Positions 1 to 64,000 of a stretch of 64,000 bases of DNA are shown in pieces. The position numbers were made by a program, and so were the translations under genes. Positions within the stretch are counted from its first letter, which is position 1. Every line of letters begins with the position of its first letter. Where the stretch lies: NCBI RefSeq assembly GCF_019968905.1, contig NZ_CP079946.1, positions 434,001 to 498,000 of the forward strand. Direction: 5' to 3'. This DNA comes from Corallococcus sp. EGB. Lineage in GTDB: Bacteria > Myxococcota > Myxococcia > Myxococcales > Myxococcaceae. Under the pieces are notes generated by a model. The model searched no databases. It worked only from the letters and a program-made list of their open reading frames with translations, and was not told where the DNA came from.

Positions 1-268
1 GGGTGGCGCCCGCGCCCGACACGACGATGACGGGCAGGTTCTTCAGGCGCGGCTCCTTCTGCACGCGCTCCATCAGCTCCCAGCCGCTCATCACCGGCAT
101 CATCAGGTCCAGCAGCATCACGTCCGGCAAGGGGCCGCGCCGCAGGCGCTCCCATGCGTGCAGGCCGTTGCCGGCGACCTCCACGGCGAACCCCTCCAGC
201 GTGAGGAATTCCTCGAGCATCTCACGGCTGTCGACATGGTCTTCCACGAGGAGGATGAGGCTTCGCAT
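1..268 (-). CDS. Response regulator receiver protein (3' end cut by window edge)
   Basis: This is the N-terminal 89 residues of a CheY-like receiver domain; the rest lies outside the window. The start (MRSLILLVEDH) opens directly into beta-1, followed by the acidic pair E-D. The phosphoacceptor is the Asp in the LLDLMMPVMSG segment, and the conserved Ser of beta-4 appears in VIVVSGAG. It would take a phosphoryl group from a histidine kinase in the cytoplasm. Output domain and partner cannot be seen. A second stand-alone-type receiver lies at the other end of the window, but nothing links the two. Confidence 0.85.
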   Translation of the reverse strand, partial: MRSLILLVEDHVDSREMLEEFLTLEGFAVEVAGNGLHAWERLRRGPLPDVMLLDLMMPVMSGWELMERVQKEPRLKNLPVIVVSGAGAT

Positions 269-510
269 GGCACCCGGGAGCCTCCCCCCGTCCGGCCCCT
301 GTCGCAAAGTCCTCGTGTCCAGGGAACGTCCAACCCTGGACGGAAGGCCATTGGCAATGTGAAGCCCGCGCCATTGTGGGGGCCTTGGAGGGCAGGTGGC
401 CGGCCAGGCGTTGAAGCCAACCCCCTGAAAAGTGGAGGGGGCCTCCCCCTTCCGGGCGCTGGGGGCGCGGAAGGCGAAGGCCCCACCGGAGACCGTCATC
501 CAGGGGTTGT

Positions 511-1215
511 TCAGCCCCGGTACTGGTGCACGGACATGATGGGGTAGTTCATCGACGAGTAGCTGATGCGCTGCGAGCCGTCCGAGTTCACGTTGTTGGA
601 GCCGATGAACTGGGGCTTGCCGTCCTTCCAGCCCGCGAACATCACCACGTGCTCGCCGCTGCCCACCTTCATGCAGACGACGTCGCCGGGCTTGGCGTCC
701 TTGAGGCTCACGCGCTGGAAGTTCGGGTCGCGGTCCAGGTTCGACTGGAGCGTCATCACGGACGCGCTGTGCTGGCTGTTCTTGATCTGCCCGGCCTGCT
801 CCAGGCACGCGGAGACGAAGTTGGCGCAGTTCACGTTGTTGGGGACCCAGTCCTCCATGTCCGCGCCCACGCCGGTCGTCTCGTACTTCAGCGAACCGGC
901 GTTCTTGCCCAGGTGTGACACCGCGATGTCGTACGGGCTGCCGCCGGGGCCGCGAGTGGCCGGGCCCGCGCCGCCCGTTGGCGCCATCACGTCGCCCGCG
1001 CCGCTGTTGCCGCTGGACCCGCTGGACCCGCCGCGCAAGCCCTGGGCGCCGGACTCGAAGCTGTCGCGCGAGCCGGGGATGTTCAGCGTCGTGCCCGCGT
1101 AGATGAGGTCCTTGTTGGTGATCTGCGGGTTGGCCTTCATCAGCGAGTCCACGGACGTGCCGTAACGCTGGGCCAGGGCAGAGAGGGTGTCACCGGACTG
1201 GATGCGGTAGCTCAT
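511..1215 (-). CDS. LysM domain protein with C-terminal NlpC/P60- or CHAP-like hydrolase
   Basis: A 234-residue protein. A LysM motif fills residues 2-48 (SYRIQSGDTL to TLNIPG) and should bind peptidoglycan or another GlcNAc polymer. A Gly/Ser-rich linker runs to about residue 95. The C-terminal domain resembles papain-fold amidases: Cys130 in the NVNCANFV segment and His189 in GEHVVMF are the likely catalytic pair. No signal peptide is seen, so it may act on the envelope after lysis or leave by another route. The start at 1215 puts LysM at the very N-terminus; an in-frame start 20 codons upstream adds only non-conserved sequence. NlpC/P60, CHAP and amidase_6 are all possible for the C-terminal domain. 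Confidence 0.75.
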   Translation of the reverse strand: MSYRIQSGDTLSALAQRYGTSVDSLMKANPQITNKDLIYAGTTLNIPGSRDSFESGAQGLRGGSSGSSGNSGAGDVMAPTGGAGPATRGPGGSPYDIAVSHLGKNAGSLKYETTGVGADMEDWVPNNVNCANFVSACLEQAGQIKNSQHSASVMTLQSNLDRDPNFQRVSLKDAKPGDVVCMKVGSGEHVVMFAGWKDGKPQFIGSNNVNSDGSQRISYSSMNYPIMSVHQYRG

Positions 1216-1525
1216 GGGAGGCTCCGAGAGGGGAGCAGTGACCCGACCGCGGTCACCGACTGCGATTGTTTCCATTCTCGGTATTCAAGAACCGGGGTTG
1301 CGTCCCCCCACCTGCTTTTCACGCCAGGCACGCACATGTGGGCGAGCTGGCGCACCCGAAGTGGAATCCAGGCTGGAGCCGGGCGAGCACCGGCGAATGG
1401 GGACCCGGAGCGGGGCCTGGCGCGGTGCGTAATTCCCGGGGGATTTCGCGGCGCGGACCGTCGTGCTTCTGACGGGCGATGCGGCGCGCTTGAACGGGTG
1501 GGGGAGGCCCGCGCATGGTGGCGGG
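1216..1525. other. Intergenic region between divergent genes
   Basis: About 310 bases separate the divergently read LysM and TIGR00300-type genes, so both promoters should lie here. The part near 1263-1305 is less GC-rich than its surroundings. I could not find a convincing -35/-10 pair, terminator or small gene. Confidence 0.4.
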
Positions 1526-2629
1526 GTGACGACCATTGCTCATCCCGACTTCACGGCGGCGCGGTTCGCCAGCTTCCCGGACGCGCGCTTCACCCCGGCA
1601 CCGGCGGACGGTGTGCTGCCGGAGGGCTTCTTCACGACGACGAACCTGCCCACGTACGTGCGGATGGACGGGCGGTGGCGGATGCCGCGCGAGCCGCGCA
1701 TGGACGGCGCGCTGGTGCTGGACGCGCAGGGCGAGCTCTGGGTGCGCGAGGGCCGCCGGGTGCGTGCGGGCGAGCGGGTGGTGGTGGGCAAGGCGGAGGA
1801 CGGCAGCGAGGGCGTCTACGTGAACATGGCCTACCTGTCGGAGGGCGGGGAGGGCGAGTTCAAGTTCATGACGAGCGAGGTCTCGCGCGAGAAGCCCATC
1901 GACTACGCGCACATGGCGCGGCTGTTGGTGGAGGAGCGCGAGCGGGGCGGCTATCCCATCTGGGTGACGGGGCCGGCGCTGGTGCACTCGCGGGCGCGGG
2001 CGGACATGACGTGGTTCGTGGAGAACGGCTTCGTGGGGGCGCTGCTCGCGGGCAACGCGGTGGCGGTGCACGACATCGAGGCATCCATCTACGGCACGAC
2101 GCTGGGGATGAGCGGCGCGGGCGAGGCGACGTCGGGCGGGCACGGGCTGCACATGCGCGCCATCAACCGGGTGCGGCAGGCGGGCTCCATCGCGAAGGCG
2201 GTGGAGGCGGGCGTCATCACCAACGGCATCATGCACGCGTGCGTGAAGCACGGGGTGCCGTTCGTGCTGACGGGGTCCATCCGGGATGACGGGCCGTTGC
2301 CGGACGTGGTGACGGACAACCTGGCGGCGCAGGACGCGATGCGCCGGCACGCGGTGAAGGCGACGATGGCGGTGCTGGTGGCCACGGCGCTGCACGCCAT
2401 CGCGACGGGGAACATGCTGCCGGCGTTCGTGACGGAGAAGGACGGAAGCCTGCGGGAGCTGCCCACCATCTGCGTGGACTCGTCCGAGTTCGTGGTGAGC
2501 AAGCTGAAGGACCGCGGCACGCATCAGGCCTTCGGCGTGGTGACGAACGCGCAGGACTTCATGCACATCCTGCGGCTGTACGTGGAGCGTGAGCTGGCCG
2601 CGCGAGGCACGGCGCCGAAGCCGGCCTGA
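1526..2629 (+). CDS. TIGR00300-family protein, ArgZ/ornithine cyclodeaminase-like
   Basis: A 367-residue protein that, from memory of the family, matches TIGR00300/LOR-SDH proteins: archaeal ornithine cyclodeaminases and the C-terminal part of cyanobacterial ArgZ/AgrE. Recognisable blocks are TTNLPTYVRMDG near the N-terminus, FKFMTSEVSREKP, the WVTGPALVHSRARAD block, and a nucleotide-binding-like region around VHDIEASIYGTTLGMS. Expected chemistry is NAD-dependent deamination of ornithine to proline or related arginine catabolism, in the cytoplasm. The N-terminal arginine dihydrolase module of ArgZ is absent. The GTG at 1526 is chosen because upstream codons look non-conserved; an in-frame GTG at 1463 would add 21 residues. 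Confidence 0.75.
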   Translation: MTTIAHPDFTAARFASFPDARFTPAPADGVLPEGFFTTTNLPTYVRMDGRWRMPREPRMDGALVLDAQGELWVREGRRVRAGERVVVGKAEDGSEGVYVNMAYLSEGGEGEFKFMTSEVSREKPIDYAHMARLLVEERERGGYPIWVTGPALVHSRARADMTWFVENGFVGALLAGNAVAVHDIEASIYGTTLGMSGAGEATSGGHGLHMRAINRVRQAGSIAKAVEAGVITNGIMHACVKHGVPFVLTGSIRDDGPLPDVVTDNLAAQDAMRRHAVKATMAVLVATALHAIATGNMLPAFVTEKDGSLRELPTICVDSSEFVVSKLKDRGTHQAFGVVTNAQDFMHILRLYVERELAARGTAPKPA

Positions 2630-2634
2630 AGCCT

Positions 2635-4305
2635 TCAGCGCTGACTGAGGGCCGGAGCGGAGACGGCCTTCCAGGTGGCGCTCGACAGCCCGCCCTCGGT
2701 GCCGAAGAGGGCGGAGTCTCCGTCGGGGAGCACCGCGTACACGCGAGGGTCGGCCAGCTTCGGCAGGGCGCGCGTCTCCCCCGTGGCCGCGTCGAAGTAC
2801 GACGCGCCGAGCAGCGTGCCCACCAGCGCCCCACCGGGCACGAGCGCGGCGGAGACGATGGCCGGGGAGGGCAGGCCGGACGCGGTGCGCACGCGCGTCC
2901 ACTTCGCGCCGTCGAAGTAGTTGAAGCCGTCCTGGCAGGTGCCCGCGACCGCGCGTCCCTGCGAGTCGATGGACAGCGCGGTGATCCAGTTGTCGGTGAG
3001 GTCGCGGCCGTCGTGGAAGCGCTGCCACTTCTCACCGTCCCAGCGCGTGAGGCCGCGGTCCTCGCTGCCCATCCACAGGAAGCGGCCCGAGGCTTCGCCG
3101 ACGGACGGATGCTTGCTCCACTCCTTGGGCAACGGCAGCCGCTTCACCAGCGACAGGGGCGACGTGCCGGGCGTGACCAGGGACGTGCCCCGGCCATCCA
3201 CCAGCGCGATGCCGTCATCCATCTGGGACACGTTGAGCACGGACAGCTTTCCCAATGCCACGGGGTTGCGAGCCCCGTATGCGATTTGCGTCCACGTCTT
3301 CCCGTCATGGAAGCCCAGGCCATACGTGGTCGCGACGTAGAGGTTCGGTCCATCGCTGGTGATGCCCAGCACCTGGTCGCTGGGAAGTGAAGGTGAACGG
3401 ACGGTCTGCCACCTTCCGTCACCACGCTGGATGCAGATGCCCCGGTCGAACGTGCCCGCCACCAACTGGCCCTGATGCCGGGCGAGTGCGGTGATGTGAT
3501 TGCCGCACAGTTGCCCGGTGGGCGTGACGCGCTGCCAGCCCTTCTTCCCCTGGAAGAACACGCCAGAGGTCCGCGTGCCCGCCCAGCCATCGCGCAGCAC
3601 GGTGGCGCCCTTGGGGACGCTCACGGCCTGGAGTGGCACGGACTCCGTCTCCCACGCGTGGACTTCACCGCGGCTGCCCACGATGCGCACGCCCTGCTCC
3701 GTCACCGTGAAGGACAGCGGCCCGGTGGGCACGTCGCGCAGCGCGGAGAGCCGGCCGGTGGCGCTGATGGAGAACGCGCCCTCGGTGGTGCCCACGTCCA
3801 CGCCGTCGCGAGTGTCCGAGATGAAGCGCACCGGCCCTGGCAGCGACCACGCGCGCTCGCTGCCCAGCTCGAACACGCGCCCCTCCGCCGTGCCCGCGAA
3901 GCGCGGTGAGAACGCCGTGTACGTGGCGCCCGGCGTAAGCACGGCGGCCAGCGACTCCAGCCGGCTCACGTAGTCCGGAGTGCTCGCGTCGTCGGCGGGA
4001 GGCAGCGCCTGCCAGCGCACGTCCAGCACGGGAGTCACCTGGAAGCGCACGTCCAGCGACACGAGCCCTTCATCCGTGGCGACGAAGAGCCGGTCGCCCG
4101 TGGACTCCAGCGCGCGGCAGAAGTGGCTGGGCAGCCCGTCCTCCACCGTGAGCACGCGCACCGGACGGCCCGCGGGCGTGAACAGCTCCAGGCCGCCTTC
4201 GGTGCACGCGACGACGTGGCCGCCGAACGGCTCCAGGTCGTGCACGGTCTCGGTGTTGGTGACGGTGGCGGCCAGGGTCAGCGCGGTGAGGGTGGAGAGC
4301 ATCAT
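2635..4305 (-). CDS. Exported beta-propeller (two-component-propeller-like) protein
   Basis: A protein of about 556 residues with a short hydrophobic export signal (MMLSTLTALTLAA). The rest is repeats of the form 'G-x-L-x-V-A-T-x-x-G-L-x-x-x-D', for example DRLFVATDEGLVSLD, GQLVAGTFDRGICI, PNLYVATTYGLGFHD and ALFGTEGGL. These resemble the blades of seven-bladed two-component-regulator propellers. No kinase or membrane domain follows, so it is probably a periplasmic sensor or binding protein rather than a full hybrid kinase. Two adjacent ATGs (4305 and 4302) sit 3' of a GGTGGAG ribosome-binding site. It converges on the TIGR00300-type gene with a gap of only 5 bases. Confidence 0.65.
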   Translation of the reverse strand: MMLSTLTALTLAATVTNTETVHDLEPFGGHVVACTEGGLELFTPAGRPVRVLTVEDGLPSHFCRALESTGDRLFVATDEGLVSLDVRFQVTPVLDVRWQALPPADDASTPDYVSRLESLAAVLTPGATYTAFSPRFAGTAEGRVFELGSERAWSLPGPVRFISDTRDGVDVGTTEGAFSISATGRLSALRDVPTGPLSFTVTEQGVRIVGSRGEVHAWETESVPLQAVSVPKGATVLRDGWAGTRTSGVFFQGKKGWQRVTPTGQLCGNHITALARHQGQLVAGTFDRGICIQRGDGRWQTVRSPSLPSDQVLGITSDGPNLYVATTYGLGFHDGKTWTQIAYGARNPVALGKLSVLNVSQMDDGIALVDGRGTSLVTPGTSPLSLVKRLPLPKEWSKHPSVGEASGRFLWMGSEDRGLTRWDGEKWQRFHDGRDLTDNWITALSIDSQGRAVAGTCQDGFNYFDGAKWTRVRTASGLPSPAIVSAALVPGGALVGTLLGASYFDAATGETRALPKLADPRVYAVLPDGDSALFGTEGGLSSATWKAVSAPALSQR

Positions 4306-4500
4306 GCTCCACCCCCATTGCGAACTCCGGGCCAGCCCGGTGTGTCTCCCTGGAGCCACACCCGCGGCGGATCCGCCGACACAGGGGATGGACCGACTGG
4401 CTTTGGTCGAGCTCGGGCCGATGATGAGCTACCAGGTCTCCGATGACGACGGGGCCCATCGCTCGTCGACAGAGGGCGGGGCCAGGCTATTCATCGTGGA

Positions 4501-5163
4501 CTAGCGCGCGCTGCCCGCCGGGACCCCGAGGCGCTGCTCATAGGCCTCCAGCGCTCGCCGCCACGCGGGCCGTGCCTCACAGCGCTCGCGATAGGCGGAG
4601 ACCCGGGGGAATCCCTCGAGCACGCCCGCGTTGCGCACCTCGCGCAGCACCGTGGTCATCAGGATGTCCGCCACGGTGAATGCCTCGCCGGTGAGGTACG
4701 GACGCTCCCGGAGCCAGGCCTCGAGCGTGGTCAGGTGGTGCTCGGCGTACTTCACCAGCCCGGGACGCCGCTGCGCGCCGGTGGGGTCGGCGTCGCCGAG
4801 CAGGTCGACCATGATCAACTGGGACATGGGGAGCTCCACGGTGGTGAGCGCGGCGAAGCACCAGCGCGTCACCTGGGCGCGGCCCTGGAAGTCCGTGGGC
4901 ATCAACTGGCCCGTCTTCTCCGCCAGGTACAGCAGGATCGCGCCCGTCTCGGTGAGCACGAAACCGTCGTCATCGAGCACCGGCACCTGACAGAAGGGGT
5001 TCAGCTGCCGGTACGCCTCTTCCCGGGTTTCCCCCGCGGGATGATCCACGCCGTGCACCCGGTAGGGCACACCCAGCTCCTCGAGCATCCAGAGGACGCG
5101 CAAGTCGCGCGTGAGCCCTACGACCTTCGAATGGACGCGGCCAAAGCCATACAGGGTGATCAT
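4501..5163 (-). CDS. Glutathione S-transferase family protein
   Basis: A 220-residue cytosolic GST-fold protein. The N-terminal thioredoxin-like half (residues 1-80) carries the typical cis-Pro stretch NPFCQVPVLDDD and the glutathione-contact motif LTETGAILLYLAEK. The C-terminal half is all-helical, with the family N-capping motif around FTVADILM. It would conjugate glutathione or a similar thiol to an electrophile; the substrate is unknown. The start at 5163 (MITLYGFG) leads straight into beta-1, while the frame upstream is arginine-rich and not GST-like. It lies about 100 bases downstream of the acyl-CoA dehydrogenase in the same direction and may be co-transcribed with it. Confidence 0.85.
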   Translation of the reverse strand: MITLYGFGRVHSKVVGLTRDLRVLWMLEELGVPYRVHGVDHPAGETREEAYRQLNPFCQVPVLDDDGFVLTETGAILLYLAEKTGQLMPTDFQGRAQVTRWCFAALTTVELPMSQLIMVDLLGDADPTGAQRRPGLVKYAEHHLTTLEAWLRERPYLTGEAFTVADILMTTVLREVRNAGVLEGFPRVSAYRERCEARPAWRRALEAYEQRLGVPAGSAR

Positions 5164-5263
5164 CCCGGCATTGTCGATGCCGTGCCGGACCCTGTCGAGG
5201 CGGAACCGGCGGGGGGCGGCGCGCTCCACGAAGCGCTCCAAGACGCGCGCCGCCAACGCGCCG

Positions 5264-7078
5264 CTAGAACGACTCTTCCGCCAGGTCCATCAGGTCCAGG
5301 TTGCCGTTCTCCACCATGCGCGCGGCGTGCGCGATGCCGGGCAGGACCTCGTGGCAGTACCAGCGGGCGCTGGCCACCTTGCCATCGTAGAAGGCCTTGT
5401 CACCGGGGTTGGTCTTCGTGCGCTCCAGCGCCACCGCGGCGTGGCGCACCAGCAGCCAGCCGATGATGACCTCCGCCACGGCGAACAGCACGCGGTTGCC
5501 CTGGAAGCCCACGTGGTAGACGGACTCGCCCAGCTTGCCCATCAGCGTGCCGAGCAGCGTCTGCAGGTGGCCCACCGCCTCGCCCAGCGCGGCGCGCTCG
5601 CGAGCCAGCTCCGGACCGCCCTCGTCGCCGTCCGCCGTCGCGCGGACTCGCTCCAGCAGCCCCATCAGCGTCGCGCCGCCATCGCGCGCCACCTTGCGCA
5701 TCAGCAGGTCCAGCGCCTGGATGTGCGTGGTGCCCTCGTAGAGCGAGTCGATCTTCTGGTCCCGGATGTACTGCTCGACGGGGTAGTCCGTCAGGAAGCC
5801 CGAACCGCCGTGCACCTGGAGCGACAGGGACAACAGCTCATATGCCTTCTCCGAGCTGTACCCCTTCACCAGCGGCAGCAGCATGTCGTTGAGCACGTCC
5901 GCCTCGCCCGCCGCCGTGGAGCGGTGGCCGCCCTGCAACTCGACCTGGTCCTGCACGGACGCGGTGAACAGGGCCAGCGCGCGCAGGCCCTCCGCGTGCG
6001 CCTTCTGCGCCATCAGCATGCGGCGCACGTCCGGGTGCTGGAGGATGTTCACGCGCGGCGCCGACTTGTCGCGCGCCTTCGCCAGGTCGCTGCCCTGCAC
6101 GCGGTCCTTCGCGAACGACAGCGCGCGGAAGTAGCCCGCGGACAGCGCGGCCATGGACTTCAGGCCCACCGCCATGCGCGCGTTCTCGATGATGTGGAAC
6201 ATCTGCCGGATGCCGTCGTGCACCTCCCCCAGCAGGAGGCCGCGCGTGGGCTTGCCGTCGCCGAACGTCAGCTCGCACGTGACGGACCCCTTCAGGCCCA
6301 TCTTCTTCTCCAGCTTGGTGCACACGACGTTGTTGTGCGCGCCCAGGCTGCCGTCCTCGTTCACCCAGTACTTGGGCACCACGAACAGGGACAGGCCCTT
6401 GGTGCCCGGCGCCGCGCCTTCCGGACGCGCCAGCACCATGTGGATGATGTTCTCCGCGATGTCCGACTCGCCGTTGGTGATGAAGCGCTTGACGCCTTCA
6501 ATCTCCCAGACGTCGCCGTCCACGTGGCGGGCCTTGGTGCGCGCGGCGCCCACGTCGCTGCCCGCGTCCGGCTCCGTCAGCACCATGGAGCCGCTCCAGC
6601 GCTTGTCCAGGATGTGCGGCAGGAAGCGCTGCTTCTGCGACTCCGTGCCCAGCTTGTCGATGACGCGCGCCAACAGGTTGCCCAGCGTGAAGAACGCCAG
6701 CGCGGGGTTGGAGCCCAACAGCAGCTCGAACGCGGCCCAGCCGAGCGACGGCGGCGCGCCCAGTCCGCCCAGGTGCGTGGGCGTCTCCAACAGGTGCATG
6801 CCCGCGTCGTAGTAGGCGCCCATCGCGGCCTTGAGGCCGGGGGGCAGCTTCACCTCGCCGTTTTCCAGCTTGGGCGGGTTGTGCTCGGACTCGTCGAAGC
6901 TCTTCGCCAGCTCCTGCGTGCACAGCTGCGCGAACGTCTGCAGCGTCTGCCGGGCCGCCGTCTCGTCCAGGTCCCCGAAGGGCGCCTTGCCCAGCGACGT
7001 GTGGCCGATGTCCAGGAACTCGAAGAGGTTGAACTCAATATCGCGGAGGTTGGGCGTGTAGTGCAGGGACGACGACAT
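5264..7078 (-). CDS. Acyl-CoA dehydrogenase (long FadE-like form)
   Basis: A 604-residue flavoprotein of the larger acyl-CoA dehydrogenase class, longer than the roughly 380 residues of short- and medium-chain enzymes and carrying the extra C-terminal helical domain. Visible blocks are the FAD/substrate motif MVLTEPDAGSDVGAARTKA, the INGxSDIAEN-like ITNGESDIAEN, and the C-terminal LQVHGGSGFLTDYPVEQYIRD segment. DSLYEGTTHIQALDLLMRK follows. It catalyses the first step of beta-oxidation. A GAGGAG ribosome-binding site stands about 7 bases before the ATG. It is the upstream gene of a likely pair with the GST. Confidence 0.92.
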   Translation of the reverse strand: MSSSLHYTPNLRDIEFNLFEFLDIGHTSLGKAPFGDLDETAARQTLQTFAQLCTQELAKSFDESEHNPPKLENGEVKLPPGLKAAMGAYYDAGMHLLETPTHLGGLGAPPSLGWAAFELLLGSNPALAFFTLGNLLARVIDKLGTESQKQRFLPHILDKRWSGSMVLTEPDAGSDVGAARTKARHVDGDVWEIEGVKRFITNGESDIAENIIHMVLARPEGAAPGTKGLSLFVVPKYWVNEDGSLGAHNNVVCTKLEKKMGLKGSVTCELTFGDGKPTRGLLLGEVHDGIRQMFHIIENARMAVGLKSMAALSAGYFRALSFAKDRVQGSDLAKARDKSAPRVNILQHPDVRRMLMAQKAHAEGLRALALFTASVQDQVELQGGHRSTAAGEADVLNDMLLPLVKGYSSEKAYELLSLSLQVHGGSGFLTDYPVEQYIRDQKIDSLYEGTTHIQALDLLMRKVARDGGATLMGLLERVRATADGDEGGPELARERAALGEAVGHLQTLLGTLMGKLGESVYHVGFQGNRVLFAVAEVIIGWLLVRHAAVALERTKTNPGDKAFYDGKVASARWYCHEVLPGIAHAARMVENGNLDLMDLAEESF

Positions 7079-7112
7079 CGAAGGACTCCTCGCGGCCGGG
7101 TGCGAATGCAAC

Positions 7113-7140
7113 GGCCCCGCGCCAGTGAAGGCGCGGGGCC
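7113..7140 (-). terminator. Hairpin terminator after the VIT-VWA gene
   Basis: A perfect 11-base inverted repeat (GGCCCCGCGCC, loop AGTGAA, GGCGCGGGGCC) lies 40 bases past the stop of the minus-strand VIT-VWA gene. The T-tract is weak (GTTGCATT), so termination may be partial or Rho-assisted. Confidence 0.6.
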
Positions 7141-7179
7141 TGAAACGGGCCGCCAGGGTACCCGAGATTGATTCGCGGG

Positions 7180-9696
7180 TCAGTTGCGCCGGGAGTGGAT
7201 GACGCGCAGCGTCTCGCGGCGTTCGAAGCGGTTGCCCGCGGCGTCGCGGGCGACGAACACCAACTCGTAGGAGCCCGCCGGCGTGCCCTCCGGGATGACG
7301 AGGGACTTCGTGAAGCGCAGGCCGTCCTTCGTGTCGAGCAGGAGCTGGTCCTCGCCGAAGAGCTCGCCGTACACGCTGACCTCCTGCGTGGCCTCCACCG
7401 CGTCCACGTCCAGCGTCAGCGTGTCACCGGGAGAAACTTCCTTCTGGGAGAGGACGACCTCGAAGTCGTTGCCCTGGGAGTCCAGGCGGTAGCGCACCTC
7501 GCTGCGCTCCACGCGGCCGTCCGCCAGCTCCGCGATGATGAACACGGTGTAGTAGCCGTCCTCGATGCCCAGCGGCACGAGGAACCGGCCGCGCCACGAA
7601 CGGGTGACGGTGTCGAACGTGAGCGGCTTCACCAGGCCGAAGGGGAAGTAGGCGGTGACGCGGCGGGCGTCGCGCGGAGCGCGCACGGAGATGATGGGGT
7701 CGCCGGGCGGAATCTCCTCGCGGCTGAGCGCGCCTGACACCATGCCGTCGGGAAGCTGCACGGGGACCAGCTCGCGGACCGTCTCGCCGTTGGGGGCCGT
7801 GCGGGCCACCTGCTCCACCGCGACGAAGGACGTGTAGCGGCTCATCAGGTGGTACTGGAGCGCGGTGTCGGTGATGCCCTGGACGACCTCCTGCGTCTCG
7901 CCGCGGTAGCCCTGCACGGTGAGCTCCTCGATGCGCTGGCGGGCCCAGAGGCTCTTGAGGGCGTCGTGCTCCGGGGCGACTTCGGGGAAGTGCACGGGCA
8001 CGTCGAAGTGGCGGACCTGGCCGCGCACGCGGCCGGAGATGCGCAGGAGGCCGTCACCGGTGCCGGTGAACCTGCCCACGAGGAACAGCGGCTGACCGGC
8101 GAAGAGGTCCGGCACGGACTTCGGGTACACGTCGCTGACGGGCAGGCCGTCGGTGTCCACCACCACGGAGGTGAGGACGGGGCCGCGCATGCGCTGCTCG
8201 AACTCGCGGGCGACGTCTTCCTCCGGGCGGTTGAGGTTGACGAGGGTGGAGGCGCCGCGGCCCAGCTCGCCCATCTTGGTGATGAGGTAGCGGTTGGTGC
8301 TGGAGCCCACGCCGGCGGCGAAGATGCGCGTCTCCTCGCGCAGGTGGTCCTGGAGTGTGCCGAGCACCTGCTCGTCTCCACCGATGAGGCCGTCCGTCAT
8401 GAAGAGCACCATGCGCAGGCGGGCGGGGTCGTTGGGCGGGACCATGGCCTCCTGGGCGGCGATGCGCACGTCGGTGCCGCCACCACCCCAGAAGTTGGCC
8501 ACGTAGGGCAGGGCGTTCTGGATGTTCTCCGGCGTGGCGGGGACGGCGGTGGGCGCGAACTTGGTCACCTGCGTGTCGAAGTTGAGGACCTGGAAGGTGT
8601 CCTCGGGCATCAGGTGGTTGAGCACTTCCTTGGTGATGGCCTTGGACTTTTCAATCGCGAGGCCGGACTGCGAGCAGGACGTGTCGAGCACCATGTAGAG
8701 CTCACGCGGAACAATTTCCCTCTGCGTGGGAGACAGCTGCGGGTTGATCATCACCAGGAAGTAGCCGTGGTCCGCGCCGGGGTCGCGGTGCATGAGGACG
8801 GCGGGGCGGATGAGGGCGTCGGCGACGACATACTCGAGGATGAAGTCCTTGTTGGGGATGCGGTCGTCGCGGCCCAGGGTCACGGTGGCGCGGGACTGGC
8901 CGTCGCGCTTCACGTCCACGCGGTGGGTGGTGGAGCGCAGCGAGTGGACCGGGAGGCCCGCGTCCAGGCGCACGGTGAGCTGGATGTCATGGCCGCTGCG
9001 CGTGTCGGTGAGCACCGGGGGCGTGATGCGGCTCGCGTCGGGGACGGTGGTGGTGTCGGCCTCCACGCCTTCGCCCTGGCGCGTGGGCAGCGGCTCGCCG
9101 CCGATGAAGCGGGGGGCGACGACCATGGGGAAGCTGAAGCGGTAGGTGCCGGCGTCGTAGGTGAGGCGCTCCACGTAGTGGATGCGCACGCGGATGGTCT
9201 CGCCGGGGAGGATGTTGGCGACGGACTGGGTGAAGATGTTGGGGCGCTCCTGGTCGAGCAGCGCGGCCGTCTTGCCCTCGGCCTTGGCGCGCTCGTAGGT
9301 GTCGCGGGCCTGCTCGCGGGTCTGGATGACGCCCGTGATGATGCGCTCGCCGATGTGCATCTCCATGCCATCCACGGCGGCCAGCTCCGGCAGCGGGAAG
9401 ACGTAGAGCGCTTCGAGGGGCGCGGTGTAGGGGTTTTCAAACACCTGCGTCACGGTGACGGACGCGAGGAAGCCACTGACCTCCGCGTCCACCTCCGTGT
9501 GCTTGAGGCTGAAGGTGCGCGGTTCGGTGTCCGGGCAGGCGGTGGTGTCCTCGGCCTGCGGCTGCGCACGGAAGCGCGCCACGAGGGTGCCCTGGGCGAC
9601 GCCCGCGGTAGGCGAAGCGGCGGGAGGGCAGGGTTGCTGAGCGGAGGCCGGGGCGGCCAGAAGACAGACGAAGAGCGTGGCGAGCAGGACTCGCAT
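7180..9696 (-). CDS. Secreted VIT domain plus von Willebrand factor A domain protein
   Basis: An 838-residue protein like the bacterial relatives of inter-alpha-trypsin inhibitor heavy chain. A cleavable signal (MRVLLATLFVCLLAAPASAQ) precedes a VIT domain (about 50-180; FSLKHTEVDAEVSGFLASVT) and a VWA domain (about 315-490). The VWA domain keeps its metal site: D-T-S-C-S in the first loop, the Thr in GGGTDVRIA and the Asp in FMTDGLIGG. The C-terminal part is beta-rich and Ig-like. It is probably a surface or periplasmic adhesion protein. The start is set by the signal peptide; an upstream extension of 38 residues is unlikely. A hairpin follows the stop. Confidence 0.85.
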   Translation of the reverse strand: MRVLLATLFVCLLAAPASAQQPCPPAASPTAGVAQGTLVARFRAQPQAEDTTACPDTEPRTFSLKHTEVDAEVSGFLASVTVTQVFENPYTAPLEALYVFPLPELAAVDGMEMHIGERIITGVIQTREQARDTYERAKAEGKTAALLDQERPNIFTQSVANILPGETIRVRIHYVERLTYDAGTYRFSFPMVVAPRFIGGEPLPTRQGEGVEADTTTVPDASRITPPVLTDTRSGHDIQLTVRLDAGLPVHSLRSTTHRVDVKRDGQSRATVTLGRDDRIPNKDFILEYVVADALIRPAVLMHRDPGADHGYFLVMINPQLSPTQREIVPRELYMVLDTSCSQSGLAIEKSKAITKEVLNHLMPEDTFQVLNFDTQVTKFAPTAVPATPENIQNALPYVANFWGGGGTDVRIAAQEAMVPPNDPARLRMVLFMTDGLIGGDEQVLGTLQDHLREETRIFAAGVGSSTNRYLITKMGELGRGASTLVNLNRPEEDVAREFEQRMRGPVLTSVVVDTDGLPVSDVYPKSVPDLFAGQPLFLVGRFTGTGDGLLRISGRVRGQVRHFDVPVHFPEVAPEHDALKSLWARQRIEELTVQGYRGETQEVVQGITDTALQYHLMSRYTSFVAVEQVARTAPNGETVRELVPVQLPDGMVSGALSREEIPPGDPIISVRAPRDARRVTAYFPFGLVKPLTFDTVTRSWRGRFLVPLGIEDGYYTVFIIAELADGRVERSEVRYRLDSQGNDFEVVLSQKEVSPGDTLTLDVDAVEATQEVSVYGELFGEDQLLLDTKDGLRFTKSLVIPEGTPAGSYELVFVARDAAGNRFERRETLRVIHSRRN

Positions 9697-9775
9697 GGTC
9701 GGGAACCTTGGTTTCAGGGTGTGCCCGGGGACATTGCAGCCCCCGGGCCAACCCCGGTTCCCCTCTGAAACGACG

Positions 9776-9803
9776 AGCCGTGTGGCCGCGAAGCCACACG
9801 GCT
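9776..9803 (-). terminator. Hairpin terminator after the slipin gene
   Basis: A perfect 11-base inverted repeat (AGCCGTGTGGC, loop CGCGAA, GCCACACGGCT) begins 3 bases past the slipin stop codon. The following minus-strand bases read CGTCGTTTCAG, a short T-run. It separates the slipin gene from the VIT-VWA gene. Confidence 0.65.
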
Positions 9804-9806
9804 GTG

Positions 9807-10931
9807 TCATCCGCCCTTGAGCTGCAGCGTGGGCACTGCGCCCTCACCGAGCACGAGGTGCACCTGACCCACCTTCGCGGCCAGGTCCTTGTACGCCTCC
9901 AGCTCCTTGAGGCGCACGAGCAGCGGGTTCTCCGCGAGCACCTTCGCCGTCTGTGCCATGGAGCGCGTCGCCGCCGTCTCCTCGCGCCGCGTGATGACGT
10001 TGGCCTCCGCCTGCTTCTGCGCCTGGATGACCTGGTTGAGCAGGTCCTTCATCTCCTTCGGCAGCACCACGTCCTTGATGCCGAAGCGCAGCAGCTCCAG
10101 GCCCACGCCCTCCGCCCCCGACTTCACCTGCGCGTACAGCTCCGCCGACACGGTCTCCCGCGCCGCCAGCAGCTCATCCAGCGTGCGCGTGGACACGGCC
10201 TCGCGCGCCGCCAACTGCATGGCCAGGTAGAGGATTTCATCCGGCGCCCGCGCCACCACCGCCAGCCGCCGCGCGTCCACCACCCGGTACGCCGCGGACA
10301 GGTTGAGCCGCAGCGTCACGCGGTCCTTTGTCATCACCTCCTGGCCGGTGACGTGGAGCAGCCGCTCGCGCAGGTCGATGACCGCGAACTGCACCTTGTG
10401 CGCGGCCGTCCACGCCGCGTGCCGGCCCGGCGGCAGCACCGCGTCCAGCACGCCGTTCACGTAGCGCAGCGCCACTGAACCCTCCGTGGCCGTGATCTCC
10501 ACGTAGTCGCTGGACGGAACCAGCGCGCGCACCTCGTCCCGCAGGGGCTCCGTCGCCAACCCGGACACGTCCACGCGCTCCACCCGCACCGTCGGCGTCT
10601 CGGGCCGACCGGTTCGACCGGGCAGCCGCTGCGCCGTCCACACCTGGTGCTGACCCCGACCCAGCCACTTCACCGGCTGGCCGTGATGGAAGACCACCGC
10701 GCGCTCGTTCGCGCCCAGCTCCAGGACCTGGAGGTCCTTCTCCGGCACCAACGCGAGCTTGGCCTCATCCAGCCGGGTGACGGGTGGCTCCAGCGGCACG
10801 CGCTCGTAGCGGACGTGCTGGAACGGACGCACCACCCAGTGCCGGCCCGGCCCCAGGTACTGCTCCGCCTTCCCGTTCACCACCACGAACAGCCGCTCGT
10901 TCTGCGCCACATCCACCCGACCGATACCCAT
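9807..10931 (-). CDS. Slipin-family SPFH/band 7 protein
   Basis: A 374-residue SPFH protein. The band 7 core lies at about residues 170-330 (EVMTKDRVTLRLNLSAAYRV, then the RTLDELLAARETVS and LRFGIKDVVLP segments typical of slipins), followed by the charged helix QKQAEANVITRREETAATR. Before the core there are three related beta-hairpin units: NERLFVVVNGKAEQYLGPGRHWV, NERAVVFHHGQPVKWLGRGQHQVW and EGSVALRYVNGVLDAVLPPGRHAAW (split over residues 10-190). No transmembrane hairpin is obvious. It should form membrane-associated ring scaffolds. No nfeD or protease gene is adjacent. A GAGGTGA ribosome-binding site supports the start. Confidence 0.85.
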   Translation of the reverse strand: MGIGRVDVAQNERLFVVVNGKAEQYLGPGRHWVVRPFQHVRYERVPLEPPVTRLDEAKLALVPEKDLQVLELGANERAVVFHHGQPVKWLGRGQHQVWTAQRLPGRTGRPETPTVRVERVDVSGLATEPLRDEVRALVPSSDYVEITATEGSVALRYVNGVLDAVLPPGRHAAWTAAHKVQFAVIDLRERLLHVTGQEVMTKDRVTLRLNLSAAYRVVDARRLAVVARAPDEILYLAMQLAAREAVSTRTLDELLAARETVSAELYAQVKSGAEGVGLELLRFGIKDVVLPKEMKDLLNQVIQAQKQAEANVITRREETAATRSMAQTAKVLAENPLLVRLKELEAYKDLAAKVGQVHLVLGEGAVPTLQLKGG

Positions 10932-11199
10932 GACACGTCACCTCGACGACAAGAAAAGAGTGCAGCCCGGCTGCTGGAGAAAAAGACCCCGCCGCCCCAC
11001 GGGCGCGTCGCGCGAACAGACCGTCCGGATCCGCGTTCAGCCTCCCGAATCTCCGCACCGGATGTCGGTCACGGACGGCGACCGGAGCGTTCCGCGTGAA
11101 GCACGGAAGCCTCCGGAGGCCCTGGCGACCGGCCAGTGTGCGGAGTGGAGAGGAGGACGCGGTGGACTCGCGTTGACACCAGCGGAAACGACGGGGTCC

Positions 11200-11271
11200 T
11201 GGCGAACGAAGGAGTCGAACCTTCAAATGCGAGATTAAGAGTCTCGTGCTCTACCGTTGAGCTAGTTCAGG
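11200..11271 (-). tRNA. tRNA-Lys(CUU)-like gene with a defective acceptor stem
   Basis: Read on the minus strand, the sequence folds as a tRNA. The D-arm is GCTC/GAGC with loop AACGGTA, the anticodon arm is CGAGA/TCTCG with loop CTCTTAA (anticodon CTT), and the T-arm is GAAGG/CCTTC with loop TTCGACT. The 7-base acceptor stem is CCTGAAC against GTTCGCC. Four pairs and one G-U form, but the two outermost positions are C opposite C. The 3' CCA is not encoded (AGG follows). It may be a decayed or pseudo-tRNA, or a lineage-specific tRNA that is edited or tolerated. Its lower GC stands out from its neighbours. Confidence 0.7.
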
Positions 11272-11569
11272 TGAATGCCCGGTCAAGGGCCTCAATGCAC
11301 GCCTCACGGTGTGGCGTGCGACCGGTGCGGCCTTCGATATGAAAGGAACCTCGGGCGGTGATGGCCGTGAGGAACGTCCGAACCCCATGCCTCGGCCCAA
11401 AGAGCCACTGCATGGAACCGGACGCCTCGGGACAACCCCGTGCGCCCCCCTGAAGCTGCCGACGGGGCCTCTGGACGCGCCTGTGCGGAAATCCTGACGG
11501 CCCATGTCCCAGGCCCTGGGGCACATGTGTCCAAGTGCTGCGCGCTCCATGCGCCATCTGGGAGGACAC

Positions 11570-12040
11570 ATGAAGCGAGCCGCTTGGGTCGTGATGCTGG
11601 GAATGAGCTGTGCGCTGCTCGGGGCCTGTGGGGAGGAAAGCGCCGGGGGCAGGGACGCCGGAAGAGAAGACACCGGGAGCGAGGACGCGGGCGGCGAAGA
11701 TGCCGGCTGGAGCCGGGGTTCCCTGGAGGTGCATATCTCCATGGAAGAGGGCTCCTGCACCGTGGCGACGGCGACGGTGACCCTGAGGTCGGGTGATCCG
11801 AGCCGTCCCGCGTACCCGGATGTTGGGCCCGTGCCACTCAACGTAAGGGATGGCGTCATCGAGGGGACGACCCTCACCGACGGCGTCTACGTGGGGATGG
11901 CCTGGCTTGTGTGGGTGGACGGTTACGACAGCAATGGTGTCCGCGTGTACTCGGGGAACAACACCGTGGGCGTGTATGGCGACGGAGTCATGTCGCATGC
12001 GTTCATCAAGGTGACGCAACTGCCTGTGACCTGCCCTTAG
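11570..12040 (+). CDS. Small lipoprotein of unknown function
   Basis: A 156-residue protein with a type II signal peptide ending in the lipobox LGAC (Cys20). A Gly/Asp/Glu-rich spacer (residues 25-48, repeating DAG/EDAG) is typical of myxobacterial outer-membrane lipoproteins. The remainder is beta-rich with one conserved-looking Cys pair candidate (the GSCTVAT Cys and the C-terminal VTCP). I do not recognise a domain. GGAGG stands 5 bases before the ATG at 11570, which rules out the upstream in-frame ATG. It converges on the methyltransferase gene with 12 bases between the stops. Confidence 0.7.
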   Translation: MKRAAWVVMLGMSCALLGACGEESAGGRDAGREDTGSEDAGGEDAGWSRGSLEVHISMEEGSCTVATATVTLRSGDPSRPAYPDVGPVPLNVRDGVIEGTTLTDGVYVGMAWLVWVDGYDSNGVRVYSGNNTVGVYGDGVMSHAFIKVTQLPVTCP

Positions 12041-12052
12041 GACGCTGCTCCT

Positions 12053-12718
12053 TCAGCCGCGCGTCACGTCCCACCAGCCGAACCACATCACGCGCTCCTC
12101 GGCCATCAGCTCCCAGCCCGGCCCGTGCACGTACTCGCGCACGCGCAGCCCCGCTGCCTCCACGGCGCGCGCCGTCTCCTCCGCGCTCCACAGGTGCAGC
12201 GTCACATCCGTGTCCGCCGTGCGCGCCCGGCGCGTGGGCTCCTCGTGCGCCTCCAGCCCGGGCCTGCGCTCCAGCACCGTGAACAACATCCGGCCGCCCG
12301 GCTTCAGCACCCGGCCCATGTGCCCCAGCACGCGCGGCAGGTCGTCACAGAAGTCCAGGCAGCCAATGGCCAGCGCGATGTCGAACGCGCCCAGGTCCTC
12401 CGGCACCGGCTCCAGGTAGCTATGCACGCGCCACGTGCCGGATGGCCGTGACTGCTTCGCCAGCTCCAGCATCTCCGGCGCCAGGTCCAGCCCCACCACG
12501 TCCACGGACGCGTCCAGGCCTCGCGTGTGCAGGCCCGGACCACAGCCCACGTCCAGCACGCGCATGCCCGGCTTCACCGCGTCCGCGACGAAGCGCTCCA
12601 CCCGGTCGCCGTAGCGATGCAGCGCGGGGTAGAGCACCTCGTACGCGGAGGCGATCTCCCCGTACACCCGCGCGACAGCGGCCTCTTCACTCCTCCCGCT
12701 GTCCTTGGGGTCCACCAT
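12053..12718 (-). CDS. Class I SAM-dependent methyltransferase
   Basis: A 221-residue protein with the Rossmann-type methyltransferase motifs in order. Motif I is VLDVGCGPGLHT (about residue 53), the acidic end of beta-2 is VVGLDLAPEML, motif III is FDIALAIGCLDF, and RVLKPGGRMLFTVLE follows. This matches the Methyltransf_11/UbiE-like group. The substrate cannot be told from the sequence. A GAGGAG ribosome-binding site precedes the ATG. It is downstream of glgX on the same strand, but the roles look unrelated. Confidence 0.85.
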   Translation of the reverse strand: MVDPKDSGRSEEAAVARVYGEIASAYEVLYPALHRYGDRVERFVADAVKPGMRVLDVGCGPGLHTRGLDASVDVVGLDLAPEMLELAKQSRPSGTWRVHSYLEPVPEDLGAFDIALAIGCLDFCDDLPRVLGHMGRVLKPGGRMLFTVLERRPGLEAHEEPTRRARTADTDVTLHLWSAEETARAVEAAGLRVREYVHGPGWELMAEERVMWFGWWDVTRG

Positions 12719-12755
12719 GCCGTGCGCTCCTCGACAACAAGGTGCGCACGCAATA

Positions 12756-14906
<2,151 letters not shown>

Positions 14907-15042
14907 GCGTGTCACTCGATTCCGTGGAGAAATTGCCGACGGAATGTGGGTGCGACTGCGCCATGCGGCAAGACGCCCGGGCCTGCTGACTGTCCACCGG
15001 GCGGCGCTTTGGCAAGGGGTTGGTCCTGAAACGACCGGGCCG

Positions 15043-16311
15043 TCAGGCGGCGGCGGCGTGATCCAGGGAGCGCCAGGTGCCCAGGGCCCAGTCCTGCTCG
15101 TCCGGATCATCGAAGCTGACGACGCAGAGGGCGCGGCGCTGGCCGGAGCGGCACAGGGCCGTCAGCCGGCACTCGCCGGGGCCCATGTGCAGCGACGCGC
15201 GGCCGCTGACGCGGGCCCCGTGGTGCTCCAACTCCAGGGCCTGGCGCTCCGGACTCGTGGGCGCCAGCTGCTCCTCCGCGGAGTCCTCCAGGGGCACCAC
15301 GCGCACGGTGCGGCGGTGGTCGCGGGCCACCCAGCTCCCATCCTCCAGGCGCGCCTCCGCCAGCGAGCCGGGGATGCGGATCTCCCAGCCCTCCGGGAGG
15401 GCCACCTGCACGGAGCCCCGCCGGTAGCCGATGGACGGCCCCACGCCGGGCGACTCCAGGGCGCGGCGGTGGACCTCCTCCGCCACCGTCCCGCCCACGC
15501 CCAGATAGCCGAGCACCTCCTGCCACTCGCGCCACGGGAAGGGGAGCGAGGGGGCCTCGCGCCACGCCTGCTCCAGCAGCCGGGCGACGTCGCGCAGGCG
15601 CTGGCGCTCCTCGTCCAGGAGCGGCGGGCGCCAGACGACGTCCGTCCACAGGCGGCACAGGGCGCGCGTGAAGCGCTCTCGCGCGTCCACGCCGGGGTTC
15701 CACCAGGGGAACACGTCCGTGCCCTTCCGGGGCTCCTCGAGCACGGTGCGCAGCCAGCGCTCGTCGCGAGGTCCCATGGGCGTGAGCAGCGCGCCCGGGT
15801 GCTGGAAGGTGTGGCCGAAGCGCATGGACAGCGCGAAGCCGGAGCTGCCCAGGCTGCGCATGCGCAGGACCTGGTCCACCGAGTGCTGGAGCCAGCCCAG
15901 GAAGTGCTCCTCCACGTGGCTCGGGTCACCGGTGTGGAAGTAGCCCGCCGCGTCGCCCACGCCCGCGTCCTCGTCGGGCGGGGCCCAGGAGATGCCGTGC
16001 TGGTCGCCCAGGGCATGGAGCAGGTCCACCACGTAGCGGTGGTAGCCGGGACCCGCGGCGCGGGTCTCCGCGGACACGACGATGCGCTCCTGGGTCGCCG
16101 CGAGCAGCAACACCTCCGGCGCGGCCGGGTGCAGGCGCAGGTGCAGCACGGGGGCGCCCTGCGGGCCTATGTCGATGTGGCTGTCCTCCAGCACACCCGC
16201 GGCGGCCTCCTGCACCCAGGCCTCCACGCGTTGCAGCCAGGGCCGGGACGCCTCCGGGGGGGCGAACAGCGGGTCGCTTGCTCCTCGTCGGCCTGCCAGC
16301 AACAGCTTCAT
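15043..16311 (-). CDS. Hypothetical protein, soluble, 422 residues
   Basis: I do not recognise this family. It is a soluble protein with no signal peptide or membrane segment. The first 170 residues contain a beta-rich stretch (PVLHLRLHPAAPEVLLLAATQE) and a possible metal-rich segment (YFHTGDPSHVEEHFLGWLQH). The middle is helical and Trp/Arg-rich. The last 110 residues look like a small beta domain (VQVALPEGWEIRIPG to CVVSFDDPDEQDW). It is upstream of glgX on the same strand, but nothing in the sequence ties it to glycogen. Confidence 0.6.
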   Translation of the reverse strand: MKLLLAGRRGASDPLFAPPEASRPWLQRVEAWVQEAAAGVLEDSHIDIGPQGAPVLHLRLHPAAPEVLLLAATQERIVVSAETRAAGPGYHRYVVDLLHALGDQHGISWAPPDEDAGVGDAAGYFHTGDPSHVEEHFLGWLQHSVDQVLRMRSLGSSGFALSMRFGHTFQHPGALLTPMGPRDERWLRTVLEEPRKGTDVFPWWNPGVDARERFTRALCRLWTDVVWRPPLLDEERQRLRDVARLLEQAWREAPSLPFPWREWQEVLGYLGVGGTVAEEVHRRALESPGVGPSIGYRRGSVQVALPEGWEIRIPGSLAEARLEDGSWVARDHRRTVRVVPLEDSAEEQLAPTSPERQALELEHHGARVSGRASLHMGPGECRLTALCRSGQRRALCVVSFDDPDEQDWALGTWRSLDHAAAA

Positions 16312-16490
16312 GCGTTGGACGCCTTCGGTTCGGGTGCGCGCTGCGTGGACCTCTTTGGATAAGCCCCAGCCTGCTCCCTGTCACCTCGGAGCGACGCATT
16401 CCGAGCGAGGGGAGCATGCGGGCAGGGGAGCGCCCGGTGGCGGATGGCCCCGGGGCGCCCCAACCTGACAGGGGAAAGGAGGCGTTCGTC

Positions 16491-16703
16491 ATGAGCAAGA
16501 AGGACGTGTTGCACATTCCCTTGGAGGGGCTGCCTCCCCCGCCGGAGCGCGAAGCCGGAACGGAGGAGCAGGAGCATGAGCGCCATGTGCCGTCGACCTT
16601 CGATCCGGGTGGCGGCCCCGGCAATGGCCCGGGTGACAACGGGAGCCCGCGCATCATCGAACCGGTGGGCCAGCCCTATTCGCCGGGCGTCAAGGTGACC
16701 TGA
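16491..16703 (+). CDS. Small Gly/Pro-rich orphan protein, 70 residues
   Basis: A very short gene with unusually clean signals: AGGAGG about 8 bases before the ATG, and a strong hairpin terminator starting 25 bases after the stop. The product begins MSKKDVLHIPLEGLPPPP, then has an acidic, Glu-rich middle and a Gly/Pro/Asn segment (GGGPGNGPGDNG). There is no signal peptide, Cys or membrane segment. It is predicted to be disordered. It appears to be its own transcription unit, since both neighbours run the other way. Function unknown. Confidence 0.65.
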   Translation: MSKKDVLHIPLEGLPPPPEREAGTEEQEHERHVPSTFDPGGGPGNGPGDNGSPRIIEPVGQPYSPGVKVT

Positions 16704-16727
16704 GCATCCCGGACCGGCGGCCCTCCA

Positions 16728-16768
16728 GACCCCGCTGACGCCCCGCGCGTCGGCGGGGTCTTGTTGTT
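16728..16768 (+). terminator. Rho-independent terminator of the 70-residue gene
   Basis: A 14-base stem with one G-U pair (GACCCCGCTGACGC, loop CCCGC, GCGTCGGCGGGGTC) is followed directly by TTGTTGTT on the plus strand. Confidence 0.85.
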
Positions 16769-16799
16769 CGTGCGAGGGGCGGGCGCTGGAAACGGCGAG

Positions 16800-16829
16800 G
16801 CGCCCGCGACCGGTGAGGGTCGCGGGCGC
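16800..16829 (-). terminator. Hairpin terminator after the 16853-17416 gene
   Basis: A perfect 12-base inverted repeat (GCGCCCGCGACC, 6-base loop, GGTCGCGGGCGC) lies 23 bases past the minus-strand stop. A short T-run (CCGTTTCC) follows in the minus direction. Confidence 0.65.
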
Positions 16830-16852
16830 TCCCATGTCCATCCTGGTGGAGA

Positions 16853-17416
16853 CTAGCGCGTGGTGCCGTTGTTGGGCGCCATCGTGCCGGTGGAGTCCGG
16901 CACCGGCGTGTTCATGTTGCCCTTGGTGCTGGAGCTGTTGTTCGGATCCAGCGTGGAGTCGTTGGGCAGGGTGCTGTTGTCGTCCGGGATGGCGTTGTCG
17001 TCCGTGGACGTGCCGGAGCCGCCCGTGCCCGGCTCGGTCAGCTCGCCGTCATGCACGCCGGGCTCCGCTTCACCGGTGCCCGCGCCGCCCGTGCCGGGGT
17101 TCATCGTGCTGTCATTGGCAGGCGGCAGCGTGGAGTCATCCGTCGTGCCGGACCCGCCGGTGCTCATGTCCGACGGAGGCAGCGTCGAGTCCTGCGACGT
17201 GCTGCCCGTGTCGTAGCCGGAGCCGCCGCTGCTGGGCGGAGGTGTCTGCGTGGTGCCGGTGCCGGAGGTGTCCGTCCCGGTGCCCGTGGAGTCGGAGGCC
17301 GGCATCGGCTCATCGCCGCGCGTCGCGGAGTGATCCGACTTACAGCCCGTGCCGAGCGCGAGAGCGCCCGCGAGAACCGCCGCCACCGTCAGCTGGGTCT
17401 TCAGGAACTTCTTCAT
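16853..17416 (-). CDS. Low-complexity Ser/Thr/Gly-rich lipoprotein
   Basis: A 187-residue protein with a signal peptide and lipobox LGTGC, so probably anchored to a membrane. The mature part is almost entirely Gly, Ser, Thr, Asp, Pro and Asn, with recurring DSTLPP/DNSTLP and TGGSGT units. It has no globular domain. It may be a surface spacer, a hydrophilic coat component or a glycosylation substrate; none of these is shown. A GGGGGAA-type ribosome-binding site precedes the ATG. The next gene upstream (17639-18370) has a similar style but no lipobox. Confidence 0.7.
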   Translation of the reverse strand: MKKFLKTQLTVAAVLAGALALGTGCKSDHSATRGDEPMPASDSTGTGTDTSGTGTTQTPPPSSGGSGYDTGSTSQDSTLPPSDMSTGGSGTTDDSTLPPANDSTMNPGTGGAGTGEAEPGVHDGELTEPGTGGSGTSTDDNAIPDDNSTLPNDSTLDPNNSSSTKGNMNTPVPDSTGTMAPNNGTTR

Positions 17417-17638
17417 GTGGATTCCCCCGATAGGAGTCTGACTGCTTGAAAGGTCCTGGCTGCCTGCACGACCGAAGGTGAGCAGGCCCCTGGATGTGTG
17501 CAGGGGTGGCTCATCCGCCTGCCTGCTCGGGGGACGGCAGGGGCGGACGGAAGGGGCGGCTTGCGTGGGTGGGCTTGTCCGCCCGTCGTCAGGCCTGTTG
17601 GCTCGGAGTGCGAGCCAGCGAGCATGGCTCCGCGGGAC

Positions 17639-18370
17639 TCAGGGACTCGGGGGTTGGGTCACGTTGCCGCCACCGAGCGGCGTCACGGAGTTGCTGGACG
17701 TGTTGTTGTCCGGCGACAGCGGGTTGCCCTGGGAGCCGCCCGTGATGGGCGTGGAGGGCTGGGCGCTGCCCGTGATGGACGGAGGCGTGAGGCCGGTGGC
17801 CGGGGGCAGCACCGCGCCCTGGTTGGACATCGTGCCCGTCGGAGTCCCCGGTGTGACGGTGCTGTTGGAGGCGCCCGGCAGGTTGGCGCCGGGCGTGGTG
17901 GTGGCGGGCGGCAGCAGCGCGCCCGAGGTGGCGGTGGAGCCCGTGGAACCCGCCACGGTGGAGCTGGTGCCGGGAGCCAGCACCGCGCCCTCGCCTGTCA
18001 CGGTGGTGGCGCTGCCCGGGGCGACCACCGTGCCGCCGCCCGTCACGGTGGTGGCATTGCCGGGACTCGGCGGCGCGGTGGTTTCTGGCGAGGTGAGGGA
18101 GACGTCCGGCTGGGTGCCGTACGGCTGCGGAATCACCGCGCCCGTGCTCGTGCCGCTGCCGCCCGCGCCCACGCTGGTGGTGTCACCCAGGGGCTGCGTC
18201 ACCTGGTTGTCCAACGCGCCTCCCATGGGGGCGGGCGTGCCCGCGGGAGCCCCCGGGTTCGGCTGGCTCGTGGTGATGGCGCTCGCGGCGTTCGGATCCA
18301 CCTGCGCGCTCGCGGAGCCCAGCGCCAGGGTGCCCGCCGCCACGCTCATCCAGATCCATTGCTGAGACAT
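17639..18370 (-). CDS. Low-complexity secreted protein, 243 residues
   Basis: A cleavable signal peptide (cut likely after ALGSASA) precedes a long Pro/Gly/Thr/Ser/Val-rich chain. Imperfect repeats of about 14 residues recur around TTVTGGGTVVAPGS, TTVTGEGAVLAPGT and TSGALLPPATTTPG. No Cys and no known domain. It is probably an extended, disordered extracellular protein. AGGAGAGGGG ahead of the ATG is a strong ribosome-binding site. It is oriented like the next low-complexity gene, with 222 bases between them. Function unknown. Confidence 0.65.
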   Translation of the reverse strand: MSQQWIWMSVAAGTLALGSASAQVDPNAASAITTSQPNPGAPAGTPAPMGGALDNQVTQPLGDTTSVGAGGSGTSTGAVIPQPYGTQPDVSLTSPETTAPPSPGNATTVTGGGTVVAPGSATTVTGEGAVLAPGTSSTVAGSTGSTATSGALLPPATTTPGANLPGASNSTVTPGTPTGTMSNQGAVLPPATGLTPPSITGSAQPSTPITGGSQGNPLSPDNNTSSNSVTPLGGGNVTQPPSP

Positions 18371-18421
18371 CGTCCCCTCTCCTTGCCGGTGTGGGGCCGG
18401 GCGGACGGCGCCACGGCCCGA

Positions 18422-20947
18422 CTAATGGGTGGGCGTGGGCCGCTGGGGACCCGGGCCCTTCCCGATGAGTTGCTCACCCCGGAGGCGCGGGGGAACCGCA
18501 CGGTGGCGCCGCTTGCGCTCGGAGAGCACCAGCAGCAAGGCCGGGAAGCCCACCAGCATGATGAGCAGGTTCATCCCGAACCCCACGTTCGCCAGGGCGC
18601 CAATCGAGTTGAGCCCGGGGTGGTCCGCGAGCAGCAGCGCGCCAAAGCCCACCACGCTGGTCATCAGGCCGCCGCAGATGGCCTTGCCCGTCTCCGAGTA
18701 CACCCGCACGAAGTCGCTGCCCGGCTCGCGCAGCCGTTCAATCAGGTGCACGCCCGCGTCCACCGTCGTCCCGATGAGCACCGGGATGACCAGGATGTTG
18801 AGGTAGTTGAACTCCATGCGCAGCAGGGGCATCAGCCCCAGGAGCGCGAAGAGCGACACCACCGTGGGCATCAGGCACAAGAGCGCGGTGCGCAGCCCGC
18901 CCAGCGTCAGCCACATGGCCAGCAGCACCGCGAGCGTCGAGCCCAGCAGGATGAACGGCGCCTCGTGCGACACCAGGTTGAAGATGTCCGCCTGCACCAT
19001 CGCCTCGCCGGCGACGATCGCGGGCCGGCCATCCGGCAGCTTCACCCCGCGGACCTCCTTCGCCAGCCGGCGCATGGCCTGGCCGTTGGACTGATCCGCG
19101 GACGGGTACACCAGCACGAAGCCGGTGCCCGGGCCGCCGCGCCCCTCGAACTGCTGGCGCACGCTGGAGGGCAGGTCCGCCACGGTGAAGGGCCGCGCCG
19201 CCACCTGCCTGCGCAGCTCCTCCAACTGCTGGCGGTGCTCGGGCGTGAGCTGTCCGTCGGGCACGTCCTCCAGCAGCTCCCCGATGTCCTTCAGGATGGC
19301 CTGCTTCTCCTGCTGCCGCTCCGGCACGAGCGTCGCGAGCGCCGCGACGAAGTCCACGGTGGAGTCCGCGCCCCGCTGCTGCTTGCGCGCCTGGAGCTCC
19401 CGGACGACCGCCGCCTCCTCGTCGCGGGAGCGCGTGAGCACCACGAGCGGGACCTGCGAGTAGCCGATGAGCTGGTTGACGGCGCGGTCCAGGACGAACG
19501 AGTCCAGGCGCTGGTCCTGCAACGAGCCGATGTTGTAGTCGAACCGCACGCGCGGCAGCTGCGTGAGCAGGCCCAGCACGACGAGCGCGGACACGGCGGT
19601 GAGCAGCCCCCTGCGGTGGGTGATGACGCGGCCCAGGGGGGCCTCCGTCGCCTCCGTGGAGGACGCGCGCGGCTTCCAGCCGTGGCGCGATGCCAGCCCC
19701 AGCGCCGCGGGCAGCACCAGCACGTACGCGACGATGAGCACCAGCATGCCCACCCCCGCGATGACGCCGAACTCGCGGAACGCCCGCAGCTGGGAGGAGC
19801 CCAGCACGAAGAAGGTGAGCGCCGCCACCAGCGCGGACACCACCGCCGAGCCACCCGTGTGCGTGAACGACTCGCGCGTGGCCTCCTCGGAGGGCTGCCC
19901 CTCCCCGCGCAGGATGAGATAGCGGCCCAACAGGTGGATGCCGTGCTCCACGCCCAGGCCGCCCAGGATGGCGCCCAGGAAGGCCGTGAGCAGGTTCACC
20001 CTGCCGTACGCCACGCCCACCAGGCCGTAGGTCCACGCGAGGCCCGCGCCCACCGGCGCCAGCACCATCCCCACCGGGAGCAGGCTCCGGAAGTGCAGGA
20101 GGAGGTAGAGCAGCACCAGCACCGACGCCACCGTCGAGGCCACCGCCACGTCGCGGGTGATCTGCGCCTGTTGATCCATCTTCTTCTGGAACGAGCCGGT
20201 GAGCTCCGTGTGGAAGCCGGGCCCGTACTTCGACAGGTCCTGCTGCTTCAGCACGCCCTGGACCTCGCCGATGATCTTCGTCGAGAAGGTGAGGTCCGCG
20301 GACGACGTCGCCGGCCTGGCCAGCACCACCACGCGGCGCGCGGCGGGATCCAGGTAGTAGTCGCTGGGGTGGCCGGAGAGGCGCGTCACCGCGCCGCCGC
20401 CGTACTTCCGCTCCAGGTCGGAGAAGTCCAGCGACGGGGCCGGCTCATCCTCCAGCGACACGAAGAGCGGGTTGGCGCGCTGCCGCTCCCAGCGCAGGCG
20501 CGCGTCGATGCGGCGCTCCACCTCCTTCAGGTCCTCGGGCGACAGGAAGTAGAGCGCGTGGCTGCGGAAGAAGCTGCTGGGGCGGGTGATCTCCACGTAG
20601 CGGATGCCCGGCAGCGCCTCCAGCTTCGGCGCCAGGTCCTCCGCGAACCGCTGGAGCTGCGCCGGGTCCCCGCCCTCGCCCACCACCACCACCCATCCCT
20701 GGGCGCCGAAGCGCTCCTCCAGCGTGTGCAGCGCCTGCACGCTTTCGAACGAAGGGGGCAACAGGTCCGCCAGGTTCGCGTTGAGGGACAGGTGCCGGGC
20801 GGACAGCAGGCCCAGGACGGACAGCACCACCGCGCAGACGAGCGCGGTGATGGGACGGCGGTGGTTGTGCGCGGCCAGCGCACCCATCGTGCGCTCCACG
20901 CGGTCCATCCAGCCGCGCTCCGCGGATGAAGTCGGGTTCGAGGCCAT
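18422..20947 (-). CDS. RND/MMPL-family lipid exporter (copy 1, HpnN-like)
   Basis: An 841-residue inner-membrane transporter with the classic MMPL duplication: one transmembrane helix, a large periplasmic loop, five helices, then the same again. The first helix is near residue 30 (ALVCAVVLSVLGLLSA). The first RND block holds LGGLGVEHGIHLLGRY and the second IGTTVDAGVHLIERLREPGSD. This group includes hopanoid and other lipid transporters such as HpnN, driven by the proton gradient. The start at 20947 is the first that gives a normal N-terminus; the ribosome-binding site is weak. It is a divergent paralog of the next gene. Confidence 0.85.
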   Translation of the reverse strand: MASNPTSSAERGWMDRVERTMGALAAHNHRRPITALVCAVVLSVLGLLSARHLSLNANLADLLPPSFESVQALHTLEERFGAQGWVVVVGEGGDPAQLQRFAEDLAPKLEALPGIRYVEITRPSSFFRSHALYFLSPEDLKEVERRIDARLRWERQRANPLFVSLEDEPAPSLDFSDLERKYGGGAVTRLSGHPSDYYLDPAARRVVVLARPATSSADLTFSTKIIGEVQGVLKQQDLSKYGPGFHTELTGSFQKKMDQQAQITRDVAVASTVASVLVLLYLLLHFRSLLPVGMVLAPVGAGLAWTYGLVGVAYGRVNLLTAFLGAILGGLGVEHGIHLLGRYLILRGEGQPSEEATRESFTHTGGSAVVSALVAALTFFVLGSSQLRAFREFGVIAGVGMLVLIVAYVLVLPAALGLASRHGWKPRASSTEATEAPLGRVITHRRGLLTAVSALVVLGLLTQLPRVRFDYNIGSLQDQRLDSFVLDRAVNQLIGYSQVPLVVLTRSRDEEAAVVRELQARKQQRGADSTVDFVAALATLVPERQQEKQAILKDIGELLEDVPDGQLTPEHRQQLEELRRQVAARPFTVADLPSSVRQQFEGRGGPGTGFVLVYPSADQSNGQAMRRLAKEVRGVKLPDGRPAIVAGEAMVQADIFNLVSHEAPFILLGSTLAVLLAMWLTLGGLRTALLCLMPTVVSLFALLGLMPLLRMEFNYLNILVIPVLIGTTVDAGVHLIERLREPGSDFVRVYSETGKAICGGLMTSVVGFGALLLADHPGLNSIGALANVGFGMNLLIMLVGFPALLLVLSERKRRHRAVPPRLRGEQLIGKGPGPQRPTPTH

Positions 20948-21379
20948 CGACCGTGGGCGTCCGCGCTCCGGGAGCCGGCACCGGCCGGACCGGGGCACGC
21001 GGCCGCATCCCCTCCAAGCGGCGCCTGCCTCCTGGCAGGGCCCGTGTCGAAGCAAACGCTGGCCATTCCGCGGACCGGAGGCATCACGGCGCGAGTGGTG
21101 GCCCGCCCGCTCCCCGGTGATGACAGGGGCTGGGGCAAAATGCCTCAAAGCTTCAGGGCGCGGCGGTTCCCCTGGCGTGCCCCATGCCGGGGCGGCATAC
21201 ATGGCGGGCTTTGTTCATGCTCCCCTTGTTCCCAGGTCCAGGCATGCGGCCAGCAGAGCCCTGGCCCGATGCCTGGACGCACGATGGTCCGGGGCATATA
21301 CGCGTGAGCGTCCTGGTTCGTTCGGGCTCAAGGTTGTCCCCGCCGCCTCGGCGCGGGCTTTCAGCAGGAAGTCACATCC
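20948..21379. other. Shared upstream region of the two divergent RND genes
   Basis: These 432 bases separate the divergent start codons and must carry both promoters. The minus frame stays open here but reads Arg/Gly-rich and does not resemble the transporter family. I found no convincing -35/-10 pair, small gene or strong hairpin. Confidence 0.5.
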
Positions 21380-23863
21380 ATGAGTGAGACGCGGTGGTCC
21401 GGTCGGTTCGAGGCGGCGATGGGCTCGTTGGCGGCCCGCAGCCACCAGAAGCCCTGGGTGGCGCTGTTCTTGACGCTGGTCCTCACGGGCCTGGGCACCT
21501 TCTTCGCGCGCGACCTGCGCCTCAACGCGGACCTGGCGCACCTGCTGCCCAAGTCGTTCCAGTCCGTGAAGGACCTGGACAAGCTGCGCACGCGCTTCGG
21601 GGGCCAGGGCAACGTGGTGGTGGCCGGCATCGGCGCGGAGCCCGAGCAGCTCAAGCAGTTCGTGGATGACCTGGCGCCGAGGCTGGGGACGCTGCCGGAG
21701 ATCCGCTTCGTCAACGCGCAGCGGCCCAGCCAGTTCTTCGAGGAGCACGGCCTCTACTACGTGGACCTGGACGACCTGAAGACCATCGAGCAGCGCATCG
21801 ACGCGCGCTTCGCGTGGGAGAAGGAGCAGGCCAACCCGCTCTTCGTGCGGCTGGAGGACGAGCCGGCCCCGTCGCTGGACTTCAGCGACATCCAGAAGAA
21901 GTACACCGGCGGCGCGAACATGCGGCTCGCGGGGCAGGGCGGCCTGTACTACCTGGATCCGCAGGAGCGCATGGTGGTGATGCTGCTCAAGGCCAAGGGC
22001 TCCTCCGCGGACCTGGGCTACTCCAAGGAGGTCATCTCCCAGGTGGAGGACTTCCTCGCGAAGCAGGACCTGTCGAAGTACGGCCCCGGCTTCCACACGG
22101 AGATCACCGGCACGTTCAAGAAGAAGATCGACCAGCAGGAGGTCATCACCAATGACCTGGCGCGCGCGTCCACGCTGGCGCTGGTGCTGCTGCTGGGCTA
22201 CCTCATCTTCCACTTCCGCAGCGCGCTGTCCGTGGGCCTCACCATGGCGCCGGTGGTCGCGGGCCTCGCGTGGACCTACGGCTTCGTGGGCATCGCGTAC
22301 GGGCAGGTGAACCTGCTCACGGGCTTCCTCGCGGCGGTGCTGGGCGGCCTGGGCGTGGAGCACGGCATCCACCTGCTGGGCCGGTGGGGCGCGCTGCGCA
22401 CGGAGGGCATGACGTCGGAGGAGGCGGTGCGGGAGACGTTCCGGCACACGGGCTTCTCCGCGCTCATCTCCGCCCTGGTGGCGGCGCTCACGTTCCTCAG
22501 CCTGTCGTGGTCTGAGTTCAGGGCGTTCCACGAGTTCGGCGTCATCGCCGCCGTGGGCATGATGGTGAGCGTGGCGTCGTACCTGCTCATCCTGCCGGCG
22601 CTCTTGGGGCTGGTGTCGCGCTTTGGCTGGGTGCCGCGCGAGCACCAGTCCCAGTCCGGGCCCATGGCGCTCCTGGCGCGCTTCCTGCCGCGGCGCTACC
22701 GCGCGGTGGCGCTGGTCATCGGCGTGGCGCTGGTGGGGCTCATCAGCCAGGCGTACCGGGTGACCTTCAACTACGACTCCACGAAGCTGGATGACGTGAC
22801 GCTGCCGAGCGTGCGGCTGGACCGCCGCATCGACCACATCCTGGGCTATTCAGCGACGCCGGTGGTGGTGCTGACGGACACGGAGGACATGGAGCGCGAG
22901 GTCGTGAAGCAGCTCCAGGCGCGCAAGGAGAAGTACGGCAAGGACTCCACCATCGACTTCGTGGGCGCGCTGGAGGACCTGGTGCCGCGGCAGCAGGAGG
23001 AGAAGCACGCGCTGCTCCAGTCCATCCACCAGAAGCTCCAGCGCATCGACCCGGCGCGCGTGGACAAGGCCCAGCGCGAGGACCTGGTGCGCGCGGTGAA
23101 GATGACGGGCGCGAAGCCCTTCACGCGGGATGACCTGCCGGTGAGCCTGCGCCGCCAGTTCGAGCCGGCGGCCGGCCAGAAGGGCGGCGTGGTGCTCGTC
23201 TACGCGAACGTGAGCCTGTCGGACGGCGCGGGCACGCGGCGCTTCACCAAGGAGGTCCGCAACCTCCAGATGCCGGACGGCAGCGAGGTGTCCGCGGCGG
23301 GCGAGGCGCTCATCCTGGCGGACATCCTGGACATGGTGGCGTCCGAGGGCCCGCGCATCCTGGTGGCCGCGGTGCTCAGCGTCTTTTTGGCCATGTGGCT
23401 GACGCTGGGCTCCTTGCGCAACGCGGTCATCTGCATGCTGCCCACGCTCCTGTCCGTCGCGGCGCTGGTGGGCCTGATGGCCATCCTGGGCCTGCAGTTC
23501 AACTACCTGAACATCGTCGTCATCCCGGTGCTCATCGGGACGACGGTGGACGCGGGCGTGCACCTGATTGAACGGCTGGGCGAGCCGGGCTCGGACTTCG
23601 TGAGCGTCTACGCGGAGACGGGGCGGGCCATCGCGGGCGGCCTGCTGACGAGCGCCATCGGCTTCCTGGCGCTGGTGTTCGCCAAGCACCCGGGCCTCAA
23701 CTCCATTGGTGACCTGGCCAACCTGGGCTTCGCGGTGAACATGGTCATCGTGCTGGTGGGCTTCCCGGCGCTCCTCCTGCTGGTGGACCGCTGGCGCCAC
23801 AAGCACAGCGCCACGCCCACCCCGGCGGGCGGCGACGGCGCCGAGCACCCCGCCGAGAGCTGA
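21380..23863 (+). CDS. RND/MMPL-family lipid exporter (copy 2, HpnN-like)
   Basis: An 827-residue paralog of the divergent neighbour, with the same plan: a transmembrane helix at about 28-45, a periplasmic loop, a five-helix bundle, then a repeat. Both copies share DLSKYGPGFHTE, the LGGLGVEHGIHLLGR block, IPVLIGTTVDAGVHLIERL, GEPGSDF and HPGLNSIG. Substrate is probably a membrane lipid or lipid-like molecule, by family. The nearby fatty-acid hydroxylase and inositol-lipid operon fit a lipid role, but no substrate is shown. The start follows an in-frame ATG at the end of a GC-rich leader. A clean terminator follows the stop. Confidence 0.88.
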   Translation: MSETRWSGRFEAAMGSLAARSHQKPWVALFLTLVLTGLGTFFARDLRLNADLAHLLPKSFQSVKDLDKLRTRFGGQGNVVVAGIGAEPEQLKQFVDDLAPRLGTLPEIRFVNAQRPSQFFEEHGLYYVDLDDLKTIEQRIDARFAWEKEQANPLFVRLEDEPAPSLDFSDIQKKYTGGANMRLAGQGGLYYLDPQERMVVMLLKAKGSSADLGYSKEVISQVEDFLAKQDLSKYGPGFHTEITGTFKKKIDQQEVITNDLARASTLALVLLLGYLIFHFRSALSVGLTMAPVVAGLAWTYGFVGIAYGQVNLLTGFLAAVLGGLGVEHGIHLLGRWGALRTEGMTSEEAVRETFRHTGFSALISALVAALTFLSLSWSEFRAFHEFGVIAAVGMMVSVASYLLILPALLGLVSRFGWVPREHQSQSGPMALLARFLPRRYRAVALVIGVALVGLISQAYRVTFNYDSTKLDDVTLPSVRLDRRIDHILGYSATPVVVLTDTEDMEREVVKQLQARKEKYGKDSTIDFVGALEDLVPRQQEEKHALLQSIHQKLQRIDPARVDKAQREDLVRAVKMTGAKPFTRDDLPVSLRRQFEPAAGQKGGVVLVYANVSLSDGAGTRRFTKEVRNLQMPDGSEVSAAGEALILADILDMVASEGPRILVAAVLSVFLAMWLTLGSLRNAVICMLPTLLSVAALVGLMAILGLQFNYLNIVVIPVLIGTTVDAGVHLIERLGEPGSDFVSVYAETGRAIAGGLLTSAIGFLALVFAKHPGLNSIGDLANLGFAVNMVIVLVGFPALLLLVDRWRHKHSATPTPAGGDGAEHPAES

Positions 23864-23892
23864 CGAGCGACAGCCGCATCCGTGCGGACAAG

Positions 23893-23926
23893 AAGGCCCC
23901 GGCTCCTCCCGCCGGGGCCTTTCTGT
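23893..23926 (+). terminator. Rho-independent terminator after the second RND gene
   Basis: An 11-base stem (AAGGCCCCGGC, loop TCCTCCC, GCCGGGGCCTT) is followed by TCTGTT, 29 bases past the stop codon on the plus strand. Confidence 0.8.
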
Positions 23927-23965
23927 TGGTGCGTCCGGCGCCCTCCATCCCCACCTTCGTCCAGT

Positions 23966-24589
23966 ATGGGACGCTCATACTTCAGGTATCAGTCCGGGCC
24001 GATGTTCGAGAATGCCTTTCTCGAGGCCTGCTCGAAGCTCCACCCCGCGGTGCCGTTCCTCTTCTACGGCCCGCTCACGCTGGGCCTGCTCGGGTGGGGC
24101 CTGCACGCGAGAAGGACGACGCTGGGGACGAGCGCGGTGTTCGTGCCGCTCGGCCTGCTGACATGGGTGGTGATGGAGTACTGCATCCACCGGTATGTCT
24201 TTCATTGGGAGGGCAGGGGGCCGTTCACCCGGCGGCTGCACGAGGTGGTGCACGGCTACCACCACAAGTACCCGGACGACCCCATGCGCCTGGTGATGCC
24301 GCTGGGGGCGAGCGCCCCCGTCGTGGCCCTCATCGGCGGCATGCTGTGGTGCGTGGGCCGCCCGGCGCAGATGCTCCCGTACTTCGTGGGCATCGTCTGG
24401 GGCTATGTGGCGTACGACTGCATCCACTGGGCCACGCACGCGCATGCGCCGCGCACGGCCTGGGGCAGGAAGCTGCGCGCGCACCACATGGCGCACCACT
24501 TCGCGACGCCGGATCGCAACTTCGGCATCAGCAACCGGTGGATGGACCGCTTGATGGGGAGCGACGGCCGGCGCGACAGGACGAGGTGA
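23966..24589 (+). CDS. Fatty-acid 2-hydroxylase / sterol-desaturase family protein (FA2H/Scs7-like)
   Basis: A 207-residue membrane protein with the di-iron histidine clusters of the fatty-acid hydroxylase superfamily. These are HRYVFH (about residue 75), HEVVHGYHHKYPDDPMRLVMP, the HWATHAH cluster and HHMAHHF near the C-terminus. The block H-G-Y-H-H-K-x-P-D-D-P-x-R-L-V-x-P is the hallmark of eukaryotic FA2H and yeast Scs7, which 2-hydroxylate the N-acyl chain of ceramide. Four hydrophobic segments surround the clusters. The cytochrome b5 domain of Scs7 is missing. The start at 23966 keeps the SYFRYQSGPMFENAF N-terminus; 24002 is an alternative. It converges on the inositol-lipid operon. Confidence 0.8.
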   Translation: MGRSYFRYQSGPMFENAFLEACSKLHPAVPFLFYGPLTLGLLGWGLHARRTTLGTSAVFVPLGLLTWVVMEYCIHRYVFHWEGRGPFTRRLHEVVHGYHHKYPDDPMRLVMPLGASAPVVALIGGMLWCVGRPAQMLPYFVGIVWGYVAYDCIHWATHAHAPRTAWGRKLRAHHMAHHFATPDRNFGISNRWMDRLMGSDGRRDRTR

Positions 24590-24619
24590 GGCGCGTGGGG
24601 CGGGGCAGGCCCCCGCTCC

Positions 24620-25201
24620 TCAAGCGGCCTTGTCCGGCACGCCCGTCCACGCGGCCACGAAGTCCGCCAGGCCGCGCAGCTGACGGTCGTTGAGCGTCGC
24701 CTGCCAGCGCGCGTGGCGCACCGCCCGGTACGCCTCCGGCGCGTCCCAGCCGCGCGCCACCATCACCGCCAGCCCCATCAGCGGCCCGCGCCCCACGCCG
24801 TGCTCGCAGTGCGCGTACAGCACGCCGCCCGCGTCCAGCCGGGGCAGCGCCCAGCGCACGCCCTGCGACAGCTGCTCCACGGACGGCGGATGGCGGTCCG
24901 TCACCGGCAGGCTCAAGAGCTCGATGCCCAGCGCCGCCAGCGCCTCGCGGTCGTCACAGCGCTCCGCGCGCAGGTCGATGACGCAGGTGATGCCCCGGGC
25001 CTTCAGCTCGCCGTAGCGCGCGCGGGACACGCTGCCGCCCACGTGCAGCCACGGGTTCACCTGGGACACGTTGAGGGCGCGCTGGCCGGGCAGCTTGGTG
25101 GTCCACTCCACCCCGCGCGCCACCACCCGCAGCACCTGCTTGCGCACGAACCCCCGGACCCCGGGGACGTGATGCACCGACCGCAGCAACGACTCGCTCA
25201 C
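24620..25201 (-). CDS. Dual-specificity / tyrosine-type phosphatase, candidate PIP phosphatase
   Basis: A 193-residue DSP-fold protein with the Cys-phosphatase loop HCEHGVGR (H-C-x5-R) at about residue 140 and the general-acid Asp candidate in LPVTDRHPP. QVNPWLHVGGSVS and GITCVIDLRAE are typical of DSPs. It is the last gene of the inositol-lipid operon, so the best guess is dephosphorylation of phosphatidylinositol phosphate, as PTPMT1-type DSPs do for phosphatidylglycerol phosphate. That role is inference. The GTG at 25201 is chosen for its CGGGAG ribosome-binding site and 20-base gap from the upstream stop. The longer in-frame extension upstream runs antisense to no conserved domain. Confidence 0.75.
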   Translation of the reverse strand: MSESLLRSVHHVPGVRGFVRKQVLRVVARGVEWTTKLPGQRALNVSQVNPWLHVGGSVSRARYGELKARGITCVIDLRAERCDDREALAALGIELLSLPVTDRHPPSVEQLSQGVRWALPRLDAGGVLYAHCEHGVGRGPLMGLAVMVARGWDAPEAYRAVRHARWQATLNDRQLRGLADFVAAWTGVPDKAA

Positions 25202-25221
25202 GCTGAGGAACTCCCGGGCGG

Positions 25222-26220
25222 CTACTCGCCTTCCAACGTCACTTCCATCAACCCGTCCACCGGCGCCTTGCCCGGGCGCTCCATCACGCCCCGCAGCAGG
25301 TACGTCACCGGCGAGCCCACCATCGGTCGCACCAGCCCGCCCAGCACGCCCAGCGACTCCACCGGCGCGCTGCGCTGGAGCAGGGACGTCCCCTTGAGCG
25401 TCAGCGCGGGCTTGCCGTCGCGGTCGGTGAACTCCGCCCGCCAGGTGCTCTTGTCCTTCGTCCCCGTCTGCGTGAGGGCGAAGGACTCCAACAGCCGCGC
25501 GTCCCCCTTGTCCTCCCAGAGGTACACCGGCGCGTAGTCTCCGCTCTGCCCCTCGCGGCCCAGCACCACCGCGTACGGCGGCCCCTTCAGCGCGCGGAAG
25601 CGCACCCAGCGCTTCGCCACCTTCGCCGGCGCCACCGTGCTGCGCGAGTGGTCCACGTACCCGCCGCCCTTCAGCGTCACGCCCTCTTCCGCGGGCACGC
25701 GGAGCTTCACCGTCACGGGGCTGCCCGCCAGCACGACCTCGTGGCGGTAGCGGTCCTTGCCGCTCTCCACCACGGAGCCCTCCGGCGACCACGGCGCCGG
25801 CTTGCGCGCGTACTCCAGCTGCACCCGGCCGTTGTCCAGCGGCGCGTCCACCGTCAGGCCCGTGTCCGTGGCCCGGGCGAAGCAGGCGCCCATCGTCAGC
25901 TGGTCCTGGGCGGGGTTGTAGCTCCAGTCATTCGCCCCCATGCGCTTCTGCGGCGCCCAGGCGCGCTTGCCGGGCCGCAGCACCGTGGCGCGGCAGATGC
26001 CCGTGCGCGACCCCGGGCCGATGTTCGTCACCGACAGGTTCACCGTCACGTAGGTGCCGTCGTCCGTGTCCGCCACGAAGGTGAAGCTCTCTCCGTACCG
26101 GTCGTTGGAGTCGTACGACAGCTTCAGCACGCCACCACCCGCCGCCGCCACCCCCGGAAGCGAAAGCAGGGCCCCCAGCAGCAGGGCCCTCAAGCCGCGG
26201 GCGAGCGTGTCACGCCGCAT
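25222..26220 (-). CDS. Exported lipocalin-like protein of AttH/CrtC/Svf1 type
   Basis: A 332-residue protein with a signal peptide (cut after about LPGVAAA). The mature part is all beta. The blocks YGESFTFVADTDDGTYVTVNLSV and, near residue 215, GGGYVDHSRSTVAPAKVAKRW resemble the two-lipocalin AttH/CrtC fold and yeast Svf1, which is linked to ceramide trafficking. It overlaps the end of the CDP-alcohol transferase gene by 11 bases and precedes the phosphatase by 20, so it is translated with the operon. A periplasmic carrier of inositol lipid towards the outer membrane would fit. The fold call is from memory of motifs and not certain. Confidence 0.6.
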   Translation of the reverse strand: MRRDTLARGLRALLLGALLSLPGVAAAGGGVLKLSYDSNDRYGESFTFVADTDDGTYVTVNLSVTNIGPGSRTGICRATVLRPGKRAWAPQKRMGANDWSYNPAQDQLTMGACFARATDTGLTVDAPLDNGRVQLEYARKPAPWSPEGSVVESGKDRYRHEVVLAGSPVTVKLRVPAEEGVTLKGGGYVDHSRSTVAPAKVAKRWVRFRALKGPPYAVVLGREGQSGDYAPVYLWEDKGDARLLESFALTQTGTKDKSTWRAEFTDRDGKPALTLKGTSLLQRSAPVESLGVLGGLVRPMVGSPVTYLLRGVMERPGKAPVDGLMEVTLEGE

Positions 26221-27454
26221 GGGGCCGCTGCTCCATGAGCTCGTCCGAGGAGTGGTCGTTGAAGACGTAGTCGCGCTGCAGCGGCAGGTTCCACGCGAAG
26301 TAGACCACCCCGCGCACCATCCACCAGCCCAGCGTGTACGCCAGCTGCGGGTGCAGCGTGAGCAGCGCCACGCCGCCCGCGTTGAGCAGCGCGCTCGTCG
26401 CGCTCACCAGCGTGTAGCGCGCCAGCTGCGGCGCCACCGCGCCCTGGCTGCGGAAGGTGATGACCCGGTTGAGGGTGTAGTTCACCACGCCGCCCAGCAC
26501 GCAGCCGGCCACCGTGGCCCACACCGGGGAGAGGCCTCCCCACTCCACCATGCCCAGCACCGCCACGAAGTCCACCGCCGTGGCGATGGCGCCCGCCGCC
26601 GCGTTGAAGCCGAACAGCGCCATGCCCGAGCGCGGCTGCACCGGCTTCTTGGGCGTCAGGGCCCGCACCAGCGTGCGGAAGCGCGACACCGCCGTGACGT
26701 TGCTCAGGATGGCCACGAACACCAGGCCCGCCACCGCCAGCCAGTGCATGGGGTGCTTCTGCTCCGGCCAGAACAGCGCCTCCAGGATGGGCGACAGCGC
26801 CGTGCCCACGCCCAGGAACAGCACCCGCTCCAGCCGCTGCATCGCGCCGTCACGCACGCTCACGCCCAGGCCCTCGCCCTTGGCGCGCACGTACGGCACC
26901 AGCGAGGAGCCCATCAGCGCCCCCAGCGCGGGCAGCAGCACCCAGGTGTCCCGGTAGTACCAGGCCAGGCCCATCAGGATGGCGGAGTCCACGTAGCGGT
27001 CCAGCACGGAGTCCAGCGCCGCGCCCGCGGGGTTGGCCTCCTTGCGGGTGCGCGCCACGCGGCCGTCCATCACGTCCAGCACGCCCGCGAAGAGGAACAG
27101 CCAGCCGCCCAGCGCGAAGCGGCCCGCCGCCACCGCCACGCCGGAGGACACGCCCAGCAGGCCGGACAGCATGGACAGCGCGTTGGCCGGCAGCCCCGAG
27201 CGCAACAGCACTGCCCACAGGGGCTGGATGACCCAGAAGAAGTAGTGGCGCAGGAAGAAGCCCACCAGCACCGACTTGCCGCGCGTCAGCGTCTCCGCGT
27301 CCCGGGGGATGCCCTTGATGGCGCAGCGGATGCAGAACAGCACCAGGCCCACGAGGAAGTAGGCGACCGCGAGGAGCGCGGGCGCCAGTGCGGTCCAGAT
27401 GCGTGCCGAGGGGGACAGGTCTCCACTCAGCCAGGCCAGGATGTGGTCATGCAC
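26210..27454 (-). CDS. CDP-alcohol phosphatidyltransferase fused to a GtrA-like domain
   Basis: A 414-residue membrane protein. Residues 60-260 carry the CDP-alcohol transferase signature D-G-x2-A-R-x8-G-x3-D-x3-D, here DGRVAR to GAALDSVLDRYVD, with the usual six helices. The likely product is phosphatidylinositol phosphate from CDP-diacylglycerol and inositol-3-phosphate. Residues 275-400 are a GtrA-like four-helix domain (NYTLNRVITFRS, then RYTLVSATSALLN). GtrA proteins are thought to move lipid-linked sugars across membranes, so the fusion could couple synthesis and flipping. It overlaps the PAP2 gene by 8 bases and the lipocalin-like gene by 11. The substrate is inferred from the operon. 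Confidence 0.8.
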   Translation of the reverse strand: MHDHILAWLSGDLSPSARIWTALAPALLAVAYFLVGLVLFCIRCAIKGIPRDAETLTRGKSVLVGFFLRHYFFWVIQPLWAVLLRSGLPANALSMLSGLLGVSSGVAVAAGRFALGGWLFLFAGVLDVMDGRVARTRKEANPAGAALDSVLDRYVDSAILMGLAWYYRDTWVLLPALGALMGSSLVPYVRAKGEGLGVSVRDGAMQRLERVLFLGVGTALSPILEALFWPEQKHPMHWLAVAGLVFVAILSNVTAVSRFRTLVRALTPKKPVQPRSGMALFGFNAAAGAIATAVDFVAVLGMVEWGGLSPVWATVAGCVLGGVVNYTLNRVITFRSQGAVAPQLARYTLVSATSALLNAGGVALLTLHPQLAYTLGWWMVRGVVYFAWNLPLQRDYVFNDHSSDELMEQRPHAA

Positions 27455-28382
27455 GGGTATTCCCTCCAGACGGCAGGGTCATGGGCGCCACTCCTGGCGC
27501 ATCCACGGCCCGTCTAGCGAAGACAGCCCTCACGACGACGTAGGCCACGACCGCCGCGGTCATGCCCGCGAGCACGTCGAGGATGTAGTGGTGCGTGAGG
27601 TACACGGCGGAAAAAGCCACGAGCAGCGCGAACAAGCCCGTCCCCACCCGCCACGCGGGGCCCTTGTGCCAGAGCACGAGCACCATCATCAGCGGGTAGG
27701 CCGCGTGCAGCGACGGCATGGCGCCGAACACGTTGGGGTTGCGGCCGTAGAAGTTCGCGAAATAGTGGATGCCGAAGAAGGCATCGAAGCGCGCCGTGCC
27801 CGCCGGACTGGGTGGCGCCGCCAGGTTCGCGAGTCCCGGCCCGTACTTCAGGACGTACCAGGGGGGCGCCGCGGGGTAGAGGACGTACGTCACGACGCCA
27901 ATGGCGTTCACCAGGAAGAAGGCCCAGCAGAGCTGTTCGAAGCGCGCGTCCTTCTTGAAGAAGAACAGGAGCGCCACCAGGAACACCTCGTAGATGTAGG
28001 CCGCGTAGGCGAAGCCGCACAGCAGGTCCAACGGCGTGTTGGGGTGGTGCGACCACCATTCGGGCCAGTTCACCCCTCCCGGGGCGGGGAACAGCGTCTT
28101 CTCGAGGTTGAACAGGTCGCCGGTGTGGATGGTGCCGCGCACCCCCAGCCACAGCGACTGGCTGTCCAGGATCATCCCGGTGAGCCACAGCGGAAACGCA
28201 CCGCGGAGGAACCGCCGCGGGCCGGCGCCGGCCCAGGCCAGCACCACCAGCAGCAGGTCCGCCGCGGCGTGTTCCCACCGGACCCGCCCGGTGGCGACAA
28301 CCATCGCGAGGTGGCCCGTCGCCATGAGGGTGACGAGCCACTTGAACGCGGTGTCGTTCTTAGCGGGAGAGCGGGAGGTCAT
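27447..28382 (-). CDS. PAP2-superfamily enzyme, Aur1/inositol-phosphoceramide-synthase-like
   Basis: A 311-residue polytopic membrane protein of the PAP2_3 type. The motifs are YPAAPPWYVLKYG (about residue 155), FGAMPSLHAAYPL (motif C2) and THHYILDVLAG (motif C3, H-x3-D). This spacing, with a long aromatic insert NFYGRNPN ahead of PSLH, is seen in yeast Aur1 and bacterial relatives that transfer phosphoinositol from phosphatidylinositol to ceramide. A simple lipid phosphatase is the alternative. It overlaps the inositol-phosphate synthase gene by 23 bases and the next gene by 8, indicating translational coupling in the operon. Confidence 0.8.
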   Translation of the reverse strand: MTSRSPAKNDTAFKWLVTLMATGHLAMVVATGRVRWEHAAADLLLVVLAWAGAGPRRFLRGAFPLWLTGMILDSQSLWLGVRGTIHTGDLFNLEKTLFPAPGGVNWPEWWSHHPNTPLDLLCGFAYAAYIYEVFLVALLFFFKKDARFEQLCWAFFLVNAIGVVTYVLYPAAPPWYVLKYGPGLANLAAPPSPAGTARFDAFFGIHYFANFYGRNPNVFGAMPSLHAAYPLMMVLVLWHKGPAWRVGTGLFALLVAFSAVYLTHHYILDVLAGMTAAVVAYVVVRAVFARRAVDAPGVAPMTLPSGGNTRA

Positions 28383-29697
28383 CCCCGTAGTAGTCCATCC
28401 CCAGATGCGTGATGGGCTCTTCGCCCGCGACGACGCGCAGCGTGTTCTTCAGCTTGGTCAGCTGGATGAACAGGTCGTGCTCCACCGGCAGGCCCGGGTG
28501 GGCCATGGGGCTCTTGAAGTAGAAGGACATCCACTCCTGGATGCCCCGCCACTCCAGCCGCTTGGCCAGGTCCATGAACAGCGCGATGTCCAGGACGAGC
28601 GGCGCCGCCAGGATGGAGTCGCGGCAGAGGAAGTTGACCTTGATCTGCATCGGGTAGCCCAGCCACCCGGTGATGTCGATGTTGTCCCAGCCCTCCTTCG
28701 CGTCGCCGCGGGGCGGGTAGTAGTGGATCGACACCTTGTGCGAGTACTTGTTGTACAGCTCCGGGTACAGGTCCGGCTGCAGGATGGTGTCGAGCACGCT
28801 CGACTTGGTCACTTCCTTGGCCTTGAAGGCCTGCGGATCATCCAGCACCTCGCCATCCCGGTTGCCCAGGATGTTGGTGGAGAACCAGCCCTCCAGGCCC
28901 AGCATGCGCGCCTTGAGCGCGGGCGCGATGACCGTCTTCATCATCGTCTGGCCGCTCTTGAGGTCACGGCCCGCGACGGGCACGCCCTCCAGCTTGGCCA
29001 GCTCCTGCAGCGCGGGCGTGTCCACGGCCGCGTTCGGCGTCCCGTTGGCGAACGGCACGCCTTCCTTGATGGCCGCGTAGGTGTAGAGCGCCGTGGGGTT
29101 GATGTCCGGGCTGTTCGCGTCCAGCGCCTTCTCGAAGTTGGCCAGCGTCTGGAAGGCCTCCGGCAGCGGCCGGAAGGTCTCCACGCTGCTGCACACCACC
29201 ATCACGGCGCGCTTGGCGTTGAGCTCCTTCTTGAAGTCCCGGATGTCCTGGCGCAGCGCGTCAATGCTCTCGCGGTGCGTCTTGGTGGACTTGATGTGGT
29301 TTGCCGCGATGCGGCGCACGAACTCGGGGTCGTGCACGCCCGGCTTCGGCTTGATGCCCTGGAGGAAGGGCTTCACCTGCTCCAGGTGCTTGTCGGTCAG
29401 CACACCCGAGCGCACGGCCACCTGGTAGGCGTCCTCGCTGATGATGTCCCACGCGCCAAAGACGACGTCGTCGAGCGTGGCCAGCGGCACCAGCTCGTTG
29501 AGCTTCACGGTGCGGCCGTCGGTGCGCTTGCCCAGACGGGCCGTGCCCATCTGCGTGAGCGAGCCGATGGGGGCGCCCTTGCCCTGCCGCGCCAGCTCCA
29601 CACCCGCCATCAGCGTGGTGGACACCGCGCCCAGGCCCGGGATGAGCACCGCCAGCTTGCCCTCGGGCTTCGCGACCTTCTTCTTGTTCTCCATCAT
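28360..29697 (-). CDS. ino1: Myo-inositol-1(3)-phosphate synthase
   Basis: A 445-residue enzyme converting glucose-6-phosphate to inositol-3-phosphate with NAD. The N-terminal Rossmann block reads VLIPGLGAVSTTLMAGV. The family blocks TRxSQT-like GSLTQMGTARLGK, DVVFGAWDI, KEGVPFANGTPNA, RDLKSGQTMMKTVIAP (active-site Lys and GQT) and GWFSTNILGNRDG follow in order. The length matches the prokaryotic family. The start at 29697 (MMENKKK) has AAGGA 6 bases upstream; a 118-residue upstream open stretch is not homologous. It is the promoter-proximal gene of the operon and supplies the inositol headgroup. Confidence 0.92.
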   Translation of the reverse strand: MMENKKKVAKPEGKLAVLIPGLGAVSTTLMAGVELARQGKGAPIGSLTQMGTARLGKRTDGRTVKLNELVPLATLDDVVFGAWDIISEDAYQVAVRSGVLTDKHLEQVKPFLQGIKPKPGVHDPEFVRRIAANHIKSTKTHRESIDALRQDIRDFKKELNAKRAVMVVCSSVETFRPLPEAFQTLANFEKALDANSPDINPTALYTYAAIKEGVPFANGTPNAAVDTPALQELAKLEGVPVAGRDLKSGQTMMKTVIAPALKARMLGLEGWFSTNILGNRDGEVLDDPQAFKAKEVTKSSVLDTILQPDLYPELYNKYSHKVSIHYYPPRGDAKEGWDNIDITGWLGYPMQIKVNFLCRDSILAAPLVLDIALFMDLAKRLEWRGIQEWMSFYFKSPMAHPGLPVEHDLFIQLTKLKNTLRVVAGEEPITHLGMDYYGDDLPLSR

Positions 29698-30123
29698 CCT
29701 GATTCCTTCGAAAAGGCGGGAAATCGCTCCGCCCAATGAGCGTCTCCGAGTCCGTCCATCCGGCGCCGGCAGGCTGCCGGACGGAAGGTGGAAAATCTCG
29801 AAAGCGGATGGTTGATACTCTAAACCGTCTGTCACTTCAACGTGATGTGAGGGCGGTCCCGGCTCGTACCACGGCGGCGGCCGGCTGCATGACTCGGGCC
29901 GGGGCGCGCTACAAGCCAGGACGAACGGCGCTGTCAGAGAAACAGCAAACCCGGGGGCAAAGGCCTCACCCACCGCGGCGGGCGTCCTCGGAGCGCCTGC
30001 CGGGTGGGCCGGGGTGGTACGGCTCTGCGCTTGCTCTGCTTTCGCACACACCCTGACACGTATGTCAGGTTTTGAGAAGGTGAGAACCGCCGGGTTTCCG
30101 GCGGCCTTCCGCCGGTTTCGCGA
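29698..30123. other. Upstream region of the inositol-lipid operon
   Basis: A 426-base gap that holds the operon promoter (29812-29840) and about 110 bases of leader. At 30052-30069 there is a 7-base inverted repeat (CCTGACA, CGTA, TGTCAGG) followed on the plus strand by TTTT; it could be an operator or a weak end signal for the PNPOx-like gene, whose stop is at 30124. I see no gene here. Confidence 0.5.
29812..29840 (-). promoter_or_regulatory. Sigma70-like promoter of the inositol-lipid operon
   Basis: On the minus strand a -35 of TTGAAG (29840-29835) and a -10 of TATCAA (29817-29812) are separated by exactly 17 bases, within a local dip in GC. This would start transcription near 29805 and leave a leader of about 110 bases before the inositol-phosphate synthase ATG. 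Confidence 0.55.
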
Positions 30124-30642
30124 TCAATTGTGCCGGGCGGCGCCCTTGTCGAGCTTCTGGTTGTCGCCCGGGCGGTACGTATCGCCGGTGAGGACGGCTT
30201 TCACGAAGCCGACCAGCTGGACCATCTTGCTGTTGGGCGTATCCCAGTACTCGGCCTTCTCCACGGAGACGCGCAGGAGGGCGAGGTGTGGATCATCCAG
30301 TCCCTGCGGGAACCAGGCCTTGAGGGAGGGGTTCCACAGCTCCCTGGCCTTGGCCTTGTCGTGGACCAGGTGGCAGCGGCCGCTGACGGACACGTAGCGG
30401 TCCCTCGCCGGGTCGGAGTAGGCGAGGTTGACGGAGTGGTCCTTCTGCACCTCGTCCACCTTCTGGGTGTGGTCGTGGGTGAAGAACCAGAGCTCTCCGT
30501 CGAAGTTCTTGTCGTAGGTCCACATGGGCCGGCTGCGCAGGCTGCCGTCGGTGTCCACGGTCGTCATCATCGCGACCTTGATGCCGTGGATGAGCTTGCC
30601 CAGGTGCTCCACCACGTCCTGCGGACTCTTCGTCGTCGTCAT
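30124..30642 (-). CDS. Pyridoxamine 5'-phosphate oxidase-like general stress protein
   Basis: A 172-residue split-barrel FMN-binding protein of the COG3871 general-stress type, not a true PdxH. Visible blocks are VAMMTTVDTDGSLRSRPMW, ELWFFTHDHTQKVDEVQKD and VNLAYSDPARDRYVSVSGRC, and YWDTPNSKMVQLVGFVKA near the C-terminus. It probably binds a flavin and reduces an unknown substrate. GGGAGG lies 7 bases before the ATG at 30642. Upstream in-frame codons read as Ser/Arg-rich noise. It is divergent from the 30809 gene. Confidence 0.85.
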   Translation of the reverse strand: MTTTKSPQDVVEHLGKLIHGIKVAMMTTVDTDGSLRSRPMWTYDKNFDGELWFFTHDHTQKVDEVQKDHSVNLAYSDPARDRYVSVSGRCHLVHDKAKARELWNPSLKAWFPQGLDDPHLALLRVSVEKAEYWDTPNSKMVQLVGFVKAVLTGDTYRPGDNQKLDKGAARHN

Positions 30643-30808
30643 GTCCTCGCCTCCCTTGGGGGTTGAAGGTAGGCAGCGGTCAGGCAGCGAACACCGGGGG
30701 GGCGGCCGGGTCGGCGCCAGGGCAGCCGGGCGTGTGATAGGGGGCGTGCCGGGACCGCTCGCTTGTTTCTTCCCTGGGAACGAGGCCGCCGGCCCGGGAG
30801 CGACACGG

Positions 30809-31303
30809 ATGCTGAAGACCGCGTGGAACGAGTGGAGCCTGAAGGCGCTGCAGCTGGAGACGGCGCTGCTGGCGCTGGAGGAGATCGAACTGCCGGACGC
30901 GATGCACGCGCTCCAGGACGCGGCCCAGCAGAAGCTGCTGGAGCTGGCGCGGGCGTGGCAGAAGACGCAGCCGGCGAAGGAGCCGCGCCAGTGGACGCGC
31001 GAGGAGAAGGCGGGAGGCGCGCCTCGCGACGAGGAGCTGGCGGACCTGGTGAAGGGCTTCCGCGAGGACGGCAAGGAGTGGACGCTCTACCGGCTCACCA
31101 GCGACAGGAAGGAAGTGGTGGAGACGGTGGTGTCGGAGGGGCGCGCGTGCATGGCGGCCGGCGGTGAGTACTACCTGGGCCAGTGGGACGCGGAGGAGGG
31201 CGTGCTGGAGGTGGGGCGCGACGACGAGGCCGGCGAGCCCGGCACCGGGCTGGTGCTGGAGCTGAGCGGCGAGCTGAGCTACTCGCCGTCTCCGGACCTC
31301 TAG
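30809..31303 (+). CDS. Hypothetical soluble protein, 164 residues
   Basis: I do not recognise this family. The product is soluble and acidic. The first 60 residues form a helical stretch with heptad-like leucines (LKALQLETALLALEEIELPDAMHALQDA). The C-terminal half is mixed, ending in an acidic beta segment. CGGGAG lies 8 bases before the ATG. Its TAG stop overlaps the stop of the opposing aldo/keto reductase gene in the sequence CTAG, so the two genes end on shared bases. Confidence 0.6.
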   Translation: MLKTAWNEWSLKALQLETALLALEEIELPDAMHALQDAAQQKLLELARAWQKTQPAKEPRQWTREEKAGGAPRDEELADLVKGFREDGKEWTLYRLTSDRKEVVETVVSEGRACMAAGGEYYLGQWDAEEGVLEVGRDDEAGEPGTGLVLELSGELSYSPSPDL

Positions 31304-32235
31304 TTCGACTCGAAGAACTTCACCATCCGCGCGCGCAGCTTCTCATCGGGCAGCCGTCCGAAGCCCGCCTTGACGTTGTCCTCCAGGTGGGCGGGGTCGG
31401 ACGTGGCGGGGATGGGGCAGTTCACGGCGGGGTGGCCCAGGATGAACTTGAGGAAGAACTGGGCCCAGCTGGTGCAGTCGAACTCCGAGGCCCAGTCCGG
31501 CAGCGGGCGGCCCTTCATCTTGCGGAAGAGGTTGCCCTTGTCGAAGGGCTCCATCACCAGCACGGCGACGCCGTGCTCCCGCGCGGCGGGCAGCAGGCGC
31601 TTCTCGGCGTCGCGCATGGAGAGTGAATAGGGCAGCTGCACGAAGTCCAGCTTGCTGCCCTGGAGGTGCTTCTCCAGGTCGTCGAAGGCGCTGCGCAGGT
31701 AGTGGGTGACGCCCACGTAGCGGATCCTCTTCGCGGCCTTCAGCTCGCGCAGCACCGGCAGGTGCACGTCCACGTCCAGCAGGTTGTGCACCTGCATCAG
31801 GTCCATGCGGCCGTGGCCCATCTTCTGGAGCGAGGCCTGGAGCTGCGCCGCGCCCTCCGCCTTGCCGCGCGTCCAGACCTTGGTGGCGAGGAACGGCGTC
31901 TTCTCCTGACCGGACTGCTCCAAGAGGTCACCCACGACGGCCTCGGAGCGGCCGTACATGGGCGAGGAGTCGATGAGGCGCGCGCCCGAGGCGAAGAACT
32001 TCTGGAGGACCTCGGCCAGCGGGGCGCGCTCGCTCGCGGCGCCGCCGACGTCGAAGGTCTGCCAGGTGCCCATGCCGATGACGGGCAGGGCTTCGCCGGA
32101 GCTGGGAATGGGACGGGTGAGCATGCGGGGACCGGGGGTTGGGGATTGGGCGAGAGCGGAGAGGGACGGCGCGAGCGCGGCGCCAACGCCCGCCAGCAGG
32201 ACCTCGCGGCGGGATCGGGGACGGGACGGGCGCAT
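31300..32235 (-). CDS. Tat-exported aldo/keto reductase
   Basis: A 311-residue NADPH-dependent oxidoreductase with a twin-arginine signal (SRREVLLAG, then a hydrophobic stretch to ALAQ), so it should be folded with cofactor and exported. The four catalytic residues are present: Asp in LIDSSPMYGRSE, Tyr in the same block, Lys in FLATKVW and His in LMQVHNL. GHPAVNCPIPATSDPAHLEDN is the cofactor-binding end. The substrate is unknown. Exported members of this family are fairly common in myxobacteria and proteobacteria. Confidence 0.85.
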   Translation of the reverse strand: MRPSRPRSRREVLLAGVGAALAPSLSALAQSPTPGPRMLTRPIPSSGEALPVIGMGTWQTFDVGGAASERAPLAEVLQKFFASGARLIDSSPMYGRSEAVVGDLLEQSGQEKTPFLATKVWTRGKAEGAAQLQASLQKMGHGRMDLMQVHNLLDVDVHLPVLRELKAAKRIRYVGVTHYLRSAFDDLEKHLQGSKLDFVQLPYSLSMRDAEKRLLPAAREHGVAVLVMEPFDKGNLFRKMKGRPLPDWASEFDCTSWAQFFLKFILGHPAVNCPIPATSDPAHLEDNVKAGFGRLPDEKLRARMVKFFESN

Positions 32236-32382
32236 GGGGGAAGCGTAGCGGCCGGGGACGCCGGGCACCGTGCTTCGTGAGGGGGAAGGCGGGCAGGTGA
32301 CAGTTCGGGATGGCACCGGTGTTCCCCTCGCCGCGAGGGGCGATTCCGCCCTGCTCGAGTCCCTTTGAGGAAGGTCCAGGCG

Positions 32383-33855
32383 ATGAAGCGCAAGGTCGCG
32401 GTGTGTGTCGGGGTGATGGTCGCGGTGGTGGCGGGAGCGGCCGGGGCCGAGGAGCGGACCGGAGGGGCCGTTGCCGAGGATCCACGGCCCGCGCCCGTCG
32501 AGGATCCGCCCGCCACGGTCATCGCGGTTCCGGTCCAGGCGCTGTCGCCCGCGCCCCTCGTGGAGGCCGCGACGGGCGGTGAGCCCGCGCGGACCACGGA
32601 CGCCCCGGTGGCGCGGCAGCGCTCGGACGCCGAGGAGATCCACGTCCCGGTGGTGCTGATGGCCCTGCCGCACGTGAGCACCGCGGGCACGGCCACGGAG
32701 CGGCTGGTGACCACGTTCGCGCTGGGGGCGCTCGGGACGCATGCGAAGCGGGTGGAGGGCGCGGCCATGTCCCTGGGCGCGAACTGGGTGGGCGAGGAGC
32801 TGTCCGGCGCGCAGCTCGCGCTCGGGATCAACGTGGTGCGGGGCGCCGCGTCCGGCGCGCAGTTCGCCGTGGGAGGCAACGTCGTCACGGGTGAGCTGGA
32901 GGGCCTCCAGGCCTCGGTGGGCCTCAACGTGGCGAAGGGCGCGGCGGCGGCCGGCCAGTTCTCCGTGGGCGGCAACATCGCGGGCGGCGAGCTGTCCGGC
33001 GGCCAGTTCTCCGTGGGCGGCAACATCGCGGGCGGCGAGCTGTCCGGCGGCCAGTTCTCCGTGGGCGCGAACATCGCGGGCGCGGGCGGCGTGGGAGGCC
33101 AGTTCACGGTGGGCGCGAACATCACGACCGCGCCGCTCAAGGGCGCGCAGCTCGCGGTGGGCGCGAACATCGCCCCGTCGATGTCGGGGCTCCAGGCCTC
33201 CACGGGCCTCAACTACGCGGGCCGGATGGACGGCGCGCAGCTGTCGCTCCTCAACGTGGGCGGGGAGGTGTCCGGCGCGCAGGTGGGGCTGGTCAACATC
33301 GCGGGGAAGGTGGACGGCCTCCAGCTGGGGTTGATCAACGTGGCGCGCGAGTCCCAGGGCGAGGCCGTGGGCCTGCTGAGCTTCATCGGCAATGGCCAGG
33401 CGAACCTGCAACTGTGGGCCAGCGACATCGCGTACACCAACGCGGCGGTGAAGTTCGGTGGCCGGCACTTCCACACGCTGCTGACGTTGGGCTTCAACCC
33501 CGGCACTGAAACACACCGTCGCCGTTACGTGGGAGGCATTGGTTTCGGCGCGCACATCCCCACGGGGTCATTGTTCTTCGACCTGGATGTCATTGGCAGT
33601 GGAGTGCACAAAGACAATCTCTTTCGTGATGGCGATGGCTTGAATGTGCTGGGACAGTTGCGGCTGGTGGCGGGCTGGCAGGTGGCGAAGCGGTTCGCGC
33701 TCATCGGCGGTGTCACCGGCAACACACTCGTGACCTGGGACAACGGGGATCGTTGGGAGGAATTGGGTATCGGGCCTGAGTGGCGCAGCGTCTCCGACGG
33801 GGGGCGCACCACCGTGCGTGTGTGGCCGGGCGTCCTGCTGGGCGTGCAGATCTGA
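32383..33855 (+). CDS. LA_2272-type surface repeat protein
   Basis: A 490-residue protein with a signal peptide (cut after AGAAGA). From about residue 130 to 350 it is built of 16- and 14-residue repeats of the form G-A-Q-(F/L)-(S/A)-V-G-x-N-I/V, for example GGQFSVGGNIAGGELS, then GLVNIAGKVDG and GLINVARES. Such repeats form a beta-solenoid and are seen in LA_2272-family surface proteins of Leptospira and others. The C-terminal 130 residues look like an outer-membrane beta-hairpin domain. GAGGAAGG supports the ATG at 32383. The next gene is read in the same direction 33 bases on. Confidence 0.75.
   Translation: MKRKVAVCVGVMVAVVAGAAGAEERTGGAVAEDPRPAPVEDPPATVIAVPVQALSPAPLVEAATGGEPARTTDAPVARQRSDAEEIHVPVVLMALPHVSTAGTATERLVTTFALGALGTHAKRVEGAAMSLGANWVGEELSGAQLALGINVVRGAASGAQFAVGGNVVTGELEGLQASVGLNVAKGAAAAGQFSVGGNIAGGELSGGQFSVGGNIAGGELSGGQFSVGANIAGAGGVGGQFTVGANITTAPLKGAQLAVGANIAPSMSGLQASTGLNYAGRMDGAQLSLLNVGGEVSGAQVGLVNIAGKVDGLQLGLINVARESQGEAVGLLSFIGNGQANLQLWASDIAYTNAAVKFGGRHFHTLLTLGFNPGTETHRRRYVGGIGFGAHIPTGSLFFDLDVIGSGVHKDNLFRDGDGLNVLGQLRLVAGWQVAKRFALIGGVTGNTLVTWDNGDRWEELGIGPEWRSVSDGGRTTVRVWPGVLLGVQI
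32953..33048 (+). repeat. Perfect 48-base tandem repeat inside the surface-repeat gene
   Basis: Two identical 48-base units (32953-33000 and 33001-33048), each encoding GQFSVGGNIAGGELSG, followed by a partial third that diverges after GTGGGCG. Identity at every third position points to a recent duplication or slippage. Confidence 0.9.
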
Positions 33856-33888
33856 CGCGGTATCCGGCTGGAAATCCGGGAGGGAAAC

Positions 33889-34731
33889 ATGTGGAAGTGT
33901 CTGGGAGGGATTGCACTCGCGACGGGACTGATGTCCAGCTGCTACTACACCGACGAGATGCAGGGCGACGGCAACACGGTCATCGACTCGCGCGTGGCCA
34001 CCAACTTCACCACCGTGGAGAACCGGGGCTCGCTGGAGGTGGTGGTCCGCGAGGGTGAGGTGCCGGACGTGAAGGTCATGCTGGATGAGAACCTCCAGCA
34101 CCGCGTGCGCACCTTCGTGTCTCCGGGCAACACGCTCGTCATCGAGACGGACGGTTCGTTCGCGCCCCGGGGCCCGGCCCGGGTGGAGGTCCACGTGCCG
34201 CGCTTGCTGGGCGCGACGCAGGACGGCTCCGGCTCCCTGCGCGTGGAGGGATTCGAGCGGGTGAGGGAGCACGTGAAGCTGTTGGCCATCGGCTCCGGCT
34301 CGCTGAGGTTCTGCGGCGGGGTGCGCACCCTGGAGGCGAAGCTCAAGGGCTCCGGGAGCATGGACCTGTGCGCGGCCGGCGAGGGCCTGGCCGAGTGGGT
34401 GGACCTGTCTCAGACCGGTGCCGGGAGCCTGAGGTGGACAGGGGCCTCGAAGCAGGTGCGCACCCGGACGGATGGCGCGGGCTTCACGACGCTGACGGGA
34501 GTCACCAACCGGCTCGATGCCTGGCTGGTTGGCAGCGGCGGCATCGATGCCCAGGGGCTCCAGGCCGTGGACGCGAACATCCTGTCGGCGAGCTCGGGGC
34601 ACGTCGCCGCGTACGTGGACGGGGGTGGGGCCGCCATCACGCTCGACTCGTCGGGGAACGTGGACCTGTACGGCCATGCGCTGTCGACCCAGGTGCGAGC
34701 TGGCGGCAGCGGCCGGGTCATCTGGCACTGA
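33889..34731 (+). CDS. Head GIN domain (DUF2807) lipoprotein
   Basis: A 280-residue lipoprotein with a short signal and lipobox LMSSC. The mature part is a right-handed beta-helix with recurring 'G-S-G-S-L-R' turns (DGSGSLRVEG, IGSGSLRFCG, KGSGSMDLCA, TGAGSLRWTG, SSGNVDLYG), typical of the putative auto-transporter adhesin head GIN domain. It probably sits on the outer membrane; the ligand is unknown. GGGAGGGAAAC precedes the ATG. It follows the surface-repeat gene closely (33 bases), so the two may be co-transcribed. Confidence 0.85.
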   Translation: MWKCLGGIALATGLMSSCYYTDEMQGDGNTVIDSRVATNFTTVENRGSLEVVVREGEVPDVKVMLDENLQHRVRTFVSPGNTLVIETDGSFAPRGPARVEVHVPRLLGATQDGSGSLRVEGFERVREHVKLLAIGSGSLRFCGGVRTLEAKLKGSGSMDLCAAGEGLAEWVDLSQTGAGSLRWTGASKQVRTRTDGAGFTTLTGVTNRLDAWLVGSGGIDAQGLQAVDANILSASSGHVAAYVDGGGAAITLDSSGNVDLYGHALSTQVRAGGSGRVIWH

Positions 34732-34783
34732 CTAGCTTGTCCTCGACACCCGTGAACGGCGCGGGTGGGGAGGCAGGCAGGCC

Positions 34784-35827
34784 ATGGCAGGGACCATGCG
34801 GGCGATGGTGCTCCACGCACCCGGACAGCGCCTGCGACAGGAGGAGCGCCCCATCCCGGAGCCCGGGCCGGAACAGGTGTTGCTGAAGGTGCACGCCTGC
34901 GCGGTGTGCCGCACCGACCTGCACGTGGTGGATGGGGAGCTGCCGCGCCCGAAGCTGCCGCTGGTGCCGGGCCACGAAGTCGTGGCCACGGTGGTGGACG
35001 CGGGCGCGCGCGTGGAGGGCCTCGCCCCCGGAACGCGGGTGGGCGTGCCGTGGCTGGGCTGGAGCTGCGGGAGGTGCCGCTTCTGCCGCTCCGGCCGGGA
35101 GAACCTCTGCGACACGGCGCGCTTCACCGGCTACGACATCGACGGCGGCTTCGCGGAGTACGCCGTCGCGGATGCGCGCTTCTGCTTCCCGCTGCCTGCT
35201 GCGTACAGCGACACGGAGGCCGCGCCGCTGATGTGCGCGGGGCTCATCGGCTTTCGCAGCCTGCGCATGGCGGGCGGAGGAGCGCGGCTGGGGCTGTATG
35301 GCTTTGGCGCCGCCGCGCACATCCTCATCCAGGTGGCCCGGAATCAGGAGCGCCGCGTGTATGCCTTCACGCGCGAGGGCGACGCGAAGGGGCAGGCCTT
35401 CGCACGGGAGCTGGGCGCGGAGTGGGCGGGGGGCTCGGACACGCTGCCGCCGGAGCCCCTGGACGCGGCCATCCTCTTCGCCCCCGTGGGCGCGTTGGTT
35501 CCCGCCGCGCTCAGGGCCGTGGACAAGGGCGGCGTGGTGGTGTGCGGCGGCATCCACATGAGTGACATCCCTTCCTTCCCGTACTCGCTCTTGTGGGAGG
35601 AGCGGGTGGTGCGCTCGGTGGCGAACCTCACGCGCCAGGACGCGGTGGACTTCCTGGCGCTGGCGCCGCGGGTGCCCGTGCGCACGGAGGTGCGGGTGTT
35701 TCCCCTGTCCGCCGCGAACGAGGCGCTCCAGGCCCTGCGCGAAGGCCGCGTGCGAGGCGCCGCGGTCCTGGACATGACGGCGGCGGGGGAGGGCCGCGCC
35801 GGAGCGAGTGCCCGCGCGCCTGGCTGA
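34784..35827 (+). CDS. Zinc-dependent alcohol dehydrogenase (MDR superfamily)
   Basis: A 347-residue medium-chain dehydrogenase. The catalytic-zinc ligands are Cys in ACAVCRTDLH and the Glu pair GHEV; the structural zinc site is C-G-R-C-R-F-C (WSCGRCRFCRSGRENLC), with all four Cys. The Rossmann glycine motif is GLYGFGAAAHI rather than the more usual GxGxxG. FRSLRMAGGG and the family C-terminus follow. Substrate unknown. The ATG at 34784 follows a GGGGAGG-type site; a second in-frame ATG 4 codons later is possible. Confidence 0.85.
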   Translation: MAGTMRAMVLHAPGQRLRQEERPIPEPGPEQVLLKVHACAVCRTDLHVVDGELPRPKLPLVPGHEVVATVVDAGARVEGLAPGTRVGVPWLGWSCGRCRFCRSGRENLCDTARFTGYDIDGGFAEYAVADARFCFPLPAAYSDTEAAPLMCAGLIGFRSLRMAGGGARLGLYGFGAAAHILIQVARNQERRVYAFTREGDAKGQAFARELGAEWAGGSDTLPPEPLDAAILFAPVGALVPAALRAVDKGGVVVCGGIHMSDIPSFPYSLLWEERVVRSVANLTRQDAVDFLALAPRVPVRTEVRVFPLSAANEALQALREGRVRGAAVLDMTAAGEGRAGASARAPG

Positions 35828-35886
35828 CCGGATGCTTGGAGTGGGGGGGAATGCACAGTCTTCGCTGCACGGAGGCTGTGCACCCC

Positions 35887-36519
35887 ATGAAAGCGCTCGA
35901 GGATACGAGGCTGTTCGCTGGCTACGACTCGGAACACCATCCGCTGGGCTCGTACGCCGCGCTCATCGGGACGTTCAGCACGTCGCTGCTCGGCTTCCTG
36001 GGATGGATGAATGCCTCGGGGAGGCGGCTGCCGGAGCGCATGGGCTGGAAGGACCTGGCGCTGTTCGGCGTGGCGACGCACACGGTGAGCCGGCTGGTGG
36101 CCATGGACCGGGTCTTCGGCGTGCTCCGGGCCCCCTTCACACGCTACGAATCCGGCAGCACCGCGGGCGAGGTGGTGGAGACCGCGCGAGGCGAAGGTCC
36201 CCGGCGCGCACTGGGCGAGCTGCTGGACTGCCCGTTCTGCCTGACGCCGTGGGTGGCGTCGGGCTTCATGATGGCGTCGACGGTGCGCCCGCGCGAGACG
36301 CGCTTCGTGGCCACCCTCTTCGCGGTCAGCGCGGCGTCCTTCTTCCTGCACCGGGCCTACGAATGGGTGGGCGAAGGGCTGCACCGCGCCCGGGCGCAGG
36401 CGCGCATCCTGGGCAAGCAGCAGAAGAAGGACGCCGACGCCGACGCGAACGTGCAGCTTCCGGGGCGTGGGCCGCAGGTCGTGGAGCCCGGCCGCGCCCC
36501 CATCCCGTCTCCGAGTTGA
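35887..36519 (+). CDS. DUF1360 domain protein
   Basis: A 210-residue protein with the DUF1360 signature: a membrane helix around SLLGFLGWMNAS, ALFGVATHTVSRLV and the Cys motif DCPFCLTPWVASG, followed by a hydrophobic segment and a charged C-terminal tail (QARILGKQQKKDADADAN). This small membrane-protein family has no assigned function; related proteins occur in spore-forming bacteria. The ATG at 35887 follows a GGAGG; an in-frame ATG at 35851 would add 12 residues. Confidence 0.75.
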   Translation: MKALEDTRLFAGYDSEHHPLGSYAALIGTFSTSLLGFLGWMNASGRRLPERMGWKDLALFGVATHTVSRLVAMDRVFGVLRAPFTRYESGSTAGEVVETARGEGPRRALGELLDCPFCLTPWVASGFMMASTVRPRETRFVATLFAVSAASFFLHRAYEWVGEGLHRARAQARILGKQQKKDADADANVQLPGRGPQVVEPGRAPIPSPS

Positions 36520-36582
36520 AGGCACTCGCGTCCAGGCCTCGCATCAGGCAATGACCGCGCGGGCCCTGTCGTAGAGAGGGGC

Positions 36583-38019
36583 ATGCCCCTTCCCCTGCTC
36601 GTGGGCGCCCTGCTGACGGCGGCGGCTCCCTCCCTCCCCGATGCTTCCGCCGCGCGAGGGCCCTACCTCGACCGGCAGCTCACCGGCGCCGCGTACTGCT
36701 ACGACCCGGAGAGCCCCTTGCTGCGCGAGGCCTTCCGCCGCCCGAAGCCCGCGCCCGATGCGCGCGTGGACAGCGCCGCGCTGGCGGAGGACGTGCGCTT
36801 CCTGCACCAGCTCCTGCGCACCACGTACTCCGGCTGGCCGGAGCTGCTCGCGCACCGCACCTTCGACCCCGATGCCTTCTTCCAGCACTGGAGCGCGAAG
36901 GTCGCCGCGTCCGGGCCCACCGTGTCCTTCCAGGAGGGCGTGCTCGCGCCCACCATCGCCATCCGCGAGGCGCTGACGGACAGCCACTTCGGCCCGTCCG
37001 GCATGCTGAACGTGCTGCGCGAGGAGCCACGGCTCGTCTTCCACGAGTACCAGGCCGACGCGCCTCCGGGGCTTCCCCTGGCGTCCTGCGACGCGAACAC
37101 CGTGGACGGTGCCCAGGCGGACACGCTGCGGGTGGCGCCGGTGTTGAAGCCGGATGGCTCCCGGGGCCAGCGGCTCACCGTGTCCGCGCGCGGCGGAGGG
37201 GAGACGCGGACGCTCCAGTGCGGCGCCACGTCGGTGCCGCTCACGGTGCGCCCCGGGCTTGCGCCCCGGAAGTTCGAGCCGAAGGACACCTATACATACG
37301 AGCCGAAGGGCGACGTGGGCATCATCACCATTCGCCGCTTCTCCGGCCCACCGGAGGCCGAGGCGGGGCTGCGCCAGTTCGTCTCGGACGCGCCGAGGCA
37401 CCGCAAGCACAAGCTGCTGGTGTTCGACCTCCGGGGCAACAGCGGCGGCGACGACGGCTACGTGTACGAATGGCTGGACGCGATGGTGCGCGGGCCGTGG
37501 TTCTCCTCCGGCGAGGTCTGGATGCACGGCGCCTTCTTCCCGTGCTTCCAATGGAACACCCGCGTGCAGCGGCAGGCCATGGATGGGTGGCTGGACACGC
37601 CGGAGGCGAAGGCGGAGCGTGAAGCCATTCAACCGAAGTGGCCGGTGAAGCCGGAGCCCTCGCGGCCCGTGTTCGACAGCGGCCGCGTGGAGGGCCACGC
37701 GAAGACGCCCTTCACGGGGCGCATCGTGGTGCTGGTGGACCGGGACTCCGCGTCCTCGGGAGAGAGCGGCGCATACGCCCTGCACCGCGCCACGGGAGCA
37801 CCGATGGTGGGCGAGCGGACGTCGGGCTTCCTCACCTACGGCAACGCCCCCAGCTTCGTCCTGCCGCGCACGGGCTTCGCCTGGGTGGTGCCCAACAAGC
37901 GCAACTACTTCGACGCGCCCGTGGAGGGCGTGGGACACGCCGTGCAGGTGTACCTGGACGCGGAGGACATGGAGCGGCCGGTAGCGGAGCTGCTGCCTCG
38001 CTTGCGCAAGCTGCCGTGA
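36583..38019 (+). CDS. Exported S41-family peptidase
   Basis: A 478-residue protein with an N-terminal export signal (MPLPLLVGALLTAAAPSLPDASA). The tail-specific protease/S41 core is at residues 245-450. KLLVFDLRGNSGGDDGY is the substrate strand, and the nucleophile Ser lies in VDRDSASSGESGAYALH. A conserved TERTSG-like GERTSGFLTYG block follows. There is no visible PDZ domain. It would cut proteins in the periplasm or outside the cell. The start follows a GAGGGGC stretch. It has no functional link to its neighbours. Confidence 0.85.
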   Translation: MPLPLLVGALLTAAAPSLPDASAARGPYLDRQLTGAAYCYDPESPLLREAFRRPKPAPDARVDSAALAEDVRFLHQLLRTTYSGWPELLAHRTFDPDAFFQHWSAKVAASGPTVSFQEGVLAPTIAIREALTDSHFGPSGMLNVLREEPRLVFHEYQADAPPGLPLASCDANTVDGAQADTLRVAPVLKPDGSRGQRLTVSARGGGETRTLQCGATSVPLTVRPGLAPRKFEPKDTYTYEPKGDVGIITIRRFSGPPEAEAGLRQFVSDAPRHRKHKLLVFDLRGNSGGDDGYVYEWLDAMVRGPWFSSGEVWMHGAFFPCFQWNTRVQRQAMDGWLDTPEAKAEREAIQPKWPVKPEPSRPVFDSGRVEGHAKTPFTGRIVVLVDRDSASSGESGAYALHRATGAPMVGERTSGFLTYGNAPSFVLPRTGFAWVVPNKRNYFDAPVEGVGHAVQVYLDAEDMERPVAELLPRLRKLP

Positions 38020-38177
38020 GTCAACGTGCCCCACGCACCCGGGCGCGTGTCCCGTCATGCCCCGTCAACACGGGGCCGTTATAGGTGTCTCAGTGGGTCC
38101 CGGAGGTTGGCAGGACCCATGCAATGCCTTGAATCCACACCGGCTCCAGCACACCGGAGCCCCACCCGAGGCGGACG

Positions 38178-38513
38178 ATGAAGCGCGCACTGCGAATCAC
38201 CTACCGGGGCATGGAGACGAGCAACACCCTCAACGAGCACATCCGCGACCAGGCGGACAAGCTGGAGCAGTTCTACGACGGCATCACCGGCTGCAACGTG
38301 GTGGTGGAGGAGCCGCACCGCCACCACGCGCAAGGCCACCGCTTCCATGTCCGTGTGGAGCTGCATGTGCCGGGCAGGGACATCGTCGCGGACCGCGAGC
38401 CGGTGGAGCTCGCGGCCCACGCGGATGCCTACCAGGCCGTCACCGACGCGTTCGAGGCCGCGCGGCGCCAGCTCCAGCACCACGCGGACCGTCAGCACGC
38501 GTACCACCGCTAG
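38178..38513 (+). CDS. Ribosome-associated HPF/RaiA-like protein
   Basis: A 111-residue protein of the short hibernation-promoting-factor type. It has the beta-alpha-beta-beta-beta-alpha plan: MKRALRITYRGM, the first helix LNEHIRDQADKLEQFYDGITG, the VHV-type strands FHVRVELHVPG, then YQAVTDAFEAARRQLQ. His-rich at the C-terminus (HHADRQHAYHR). It would bind the 30S subunit and hold ribosomes inactive under stress. GAGG stands 5 bases upstream of the ATG. It lacks the long C-terminal dimerisation domain. Confidence 0.8.
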   Translation: MKRALRITYRGMETSNTLNEHIRDQADKLEQFYDGITGCNVVVEEPHRHHAQGHRFHVRVELHVPGRDIVADREPVELAAHADAYQAVTDAFEAARRQLQHHADRQHAYHR

Positions 38514-39653
38514 TCACTGCAGGCTGACCGTGGTGCGCAGGAGCGCCAAGTACGACCAGTCGCGCGTGGGCATCTCCACGGGCGGTGTGTCGTAGTGGTT
38601 CACGTAGCCCGCGACGCCGAAGCCGAGGAAGCGCGTGGCCCACCCGTGGAACGCCACCGCGCCGCCTGTGGTGCCTCCGTGCACCACGTCCGGCGCGCCG
38701 CGGCCCAGCCACAGCCGCTCCACGCGCGCGGCCACTTCCAGTGAGCCGGCGGGGATGCCCTCCGAGCCCACGCCCGCGAGCGGCTCGGGCCACCGCGCTC
38801 CTTCGCGCGGCTTGCCGCGGAGCACCCAGGACGCCTCCACGCCCAGGCCCTGGCTGCTCATCGTGGGCAGGGCCTCGCGCGGCGTGGCCGGGTTGCCGTC
38901 CGTGTCGCGCGAGCGGTGCTCCCACGCGGCGGCGGCCTGCACGTCTACGCGCACCGGCCCCGCGTCCAGCCGCCCGTGCGCCTCCGTCACGGTGCGGTAG
39001 CCGGACACCGGAGGCGGCCGGTAGAAGAGGAAGTTCTGCGCCCCGCGCCCGCCGATGCCGGGCCGGTCGAAGGCGTCCTCCACGTGCGCGCCCGCGCCCA
39101 CGCGGACGCCGCCGGAGCGCACGTCCAGGCGCGCGTCCACGGAGGGCTGGGCGTTGTCGTTGCCCAGCGGGCTGCCGGAGCCGTTGCCCACGCGCAGCCA
39201 GCCTTCTACGGGCAGCGATGCGGGCGTCCACTGCACCTCCGCGCCCAGGTCTCGGCGGGGCCAGAACGCCTGCGTCACCCGCGGCAGCTCCGGGATGGGC
39301 AGCGTCTCGATGCTCTGGTCGCGCGCGGCGGGGAACAGCGGCGTCTTCGCGTAGCCAATGGAGAAGCGCAGCCCCTCGATGACGAGGAAGTCCACGTACG
39401 CGTCCAGGAGCGCGGGCTTCTCCTGCGCCCACTCCGCCGTGCCCACGGCCACCAGCCAGGGCACGGGTTGGCCCCGGCCGCCCAGACGCAGGCGCGCCAG
39501 GCTGAAGCCGTTGTGTCCTTCGATGTCGTCGGCGTGGACGCGGTAGTCCACCTCGCTCACGAAGGTGGGGGTGAAGCGCGGGTAGTTCTCTTGCGCCTGG
39601 GCGGTTGCCGAGGCGAGCAGGGTCAGGGCGAGGACGGGAAGCGGACGGATCAT
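38514..39653 (-). CDS. Outer-membrane porin-like protein (OprO/OprP-type)
   Basis: A 379-residue protein with a signal peptide (cut after ATAQA) and an all-beta mature part. Alternating strands, an early block SEVDYRVHADDIEGHNGFSLARLRLGG and the segment LRFSIGYAKTPLFPAARDQ are typical of phosphate-selective porin O/P proteins. The C-terminal residue pattern (LRTTVSLQ) is close to, but not, a classical aromatic end. It shares ATGA with the stop of the upstream beta-propeller gene, so the pair is translationally coupled. Its substrate is unknown. Confidence 0.7.
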   Translation of the reverse strand: MIRPLPVLALTLLASATAQAQENYPRFTPTFVSEVDYRVHADDIEGHNGFSLARLRLGGRGQPVPWLVAVGTAEWAQEKPALLDAYVDFLVIEGLRFSIGYAKTPLFPAARDQSIETLPIPELPRVTQAFWPRRDLGAEVQWTPASLPVEGWLRVGNGSGSPLGNDNAQPSVDARLDVRSGGVRVGAGAHVEDAFDRPGIGGRGAQNFLFYRPPPVSGYRTVTEAHGRLDAGPVRVDVQAAAAWEHRSRDTDGNPATPREALPTMSSQGLGVEASWVLRGKPREGARWPEPLAGVGSEGIPAGSLEVAARVERLWLGRGAPDVVHGGTTGGAVAFHGWATRFLGFGVAGYVNHYDTPPVEMPTRDWSYLALLRTTVSLQ

Positions 39654-40309
39654 TCGAGCGGGATGATGCGCAGGGTGTGGTTCGTGCCGTCTTCCGGGGT
39701 GCCGTCATGGTCGGCGATGAAGAGGCGCTTGTTCTTCGCGTCGTAGGCCAGGCCATGCGGCTGCTGGAAGCCGCCGGCCAGCACGCTGACCTCGCCCGTC
39801 TGGCGGATGCTCAGCACGGTGCCGTCGCGGCTGCCGGTGAGCAGCGTGTTGTTGGGCCCCACGGCCAACAGGTCCGGGCTGTTCAACGTGGCGAAGGCCA
39901 CCAGCTGCGACGGTGCGGACAGCGGCGCGCGATACACCTTGCCCGCCAGCTGGTCGCTGATGAAGAGCGTGTCGTCCACCGCGAGCACGCCCACGGGCTT
40001 CTGGAGCGCGCCCACCACCTCCTCCTCGCTGCCCTCCAGCGTGAGGCGGGCCACGCTGCCCACGTTCACGTTGTTGTTGCGCACGAAGTAGCCGTCGTAG
40101 AGCTGCCCGTCCTGGGTGACGGTGATGCCGATGCGGCGGCGCACCGCGGGCAGCTTGGGGATGACGGCGGACGTGCCATCCGGCTTGACGTAGACGACGT
40201 CGCCCGCGGTGCCGCCACCGAAGCGCACCACCACCAGCGTGCCGTCCGACAGCCGCACCAGGCCACCCAGGCCCGGGCCGTTCGCGGGCGCCGGGGGCAG
40301 GTCCGCCAC
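39650..40309 (-). CDS. NHL/SMP-30-like beta-propeller protein, N-terminally short
   Basis: A 219-residue propeller fragment with blades such as GGLVRLSDGTLVVVRFGG, VGVLAVDDTLFISDQLAGKVYR and HGLAYDAKNKRLFIADHDG. Relatives are usually longer secreted lipoproteins. Here the reading frame begins at GTG directly after an in-frame TAG, with no signal peptide and no convincing ribosome-binding site. It may be a truncated remnant, or its N-terminus may lie in another frame (frameshift). It overlaps the porin-like gene by 4 bases, suggesting an intact operon once existed. The upstream gene is divergent. Confidence 0.55.
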   Translation of the reverse strand: MADLPPAPANGPGLGGLVRLSDGTLVVVRFGGGTAGDVVYVKPDGTSAVIPKLPAVRRRIGITVTQDGQLYDGYFVRNNNVNVGSVARLTLEGSEEEVVGALQKPVGVLAVDDTLFISDQLAGKVYRAPLSAPSQLVAFATLNSPDLLAVGPNNTLLTGSRDGTVLSIRQTGEVSVLAGGFQQPHGLAYDAKNKRLFIADHDGTPEDGTNHTLRIIPLE

Positions 40310-40554
40310 CTATCCCAGGAGGGCAGGTGGGGGAATCCGGTGCCGGACATTGACCCGGCCCTTCAGGGAGGGTGGCTGGAGACGCCCCGGCGGGACGGAG
40401 CCTCGCCGATGTCCGGCGGTGGTCGGATGCGCGCGGAGGCCTGTCTGACGTTGGACGTCCGGGGATGCAAGGATTGGCGCGGTGGAGGCGTCTGGGATTG
40501 GCTCCGCGCGCCTTTGACGGCCGTGCCATTTCCATTCGCGGGGGAACTCCATTC

Positions 40555-41640
40555 ATGTCGCTCGACCACTACGTCACCCTGGGCCGCTCTGGCCTGCGCG
40601 TCAGCCCCTTCTGCCTGGGCGCCATGACGTTCGGCGAGGACCTGGGCTGGGGCAGCAGCGTGGAGACGTCCAACGCCATCCTGGACCGCTTCATTGAGCG
40701 AGGGGGCAACTTCATCGACACGGCGAACGCGTACACGTTCGGGCACTCGGAGAAGATCATCGGGGACCACATCGGACGGCACCCGGCGAAGCGGGACCGG
40801 GTGGTCATCGCGACCAAGTTCTTCACCAACCTGTATGAGAAGGATCCGAACGGCGGTGGCGCGGGCCGCAAGTCGGTGATGGCGGCGTGCAATGAATCGC
40901 TGCGCCGGCTCCAGACGGACTACATCGACCTGTACTGGATGCACGCCTGGGACGCGAACACGCCCATCGAGGAGACGATGCGGGCGCTGGACGACCTGGT
41001 GCGCGCCGGCAAGGTCCGCTACGTGGGCTTCTCCGACACGCCCGCGTGGAAGGTGTCGCAGGCGCAGGTGACGGCCTTCTTCCGGGGCTGGGCGCCGCTG
41101 GTGGCGTTGCAGATCGAGTACTCGCTGCTGGAGCGCACGGTGGAGGGCGAGCTCATCCCGATGGCGCGGGAGCTGGGGCTGGGCGTGACGCCGTGGTCGC
41201 CGCTGCGCAGCGGGGTGCTGAGCGGCAAGTACACGCGGGAGAACGCGGGCAAGCTGAAGGCGGACCGGGGCGCGCGGGCGGAAGGCTCGCTCAACGAGAA
41301 GACCTACCGCCTCATCGACGTGCTCCAGCGCGTGGCGAAGGAGCAGAACACCACGGTGGCGCGCGTGGCGCTGGCCTGGGTGCAGGGCCGGCCGGGCGTG
41401 GCCTCCACCATCGTGGGCGCGCGCACGCTGGAGCAGCTGGACAACAACCTGGGCGCGCTGGACGTGAAGCTCACTCCGCAGCAGGTGAAGGCGCTGGATG
41501 ATGAATCCCAGCCCACGCTCAACTTCCCGGCGGCCATCCTCCAGGGCGCGCCGTCCTTCATGCACGCGGGCCTGCGCGTGAACGGAGTCCTCGGAGCGCC
41601 CAGCCCCCTGACGCCCAAGGCGGGTGCCCCGCGGTACTGA
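40555..41640 (+). CDS. Aldo/keto reductase, cytosolic
   Basis: A 361-residue AKR of the large YajO/YccK-like class. Catalytic residues: Asp and Tyr in NFIDTANAYTFGHSEKI, Lys in VVIATKFF, His in LYWMHAWD. The C-terminal NADPH block is VASTIVGARTLEQLDNNLGALD. It reduces carbonyls of unknown identity. The ATG at 40555 (MSLDHYVTLGRSGLRVS) gives the standard N-terminus; GGGGGAA lies upstream. It is divergent from the truncated propeller gene. Confidence 0.9.
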   Translation: MSLDHYVTLGRSGLRVSPFCLGAMTFGEDLGWGSSVETSNAILDRFIERGGNFIDTANAYTFGHSEKIIGDHIGRHPAKRDRVVIATKFFTNLYEKDPNGGGAGRKSVMAACNESLRRLQTDYIDLYWMHAWDANTPIEETMRALDDLVRAGKVRYVGFSDTPAWKVSQAQVTAFFRGWAPLVALQIEYSLLERTVEGELIPMARELGLGVTPWSPLRSGVLSGKYTRENAGKLKADRGARAEGSLNEKTYRLIDVLQRVAKEQNTTVARVALAWVQGRPGVASTIVGARTLEQLDNNLGALDVKLTPQQVKALDDESQPTLNFPAAILQGAPSFMHAGLRVNGVLGAPSPLTPKAGAPRY

Positions 41641-41856
41641 TCAGCTGTGTCAACACAGGCGCTGTCGGCACACCGGCGCACAGTGTGGAGTGCGAGGCCG
41701 CACGTTTCGGGCCTCGGGCGTGGGCAAATGACCGCTGGAGCGTTCACGACAGGACGCTCGCGGTGGCGCGAACGGGGGTCGTTCCTAACATCGGCCCCCT
41801 GGCAGTGAGCGGCTGATCGGGCGGTCTGGCGCGGTATGGGCGGCGGGGAGGGTGGC

Positions 41857-43410
41857 GTGAGCGAGCTACTGACTGGCGATGTGTCTTCGCGGGCGCAGGT
41901 GGGCGGTTCGGACTTCTCCCGTGACCCCGAGGCCTTCGACGCGGAGCTGGATGCGTGCCTGGAGCGCGCGCTCTCCTTCGAGACGTCCGAAGAAGCGGAG
42001 CTCGTGCCGGAGTCGTTCGCGACGGGCCCGCTGCGCACGCTGCTCGACCTGGCGTCCACGGAGGAGTCCTGGTTGCAGTCGCTGCCGCCGTCCTCCAACG
42101 ACAACAGGGAGCCCGCGCTCACGCTGTCCGAAGAGGCCGCGAACTTCATCATCCCGGAGTGGCTGCGCGCGGACGCGTCCCCGTCCAGCACCGCTCTGGC
42201 GTCCTTCTGCGGCGCCGTGACGACGTGGGACGCCGCGCCGCGGGCGCCCGTCTGGGCCGCGCCCGGCTCTCCGGCCGAGGCCTACGCGCCGCAGCCGTGG
42301 ACGCCGTACATGCCGTACGCCCCCGTGGCACCCGAGCCTCCGCCGCCTGCCATCGCCGACGCGTCCACGCGCATCCTCGGCCTGAGCCCCATGTCCTTCG
42401 TCAGCGCCGTGGCGATGGGCGCGCTCGCCGCGGGCCTCTTCGTCGTCGCGGGCCTGCGGCTCACGGCGAAGGATGAGGCGCGGCCCACGCCGCAAGCGCA
42501 GGCGCTGGCTGCCCCCGTGGGCACGCAGGCGGGCACTCCAGGCACGCAGGGCTTCGCGGGCGCCCAGCCGGGCACCCTGGCCGCGGGGACCGCTGCTCCG
42601 GGCGTCCAGGGGCTCCCGGGCGCGTTGCCGGGCACCCAGGAGCAGCCCGCGCAGAACCTCCCGCAGGCCATCGCGGGCGGCGTGAACACGCCCGCGCTGA
42701 CGGACGCGCAGCGCGCCGCGCAGGCCCTCGCGCCGAACACGCCCGTCCTCGCGGGCCCCGCGAGCGCGGGCCTGACCACCGGCCTGCACACGCTGGCCCC
42801 GGAGCCCACCGAGTCCCCGCGGCCCGCGCCGGTGACGAAGAAGAACGCCCCCGTGGCCCAGCCCGGGTCCGCGCCCGAAGCGCCCGAGGACCCGGGCGAG
42901 GTCCGCGAGCTGGCCTTCGGTGGCGAGATCTCCCAGGAGGAGCTGGCCCGCGCCGCTCAGGCCGCCGCCGCTGAACCGGAAGAGGACGAAGAGCCCGAAT
43001 CCGAGCTCGACGAGGACTTCGCCCGCGAGCTGGGCTTCACCGACGACGCGAAGGCCACCGCCGCGAAGCAGACCCCGCCGGAGAAGACCGTCTACATCCC
43101 GCCTGCTCCGACCTCCGAGCGCGATCACCTCACGCCCGGCGACATCACCAACGTCGTCGTCACGAACCAGCCCGCCATCGCCACCTGCGTCCAGAACTTC
43201 AAGGCAGGCACCGCGCTGGAGAACGGCGGCCGCTTCCAGGTGCGCTGGTCCGTGGACACCACCGGCGCGGTGTCCGACGTCGCCATGGAGACCGAAGCCC
43301 TCAAGGGCTCCCCGCTCGCCGGCTGCATCGAGGACCAGGTGCGCGGCTGGAAGTTCCCGGTGCACCGCGTCGCGATGAGCGCCCCCGTGCACTTCCCCTT
43401 CGTCTTCTAG
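41857..43410 (+). CDS. AgmX/PglI C-terminal domain protein
   Basis: A protein of about 517 residues: an acidic N-terminal part, one transmembrane helix around residues 185-210 (FVSAVAMGALAAGLFVVAGL), a Pro/Ala/Gly-rich periplasmic stretch, and a C-terminal AgmX/PglI domain (ITNVVVTNQPAIATCVQNF to the final HFPFVF, with Cys pair CVQNF/GCIEDQ). The domain is TonB-like and occurs in myxobacterial gliding-motility proteins such as AgmX and PglI; here it may link inner membrane and periplasm. The GTG at 41857 has GGGGAGGG upstream; the in-frame ATG at 41836 lacks a site. Confidence 0.75.
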   Translation: MSELLTGDVSSRAQVGGSDFSRDPEAFDAELDACLERALSFETSEEAELVPESFATGPLRTLLDLASTEESWLQSLPPSSNDNREPALTLSEEAANFIIPEWLRADASPSSTALASFCGAVTTWDAAPRAPVWAAPGSPAEAYAPQPWTPYMPYAPVAPEPPPPAIADASTRILGLSPMSFVSAVAMGALAAGLFVVAGLRLTAKDEARPTPQAQALAAPVGTQAGTPGTQGFAGAQPGTLAAGTAAPGVQGLPGALPGTQEQPAQNLPQAIAGGVNTPALTDAQRAAQALAPNTPVLAGPASAGLTTGLHTLAPEPTESPRPAPVTKKNAPVAQPGSAPEAPEDPGEVRELAFGGEISQEELARAAQAAAAEPEEDEEPESELDEDFARELGFTDDAKATAAKQTPPEKTVYIPPAPTSERDHLTPGDITNVVVTNQPAIATCVQNFKAGTALENGGRFQVRWSVDTTGAVSDVAMETEALKGSPLAGCIEDQVRGWKFPVHRVAMSAPVHFPFVF

Positions 43411-43447
43411 CCCGCCCCCTCACCCGCCAGGCCCACGCGAAGGGCAC

Positions 43448-43492
43448 TGGACAGGTGAAGTATTCATTGATATGTATATACATATCCATGAA
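43448..43492 (+). promoter_or_regulatory. Promoter with overlapping palindromic operator of the ArsR gene
   Basis: A -35 TGGACA (43448-43453) and a -10 TATGTA (43471-43476) are 17 bases apart. A perfect 18-base palindrome, GATATGTATATACATATC (43469-43486), covers the -10 and ends one base before the ATG. TTCAT and ATGAA (43463-43467 and 43488-43492) extend it with one mismatch. This is a typical place for self-repression by the ArsR-type protein. Confidence 0.75.
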
Positions 43493-43841
43493 TGTCGACG
43501 TCTTCCAGACCCTGGCCGACCCCACGCGCCGCCGCATCGTGGAGGCGCTGAAGGGCGGCGAGCTGTCGGTGAACGACCTGGTGGCCCGGGTGGACATCCA
43601 GCAGTCGGGGGTCTCCCGGCATCTGGGCATCCTCCAGGAGGCGGGCTTCGTCCAGGTCCGCCCCGAGGGCACGAAGCGGCTGTACTCGCTTCGCCCGGAG
43701 CCCTTTCAGGAGCTGGATGCCTGGGTCACCGGGTATCGCGGCCTGTGGGAGGCCCGGCTCGACCGGTTCGGCCAGGCGCTGGAGCGAAGACGCAAGGCAC
43801 GCGCGGACAACACCCCCAAGAGCGGAGAGGAACCCCCATGA
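43488..43841 (+). CDS. ArsR/SmtB-family transcriptional regulator
   Basis: A 117-residue winged-helix regulator. LADPTRRRIVEALKGGELSVNDLV and the recognition helix SGVSRHLGILQEAGFVQVRPEGTKRLY are standard for the ArsR group that pairs with SRPBCC proteins. No metal-binding Cys pair is present, so its ligand is probably not a metal. It should bind the palindrome over its own promoter. The start at 43488 lies about 5 bases from the predicted transcription start, so the mRNA may be leaderless. It overlaps the next gene by ATGA. Confidence 0.88.
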   Translation: MNVDVFQTLADPTRRRIVEALKGGELSVNDLVARVDIQQSGVSRHLGILQEAGFVQVRPEGTKRLYSLRPEPFQELDAWVTGYRGLWEARLDRFGQALERRRKARADNTPKSGEEPP

Positions 43842-44335
43842 CGACGACCACGACCGAGCCGCAGAAGCGCAGCACCGTCACCTTCGAGCGCACCTATCCC
43901 GCGACGCTCGACGAAGTCTGGGAGCTGTGGACGACGAAGGACGGCTTCGAGTCCTGGTGGGGCCCCGAGGGCTTCTCCGTGAAGGTGCACGAGCTGGACG
44001 CGCGCCCGGAGGGACTGCTGCGCTACGACATGATCGCCACCGCGCCGGAGCAGATCGCCTTCATGAAGCAGGCAGGCATGCCCCTCTCCAGCCCGAGCAG
44101 CCTCACGTACACGGAGCTGACGCCGAAGCGGCGGCTTTCGTATCGGCACGCGGTGGACTTCATCCCCGGCGTCACGCCGTACAGCGTCGCCACGGTGGTG
44201 GAGCTCCAGGCGAACGGCGGCACCGTGCGGATGACCGTGACCTCCGACGCCATGCACAGCGAGGAGTGGACGAAGCGGGCGTCCATGGGAATGCAGAGCC
44301 AGCTCACCAAGCTCGACAAGCGCTTCCAGCGCTAG
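43838..44335 (+). CDS. SRPBCC / AHSA1-domain protein
   Basis: A 165-residue START-like hydrophobic-cavity protein: FERTYPATLDEVWELWTTKDGFESWWGPEGF, then the beta grip, and a C-terminal helix SMGMQSQLTKLDKRF. Its start codon overlaps the stop of the ArsR gene, so the two are translated together, a common arrangement for ArsR-SRPBCC pairs. It probably binds a small hydrophobic ligand that the regulator also senses, but no ligand is known. Confidence 0.88.
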   Translation: MTTTTTEPQKRSTVTFERTYPATLDEVWELWTTKDGFESWWGPEGFSVKVHELDARPEGLLRYDMIATAPEQIAFMKQAGMPLSSPSSLTYTELTPKRRLSYRHAVDFIPGVTPYSVATVVELQANGGTVRMTVTSDAMHSEEWTKRASMGMQSQLTKLDKRFQR

Positions 44336-44343
44336 ATTGCGGC

Positions 44344-44664
44344 ATGGCCGCGAGGGAGGAAGAAGACCCCATCGAGTTGCACCTGTGTCACCGTTGCCTG
44401 ATGCGGCTGCCGGTGGATGCAGGCGGGGTGGACCTGCCGCGCCGCGTGCGCGAAGCCCTCAAGGCCCACGGCCTGGCGGACAAGACGCAGCTCATCCCCG
44501 CGTCCTGCCTGGGTCACTGCCCCACGGGGAGGGTCACCGTGCTCATCGTCCCCGACGCGACGGCGCGGGGCACGCACGCGAAGCTCATCGACCCGAAGGA
44601 GGACGGCGAGGACCTCGCGAGGCACCTGTCCGCCCGGCTCCCGACGAAAGCCGGGCCGCCTTGA
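44344..44664 (+). CDS. [2Fe-2S]-type / DUF1636-like small metal protein
   Basis: A 106-residue soluble protein. Four cysteines in pairs, CHRC near the N-terminus and SCLGHC about 45 residues later, then PTGRVTVLIV, match the thioredoxin-like [2Fe-2S] ferredoxin / DUF1636 pattern. It would carry an Fe-S cluster or another metal. No ribosome-binding site is visible, and it starts 9 bases after the SRPBCC stop, so it may be read on that transcript. Its last 80 bases overlap the end of pdxA on the other strand. Confidence 0.65.
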   Translation: MAAREEEDPIELHLCHRCLMRLPVDAGGVDLPRRVREALKAHGLADKTQLIPASCLGHCPTGRVTVLIVPDATARGTHAKLIDPKEDGEDLARHLSARLPTKAGPP

Positions 44665-45637
44665 GCAGCGCTTCCATCATGGGCACGCAGCTCGCGGTCC
44701 CCGTGCCGGCAATCGCATAGGCGGTGCCGTGATCCGGTGACGTGCGCGGCACCGGCAGGCCCAGCGTCACGTTCACCGTGCGCTCGAAGTCCAGCGCCTT
44801 GGCCGGGATGAGCCCCTGGTCGTGGTACATGGCCAGCACCACGTCGTACCTCGCGCCCACCTCATCCGGCCGGGCGAACAGTCCGTCCGCGGGGATGGGC
44901 CCGTGCGCGTCCACCCGCTTCGCCCGGGCGAGGCGGATGGCGGGGCCAATCACCTCCACCTCCTCGCGCCCGAGCATCCCGCCCTCGCCCGCATGCGGGT
45001 TGAGCCCCAGCACGGCGATGCGCGGCCCGCGGCCCACCACCGGCCGCAGGCTGCGCGACAGCAGTTGCAACTGCGCCACCAGCTTCTCCACCGTGAGCAG
45101 CCGGGGCAGCTCGGAGAGGGGGACGTGGTTCGTCGCCAGCGCGATCCTCACGCGAGGCCCGTCCATCATCATCAACACGTCCACGCCGAACGCGTCCGCC
45201 AGCACCTCCGTGTGGCCCATGAAAGGAATGCCGGCGCGCGAAATCTCTTCCTTGGACACGGGCGCGGTGCACAGCGCGTCCACCGTCCCCGCGCGCATCG
45301 CGTCGATGGCGGCGCGCACGTACGCGTACTGCGCCTTGCCGCCCTCGCGCGTGGGCTTGCCCGGCACGCGGTGCTTCGCCGGAAGGTGCGTCACCTCCAC
45401 CACCGCTGGCCCCTCCGTGCGGCCCAGGTCCTCCAGGGCGACCCGAGGGAAGCGGCGGAAGAGGGGGAAGCCCTCCAGCGTGGGCCCGTCGCCGAACACC
45501 ACCGGCACCAGCGCGCGGCGCACCGCGGGCTTGGAGAGCGCCCGGGCCGTCACCTCCGGCCCGATGCCCGACACGTCCCCCAGCGAGATGCCCACGCGGG
45601 GCCGCGCGTCCGCGGTGGCCACGGGACGCGGGCTCAC
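44585..45637 (-). CDS. pdxA: 4-Hydroxythreonine-4-phosphate dehydrogenase PdxA
   Basis: A 350-residue enzyme of pyridoxal 5'-phosphate synthesis, oxidising 4-phosphohydroxythreonine with NAD. The three metal-binding histidines are in PFMGHTEVL, GLNPHAGEGG and AMYHDQGLIPAK. VGISLGDVSGIGPEV opens the protein. The C-terminal 20 residues (beyond LLKAARL) are an Arg/Pro/Gly-rich extension that lies antisense to the [2Fe-2S]-like gene. Its start overlaps the stop of surA by 4 bases, so the two are coupled, as in the surA-pdxA operon of enterobacteria. Confidence 0.93.
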   Translation of the reverse strand: MSPRPVATADARPRVGISLGDVSGIGPEVTARALSKPAVRRALVPVVFGDGPTLEGFPLFRRFPRVALEDLGRTEGPAVVEVTHLPAKHRVPGKPTREGGKAQYAYVRAAIDAMRAGTVDALCTAPVSKEEISRAGIPFMGHTEVLADAFGVDVLMMMDGPRVRIALATNHVPLSELPRLLTVEKLVAQLQLLSRSLRPVVGRGPRIAVLGLNPHAGEGGMLGREEVEVIGPAIRLARAKRVDAHGPIPADGLFARPDEVGARYDVVLAMYHDQGLIPAKALDFERTVNVTLGLPVPRTSPDHGTAYAIAGTGTASCVPMMEALLKAARLSSGAGRTGASRGPRRPPSGR

Positions 45638-46605
45638 ATCTTCACTTCGACGTTGGCCTTCGAGCGCAGCTCCTGGACGTACTGGTCCAGGAACTTCTCC
45701 GTCTTCTCGTTGAGGAGCTTGGCCTCCAGCTTGGGCTTCATCTCCTCGAAGGAGGCCACCGCCACGTTGCGGCGCTCCTCCACCTTCAGGACGTGCCAGC
45801 CGAAGTTGGTGCGGATGGGCTCGCTGACCTCGCCCTCCTTGAGGTTGAAGGCGGCCTTCTCGAAGGCGGGCACCATCACGCCGCGCTTGAAGTAGCCCAG
45901 GTCTCCGCCGTCCGACGCGCTGGGGCCCTCGCTGCGGGCGCGCGCCAGGGCCGCGAAGTCCATGCCCGGCCGGCGGGCCTCCTGCGCGATGTTCTCCGCC
46001 TTCTGCTTCGCGGCGGCCACCTGCTCCGGCGTGGCCTTGGCGTCCACCTGCACCAGGATGTGGCGGGCGTGCACCTCCACGTCCTCGTTCTCCAGGCGCG
46101 AGTACTGCGTGTACGCGGCCTTGAGGTCCTCCTCGGTGACCTTCACCTTGGGGCCCACCTTCATGCGCAGCAGCTTGTCGCGCACCACGCGCTTGCGGAG
46201 CATGTCCTTGTAGCTGGCGAGCGTGAAGCCCTCGTTCTTGAGCAGCTGCTCGAACTGGCTCATGTCGCTGACGTTGTTCTGCTTGAGCACGTCCTGCACC
46301 AGCTCATCCACCTCCGCCTCGCTGGTGGTGATGCCCAGCTGCTGGACCTCCGCCTCCATCAGCTTCTCGCCGATGAGCGTGTCCAGCGCGCTCTTCATCA
46401 GCTGCGCGCGGGCCTCGGCGCGCTTGTGCGGATCGATCTCGGAGTTGACCCGCTGGAGCTCCGGCGCGGCGCGCTGCTGCACCTCCGACAGCGGGATGAT
46501 GTCGCGGTTCACCACCGCCGCCACCTTGTCCACCAGCTCCGCGCGGGCGGACGTCGCCCCCGTGAAGAGCATCACCGCCGCCAGGAACGCCACCAGGTTC
46601 TTCAT
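45634..46605 (-). CDS. SurA-like periplasmic peptidyl-prolyl isomerase and chaperone
   Basis: A 323-residue protein with a signal peptide (cut after ATSARA). The SurA N-terminal domain covers about 20-145 (LVDKVAAVVNRDIIPLSEVQQR), and a parvulin PpiC domain about 175-270 (VHARHILVQVD, the SEGPSASDGGDLGYFKRGVM block and FGWHVLKVEE). It should help fold outer-membrane proteins. The start at 46605 is set by the signal peptide. Order on the minus strand is PpiC lipoprotein, this gene, pdxA. Confidence 0.88.
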   Translation of the reverse strand: MKNLVAFLAAVMLFTGATSARAELVDKVAAVVNRDIIPLSEVQQRAAPELQRVNSEIDPHKRAEARAQLMKSALDTLIGEKLMEAEVQQLGITTSEAEVDELVQDVLKQNNVSDMSQFEQLLKNEGFTLASYKDMLRKRVVRDKLLRMKVGPKVKVTEEDLKAAYTQYSRLENEDVEVHARHILVQVDAKATPEQVAAAKQKAENIAQEARRPGMDFAALARARSEGPSASDGGDLGYFKRGVMVPAFEKAAFNLKEGEVSEPIRTNFGWHVLKVEERRNVAVASFEEMKPKLEAKLLNEKTEKFLDQYVQELRSKANVEVKM

Positions 46606-46666
46606 CGCAACGACCCTCTTGCTCCAAACGCCGGAAGCCCAACCCACCAGCTCCCGGAAAAGTCCT

Positions 46667-47677
46667 TCACTTCGCCGCCGCCTGCGGCGCCGGCCGCCCG
46701 CGGATGGTCTGCAGCGTGGCCTCGTTCACCACCACCTGGGCCTTGTCGCGCAGCTCCTTCTCGAACGCCTCCTGCGCCTCCGCCCGCTTGGCCTCCAGCA
46801 GGCGTGCCTCCACCTTCGCGCGAACCTCCGCCAGCTCCCGCTTCCTCGCCGACCTGCGCTCCAGCACCTTGAACAGGTGGTAGCCGTACTCCGTGGACAC
46901 CACGTCCGAAACCTGCCCCACCCCCAGCTTGAATACCACCTCGTCGAAGGCTGGCGGCATCTGTCCTCGGGGGAAGAAGCCCAGGTCGCCTCCCACCTTG
47001 GCGTCCGCGCTGAGCGAGTAGCGCCGGGCGAGGTCGGAGAACTTCTTGCCCGCCTTGAGCTGCACCTGGAGCTTGCGCGCCTCGTCCAGCCCCTTCACCA
47101 CCATCTGCGCCGCGTGGACCTCCTCCGGCTCCTGGAAGTCCGCCTCGTGCGCCGCGTAGTACGCGCGCAGCTCCTCCTCCGTCACCGCCACGCGCGAATA
47201 GACGTGGTGGGTGAAGAGCTTCTCGATGGTGAGCCGGCTCGCCTCCCGCGCGCGCAGCTCCGCCATGGACAGCTGCCCCTGGGCGAGCACCTCGTTGAAG
47301 TTGCCCGCCGGGTAGTCGCCCGACAGCCGCAGCACGCCCCGGTCCACCTCTTCGGGCGTCACGGCGATGTTGTTCTGCTTCGCGGCCTGGAGGAGCAGCA
47401 TCCGCTTCACCAACGTGTCCACGAGCGCCCGCTTGAAGGGCTCCACCTCCTCGGGCGTGGGCTCCGGGCCCTCCGTGGTGGCCAGCTCCCGCGCCAGCTC
47501 CTGTTCGAAATCCGCCCGGCTGAGCGACTCGCCGTTCACGCTGGCCACGACCGTGGGGTCCGGCCCCTCCTGGGTCTGCGGCCGGCAGCCCGTCAGCCCC
47601 AGCACACCCAGGGCGATGCCCAGGGTGGCGATGACGGACCATGACATCGGGGAGGCGCGGAAGAGGGCGGGGCGCAT
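46667..47677 (-). CDS. PpiC-type peptidyl-prolyl isomerase lipoprotein
   Basis: A 336-residue PrsA/SurA-like protein with a lipobox (GLTGC, about residue 24 from the 47677 start), so anchored to a membrane. A SurA-N-like region (VASVNGESLSRADFEQEL) precedes the PpiC domain (VHAAQMVVKGLDEARK, KVGGDLGFFPRGQMPP, TEYGYHLFKVLE). The pair of parvulin genes suggests a duplicated chaperone unit. The ATG at 47677 has GAGG 11 bases upstream; a second ATG 10 codons later is possible. It stands 61 bases before the SurA-like gene. Confidence 0.85.
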   Translation of the reverse strand: MRPALFRASPMSWSVIATLGIALGVLGLTGCRPQTQEGPDPTVVASVNGESLSRADFEQELARELATTEGPEPTPEEVEPFKRALVDTLVKRMLLLQAAKQNNIAVTPEEVDRGVLRLSGDYPAGNFNEVLAQGQLSMAELRAREASRLTIEKLFTHHVYSRVAVTEEELRAYYAAHEADFQEPEEVHAAQMVVKGLDEARKLQVQLKAGKKFSDLARRYSLSADAKVGGDLGFFPRGQMPPAFDEVVFKLGVGQVSDVVSTEYGYHLFKVLERRSARKRELAEVRAKVEARLLEAKRAEAQEAFEKELRDKAQVVVNEATLQTIRGRPAPQAAAK

Positions 47678-47855
47678 GCGCGGAGGCCTCAAGGGAGGGG
47701 ACAGGGGACCTGCCACGGTGATGCCGGGCCGCCGGGCTTTCAAGCGGGACGTCACGGCCGGGGTGGGAAGCGAACGGATGGGCCCATAGCGGCCTTCCGG
47801 GTAGCACGCCGTGAGGGCCCGGACAACCGGCGCTCCGGCGCGTGCCGGGCTCCGG

Positions 47856-48875
47856 TCAGACGGGCGTGGCGTGGGTGGACAGGAAGGCCTCCACCTGGGG
47901 GAAGATTTCATCCGGCGCCTTGCGGCCCAGGATGAGGTCCGCGTGGCCGTAGTCCGCCGCGAAGCCGTGGCCCCGGCCCGCGACCAGCATCTTCACCGGG
48001 CCGCCCAGGTGGTCCTTGGCCCGGGCCACCGCCATGGGCGGCGCGAGCAGGTCCCGGCTGCCGGCGATGAGCAGGAAGGGCACCTTCACCCCGGCGAGCG
48101 GCTCGCGGTAGTCGAAGCTGCCGTCATGGTTGGTGAACTGGCTGGTGATGATCCACCGGGCGAACTGCCGCCCCACGCCCCCGGACACATCCGCGGGCAC
48201 GTTGGCGAGCGCCCAGCGCACCACCTGCGGATCCATGTTGTCCGCCAGCATCATGTACCGCGTGAGCGGCCCCGGCGGCGCCCCGAAGAAGGCGATGCTG
48301 GTGACGCGCCGGGTGGGGATGACCTTGAGCTTGAGCAGGGGCTCCATCCGCTGCACGAACTGCCGCAGGCCCGGCTGCACCGCGAAGGTGAAGGGGGCGC
48401 CCAGGGACACGGCCGCCCTCACGGGCGCCTGGGGGTTCCTGGCCAGGTGGGCGTAGAGCATCAGGCCGCCCTTGGAGTGGCCCACCCAGAGCACCTGCTG
48501 GGCACCGGTGGACATCACCGTGCGCAAGGCCGTTCTCACGTCGTGCTCGGCCTGGTCGTCGAAGTTCCAGTCCGAGCAGGCCCCGGCGAGCCCCCGGCCG
48601 CGCAGCTCGATGACCCAGGTCTCGAACCCCGCCCGCGCCAGGTAGCGCGCCAGGCTGTACTGCTCGTTGAAGTCCATGTGGAAGCGGTTGGCTCCCAGCC
48701 CATGGCACAGGAGGACGGGCTCCGCGAACCGGCGCTCGCCCCGAGGGTGGTAGCGCCCCAGCGCGATGGCCGCCCCGTCGTCCGTGGGCACCCGGTACAG
48801 CTCGTCCGGCTTGAAGGTGAGGGTGAGCAACCCCTCCTTGCTCCGCTCCACCGCCTTGGTGAAGAGGTCCGCCAT
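47856..48875 (-). CDS. Alpha/beta hydrolase
   Basis: A 339-residue hydrolase. The nucleophile elbow is VGHSKGG (G-x-S-x-G), the oxyanion segment HGLGANRF sits early, and the His of the triad is in GRGHGFAADYGH; the Asp candidate is in GSRDLLAP. The cap is mostly helical. The substrate is unknown; lipase, esterase and PHA-synthase-like groups share this layout. The ATG at 48875 is preferred; an in-frame GTG at 48914 would add 13 residues. The start region is divergent from the CBS gene. Confidence 0.75.
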   Translation of the reverse strand: MADLFTKAVERSKEGLLTLTFKPDELYRVPTDDGAAIALGRYHPRGERRFAEPVLLCHGLGANRFHMDFNEQYSLARYLARAGFETWVIELRGRGLAGACSDWNFDDQAEHDVRTALRTVMSTGAQQVLWVGHSKGGLMLYAHLARNPQAPVRAAVSLGAPFTFAVQPGLRQFVQRMEPLLKLKVIPTRRVTSIAFFGAPPGPLTRYMMLADNMDPQVVRWALANVPADVSGGVGRQFARWIITSQFTNHDGSFDYREPLAGVKVPFLLIAGSRDLLAPPMAVARAKDHLGGPVKMLVAGRGHGFAADYGHADLILGRKAPDEIFPQVEAFLSTHATPV

Positions 48876-48937
48876 CCGGCTCAACCGGGGTGCTGTGGCC
48901 TGTCGTGCTGTCACGCTTCTCAGTCTACGCCCGACAC

Positions 48938-49339
48938 ATGGCCGTTGCCGGAGTGTCGCACGTGAACCTCTCCCGAACGGCAGGACAGTTGCAGGGGATG
49001 TGGGTCCATCGCGGGGAGGTCGTGGAAATGGTGCAGGGCCGGGCTTTCAGGGAAGTTTTGTCGTCCTTCATCGCCACAGTTTTTCCCACAGACACACTGC
49101 TGGGAGCCCTGAAGGTGATGGAGCGGTATCACGTGCAGGTGGTGGGGGTGGTGGGGGCAGGGGGCAGTCTGGTGGGCGTGGTGCACGAGACGCAGGTCCT
49201 GGCGGGGTGGCGGACGGATCCGCTGGCGCAGGTGTCGGACGTGATGGCGCGCGTTCGCAAGACGCACGCGGTCCGCACGCGGACGCGGCGGCTGGCGCGC
49301 CTGCACGGCAAGCCAGGGAGTTGGCAGAAGCCTTCCTGA
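48938..49339 (+). CDS. CBS-like domain protein, small
   Basis: A 133-residue soluble protein. Residues 45-105 resemble a single CBS module (ATVFPTDTLLGALKVMERYHVQVVGVVGAGGSLVGVVHETQVLA), which would need to dimerise to bind an adenosyl ligand. The C-terminus is Arg/Lys-rich and could contact nucleic acid. The start is uncertain: 48938 has a poor ribosome-binding site, and 48998 (after CAGGGG) is another candidate. Confidence 0.55.
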   Translation: MAVAGVSHVNLSRTAGQLQGMWVHRGEVVEMVQGRAFREVLSSFIATVFPTDTLLGALKVMERYHVQVVGVVGAGGSLVGVVHETQVLAGWRTDPLAQVSDVMARVRKTHAVRTRTRRLARLHGKPGSWQKPS

Positions 49340-49372
49340 AGGGCGTGGTCCTGGCGGTAGAGTGGGGGCGCC

Positions 49373-49648
49373 GTGCCGGAAGCCCCTGCCACCGCCTGGA
49401 CCGTGTACATGCTGCGCTGCCGGGACGGCACGCTCTACACGGGGGCCACCAACAACCTGGAGCGCCGCCTGGCCACGCACGGCCGGGGCAAGGGCGCCGC
49501 GTACACGCGGGCCCGGCTGCCGGTGACGCTGGTGTGGAGCGAGCCTGCCCCGGACCGGAGCGCCGCCCTGCGCCGCGAGGCCGCCATCAAGCGGCTCACG
49601 CGCGCGGACAAGCTGAGGCTGTTCTCGCTGCGTCCGAGCAGGCGTTGA
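49373..49648 (+). CDS. GIY-YIG nuclease family protein
   Basis: A 91-residue single-domain protein of the UPF0213/YhbQ type. VYMLRCRDGTLYTGATNN is the GIY-YIG motif (here VYM-YTG), followed by ERRLATHGRGKGAAYTRAR and the catalytic Glu in ALRREAAIKRL. It probably cuts or processes DNA in repair; the small members have no clear role. GTG start, 34 bases past the CBS gene. Confidence 0.9.
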   Translation: MPEAPATAWTVYMLRCRDGTLYTGATNNLERRLATHGRGKGAAYTRARLPVTLVWSEPAPDRSAALRREAAIKRLTRADKLRLFSLRPSRR

Positions 49649-49837
49649 CGCACGTCCCGCCGGCTTGTTTGCGAGGTGGCTCCATTTCAGGGGCGCGGGA
49701 TGCGCGCGGCGCGACAGTTGGCGCGGGGCACGTCAGTGTTTCATCGCCTGCTGATGAAACGGCCGGGGCCGCCGGGCGGGTGTACGGGACGCCGGGTGCC
49801 GAATTAGGGTGTAGCCGTTCCTAGCAGGGGGAGTTTC

Positions 49838-50239
49838 ATGTCGCGTTCTCGCTCGTTCATGTTCGTCTTGCTTGCATTGGGTCTGGGAGGCGCGGGGTGC
49901 GGCCAGCCCAACCACCAGCCCGTCATCATCGCCGGACCGCGCCCGCTGGGCTCCCCGTCCACGCCGGGCGGTCTCCAGTTCGAGGAGGGCACCGTCATCC
50001 AGCTCCAATTGGAGGTGACGGACGCGGACAACGACGAAATCTACTACCGCTGGACCCAGAACCCCACGAACGCGGGCGGCGTCTTCAGCGACCCCAACAT
50101 CGCCACGCCCACCTGGACGGCGCCGAAGCCGCTGGATGATCCGCACCAGCCCATCTACCTCTACGTGGAGGTGGAGGACCGCAACGGCGGCGTGCTGCTG
50201 GGCCAGTCGCCGCCGCTCTTCATCCTGCCGAAGCAGTAG
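49838..50239 (+). CDS. Ig-like domain lipoprotein, small
   Basis: A 133-residue lipoprotein (lipobox GGAGC near residue 21). The mature part is one Ig/cadherin-like beta domain with VTDADNDEIYYRW, TPTWTAPKP and IYLYVEVEDRNGG, a layout seen in PKD- or cadherin-type repeats. It probably sits on the cell surface. GGGGGAG lies 7 bases before the ATG. It has no close partner. Confidence 0.75.
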   Translation: MSRSRSFMFVLLALGLGGAGCGQPNHQPVIIAGPRPLGSPSTPGGLQFEEGTVIQLQLEVTDADNDEIYYRWTQNPTNAGGVFSDPNIATPTWTAPKPLDDPHQPIYLYVEVEDRNGGVLLGQSPPLFILPKQ

Positions 50240-50248
50240 CGCCGGGCA

Positions 50249-50551
50249 TCAGGTGGCGGTGGCCGCGGGCGGCGTCGCGCCCGGGCGCTTCGCGCGGCTC
50301 CGGGCGCGCACGGCGAAGATGATGGCGGCCACCAGCCCCACGCCCGCGCCAATGCCCGCGCCCAGCAGCTGCGAGTGCATCAGTGAGGACGTCACGTTGC
50401 GCACCACCTCCGGCAGGTTGCACATGGTCTGCGTGGCGAGCGGCGTGCTGTTGTTCCACTCGATGTAGGAGGGAGCGGTCAGCGACGCGACGAAGGTGCC
50501 CAGCAGCGTGCCGGCCAGGATGAAGATGAGGAACGTCTTGAGCATGGCCAT
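50249..50551 (-). CDS. Small two-helix membrane protein, 100 residues
   Basis: Two hydrophobic segments (residues 3-25 and 62-84, the second GAGIGAGVGLVAAIIFAV) bracket a short loop. The C-terminus is Arg/Pro/Ala-rich and should face the cytoplasm. Unknown family. AAGGAGGT 8 bases before the ATG at 50551 is close to the ideal Shine-Dalgarno, which settles this start over the longer frame. Confidence 0.65.
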   Translation of the reverse strand: MAMLKTFLIFILAGTLLGTFVASLTAPSYIEWNNSTPLATQTMCNLPEVVRNVTSSLMHSQLLGAGIGAGVGLVAAIIFAVRARSRAKRPGATPPAATAT

Positions 50552-50642
50552 GGCGGGACCTCCTTGGAGGGTGGGCGGCGGGCCGTCCTTAGTATGAGCA
50601 CGCCCGCCGCGAAAGGGGCGAAGGCGTGCTAAGGGGGCGGGT

Positions 50643-50924
50643 GTGCCGCTCCTGCCACTCGCCATCCTGTTCGGGGTCGTCTCGCTCGTGTGCGCGGCCC
50701 TCCTGCTGACGCACGCCTTCCGCCGCAGTGTGGGCACCGGGGTGATGGTGCTGCTCATCCCCTGCTACATGCTGGTGTACGCGTTCAGCCAGTTCGAGCA
50801 CCCGCGCAAGAACCTCATCGTCGCGGGCTTCGTGGCCAGCACCGTGCTGGCGGCGGTGTTCCTGGGCATGGGCGCGCACGGCATCGCGGCGGCGGTGGCC
50901 CGCACGCCGCCCCCCGGCTTCTAA
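50643..50924 (+). CDS. Small membrane protein, 93 residues
   Basis: Three hydrophobic stretches (residues 3-22, 33-50 and 60-88) with a short loop QFEHPRKN. No known motif. It begins at GTG, just after the divergent membrane-protein gene. It is 8 bases upstream of the B-box-like gene, so they may share a transcript. Function unknown. Confidence 0.6.
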   Translation: MPLLPLAILFGVVSLVCAALLLTHAFRRSVGTGVMVLLIPCYMLVYAFSQFEHPRKNLIVAGFVASTVLAAVFLGMGAHGIAAAVARTPPPGF

Positions 50925-50932
50925 TCCGGGGC

Positions 50933-51397
50933 ATGAACGGAGCCGCCCCCAGCCCCATGGCTGCCCACTGTGGCCGGCATCCAGACGTGGTGGCGGTGGC
51001 CCTCTGTGCACGCTGCGGCGGCTACGTGTGCGGCGCGTGCACGGAGGTGGTCTGGGAGATGGCGTACTGCGCGCCCTGCGCGGAGCGCCACCAGCGGGAC
51101 ACGCGCCCGTCGCCCGCGGTGCGGCTGGCGCTGGGGGCCAACCTCCTGGGCCTCCTCTGCGCGCCGGTGGTGCCTCTCTTGTCGGTGTCGAGACAGATCG
51201 CGCCGCCGCTGCTGCTGACGTGGACGTTCGCCGCGGCGGTGGCGGGCACCGTCATCTCCACCTGGAAGATACGGCGCCACACGGAGCTGGGGGACCAGGG
51301 CTTCGCCATCGTGCTGCGCGTCCTGTCCGCGCTGAGCCTCCTGGGGCACCTCCTGGTGCTGGGCGCGTTCATGGCGCTGGGGCGCCACGGCCGCTGA
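50933..51397 (+). CDS. B-box-like zinc-finger membrane protein
   Basis: A 154-residue protein. The N-terminal 45 residues hold a B-box-type zinc cluster: HPDVVAVALCARCGG, VCGACTEV, YCAPCAERH. Two or more hydrophobic helices follow (ALGANLLGLLCAPVVPLL, LLTWTFAAAVAGTVIS and the last 25 residues). Such rhomboid-like or DUF-type membrane proteins with a small zinc finger are common in myxobacteria and unassigned. It starts 8 bases past the previous gene. Confidence 0.65.
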   Translation: MNGAAPSPMAAHCGRHPDVVAVALCARCGGYVCGACTEVVWEMAYCAPCAERHQRDTRPSPAVRLALGANLLGLLCAPVVPLLSVSRQIAPPLLLTWTFAAAVAGTVISTWKIRRHTELGDQGFAIVLRVLSALSLLGHLLVLGAFMALGRHGR

Positions 51398-51409
51398 AGG
51401 CCGTGCGCA

Positions 51410-52126
51410 TTACACGCCGCGCGCGTTGGGGTCCCAGAGGTACTTGTGCATCTGGAGCTGGAAGCGCACCGGCAGCCGGTCCTCGATGATCCACTCCGCC
51501 AGCTCGCGCGGGTGGAGCTTGTCGAAGATGGTGGAGAACAGGACGCCGTACGGCTTCTGCCCCAGGTGGTGCTCGCGCACGAGCGCGCGTGACCACTCGT
51601 AGTCCTCGCGCGAGCCGATGACGATCTTCAGCTCGTCATTGGCGTTCATGGACGTGAGGTTGCGGTAGTCGTTGCGGTCGCACTCGCCGGAGGACGGCGT
51701 CTTCATGTCCACGATCTTGTGGACGGCCGGGGGCACGAGCCGCACGTCGATGGCGCCGCTCGTCTCCAGGAGCACCTTGAGGCCCGCGTCCAGCAGTGAC
51801 TCCATCAGCGGATACACGCCGGGCTGGAGCAGGGGCTCGCCGCCCGTCACCTCCACGGTGGGCGTGTTCCAGGCGAGCACCTTCTGGACGACCTCCGCGT
51901 TCTTCATGCGGCTGCCGCCGTGGAAGGCGAACTCACTGTCGCAGTACGAGCACCGCAGGTGGCAGCCGGTGAGGCGGATGAAGCCGCACAGCATGCCGGC
52001 GTGGGACGATTCGCCCTGGAGGGAGAGATAGAGTTCCTTCACCACGACGGAGTCAGCGGTGGGGACGCGGCGGGGCTCGATGTGCGGGCGTGCGGCAGGC
52101 ATGGCGTGCGGTGCGAAGGGGTGCAT
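51410..52126 (-). CDS. queE: 7-Carboxy-7-deazaguanine synthase QueE-like radical SAM protein
   Basis: A 238-residue radical SAM protein with the C-x3-C-x2-C motif GCHLRCSYCDS and the SAM-binding VEVTGGEPLLQ. It makes 7-carboxy-7-deazaguanine in queuosine (or 7-deazapurine) synthesis. LYLSLQGESSHAGM and the C-terminal RFQLQMHKYLWDP block are typical of QueE. The ATG at 52126 has AAGGG 8 bases upstream; an internal ATG at 52102 also exists. No queC, queD or folE is next to it. Confidence 0.88.
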   Translation of the reverse strand: MHPFAPHAMPAARPHIEPRRVPTADSVVVKELYLSLQGESSHAGMLCGFIRLTGCHLRCSYCDSEFAFHGGSRMKNAEVVQKVLAWNTPTVEVTGGEPLLQPGVYPLMESLLDAGLKVLLETSGAIDVRLVPPAVHKIVDMKTPSSGECDRNDYRNLTSMNANDELKIVIGSREDYEWSRALVREHHLGQKPYGVLFSTIFDKLHPRELAEWIIEDRLPVRFQLQMHKYLWDPNARGV

Positions 52127-52151
52127 CAAGCGCACCCTTGGGGGGACGGGG

Positions 52152-52982
52152 TCAAGTCCGGCGGGCCTTCACCCGGTCGATGAAGGTATCGATGAGGTGG
52201 CGCGCGATGCTCAGGCGGGGCGGGATGCGCGGCAGGTCATCCACGCCGAACCAGCGCGCCTCGGCGATCTCCTTGCCGTCCACGGCGATGTCGCCGCCCG
52301 CGTACTCGGCCATGAAGCCCACCATCAGCGAGCGGCCGAACGGCCACGGCTGGCTGCCGAAGTAGATGACGTCCTTCAGCTCCACGCCCACCTCCTCCTT
52401 CACCTCGCGCCGCACGGTCTCCTCCAGCGACTCGCCGGGATCCACGAAGCCGGCCACGGTGCTGAAGAAGGGCTCCGGGAAGGACGCGTTGCGCGCGAGC
52501 AGCATCTCATCACCCCGGGTGATGAGGACGATGACCGCCGGAGAGATGCGCGGGTAGAACGGAGTGTGGTCCACCGGGCAGCGGCGCGCGCGTTCCCCGG
52601 GCACCAGATGCGTGGCCGTGCCGCACTTGCCGCAGAATCGGTGGTTCAGGTCCCACTCGGCGATGGAGAGCGCGCGTCCGGCCACGGCGAACGTCGCCTC
52701 ATCCACCTGCTTGTAGAGCGAGCGGGCGGGCACGAACTTCATCCCGTCCGGCGGCGCGAAGTCCCCGGGCACGGGCGCGGCGTAGCAGTCGATTTCGTCC
52801 AGCACGCCCAGGAAGTGGGCGCCGGACGCGGTCTGGGGAAGGACCGAGCCGCGGGGCAGCTCGAGGCGGCCATCGCGTTCCGACACGAGCAGGTCCATGC
52901 CGCGCGCGGCGAACAGGAGCGCGGAGTCGCGCGAGCGAGCGGGCGGGTCGTATCCGGGCTGGAAGCGTTGGAGGAGGCTCAC
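52152..52982 (-). CDS. nudC: NAD+ diphosphatase NudC
   Basis: A 276-residue Nudix enzyme that cuts NAD(H) and NAD-capped RNA. The zinc ribbon FCGKCGTATHLVPGERARRCP shows three cysteines plus a nearby His. The Nudix box GFVDPGESLEETVRREVKEEVGV is intact, and SQPWPFGRSLMVGF is the NudC-specific motif that follows it. Length and order match NudC. It sits just upstream of queE, with 25 bases between. Confidence 0.93.
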   Translation of the reverse strand: MSLLQRFQPGYDPPARSRDSALLFAARGMDLLVSERDGRLELPRGSVLPQTASGAHFLGVLDEIDCYAAPVPGDFAPPDGMKFVPARSLYKQVDEATFAVAGRALSIAEWDLNHRFCGKCGTATHLVPGERARRCPVDHTPFYPRISPAVIVLITRGDEMLLARNASFPEPFFSTVAGFVDPGESLEETVRREVKEEVGVELKDVIYFGSQPWPFGRSLMVGFMAEYAGGDIAVDGKEIAEARWFGVDDLPRIPPRLSIARHLIDTFIDRVKARRT

Positions 52983-53074
52983 GGGGCCACCTTAACGGAC
53001 GGCGCGGCGGGGCGCCGCGCGCTATGCTCCGGCCGCCCGCCACCGGGCACTGCCCGCCTTGGGAGCCTTCGACC

Positions 53075-53296
53075 TTGAACGCCCTCATCCTCCGCATCGT
53101 GTGCGGCCTGCTCTTCGCCGGAATGGTGCTGGGCGTGGTGCTCCATCCGCCGAAGGACCTCACGCAGGGGCTGGGCATGATGATGCCCCTGACCATGCTG
53201 CTGGGCGTGGCGCTGAAGGGGCCGAAGGGGCGCTCCACGATTCCGAAGAAGCGCTCGCCTCCGCCGCCCGTGTCCGGCGGAACGCCCGGCGTCTGA
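53075..53296 (+). CDS. Small membrane protein, start uncertain
   Basis: A 73-residue product if the TTG at 53075 is used (GGGAG 9 bases upstream), or 90 residues from the ATG at 53024. Two hydrophobic segments (ALILRIVCGLLFAGMVLGVV and MMMPLTMLLGVAL) then a Lys/Pro tail. No known family. The stop is 4 bases from the stop of the opposing FKBP gene. Confidence 0.5.
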   Translation: MNALILRIVCGLLFAGMVLGVVLHPPKDLTQGLGMMMPLTMLLGVALKGPKGRSTIPKKRSPPPPVSGGTPGV

Positions 53297-53300
53297 AGCC

Positions 53301-53756
53301 TCAGTAGACGTTCATCAGCTCCACGTCGAAGACGAGCACGGCGTCGCTGGGGATGACGGGCGGGGAGCCGCGCGAGCCGTAGCCCAGGTCCGAAGGGATG
53401 ACGAGCTTGCGCTTGCCGCCCACGCGCATGCCGACGAGCCCCTCGTCCCAACCCTTGATGACCTGACCCCGGCCCACCACGAAGTCGAAGGGTTGGCTGC
53501 GCGAGCGGCTGCTGTCGAACATGGAGCCATCCGGCAGCCAGCCCGTGTAGTGGACGAGCACATAGCTGCCACTGACAGCCTCCTTGCCGGTGCCCACGAC
53601 GAGGTCCTGCGTGTAGAGCCCGGAGTCACTCTTGTTCATCGCGGACAGGTTCACGCCCAGGGACTCGGCGTAGGTCACCTTCGCGGGGTCACCGGAGGAG
53701 GAGTCACCACAGCCAGCCAGGGCCAGCACCGCGCACAGCAGAAGGGAACGAAGCAT
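53301..53756 (-). CDS. FKBP-type peptidyl-prolyl isomerase lipoprotein
   Basis: A 151-residue lipoprotein: signal [16 protein letters not shown] with the lipid-anchoring Cys at residue 16. The FKBP fold follows ([59 protein letters not shown]). It should act on prolyl bonds in the periplasm. The start is set by the lipobox. FKBP family length is normal. Confidence 0.92.
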
Positions 53757-53893
53757 GGCCCGCAGCCTGCCGCGCGCGAGCCCTGTGGGGAAGGGGGGCC
53801 CGCACCCACAGCCTGCCCGCTTGAGCGGAGGCTGCACGCGCACGTCGTGCTTGAAGCGCGTCCGCGCGGGGCTTATCCGTTGCGCCGCCCGCC

Positions 53894-55105
53894 ATGCAGA
53901 CGCCTTCTGAATCCGCGCCTTCCGCTTCGCTCCGTCCCTCGCTCGTCTGGCTGATGGCGGTGGCCGCGGCCGTCACCGTCGCGAACCTCTATTACAACCA
54001 GCCCCTGCTGGGAGACATCGGCCGGACGCTGGGTGCGGACGGGAGCGCACTGGGGCTGGTGCCCACGCTGACGCAGGTGGGCTACGCGGTGGGCATGCTG
54101 TTCCTGGTGCCGCTGGGGGACAGCCTGGAGCGCCGCAAGGTCATCCTCCTGCTGTGCGGCTGCGTGGGCGTGGCGCTGGTGGCGGCGGGGCTCGCCCCCA
54201 GCCTGCGGGTGATGGTGGCGGCGAGCTTCGCCATTGGCGTCACCACGGTGGTGCCCCAGATGATCATCCCGTTCGCGGCGCAGCTGGCGGCGCCGTCGGA
54301 GCGCGGGCGCGTGGTGGGCATGGTGATGAGCGGGCTGCTCATCGGCATCCTGCTGTCGCGCACGGCGGCGGGCTTCGTGGGCACGCACCTGGGCTGGCGC
54401 ACCATGTTCTTCGCGGCCGCGGGCCTGATGGTGGTGACGGGCGTCGTGCTCCGCTTCACGCTGCCGGCGCAGCCGCCGGTGGCCTCCATGCCCTATCCGC
54501 AGTTGATGCGGTCGCTCATCCACCTGGTCCGCACGGAGCCGGTGTTGCGGCTGCACGCGGTGCTGGGCGGGCTGACCTTCGGCGCGTTCAGCGCCTTCTG
54601 GGCCACGCTGGCGCTCTACCTGCGCTCACTGCCCGGGCACTACGACGCGCAGGTGGCGGGCCTCTTCGGCGTGGTGGGCGTGGCGGGCGCGGTCATCGCG
54701 CCGCTGGTGGGCCGCTTCGCCGACAGGGGGGCCGGGCGGCGCATCAACGCGCTGGCCATCGCCGTGCTGCTGGCGTCCTTCGTCGTGCTGTGGCTCCTGG
54801 GGCAATCGCTGTGGGGCATCGCGCTGGGCGTGGTGCTGCTGGACCTGGGCGCGCAGGCGAATCAGATCGCCAACCAGGCGCGGGTGTACTCGCTGCGGCC
54901 CGATGCCCGCAGCCGGCTCAACACCCTCTACATGGTGACGTACTTCGTGGGCGGCGCCGCGGGCGCGTGGGCGGGCATGACGGCGTGGACGCGCGCGGGC
55001 TGGCCGGGCGTGTGCGCCGTGGGCGCGGTCATGTCGCTCACCGCGCTGGTGGCGGTGCTCTGGGGCGCGCGACGCCTGCCGGTGACCCACGCCCCCGCGG
55101 CCTGA
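53894..55105 (+). CDS. MFS transporter
   Basis: A 403-residue major-facilitator protein with twelve predicted helices. It begins [27 protein letters not shown]. The [12 protein letters not shown] loop between helices 2 and 3 is the signature A motif; the second half carries [22 protein letters not shown] is common in the DHA1-like drug and sugar-efflux group. Substrate unknown. No regulator is next to it. Confidence 0.9.
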
Positions 55106-55119
55106 GCTTCACCTGGGCT

Positions 55120-55557
55120 TCAGAGGTCGCGCTGCATGTGCCGGTGGGCGATGCCCACCTCTTCGAAGGGCTCGCCGTACACCGCGTAGCCCAGCCGCTC
55201 GTAGAAGGGGACGACGGGGGCCCGCGCGTGCAGGTGCACGTGGCGGAACCCGCGCTTGCGCAGCTCGTCCTCCAGCGCGCGCACCAGCTTCGCGCCCAGG
55301 CCCTTGCCCTGCAGGGACGGCTGCACCGCCATCTGGAAGAGCCGGCCGCCGCGCGAGTCCTCCGGATTGAAGAGCACGCAGCCTCGCACGTCGCCGTCCG
55401 CGTGGGCCACCAGGTGCAGGCTTTCGTTCTCGAAGGGGAACTTCACGTCCTTGCGGGCATGGCCCAGGGGCTCGCGCAGCACGCGGAAGCGCAGCTCCAG
55501 CTCGCCCTCGTAGAGCGGATGGCGAGGGTCGATGAACTCGAAGCGGAGGTCGGTCAT
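55120..55557 (-). CDS. GNAT-family N-acetyltransferase (ElaA-like)
   Basis: A 145-residue acetyltransferase. Acetyl-CoA is bound by QMAVQPSLQGKGLGAKLV (Q-x2-G-x-G/A motif), with the usual V-shaped strands and PFYERLGYAVYG near the C-terminus. Similar to ElaA/YjdJ types. The substrate is unknown. It is 14 bases from the stop of the TonB-receptor gene's downstream edge and could be translated with it, as the receptor gene ends upstream on the opposite side. Confidence 0.85.
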   Translation of the reverse strand: MTDLRFEFIDPRHPLYEGELELRFRVLREPLGHARKDVKFPFENESLHLVAHADGDVRGCVLFNPEDSRGGRLFQMAVQPSLQGKGLGAKLVRALEDELRKRGFRHVHLHARAPVVPFYERLGYAVYGEPFEEVGIAHRHMQRDL

Positions 55558-55571
55558 GGCGCGCGAGTCTC

Positions 55572-58436
55572 TCAGAAGCTGCCGGTGAGCTGGAGGTTGA
55601 AGGTGCGGCCGTACTGGGGCACGGGGCCGGCGGACACGTCATCGCTCACGAGGAAGGCATAGCGCGTGTCGAGCAGGTTGTTCACGCCCGCGAAGTAGCG
55701 CAGCCGGCCGTAGTCGCCGGACACGCCGAAGCCCACCAGGAGCGCTTCGCCGCTGGCCGCGCCCGCGACGCCGGGCACGCGAGCGCTCTGGTAGGTGGCC
55801 TGCGTGGCGATGCGCATGTCGCCGTTGCCCACGGGCAGCAGGAGCCGCCCGGAGGCCAGGTGCGCGGGCGCGGCCTCCACCACTTCCTGCGAGGCGTTGC
55901 GCAGCGTCACATAGGAGTAGCTCAGGTCCACCAGCAGCCAGCGGCCCGGCTGCCAGTGCAGCCCGGCCTCCGCGCCCCACGCGAGCGCCTCGCCGGAGTT
56001 GTTCGCGTACACCAGGCACTGGGTGGGCGCGCTCGGGGTGCCGCACGCGGGCGTGGCCGCGGACTCGGTGGTGAGCGTGACGAGCCGCGAGATGCGGTTG
56101 TGGTAGCCGGCGACCGTCAGCCGCAGCTCGTTGGTCAGGTCGTGCGAGTGCTCCACCTCGAAGGTGGTGATGGTCTCCGGCTCCAGATGCTCCGCGGGGC
56201 GCTGGGTGAGGAAGTTGTCCTGATAGAACAGCTGGTAGACGTTGGGCGCGCGGAACGCTCGGCCGATGACGAGCTTGGTGAGGCCCTGCTCATAGGGCCG
56301 GCCGATGACCGCGAACCGGGGCGCGAGCAGCAGCGAGTCCAGGTCGGAGTACTTGTCCACGCGCAAGCCCAGCGACAGGCTCAGGCGCGGGTGCAGGCGC
56401 CACTCGTCCAGCGCGTATACGGACACGATGGAGCGCGTGCGCGTCTCCAGCGGCTTGTCCACCGCGGGGCTCACGCTCTTCTGGTCCACGCGCAGTTGGT
56501 GCTGACCCTCCACGCCCACGGTGAGGCGGTTGGCTTCGGTCAGGGCCGCGAGCAGGCGCCCCTCGGCGGTGAGCCAGTCCGCGTCGCCGGAGTCGGTGTT
56601 CGTCTCCGAGGTGTCGCCGCCATAGTTCCAGTTGCCCTTGTAGCGGAGCATGTCCACCGCGCCGCGCAGGGACAGGGTGAAGCGCTCGGAGAGTGTGCGC
56701 TCGTACCGGGCCTCGGCGAAGCCGCGCACGTCCTGCACGCGCGTGCCCTGCGCGCCCACCACGGTGCCGTAGGGTGCGGTGGGCACGTCCTTGCTGCGCC
56801 CATGCAGCTGGGCCACCAGCGACAGGTTGCCCACGCGCGCGCGCAGGGATCCGGTGCCGGCCTTCTCGCCGTCCAGGCCCGTGACGATGGGGCCCGGGTC
56901 GCCCAGGCGGGTGGTGTCCGCGCCGTGGGACTTCATGCCCGCCAGGCTGAAGAGGATGGAGCGCTGGGGGTCCTCCCAGGACGTGGTGGCGTGCACGAGC
57001 GTGGAGCCCAGCGCGCCCACGGCGCCGGTGACCTCCAGCCGCCGGTCCAGGCCCAGCGTGTCGCGGGGCACCACGTTGATGACGCCGAAGAACGCGCCCG
57101 TGCCGTACAGCGCGCTGCCCGGGCCGCGGACGACCTCGATGCGCTCCACCTCCTCCAGGTCCACGCTGAGGTCGTGCGCCGCGTAGCCCTGGCCGGCCCA
57201 GACATCGTTGATGGCATGGCCGTCCCAGAGGATGAGGATGCGCGTGTTGAGGTCACCCGGCGGGGCGAAGCCGCGCACGCCCACGTACGTGTACGTCCGG
57301 TCGTCGGTGAGGAAGAAGCCGCGCACGCCCGCCAGCGCCTCCGCCAGGGTGCGCCAGCCGAACGCGCGCAGCTCCTCCGGCGTGAGCACGGTGGTGGAGG
57401 CGGGGGCCTCGTCCACGGACAACAGGCGCTTGGACGCGGCGCGCACGGGGGGCGGCTCGTAGCGCAGGGTGGCGTGGACCTTCACCTCCTGGTCGGGGAT
57501 GACAGTGACCTTCTGGCGCACGGGGCGCACGTCGCGGCTCTCCACCTCCAGCACGTGCTCCCCCTGCGGGAGGGTGACCACGGTGGGGGTGAAGCCCGCG
57601 GGCCGGCCGTCCACGCGCACGGTGGCGCCGTCGTGGTTGGAGGTGACGACGACGCGCCCGCTGGGCGCCGCCTGGGCGTTCAGCGTGACGGCGAGCGGTA
57701 GCGTGCCTTCGGCGGGCACGTCGATGACGTACTGGCCGGGCGCATGTCCGGGGGCGCGCACGTGCAGCACGCGCTGGCCCGGGGACATGCGCAGCTTCGT
57801 GGGGATGCGGCCCAGGACGGGGCCGGTGGGGGTGTCACGCACCTCCGCGCCCTCGGGCGAGCCGGTGATGTCCACCACGCCGGTGATGAGGCCGAGGTCC
57901 AGGTCCACCGGCACCTCCTTGCCCCGGACGAGGGTGACGGTGGCCTCGGTGGGGCGGTAGCCGGACTTCTGGACCAGGACCTTGTGGCGGCCCGGAGACA
58001 GCGCGAGCGTCTGTGGCGAGCGGCCCCGGCTGCCCAGGTCCGCGCGGTCGACGAAGACGTCCGCGCCTCGGGGGTTGGTGGTGACGCGCACCAGGGCGAC
58101 CTTGGGGCGCAGCCGCTCCAGGGAGCGGGTGACCTCGGAGGCGTCCTCGGCGGGCAGGTCTTCGCCGAGCAGGTCGTTGTAATAGCGGTACGCCTCGTTG
58201 AACTTGCCCAGGGCCTCGAAGCAGCGCGCGATGTTGAAGAGGACGTTGCGGTTGGGGACCAGCCGGTAGCTGGTGAAGTACGAGCGCAGCGCCTCGGTGT
58301 AGTTGCCGTGCGAGTACGCGTCGTTGCCCAGCTCGAAGGCGATGTCCGCCTCGTCCGCCGTGTTGTCCGCGAGCGCGGGACCGGCGGTGAGGAGCCAGAC
58401 GGACAGCAACCAGGGACCGAGGGGGGATGCACGCAT
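55572..58436 (-). CDS. TonB-dependent receptor with N-terminal TPR and PEGA domains
   Basis: A 954-residue fusion. After a signal peptide (cut near ALA), residues 25-115 are helical, TPR-like (ELGNDAYSHGNYTEALRSY). Then come three or four PEGA-type beta units (RVTTNPRGADVFVDRADLGS, then others to KVHATLRYEP). The plug begins with TVLTPEELRAFGWRTLAEAL and VRGFAPPGDLNTRILILWDGH, followed by ERIEVVRGPGSALYGTGAFFGVINVV; the barrel follows to the C-terminal FNLQLTGSF. The PEGA and TPR parts would sit in the periplasm before the plug. The receptor imports an unknown ligand. The start at 58436 (MRASPLGPW) fits the signal. Confidence 0.85.
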   Translation of the reverse strand: MRASPLGPWLLSVWLLTAGPALADNTADEADIAFELGNDAYSHGNYTEALRSYFTSYRLVPNRNVLFNIARCFEALGKFNEAYRYYNDLLGEDLPAEDASEVTRSLERLRPKVALVRVTTNPRGADVFVDRADLGSRGRSPQTLALSPGRHKVLVQKSGYRPTEATVTLVRGKEVPVDLDLGLITGVVDITGSPEGAEVRDTPTGPVLGRIPTKLRMSPGQRVLHVRAPGHAPGQYVIDVPAEGTLPLAVTLNAQAAPSGRVVVTSNHDGATVRVDGRPAGFTPTVVTLPQGEHVLEVESRDVRPVRQKVTVIPDQEVKVHATLRYEPPPVRAASKRLLSVDEAPASTTVLTPEELRAFGWRTLAEALAGVRGFFLTDDRTYTYVGVRGFAPPGDLNTRILILWDGHAINDVWAGQGYAAHDLSVDLEEVERIEVVRGPGSALYGTGAFFGVINVVPRDTLGLDRRLEVTGAVGALGSTLVHATTSWEDPQRSILFSLAGMKSHGADTTRLGDPGPIVTGLDGEKAGTGSLRARVGNLSLVAQLHGRSKDVPTAPYGTVVGAQGTRVQDVRGFAEARYERTLSERFTLSLRGAVDMLRYKGNWNYGGDTSETNTDSGDADWLTAEGRLLAALTEANRLTVGVEGQHQLRVDQKSVSPAVDKPLETRTRSIVSVYALDEWRLHPRLSLSLGLRVDKYSDLDSLLLAPRFAVIGRPYEQGLTKLVIGRAFRAPNVYQLFYQDNFLTQRPAEHLEPETITTFEVEHSHDLTNELRLTVAGYHNRISRLVTLTTESAATPACGTPSAPTQCLVYANNSGEALAWGAEAGLHWQPGRWLLVDLSYSYVTLRNASQEVVEAAPAHLASGRLLLPVGNGDMRIATQATYQSARVPGVAGAASGEALLVGFGVSGDYGRLRYFAGVNNLLDTRYAFLVSDDVSAGPVPQYGRTFNLQLTGSF

Positions 58437-58522
58437 GAGGACGCCTGCATTCTTCCCCCGATGCGGTGTCAGGTCCATGACACTGGCCACCGCATGGAGG
58501 CCCCCCGCACACCCGGCGTGGG

Positions 58523-58966
58523 TCAGCCGACGAGCGCCGCCGCCAGCCGCCGGGCCGCGGCTTCCAGCGTTTCCGGCGGGAGGTGCTCCGCCGGGGCCGC
58601 GTCGAAGGCGCCCCGACCCCGGAGGTGGGCGGGGGTGTCCGCGAAGCGGGGGACGAGGTGCAGGTGGAAGTGGCGCAGCACGTCGCCAATGGCGAAGGCG
58701 TAGACGTGCTCGGCGCCGAGCACCTCGCGCTGGGCGCGCATCACCCGCGCGGCGAACGGCCCCAGCTCCCGCGCGGCCGTTGCGTCCAGGTCATACCAGC
58801 CGCGCACGTGCTGAGCGCTGGTGAGCACCACCCAGCCGGGCACGGGACTGGGGGAGGCCACCCCGTGGAGGACGAGTCCGGGGGCCCTCGCGAGCACGCC
58901 ACCCGGTGGGTGGACCTCCCCGCGAACGATGGCGCAGCCCAGGCAGGGGTCGTTGACGTCTGACAT
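58523..58966 (-). CDS. HIT-family protein
   Basis: A 147-residue histidine-triad protein. HFHLHLVPRF matches the H-x-H-x-H triad, and CLGCAIVRGE near the N-terminus is a zinc-like Cys pair found in some HIT proteins. It would hydrolyse or transfer nucleotides. The C-terminus beyond HLRGRGAF is a helical extension. The start at 58966 has a weak ribosome-binding site. Divergent from the big lipoprotein gene. Confidence 0.85.
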   Translation of the reverse strand: MSDVNDPCLGCAIVRGEVHPPGGVLARAPGLVLHGVASPSPVPGWVVLTSAQHVRGWYDLDATAARELGPFAARVMRAQREVLGAEHVYAFAIGDVLRHFHLHLVPRFADTPAHLRGRGAFDAAPAEHLPPETLEAAARRLAAALVG

Positions 58967-59117
58967 GGCGAGTCATCCTGATTCAGGGCGCTTGGACGCC
59001 CTTGGGTAGAATCCACCCCACCTTGACGGCGTGGGCTCGGGTCAGGGAGTGTCCGATTTCCGCCCTTTGGGTGCAGCTGGGGCGTGAAATTTCCGTCATA
59101 CATTCAAGGTGGGGACG

Positions 59118-60758
59118 ATGAAGAAGCATGTGCTGATGGCCGTGTTGCCGCTGCTGGCCTGGGGGTGCGGTGACCCGACTGACGCGGACAACGACGGTGT
59201 GGCGGACGGCATCCGGGATCCGAACAACGTCTCGGTGGTGGTGCCTTCCACGCCGAAGGGTACGGTGTCCGGGCAGGTGCTGACCACGACGCTGCAGCCG
59301 CTGGCGGACGTCACGGTGGCGATGACGATTGGCAGCCAGCCGACGGGCAAGTCCGCGACGACGGATGCGAGCGGCAACTTCGTGATGAAGGACGTGCCGG
59401 CGGGTGCGGAGGTGCTGCTGACCTTCAGCAAGAGCGGCTACTCGACGCTGCGCGCGACCTCCACGGTGCCGTCGTCCGCGGGCACGGTCCCCATCAACAA
59501 CGGCAACGCGAGCTTCGGTCCGGTGACGCTGACGCAGCTGAACAGCTCGCTGAGCGTCAACGTGGTGACGCCGCAGGGCCGTCCGGCGGTGGGCGCGAAG
59601 GGCGTGCTCGAGGTGGACAAGGCGGGCTCGGTCATCCTGGGCAACGCCGACCGGGCCGCCTCCGTGGTGAGCAAGGTCTACGTGGAGGCCACGGCGGACT
59701 CCAACGGCGTGATGACCTTCACGGGCGTGCCCTCCGGCGTCGAGCTGGCGCGGCTGAACGGCTCGTACAACCTGTGGATCGCGCCGATGGACTCCAACGG
59801 CGACGGCGTGGTGGACACGGGCGGCTACGCGAAGAGCTACTCGGGGGCCGCCATCGTGGGGACCCAGGTCACGGCGCTCGCGCAGCTGGCGTACTCGAAG
59901 CCGTCGAGCGCGGGGAACCTGGCCATTGAAGGTGGCAACGTGGCCAGCCTGAAGGGGGATTTCGAGCCGCTCCGGAACATGGTGCGTCCGGGCGAGTCCG
60001 TCTACGTGTACTTCAACCAGCCGGTGCAGCCGGGTTCGCTGGTCGTGCGCCTGACGGACGAGTACGCGAAGGAGGGCCTGCCGGTGACGGCCTCCGTGAA
60101 TGTCGGTGGCTACTCGGTGACCATCACCCCGGCCAGCGGCGTCGTGCAGGAGGGCAAGGAGTACAACATCTTTATCCGGGCATCTGCTGCAGAAGGCGGG
60201 AGCAACTACAGCCAGACGGGCTTCTTCTTTGGCGGTGACCAGGGCAGCCCGAGGGCGCTGTCCATTACGGACATCCGTTATCAGGAAACCTCCTCGATTG
60301 CGCCGGCCTCCAGCCAGCTCAACAGCGGCGAGACCGTCTATGTAACGTTCTCGGCCCCCATCAAGGCCTTGCTTGGTACGACGGCGCAGGTCTTCTTCAA
60401 TGAAGACCTTGATGGCAACGGGGCCGTCGGCAACGTCCAGGGTGAGGTCGGAAATGCGCAGGGGTTCCCCCTCTTCTCGGCCGAACCCACTGCCCCCTAC
60501 GTGACCAGTACCCCTGGCGAGAGGCCTGTCTTCGGCATCACCCCCTCGACCTACACCACGCGCTATTCCTTCACCTATGTAGGTTCGACTCCGTTCAGTC
60601 AGACCCAGATCGGCAGCCTGAAGCTCAAGGTCGAGTTCAGCAGGCTGATTCAGCAGGGATATGTCGATGCCTACGAAACCATCTGGGGCCAGGCCATCAA
60701 TGAGGATGTAAGCGGCACTGGGATGGTCATGCAGCAGAAGAACCCAAACATCCCGTAG
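59118..60758 (+). CDS. Large lipoprotein with carboxypeptidase-regulatory-like and Ig-like domains
   Basis: A 546-residue lipoprotein (lipobox LAWGC). After a D-rich calcium-like DADNDGVADG segment, a carboxypeptidase-regulatory-like domain is seen around residues 45-120 (GTVSGQVLTTTLQPLADVTVAM, then DVPAGAEVLLTFSKSGY). Two Ig-like or SbsA-type domains follow (VYVYFNQPVQPGSLVV; VYVTFSAPIKALLG). GGTGGGGA supports the ATG at 59118. From about base 60170 the gene is lower in GC and codon bias than its first two thirds. A strong terminator follows. Confidence 0.75.
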   Translation: MKKHVLMAVLPLLAWGCGDPTDADNDGVADGIRDPNNVSVVVPSTPKGTVSGQVLTTTLQPLADVTVAMTIGSQPTGKSATTDASGNFVMKDVPAGAEVLLTFSKSGYSTLRATSTVPSSAGTVPINNGNASFGPVTLTQLNSSLSVNVVTPQGRPAVGAKGVLEVDKAGSVILGNADRAASVVSKVYVEATADSNGVMTFTGVPSGVELARLNGSYNLWIAPMDSNGDGVVDTGGYAKSYSGAAIVGTQVTALAQLAYSKPSSAGNLAIEGGNVASLKGDFEPLRNMVRPGESVYVYFNQPVQPGSLVVRLTDEYAKEGLPVTASVNVGGYSVTITPASGVVQEGKEYNIFIRASAAEGGSNYSQTGFFFGGDQGSPRALSITDIRYQETSSIAPASSQLNSGETVYVTFSAPIKALLGTTAQVFFNEDLDGNGAVGNVQGEVGNAQGFPLFSAEPTAPYVTSTPGERPVFGITPSTYTTRYSFTYVGSTPFSQTQIGSLKLKVEFSRLIQQGYVDAYETIWGQAINEDVSGTGMVMQQKNPNIP

Positions 60759-60789
60759 GCGCATGACCTAGTAACGCTGAGCAGCCAAT

Positions 60790-60828
60790 GCCCCTGTGAA
60801 GCCCTGGCTTCACAGGGGCATTTTTGTT
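60790..60828 (+). terminator. Rho-independent terminator
   Basis: A perfect 13-base stem (GCCCCTGTGAAGC, loop CCTG, GCTTCACAGGGGC) followed by A and TTTTTGTT, 32 bases past the stop of the large lipoprotein gene. Confidence 0.95.
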
Positions 60829-61016
60829 CTCGGCTCGGTCCTCTGGCAATTGAGTGAGCCGTCCCACTTCATGGACGGTCATCCCGCCATGGACTTGTTC
60901 GCCCCATAAGGGGCATGACTTCCAGAGAGTGATGCCCAGGATGTCGTATGGCACGGCCCAAGCAAAGGGCGGCCTGCCTGAAGCTTGGATAACCCCTGGA
61001 CCTATAGCGGTGAGTC

Positions 61017-62828
61017 ATGCGTTTTTGCCGACATCTTCTTGTGCTGGTTGCCCTACTACAGGCAACTGCCTGCTTGGAAATTCCCACACTGGAATCTCCA
61101 AGACTTACCGATGGTGGAAGCGAAACAGAAACATCTGTCCGCATTGACTGGGTGTCGCCAGAGACGAACTCCTATACCAATAGCCACGTTTTGATCAGGG
61201 TAGATGTTGCTGGCTCCAAGCCAGAGCGTTTGGAGTTGCTCGTGGACGGAGTTGTTGTTGCTCCGCTGTCGGCATCTTCTGAACTCCAGTTCGAAACCTG
61301 GACGCTTTCAGAGGGACCCCATGCGTTCACTGTGCGAGCGATTTTGGGAACGCATACCTTTGTGAGTTCGGAGCGAAGCATCAACGTCGACCGGACTCGT
61401 CCCAAGATAATTGATCAGACGCCCCTGAGCGGGGCGTTCCAGGTACTGGTAGACGCAGCGATTCAGGCAACCTTCTCGGAGCCGCTCAGGAGGGAGTCTG
61501 TCAGTGGGCAGTCCATTCACTTGCAAATGGATTCAGGGGATTTGGCTGCTGACATCGTGCTCTCCGAAGACGGAAAGGTGCTGACACTCGTACCTGGCAC
61601 ACCATTGCCCGTGGGAAAGTTGTTCTCTGTCGTTATTGATCCTGCGGTGACGGATTTGGCTGGGAACCCCCTGGACTCCTTGTCTCAGAAGTGGAGTTGG
61701 CACGTCCCGTCCTACTTGCTTCTGGGGGAGCCCCTATTTTATGGGAAATTCGAAAACAGTGGCGTTTTTGCATCATCCATTCGTGTTGGAAGGGATTCTC
61801 GGCCGATTGTGGCATGGATGCAGCATGGCTTGGTTCATGTGAGAGGTTGGACGGGCGAACATTGGGATTCCCTTGGCGGCCCCTTGAATGGTGATCCGAG
61901 TGGTGTGGCATGGACAAGCGTCTTGGATATAGACTCCGAAGGACGTCCTCTCGTTGCCTGGATTGAAACAGAGTTGGATAATTCCAATCGTCTTTATGTC
62001 CGGCGATGGACCGGCCTGACTTGGGAGTCCATGGGAAGCTTCTTGGTTCCAACCTTGAATCAGGGGCGCATGAACTGGCTGCAAGTCAATGCAACGATAG
62101 GGCAGGCTCCGGTCGTCGCCTGGATTGAAGATAGTTCGACTCAGTATCAAATGGTTTTCCGCCAATGGAACGGGACAGGATGGGAGTCACGAATAGCGCC
62201 ACTCCCTCTGCAGAAGGAGCGGCGGCTATTTAGCTATGACTATACGTCCTTCGAGTTGGATGCGATGGGGAAGCCTGTTGTTGTATATAGTGAGTGGCAA
62301 TCGAGTGCGTATGTGGGGCGGGTTTGGCGGTGGTCAGGGGGCGCATGGGAAGATATTTCGCCAAACACCAAAGATGTTGTGTGGGTTCATGCCATTGATG
62401 CCAGCGGTGATGTGCTTGTGGGGGTGAGGACCCTTGTGGGTGGCGTCTGGCGAACGATGGTCAAGAAATATGTTGGTGGTGGTTGGTTGTCCTTGGGAGA
62501 GCCCCTTGAGAGCATCCCGGGCGGTAATGATGAGATACCTGTCGAGTCCATCGCCTTGGACTCACAAGGTCGGCCAGTGGTGTTCATCAGCGAGTTGCTA
62601 TCGGATTCTGATCCGCTTTCTCGTGTAGGTCAGGCGTGGCGATGGAATGGAAGCCGCTGGGAAGCCATAGGAGGTGTCCTCACTGCGCTCCCAGGCAAGT
62701 TCATCCACGGACGCCCGTCCTTCGCGTTGACGGCTGACGATGTGCCTATCGTTGCGTGGACGGAGCAGTTTTATCCTGCCGAATCCCATGTTTTTTCGGC
62801 CATTCACGTCTTCCGCCCCAACGACTGA
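61017..62828 (+). CDS. Lower-GC lipoprotein with Ig-like and beta-propeller repeats
   Basis: A 603-residue lipoprotein (lipobox LQATAC). Residues 40-130 are an Ig-like unit, 130-220 a SbsA/Big_5-type domain (DQTPLSGAFQVLVDAAIQATFSEPL), and 230-600 six or so blades of the form 'RPIVAWMQHGLVHVRGWTGEHW', for example GRPLVAWIETELDNSNRLYVRRWTGLTW. It is likely an outer surface protein of unknown role. GGTGAG precedes the ATG. GC is well below the window (31 of 60 bases at 61141-61200), and rare A/T-ending codons are common, which suggests late arrival or relaxed selection. Confidence 0.7.
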   Translation: MRFCRHLLVLVALLQATACLEIPTLESPRLTDGGSETETSVRIDWVSPETNSYTNSHVLIRVDVAGSKPERLELLVDGVVVAPLSASSELQFETWTLSEGPHAFTVRAILGTHTFVSSERSINVDRTRPKIIDQTPLSGAFQVLVDAAIQATFSEPLRRESVSGQSIHLQMDSGDLAADIVLSEDGKVLTLVPGTPLPVGKLFSVVIDPAVTDLAGNPLDSLSQKWSWHVPSYLLLGEPLFYGKFENSGVFASSIRVGRDSRPIVAWMQHGLVHVRGWTGEHWDSLGGPLNGDPSGVAWTSVLDIDSEGRPLVAWIETELDNSNRLYVRRWTGLTWESMGSFLVPTLNQGRMNWLQVNATIGQAPVVAWIEDSSTQYQMVFRQWNGTGWESRIAPLPLQKERRLFSYDYTSFELDAMGKPVVVYSEWQSSAYVGRVWRWSGGAWEDISPNTKDVVWVHAIDASGDVLVGVRTLVGGVWRTMVKKYVGGGWLSLGEPLESIPGGNDEIPVESIALDSQGRPVVFISELLSDSDPLSRVGQAWRWNGSRWEAIGGVLTALPGKFIHGRPSFALTADDVPIVAWTEQFYPAESHVFSAIHVFRPND

Positions 62829-63030
62829 AACCGGCACACCTGGGGGCGGATGTAGCCCCCACCCCCAGTCCCTCCGCGCACCTACACTGTCGTCCGCTGT
62901 GCCCCTGTCGCACAGCGGACACAGGACCTACCCTGGAAGCCGTCCAGGGAAATCTGGCGAGAACGGGCGCTTTTTGCTGGACGTGCTTAGATTCACTCCG
63001 CCCCTCCCGTGCATGCGAGGCCTCTGCTCC

Positions 63031-63498
63031 ATGAAGAACGCGGTCCTGACATCTCCAGAGGGTGAGCCAACCGCGAGCGGTGGGCCCGCTCCCGTGAACT
63101 CCAAGCAGCGCGTCCTCGTCGTCGACGACTTCGACGACGCCCGCGAGATGTACGCCGAATACCTGGAATTCTGCGGGTTTGAGGTGGACACCGCCAAGAA
63201 CGGCCTGGAGGCCGTGGAGAAGGCCCAGGAGGGTGAGCCGGACATCATCCTCATGGACCTGTCCCTCCCCGTCATGGATGGCTGGGAGGCGACGCGGCGC
63301 ATCAAGCAGGACACCCGCACCCGCGACATCCCCGTGATGGCCCTCACCGGCCACGTGCTCGCCGGCAACGCCGAGCACGCCCTGTCCGTGGGCGCCGACG
63401 AGTTCGTCGCCAAGCCCTGCCTGCCCCAGGACCTGGAGAACAAGATCCGCAACATGCTCAAACCCAGCAAGGCGAAGCCGCGCTCGGGTCAGGAGTAA
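63031..63498 (+). CDS. Response regulator receiver protein
   Basis: A 155-residue single receiver domain. After a Pro/Gly-rich lead, the domain starts RVLVVDDFDDAREM. The phosphoacceptor is the Asp in IILMDLSLPVMDGWE; the Thr is in MALTGHVLAG and the Lys in FVAKPCLPQDL. No output domain. It probably moves a signal between kinases or to another protein. A Ser/Thr kinase gene follows 119 bases on. The ATG at 63031 is chosen; 63013 is possible. Confidence 0.85.
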   Translation: MKNAVLTSPEGEPTASGGPAPVNSKQRVLVVDDFDDAREMYAEYLEFCGFEVDTAKNGLEAVEKAQEGEPDIILMDLSLPVMDGWEATRRIKQDTRTRDIPVMALTGHVLAGNAEHALSVGADEFVAKPCLPQDLENKIRNMLKPSKAKPRSGQE

Positions 63499-63617
63499 CC
63501 CAGGCTGTGGCCCGGCAGTGTCCAGGGGTGGACACTCGGGTGCGGCACCCTGCGCCGGGTGGGGCTCCCGCGGGCCCCCGGGTTGACCCCTGGACGCGGG
63601 AAACGTAGGCAATCCTG

Positions 63618-64000
63618 GTGGGCTCTCCCGCCTCGTCCCCTCCACCCGACGCGTGGACTCCTCCCGAGGAGTTCGATGAGTACCGCATCGTGCGGCCGCT
63701 CGGACGGGGGCGTACGGGCCGGGTGTACCTGGCGCACGACACGCTCCTGGAGCGCCCGGTCGCGGTGAAGTTCATCCCGGCGCTGGGCTCCAACGCGCTG
63801 GCGCGCTTCCTGGTGGAGGCCCGCGCCGCGGCCCGCATCCAGCACCCCAACGTCGTCACCTTGTACCGGGTGGGACAGCTGGAGGAGCAGCCGTACCTCA
63901 TCTCGGAGTTCATCCGGGGCGTCAGCCTGGATCGGCTGGCCCGGCCGGTGCCCTGGGAGCGCGCGCTGGGCATCGGGCGGGACCTGGCCCGGGGGCTGGG
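63618..64000 (+). CDS. Hanks-type Ser/Thr protein kinase (5' part, cut by window edge)
   Basis: The first 127 residues of a protein kinase; the rest lies outside. From the GTG at 63618 a short Pro/Ser lead is followed by YRIVRPLGRGRTGRVYLAHD (glycine loop), the ATP-binding Lys in VAVKFIP, and the helix C Glu region FLVEARAAARIQHPNV. YLISEFIRG is the hinge. Myxobacteria have very many such kinases. It sits just after a receiver-domain gene, but co-regulation is not shown. Confidence 0.85.
   Translation, partial: MGSPASSPPPDAWTPPEEFDEYRIVRPLGRGRTGRVYLAHDTLLERPVAVKFIPALGSNALARFLVEARAAARIQHPNVVTLYRVGQLEEQPYLISEFIRGVSLDRLARPVPWERALGIGRDLARGL

Follow-up and report, generated by a model that had tools for sequence, protein, structure and literature searches.

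A predicted inositol-lipid operon with a fused PIPS-GtrA gene in Corallococcus sp. EGB and related myxobacteria

A five-gene operon of Corallococcus sp. EGB probably encodes the production of inositol lipids of the kind made by Bacteroides BT_1522-1526, with the whole route from myo-inositol(-3)-phosphate synthase (MIPS) to inositol phosphoceramide (IPC) as well as transport. We assign this reading a probability of about 0.78. It is supported because protein families, catalytic residues, folds, a conserved neighbourhood, gene fusions, and a serine palmitoyltransferase (SPT) gene in the genome all point to it. A preliminary description had already proposed an inositol (sphingo)lipid operon, and the families, structures, neighbourhood, and SPT gene back that proposal. 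The analysed window was a stretch of 64,000 nt (GCF_019968905.1, NZ_CP079946.1, 434,001-498,000), and all positions refer to it.

The five genes are located on the minus strand. They encode MIPS (28360-29697, 445 aa), an Aur1-like transferase predicted to be an IPC synthase (27447-28382, 311 aa), a PIP synthase (PIPS) domain and a GtrA domain in one ORF (26210-27454, 414 aa), an exported double-lipocalin protein predicted to be a lipid carrier or chaperone (25222-26220, 332 aa), and a PTP/DSP-fold phosphatase predicted to act on phosphatidylinositol phosphate (PIP; 24620-25201, 193 aa, GTG start). The ORF coordinates agree with the overlaps of 23, 8, and 11 bases and the subsequent 20-base gap that had been described earlier. 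Also as described, a fatty-acid hydroxylase gene on the plus strand (23966-24589) converges on the operon. A stretch of 30 bases separates its end from that of the fifth operon gene. Two genes had been omitted, an HpnN-like MMPL/RND transporter gene on the plus strand (21380-23863), predicted to encode an inositol-lipid exporter, and a divergent MMPL paralogue on the minus strand (matched range 18476-20920) with 56% identity to the first. The sigma-70-like promoter of the preliminary description was not confirmed, as a promoter scan of positions 23800-30150 found none on either strand. A weak promoter-like sequence upstream of MIPS, TTGAAG-17 nt-TATCAA (29840-29812, minus strand), was recognized by eye and matches 8 of 12 consensus positions; it scored under the threshold of the scan.

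The Pfam families that had been suggested for the individual proteins were recovered for MIPS, PAP2_3, PF01066, and GtrA, but PF00782 remained under the cut-off in the fifth protein. MIPS matched PF07994 (E 1.2e-84) and PF01658 (E 3.7e-33), and its best solved-structure match was 7nwr (E 4.3e-142), which is BT_1526 according to the excerpted text of PMC9246714. The Aur1-like protein matched PF14378 PAP2_3 (E 3.1e-26), the yeast AUR1 structure 9vj3 (E 9.9e-21), and the phosphoinositol dihydroceramide synthase model NF052609 (E 3.9e-42, 144.7 bits, missing the cut-off of 480). Its residues H226, H265, and D269 are the same in all 18 aligned sequences and correspond to the H-H-D residues of yeast Aur1, H255 of the yeast enzyme being taken from the alignment to 9vj3.

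In the third protein, the PIPS domain covers approximately residues 68-265 (PF01066, E 1.6e-13) and the GtrA domain approximately residues 286-398 (PF04138, E 2.9e-16). The PIPS domain matched the PIPS structures 6wm5 and 6h53 and three NCBIfam models, namely NF040950 (9.5e-35), NF052561 PIPSynBT1523 (2e-32), and NF045883 (5.4e-28), and missed every cut-off of the latter. The motif D127..D130-G..A134-R135..G144..D148..D152, that is D-x2-DG-x2-AR...G-x3-D-x3-D, is invariant, as are R210 and R258 in 11 of 11 sequences. Of the 58 loci that hold a PIPS gene, 37 have GtrA fused to it, 15 have the two next to each other, one has them apart, and five lack GtrA. In addition, six loci from five genomes encode a triple fusion with the lipocalin part at the C-terminal side of PIPS-GtrA.

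For the analysis of gene neighbourhoods, 80 loci were fetched with an Aur1-like profile. The same five-gene order on a single strand was repeated in 23 of them, and therefore exceeds what chance would produce; these loci belong to Corallococcus, Myxococcus (including M. xanthus), Pyxidicoccus, Hyalangium, and Citreicoccus. Against the operon reading, the Aur1-like gene occurred at 11 loci, some of them on short contigs, without any other part of the module.

The phosphatase belongs to DSP/PTP-type Pfam families, and its HCx5R motif reads HCEHGVGR. Its AlphaFold2 model (pLDDT 81.2) was aligned to PTPMT1 in complex with PI(5)P (3rgq) with a VIA-align Z of 22.1, tied with Tk-PTP. PTPMT1 is a mitochondrial phosphatidylglycerophosphate (PGP) phosphatase, and the PgpA and PTPMT1-like families both include PGP phosphatases. 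The fifth gene might encode a PGP phosphatase, or a protein phosphatase that is in the operon by chance, and another enzyme would dephosphorylate PIP. The PTPMT1-type fold would be compatible with this, and generic DSP folds score only slightly lower (Z 18-20). Moreover, PgpA (PF04608) had no match anywhere in the Corallococcus sp. EGB genome, and therefore a PGP phosphatase is needed as well. Against it, every one of the 23 complete five-gene loci has the phosphatase gene as the last of the operon, and a DSP gene follows the MMPL gene at two further loci (L095 and L098), while PgpA is fused to MMPL at two others (L112 and L102). Across the 80 loci, the DSP type was found in 25 and PgpA in nine, and never both in one locus; BT_1525, the proven PIP phosphatase of Bacteroides, is of the PgpA family according to the excerpted PMC9246714. 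On balance, we regard a function other than PIP dephosphorylation as rather unlikely. In the portion of the M. xanthus phosphatome study that was compared (PMC2887360), no entry could be matched to the phosphatase of the operon.

A second question concerns the acceptor of the Aur1-like enzyme. Inositol lipids might be made with another sphingoid-like lipid or a glycerolipid as the acceptor, in which case the ceramide phosphoinositol of Myxococcus would be a side product or a separate product. We surveyed 78 Myxococcota genomes with an Aur1-like gene of at least 100 bits, counting SPT at or above 400 bits. Against a ceramide acceptor, 14 genomes, including each of the five that encode the triple fusion, had no SPT at this threshold, and the best AOS-type matches in these 14 reached just 232-334 bits, several of them inside very long ORFs. 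However, the other 64 genomes contain SPT, including that of Corallococcus sp. EGB, in which the gene lies elsewhere in the genome, has a GNAT-family neighbour, and scored 514 bits with NF047600 (under the cut-off of 640). The co-occurrence of Aur1-like and SPT genes gave a Fisher p of 6e-17, a value that ignores shared ancestry and is unusable as a probability. The nearest characterized families of the Aur1-like protein are IPC and phosphoinositol-dihydroceramide synthases, and M. xanthus, which has the operon, is cited as a source of ceramide phosphoinositol in the excerpted PMC9246714. A non-ceramide acceptor thus appears improbable.

The fourth protein has a hydrophobic N-terminus. No Pfam family was found for it at E 0.01 or at E 1, and none of the 19 members of its group had a lipocalin-type Pfam match; six scattered families did appear, none of them in more than two members (best E 0.0093), and were taken as chance matches. 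Its AlphaFold2 model (pLDDT 82.2, pTM 0.81) aligned to 2ich with a VIA-align Z of 22.8 over 278 residues (rmsd 3.2), and the next unrelated structures had a Z of about 8. In the predicted model, two lipocalin-like barrels of the AttH/CrtC type span nearly the whole chain, in line with the lipocalin-like exported protein of the preliminary description. Because fungal Diels-Alderases and kievitone hydratase were also matched in the Foldseek search at nearly equal Z, the protein may have an enzymatic role.

The neighbouring MMPL transporter matched PF03176 (E 9e-43), HpnN TIGR03480 (E 1.1e-84, 285 bits, missing the cut-off of 752), and BstA (157 bits, missing the cut-off of 1400). An MMPL gene was present in 50 of the 80 loci, in 12 of these on the same strand and at most 500 bases from the Aur1-like gene; the 9.43 Mb genome of Corallococcus sp. 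EGB contains five near-full-length homologues. In other phyla MMPL homologues sit within the cluster, whereas here the gene adjoins the operon. The hydroxylase (PF04116, E 1.1e-17) is predicted to act on the acyl chain of the ceramide; its gene directly follows the phosphatase gene on the same strand at four loci and adjoins MIPS at another. That GtrA and the exported protein serve a surface glycan, with an inositol-phosphate lipid decorating a polysaccharide and no membrane sphingolipid, is highly improbable: other GtrA proteins do work in cell-surface glycan assembly (excerpts of PMC9246714 and PMC8791184), but Pfam revealed no glycosyltransferase among the operon genes, no partner is more conserved than an Aur1-like enzyme, and the MMPL partners are akin to the HpnN/BstA lipid exporters.

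The reactions of the inositol-lipid operon, including PIP dephosphorylation, as well as the flipping and transport steps, are all inferred, as follows. MIPS would convert glucose 6-phosphate to inositol phosphate, which the PIPS domain would join with CDP-diacylglycerol at the inner leaflet. The PTPMT1-like phosphatase would remove the spare phosphate from PIP, yielding phosphatidylinositol, and the fused GtrA domain may flip the latter to the outer leaflet. The Aur1-like enzyme would transfer phosphoinositol onto ceramide, generating IPC, and the exported double-lipocalin protein and the MMPL transporter would move either the substrate or the product through the envelope. Tentatively, we extend this to a complete make-and-export line for inositol sphingolipids, in which phosphatidylinositol would pass straight from PIPS to the fused GtrA flippase, meet ceramide at an Aur1-like enzyme on the periplasmic face, and yield a product for a two-lipocalin carrier and an MMPL pump that deliver to the outer membrane, a parallel of yeast Aur1 and Svf1 in which the PIP-phosphatase slot was filled independently by PgpA and PTPMT1-like enzymes. 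In this extended form, some relatives would hold the carrier domain on the PIPS-GtrA polypeptide itself.

The operon names candidate genes for the ceramide phosphoinositol reported in M. xanthus, as cited in the excerpted PMC9246714, in a group that is amenable to genetics. Its phosphatase may represent a second type of PIP phosphatase, an enzyme that PMC4634129 called unidentified in actinobacteria. The PIPS-GtrA fusion offers a rationale for the Bacteroides GtrA gene of unknown role. Counting against the operon reading, deletion of that gene left inositol lipids the same by TLC (excerpted PMC9246714), though IPC was reduced (excerpted PMC8791184). The lipocalin protein and the MMPL transporter are candidates for a carrier and an exporter of bacterial sphingolipids. 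Among the matches listed in the open-licence literature, none described an inositol-lipid gene cluster of myxobacteria. What sets the operon apart is its fused PIPS-GtrA gene, the kind of phosphatase, and the lipocalin protein; the inositol-lipid cluster itself was already known from Bacteroides.

The operon is a myxobacterial counterpart of BT_1522-BT_1526 of Bacteroides thetaiotaomicron, likeness to BT_1522 to BT_1525 being assessed via NCBIfam models and PDB entries. In that cluster, MIPS, PIPS, GtrA, and an Aur1-like PI-ceramide synthase are likewise grouped (excerpts of PMC9246714 and PMC8791184), as had been noted for Bacteroidetes; the same PIP-intermediate route is used, and the MIPS described here is nearest to BT_1526. 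The layout had been thought to differ in a GtrA fusion and a lipocalin-like protein. This is true of the PIPS-GtrA fusion, a single protein here, and of the exported double-lipocalin protein. GtrA as such was rejected as a distinguishing feature: it is not new, because the Bacteroides cluster contains the separate GtrA gene BT_1524. Furthermore, PgpA-family BT_1525 is replaced here by a DSP/PTPMT1-like protein (in some relatives PgpA takes its place), and an MMPL transporter and a fatty-acid hydroxylase lie alongside. With PTPMT1, the phosphatase shares the fold and the HCx5R motif at 22-24% identity over about 148 residues, and its lipid substrate is predicted. The PIPS domain shares the CDP-AP motif and two key arginines with the mycobacterial/actinobacterial PIP synthase (PMC4634129); R155 and R195 of MtPIPS correspond to R210 and, as we infer, R258, and two of the four named residues of the inositol-phosphate pocket are changed (S132 to P and K135 to R). 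In contrast to that route, PIPS is here fused to GtrA and coupled to an Aur1-like enzyme. Yeast Aur1 is a transferase of the same type with the same H-H-D residues, whereas the present enzyme is bacterial. Yeast Svf1, a ceramide carrier, has two lipocalin-like domains and acts in the same pathway as Aur1 (excerpted PMC10583516); its likeness to the protein described here, which is exported, is a functional analogy only.

Re-examination of the sequence reproduced exactly the five minus-strand ORFs of the preliminary description, the first four overlapping by 23, 8 and 11 bases and the fifth set off by a gap of 20 bases, and only the promoter proposed upstream was not upheld. The reading as an inositol (sphingo)lipid operon was supported by protein families, structure matches and gene neighbourhood, and we infer with good support that the five genes form such an operon. 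The genome (G000) is a single contig of 9,431,171 bases.

For myo-inositol-phosphate synthase (MIPS, 28360-29697), both Pfam domains were matched, and the top match among solved structures was 7nwr, which is BT_1526 of the Bacteroides thetaiotaomicron inositol lipid cluster according to PMC9246714. A second MIPS gene lies away from the operon (L161:6519-7901, minus strand, G000:C1), about 1 kb from a Gfo/Idh/MocA oxidoreductase gene. The Aur1-like protein (27447-28382) contains a PAP2_3 domain. Its top NCBIfam model was phosphoinositol dihydroceramide synthase (144.7 bits, cut-off of 480 not reached), and yeast AUR1 was matched in the structure database with an E value of 9.9e-21. H226, H265 and D269 are invariant across 18 aligned sequences and correspond to AUR1 positions in a pairwise alignment.

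The third ORF (26210-27454) contains the Pfam domains of both phosphatidylinositol-phosphate synthase (PIPS) and GtrA. The top NCBIfam models for PIPS were archaetidylinositol phosphate synthase, the BT1523-type and the actinobacterial PIP synthase, each below its own cut-off, and the CDP-alcohol motif does not vary among the 11 sequences aligned. The inositol-phosphate pocket of MtPIPS consists of R155, R195, S132 and K135 (PMC4634129). R155 corresponds to the invariant R210 in the structure-match alignment, and R195 probably corresponds to R258, which lies beyond the end of that alignment and is invariant in the aligned PIPS sequences. S132 and K135 are replaced by P187 and R190, so that two of the four pocket residues are changed.

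No family was matched in a Pfam search with the fourth protein (25222-26220). Its AlphaFold2 model (pLDDT 82.2, pTM 0.81) matched the AttH-like protein 2ich with a Foldseek E value of 5.5e-11 and a Z score of 22.8 across 278 residues; Diels-Alderases sharing this fold reached about 22, and unrelated proteins about 8 and lower. The earlier label "lipocalin-like" was thus correct, and the protein as modelled is composed of two lipocalin-like barrels. According to a review (PMC10583516), yeast Svf1, a likely ceramide carrier, also has two lipocalin domains, a likeness drawn from its description.

Of 217 related loci matched by an Aur1-like profile, the best 80 were fetched and compared; many of them are from closely related species, so that locus counts are not independent. 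The closest named loci were from Corallococcus (Aur1-like protein 92% identical to that of strain AS-1-6). The order MIPS, Aur1-like, PIPS/GtrA, lipocalin and DSP on one strand was found in 23 of the 80, including M. xanthus AM003; the Aur1-like gene occurred without the other module families in 11, and one locus (L080) is interrupted by a contig end. GtrA was fused to PIPS in 37 of the 58 loci with PIPS, adjacent in 15, apart in 1 and absent in 5. At six loci, which represent five genomes (L040 and L102 share one), a single ORF carries PIPS, GtrA and the lipocalin domain (triple fusion).

An MMPL gene was present in 50 of the best 80 of 217 loci, and in 12 of these it shared the strand of the Aur1-like gene and was no more than 500 bases away from it. 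G000 has five near-full-length MMPL homologues, so that, by our arithmetic, a randomly chosen position would have one within 10 kb in about 1% of cases. A divergent MMPL pair, 56% identical (18476-23863), adjoins the operon.

Bdellovibrionota-type clusters (L141:11914-17093 and related) carry, beside MIPS, PIPS and GtrA, an extra class-III aminotransferase (17 of 71 loci examined) and a Gfo/Idh/MocA oxidoreductase (10 of 71), one member of each family being checked by Pfam; perhaps their headgroup is amino-modified.

With regard to ceramide supply, G000 encodes a serine palmitoyltransferase (SPT)-type protein (NF047600, 514 bits, below the cut-off of 640), and the adjoining GNAT-family gene is a candidate ceramide synthase. 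A second, distant PAP2_3 gene outside the window (L160:9549-10643, minus strand; G000:C1:5097548-5098642) is separated from SPT by about 4 kb that include an MMPL gene. In all 34 genomes examined, some lacking the Aur1-like gene, it lies no more than 8 kb from SPT, and it is a candidate transferase for another sphingolipid headgroup. Among 195 Myxococcota genomes, 78 had the Aur1-like gene (at least 100 bits), and SPT (at least 400 bits) was present in 64 of these and missing in 14; in a further 26 genomes SPT was present but the Aur1-like gene was not. All five genomes with the triple fusion are among the 14, which show weaker AOS-type matches, several inside very long ORFs. Accordingly, the Aur1-like enzyme of these lineages may use an acceptor other than ceramide. 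Genomes G144 and G018 and several of family f2 have the Aur1-like gene and no clear SPT, but carry AOS-type domains in ORFs that are roughly 2,000 residues long or longer, possibly representing another route to a sphingoid-like base.

The fifth protein (24620-25201) has a PTP/DSP fold with the motif HCEHGVGR. Its predicted model (pLDDT 81.2) gave PTPMT1 with PI(5)P as the top VIA row (Z 22.1), tied with Tk-PTP (21.8), and Foldseek placed Tk-PTP first and PTPMT1 fourth. Because ordinary DSPs follow at Z 18-20, the likeness to PTPMT1 is not exclusive. In Bacteroides, the PIP phosphatase is the PgpA-family protein BT_1525 (PMC9246714). PgpA was found in 9 and DSP in 25 of the best 80 of 217 loci, and both together in none; Pfam or NCBIfam models gave the PgpA call at L105, L112 and L134, and our own profile gave it at the remaining loci. 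A genome search of G000 gave no PgpA match. At L112 and L102, the MMPL ORF has a C-terminal PgpA domain, which ties a lipid phosphatase to the predicted exporter; at L095 and L098, MMPL is followed by a DSP gene. DSP is predicted to replace PgpA at the phosphatase position, and the operon as a whole is read as a variant of the Bacteroides-type cluster.
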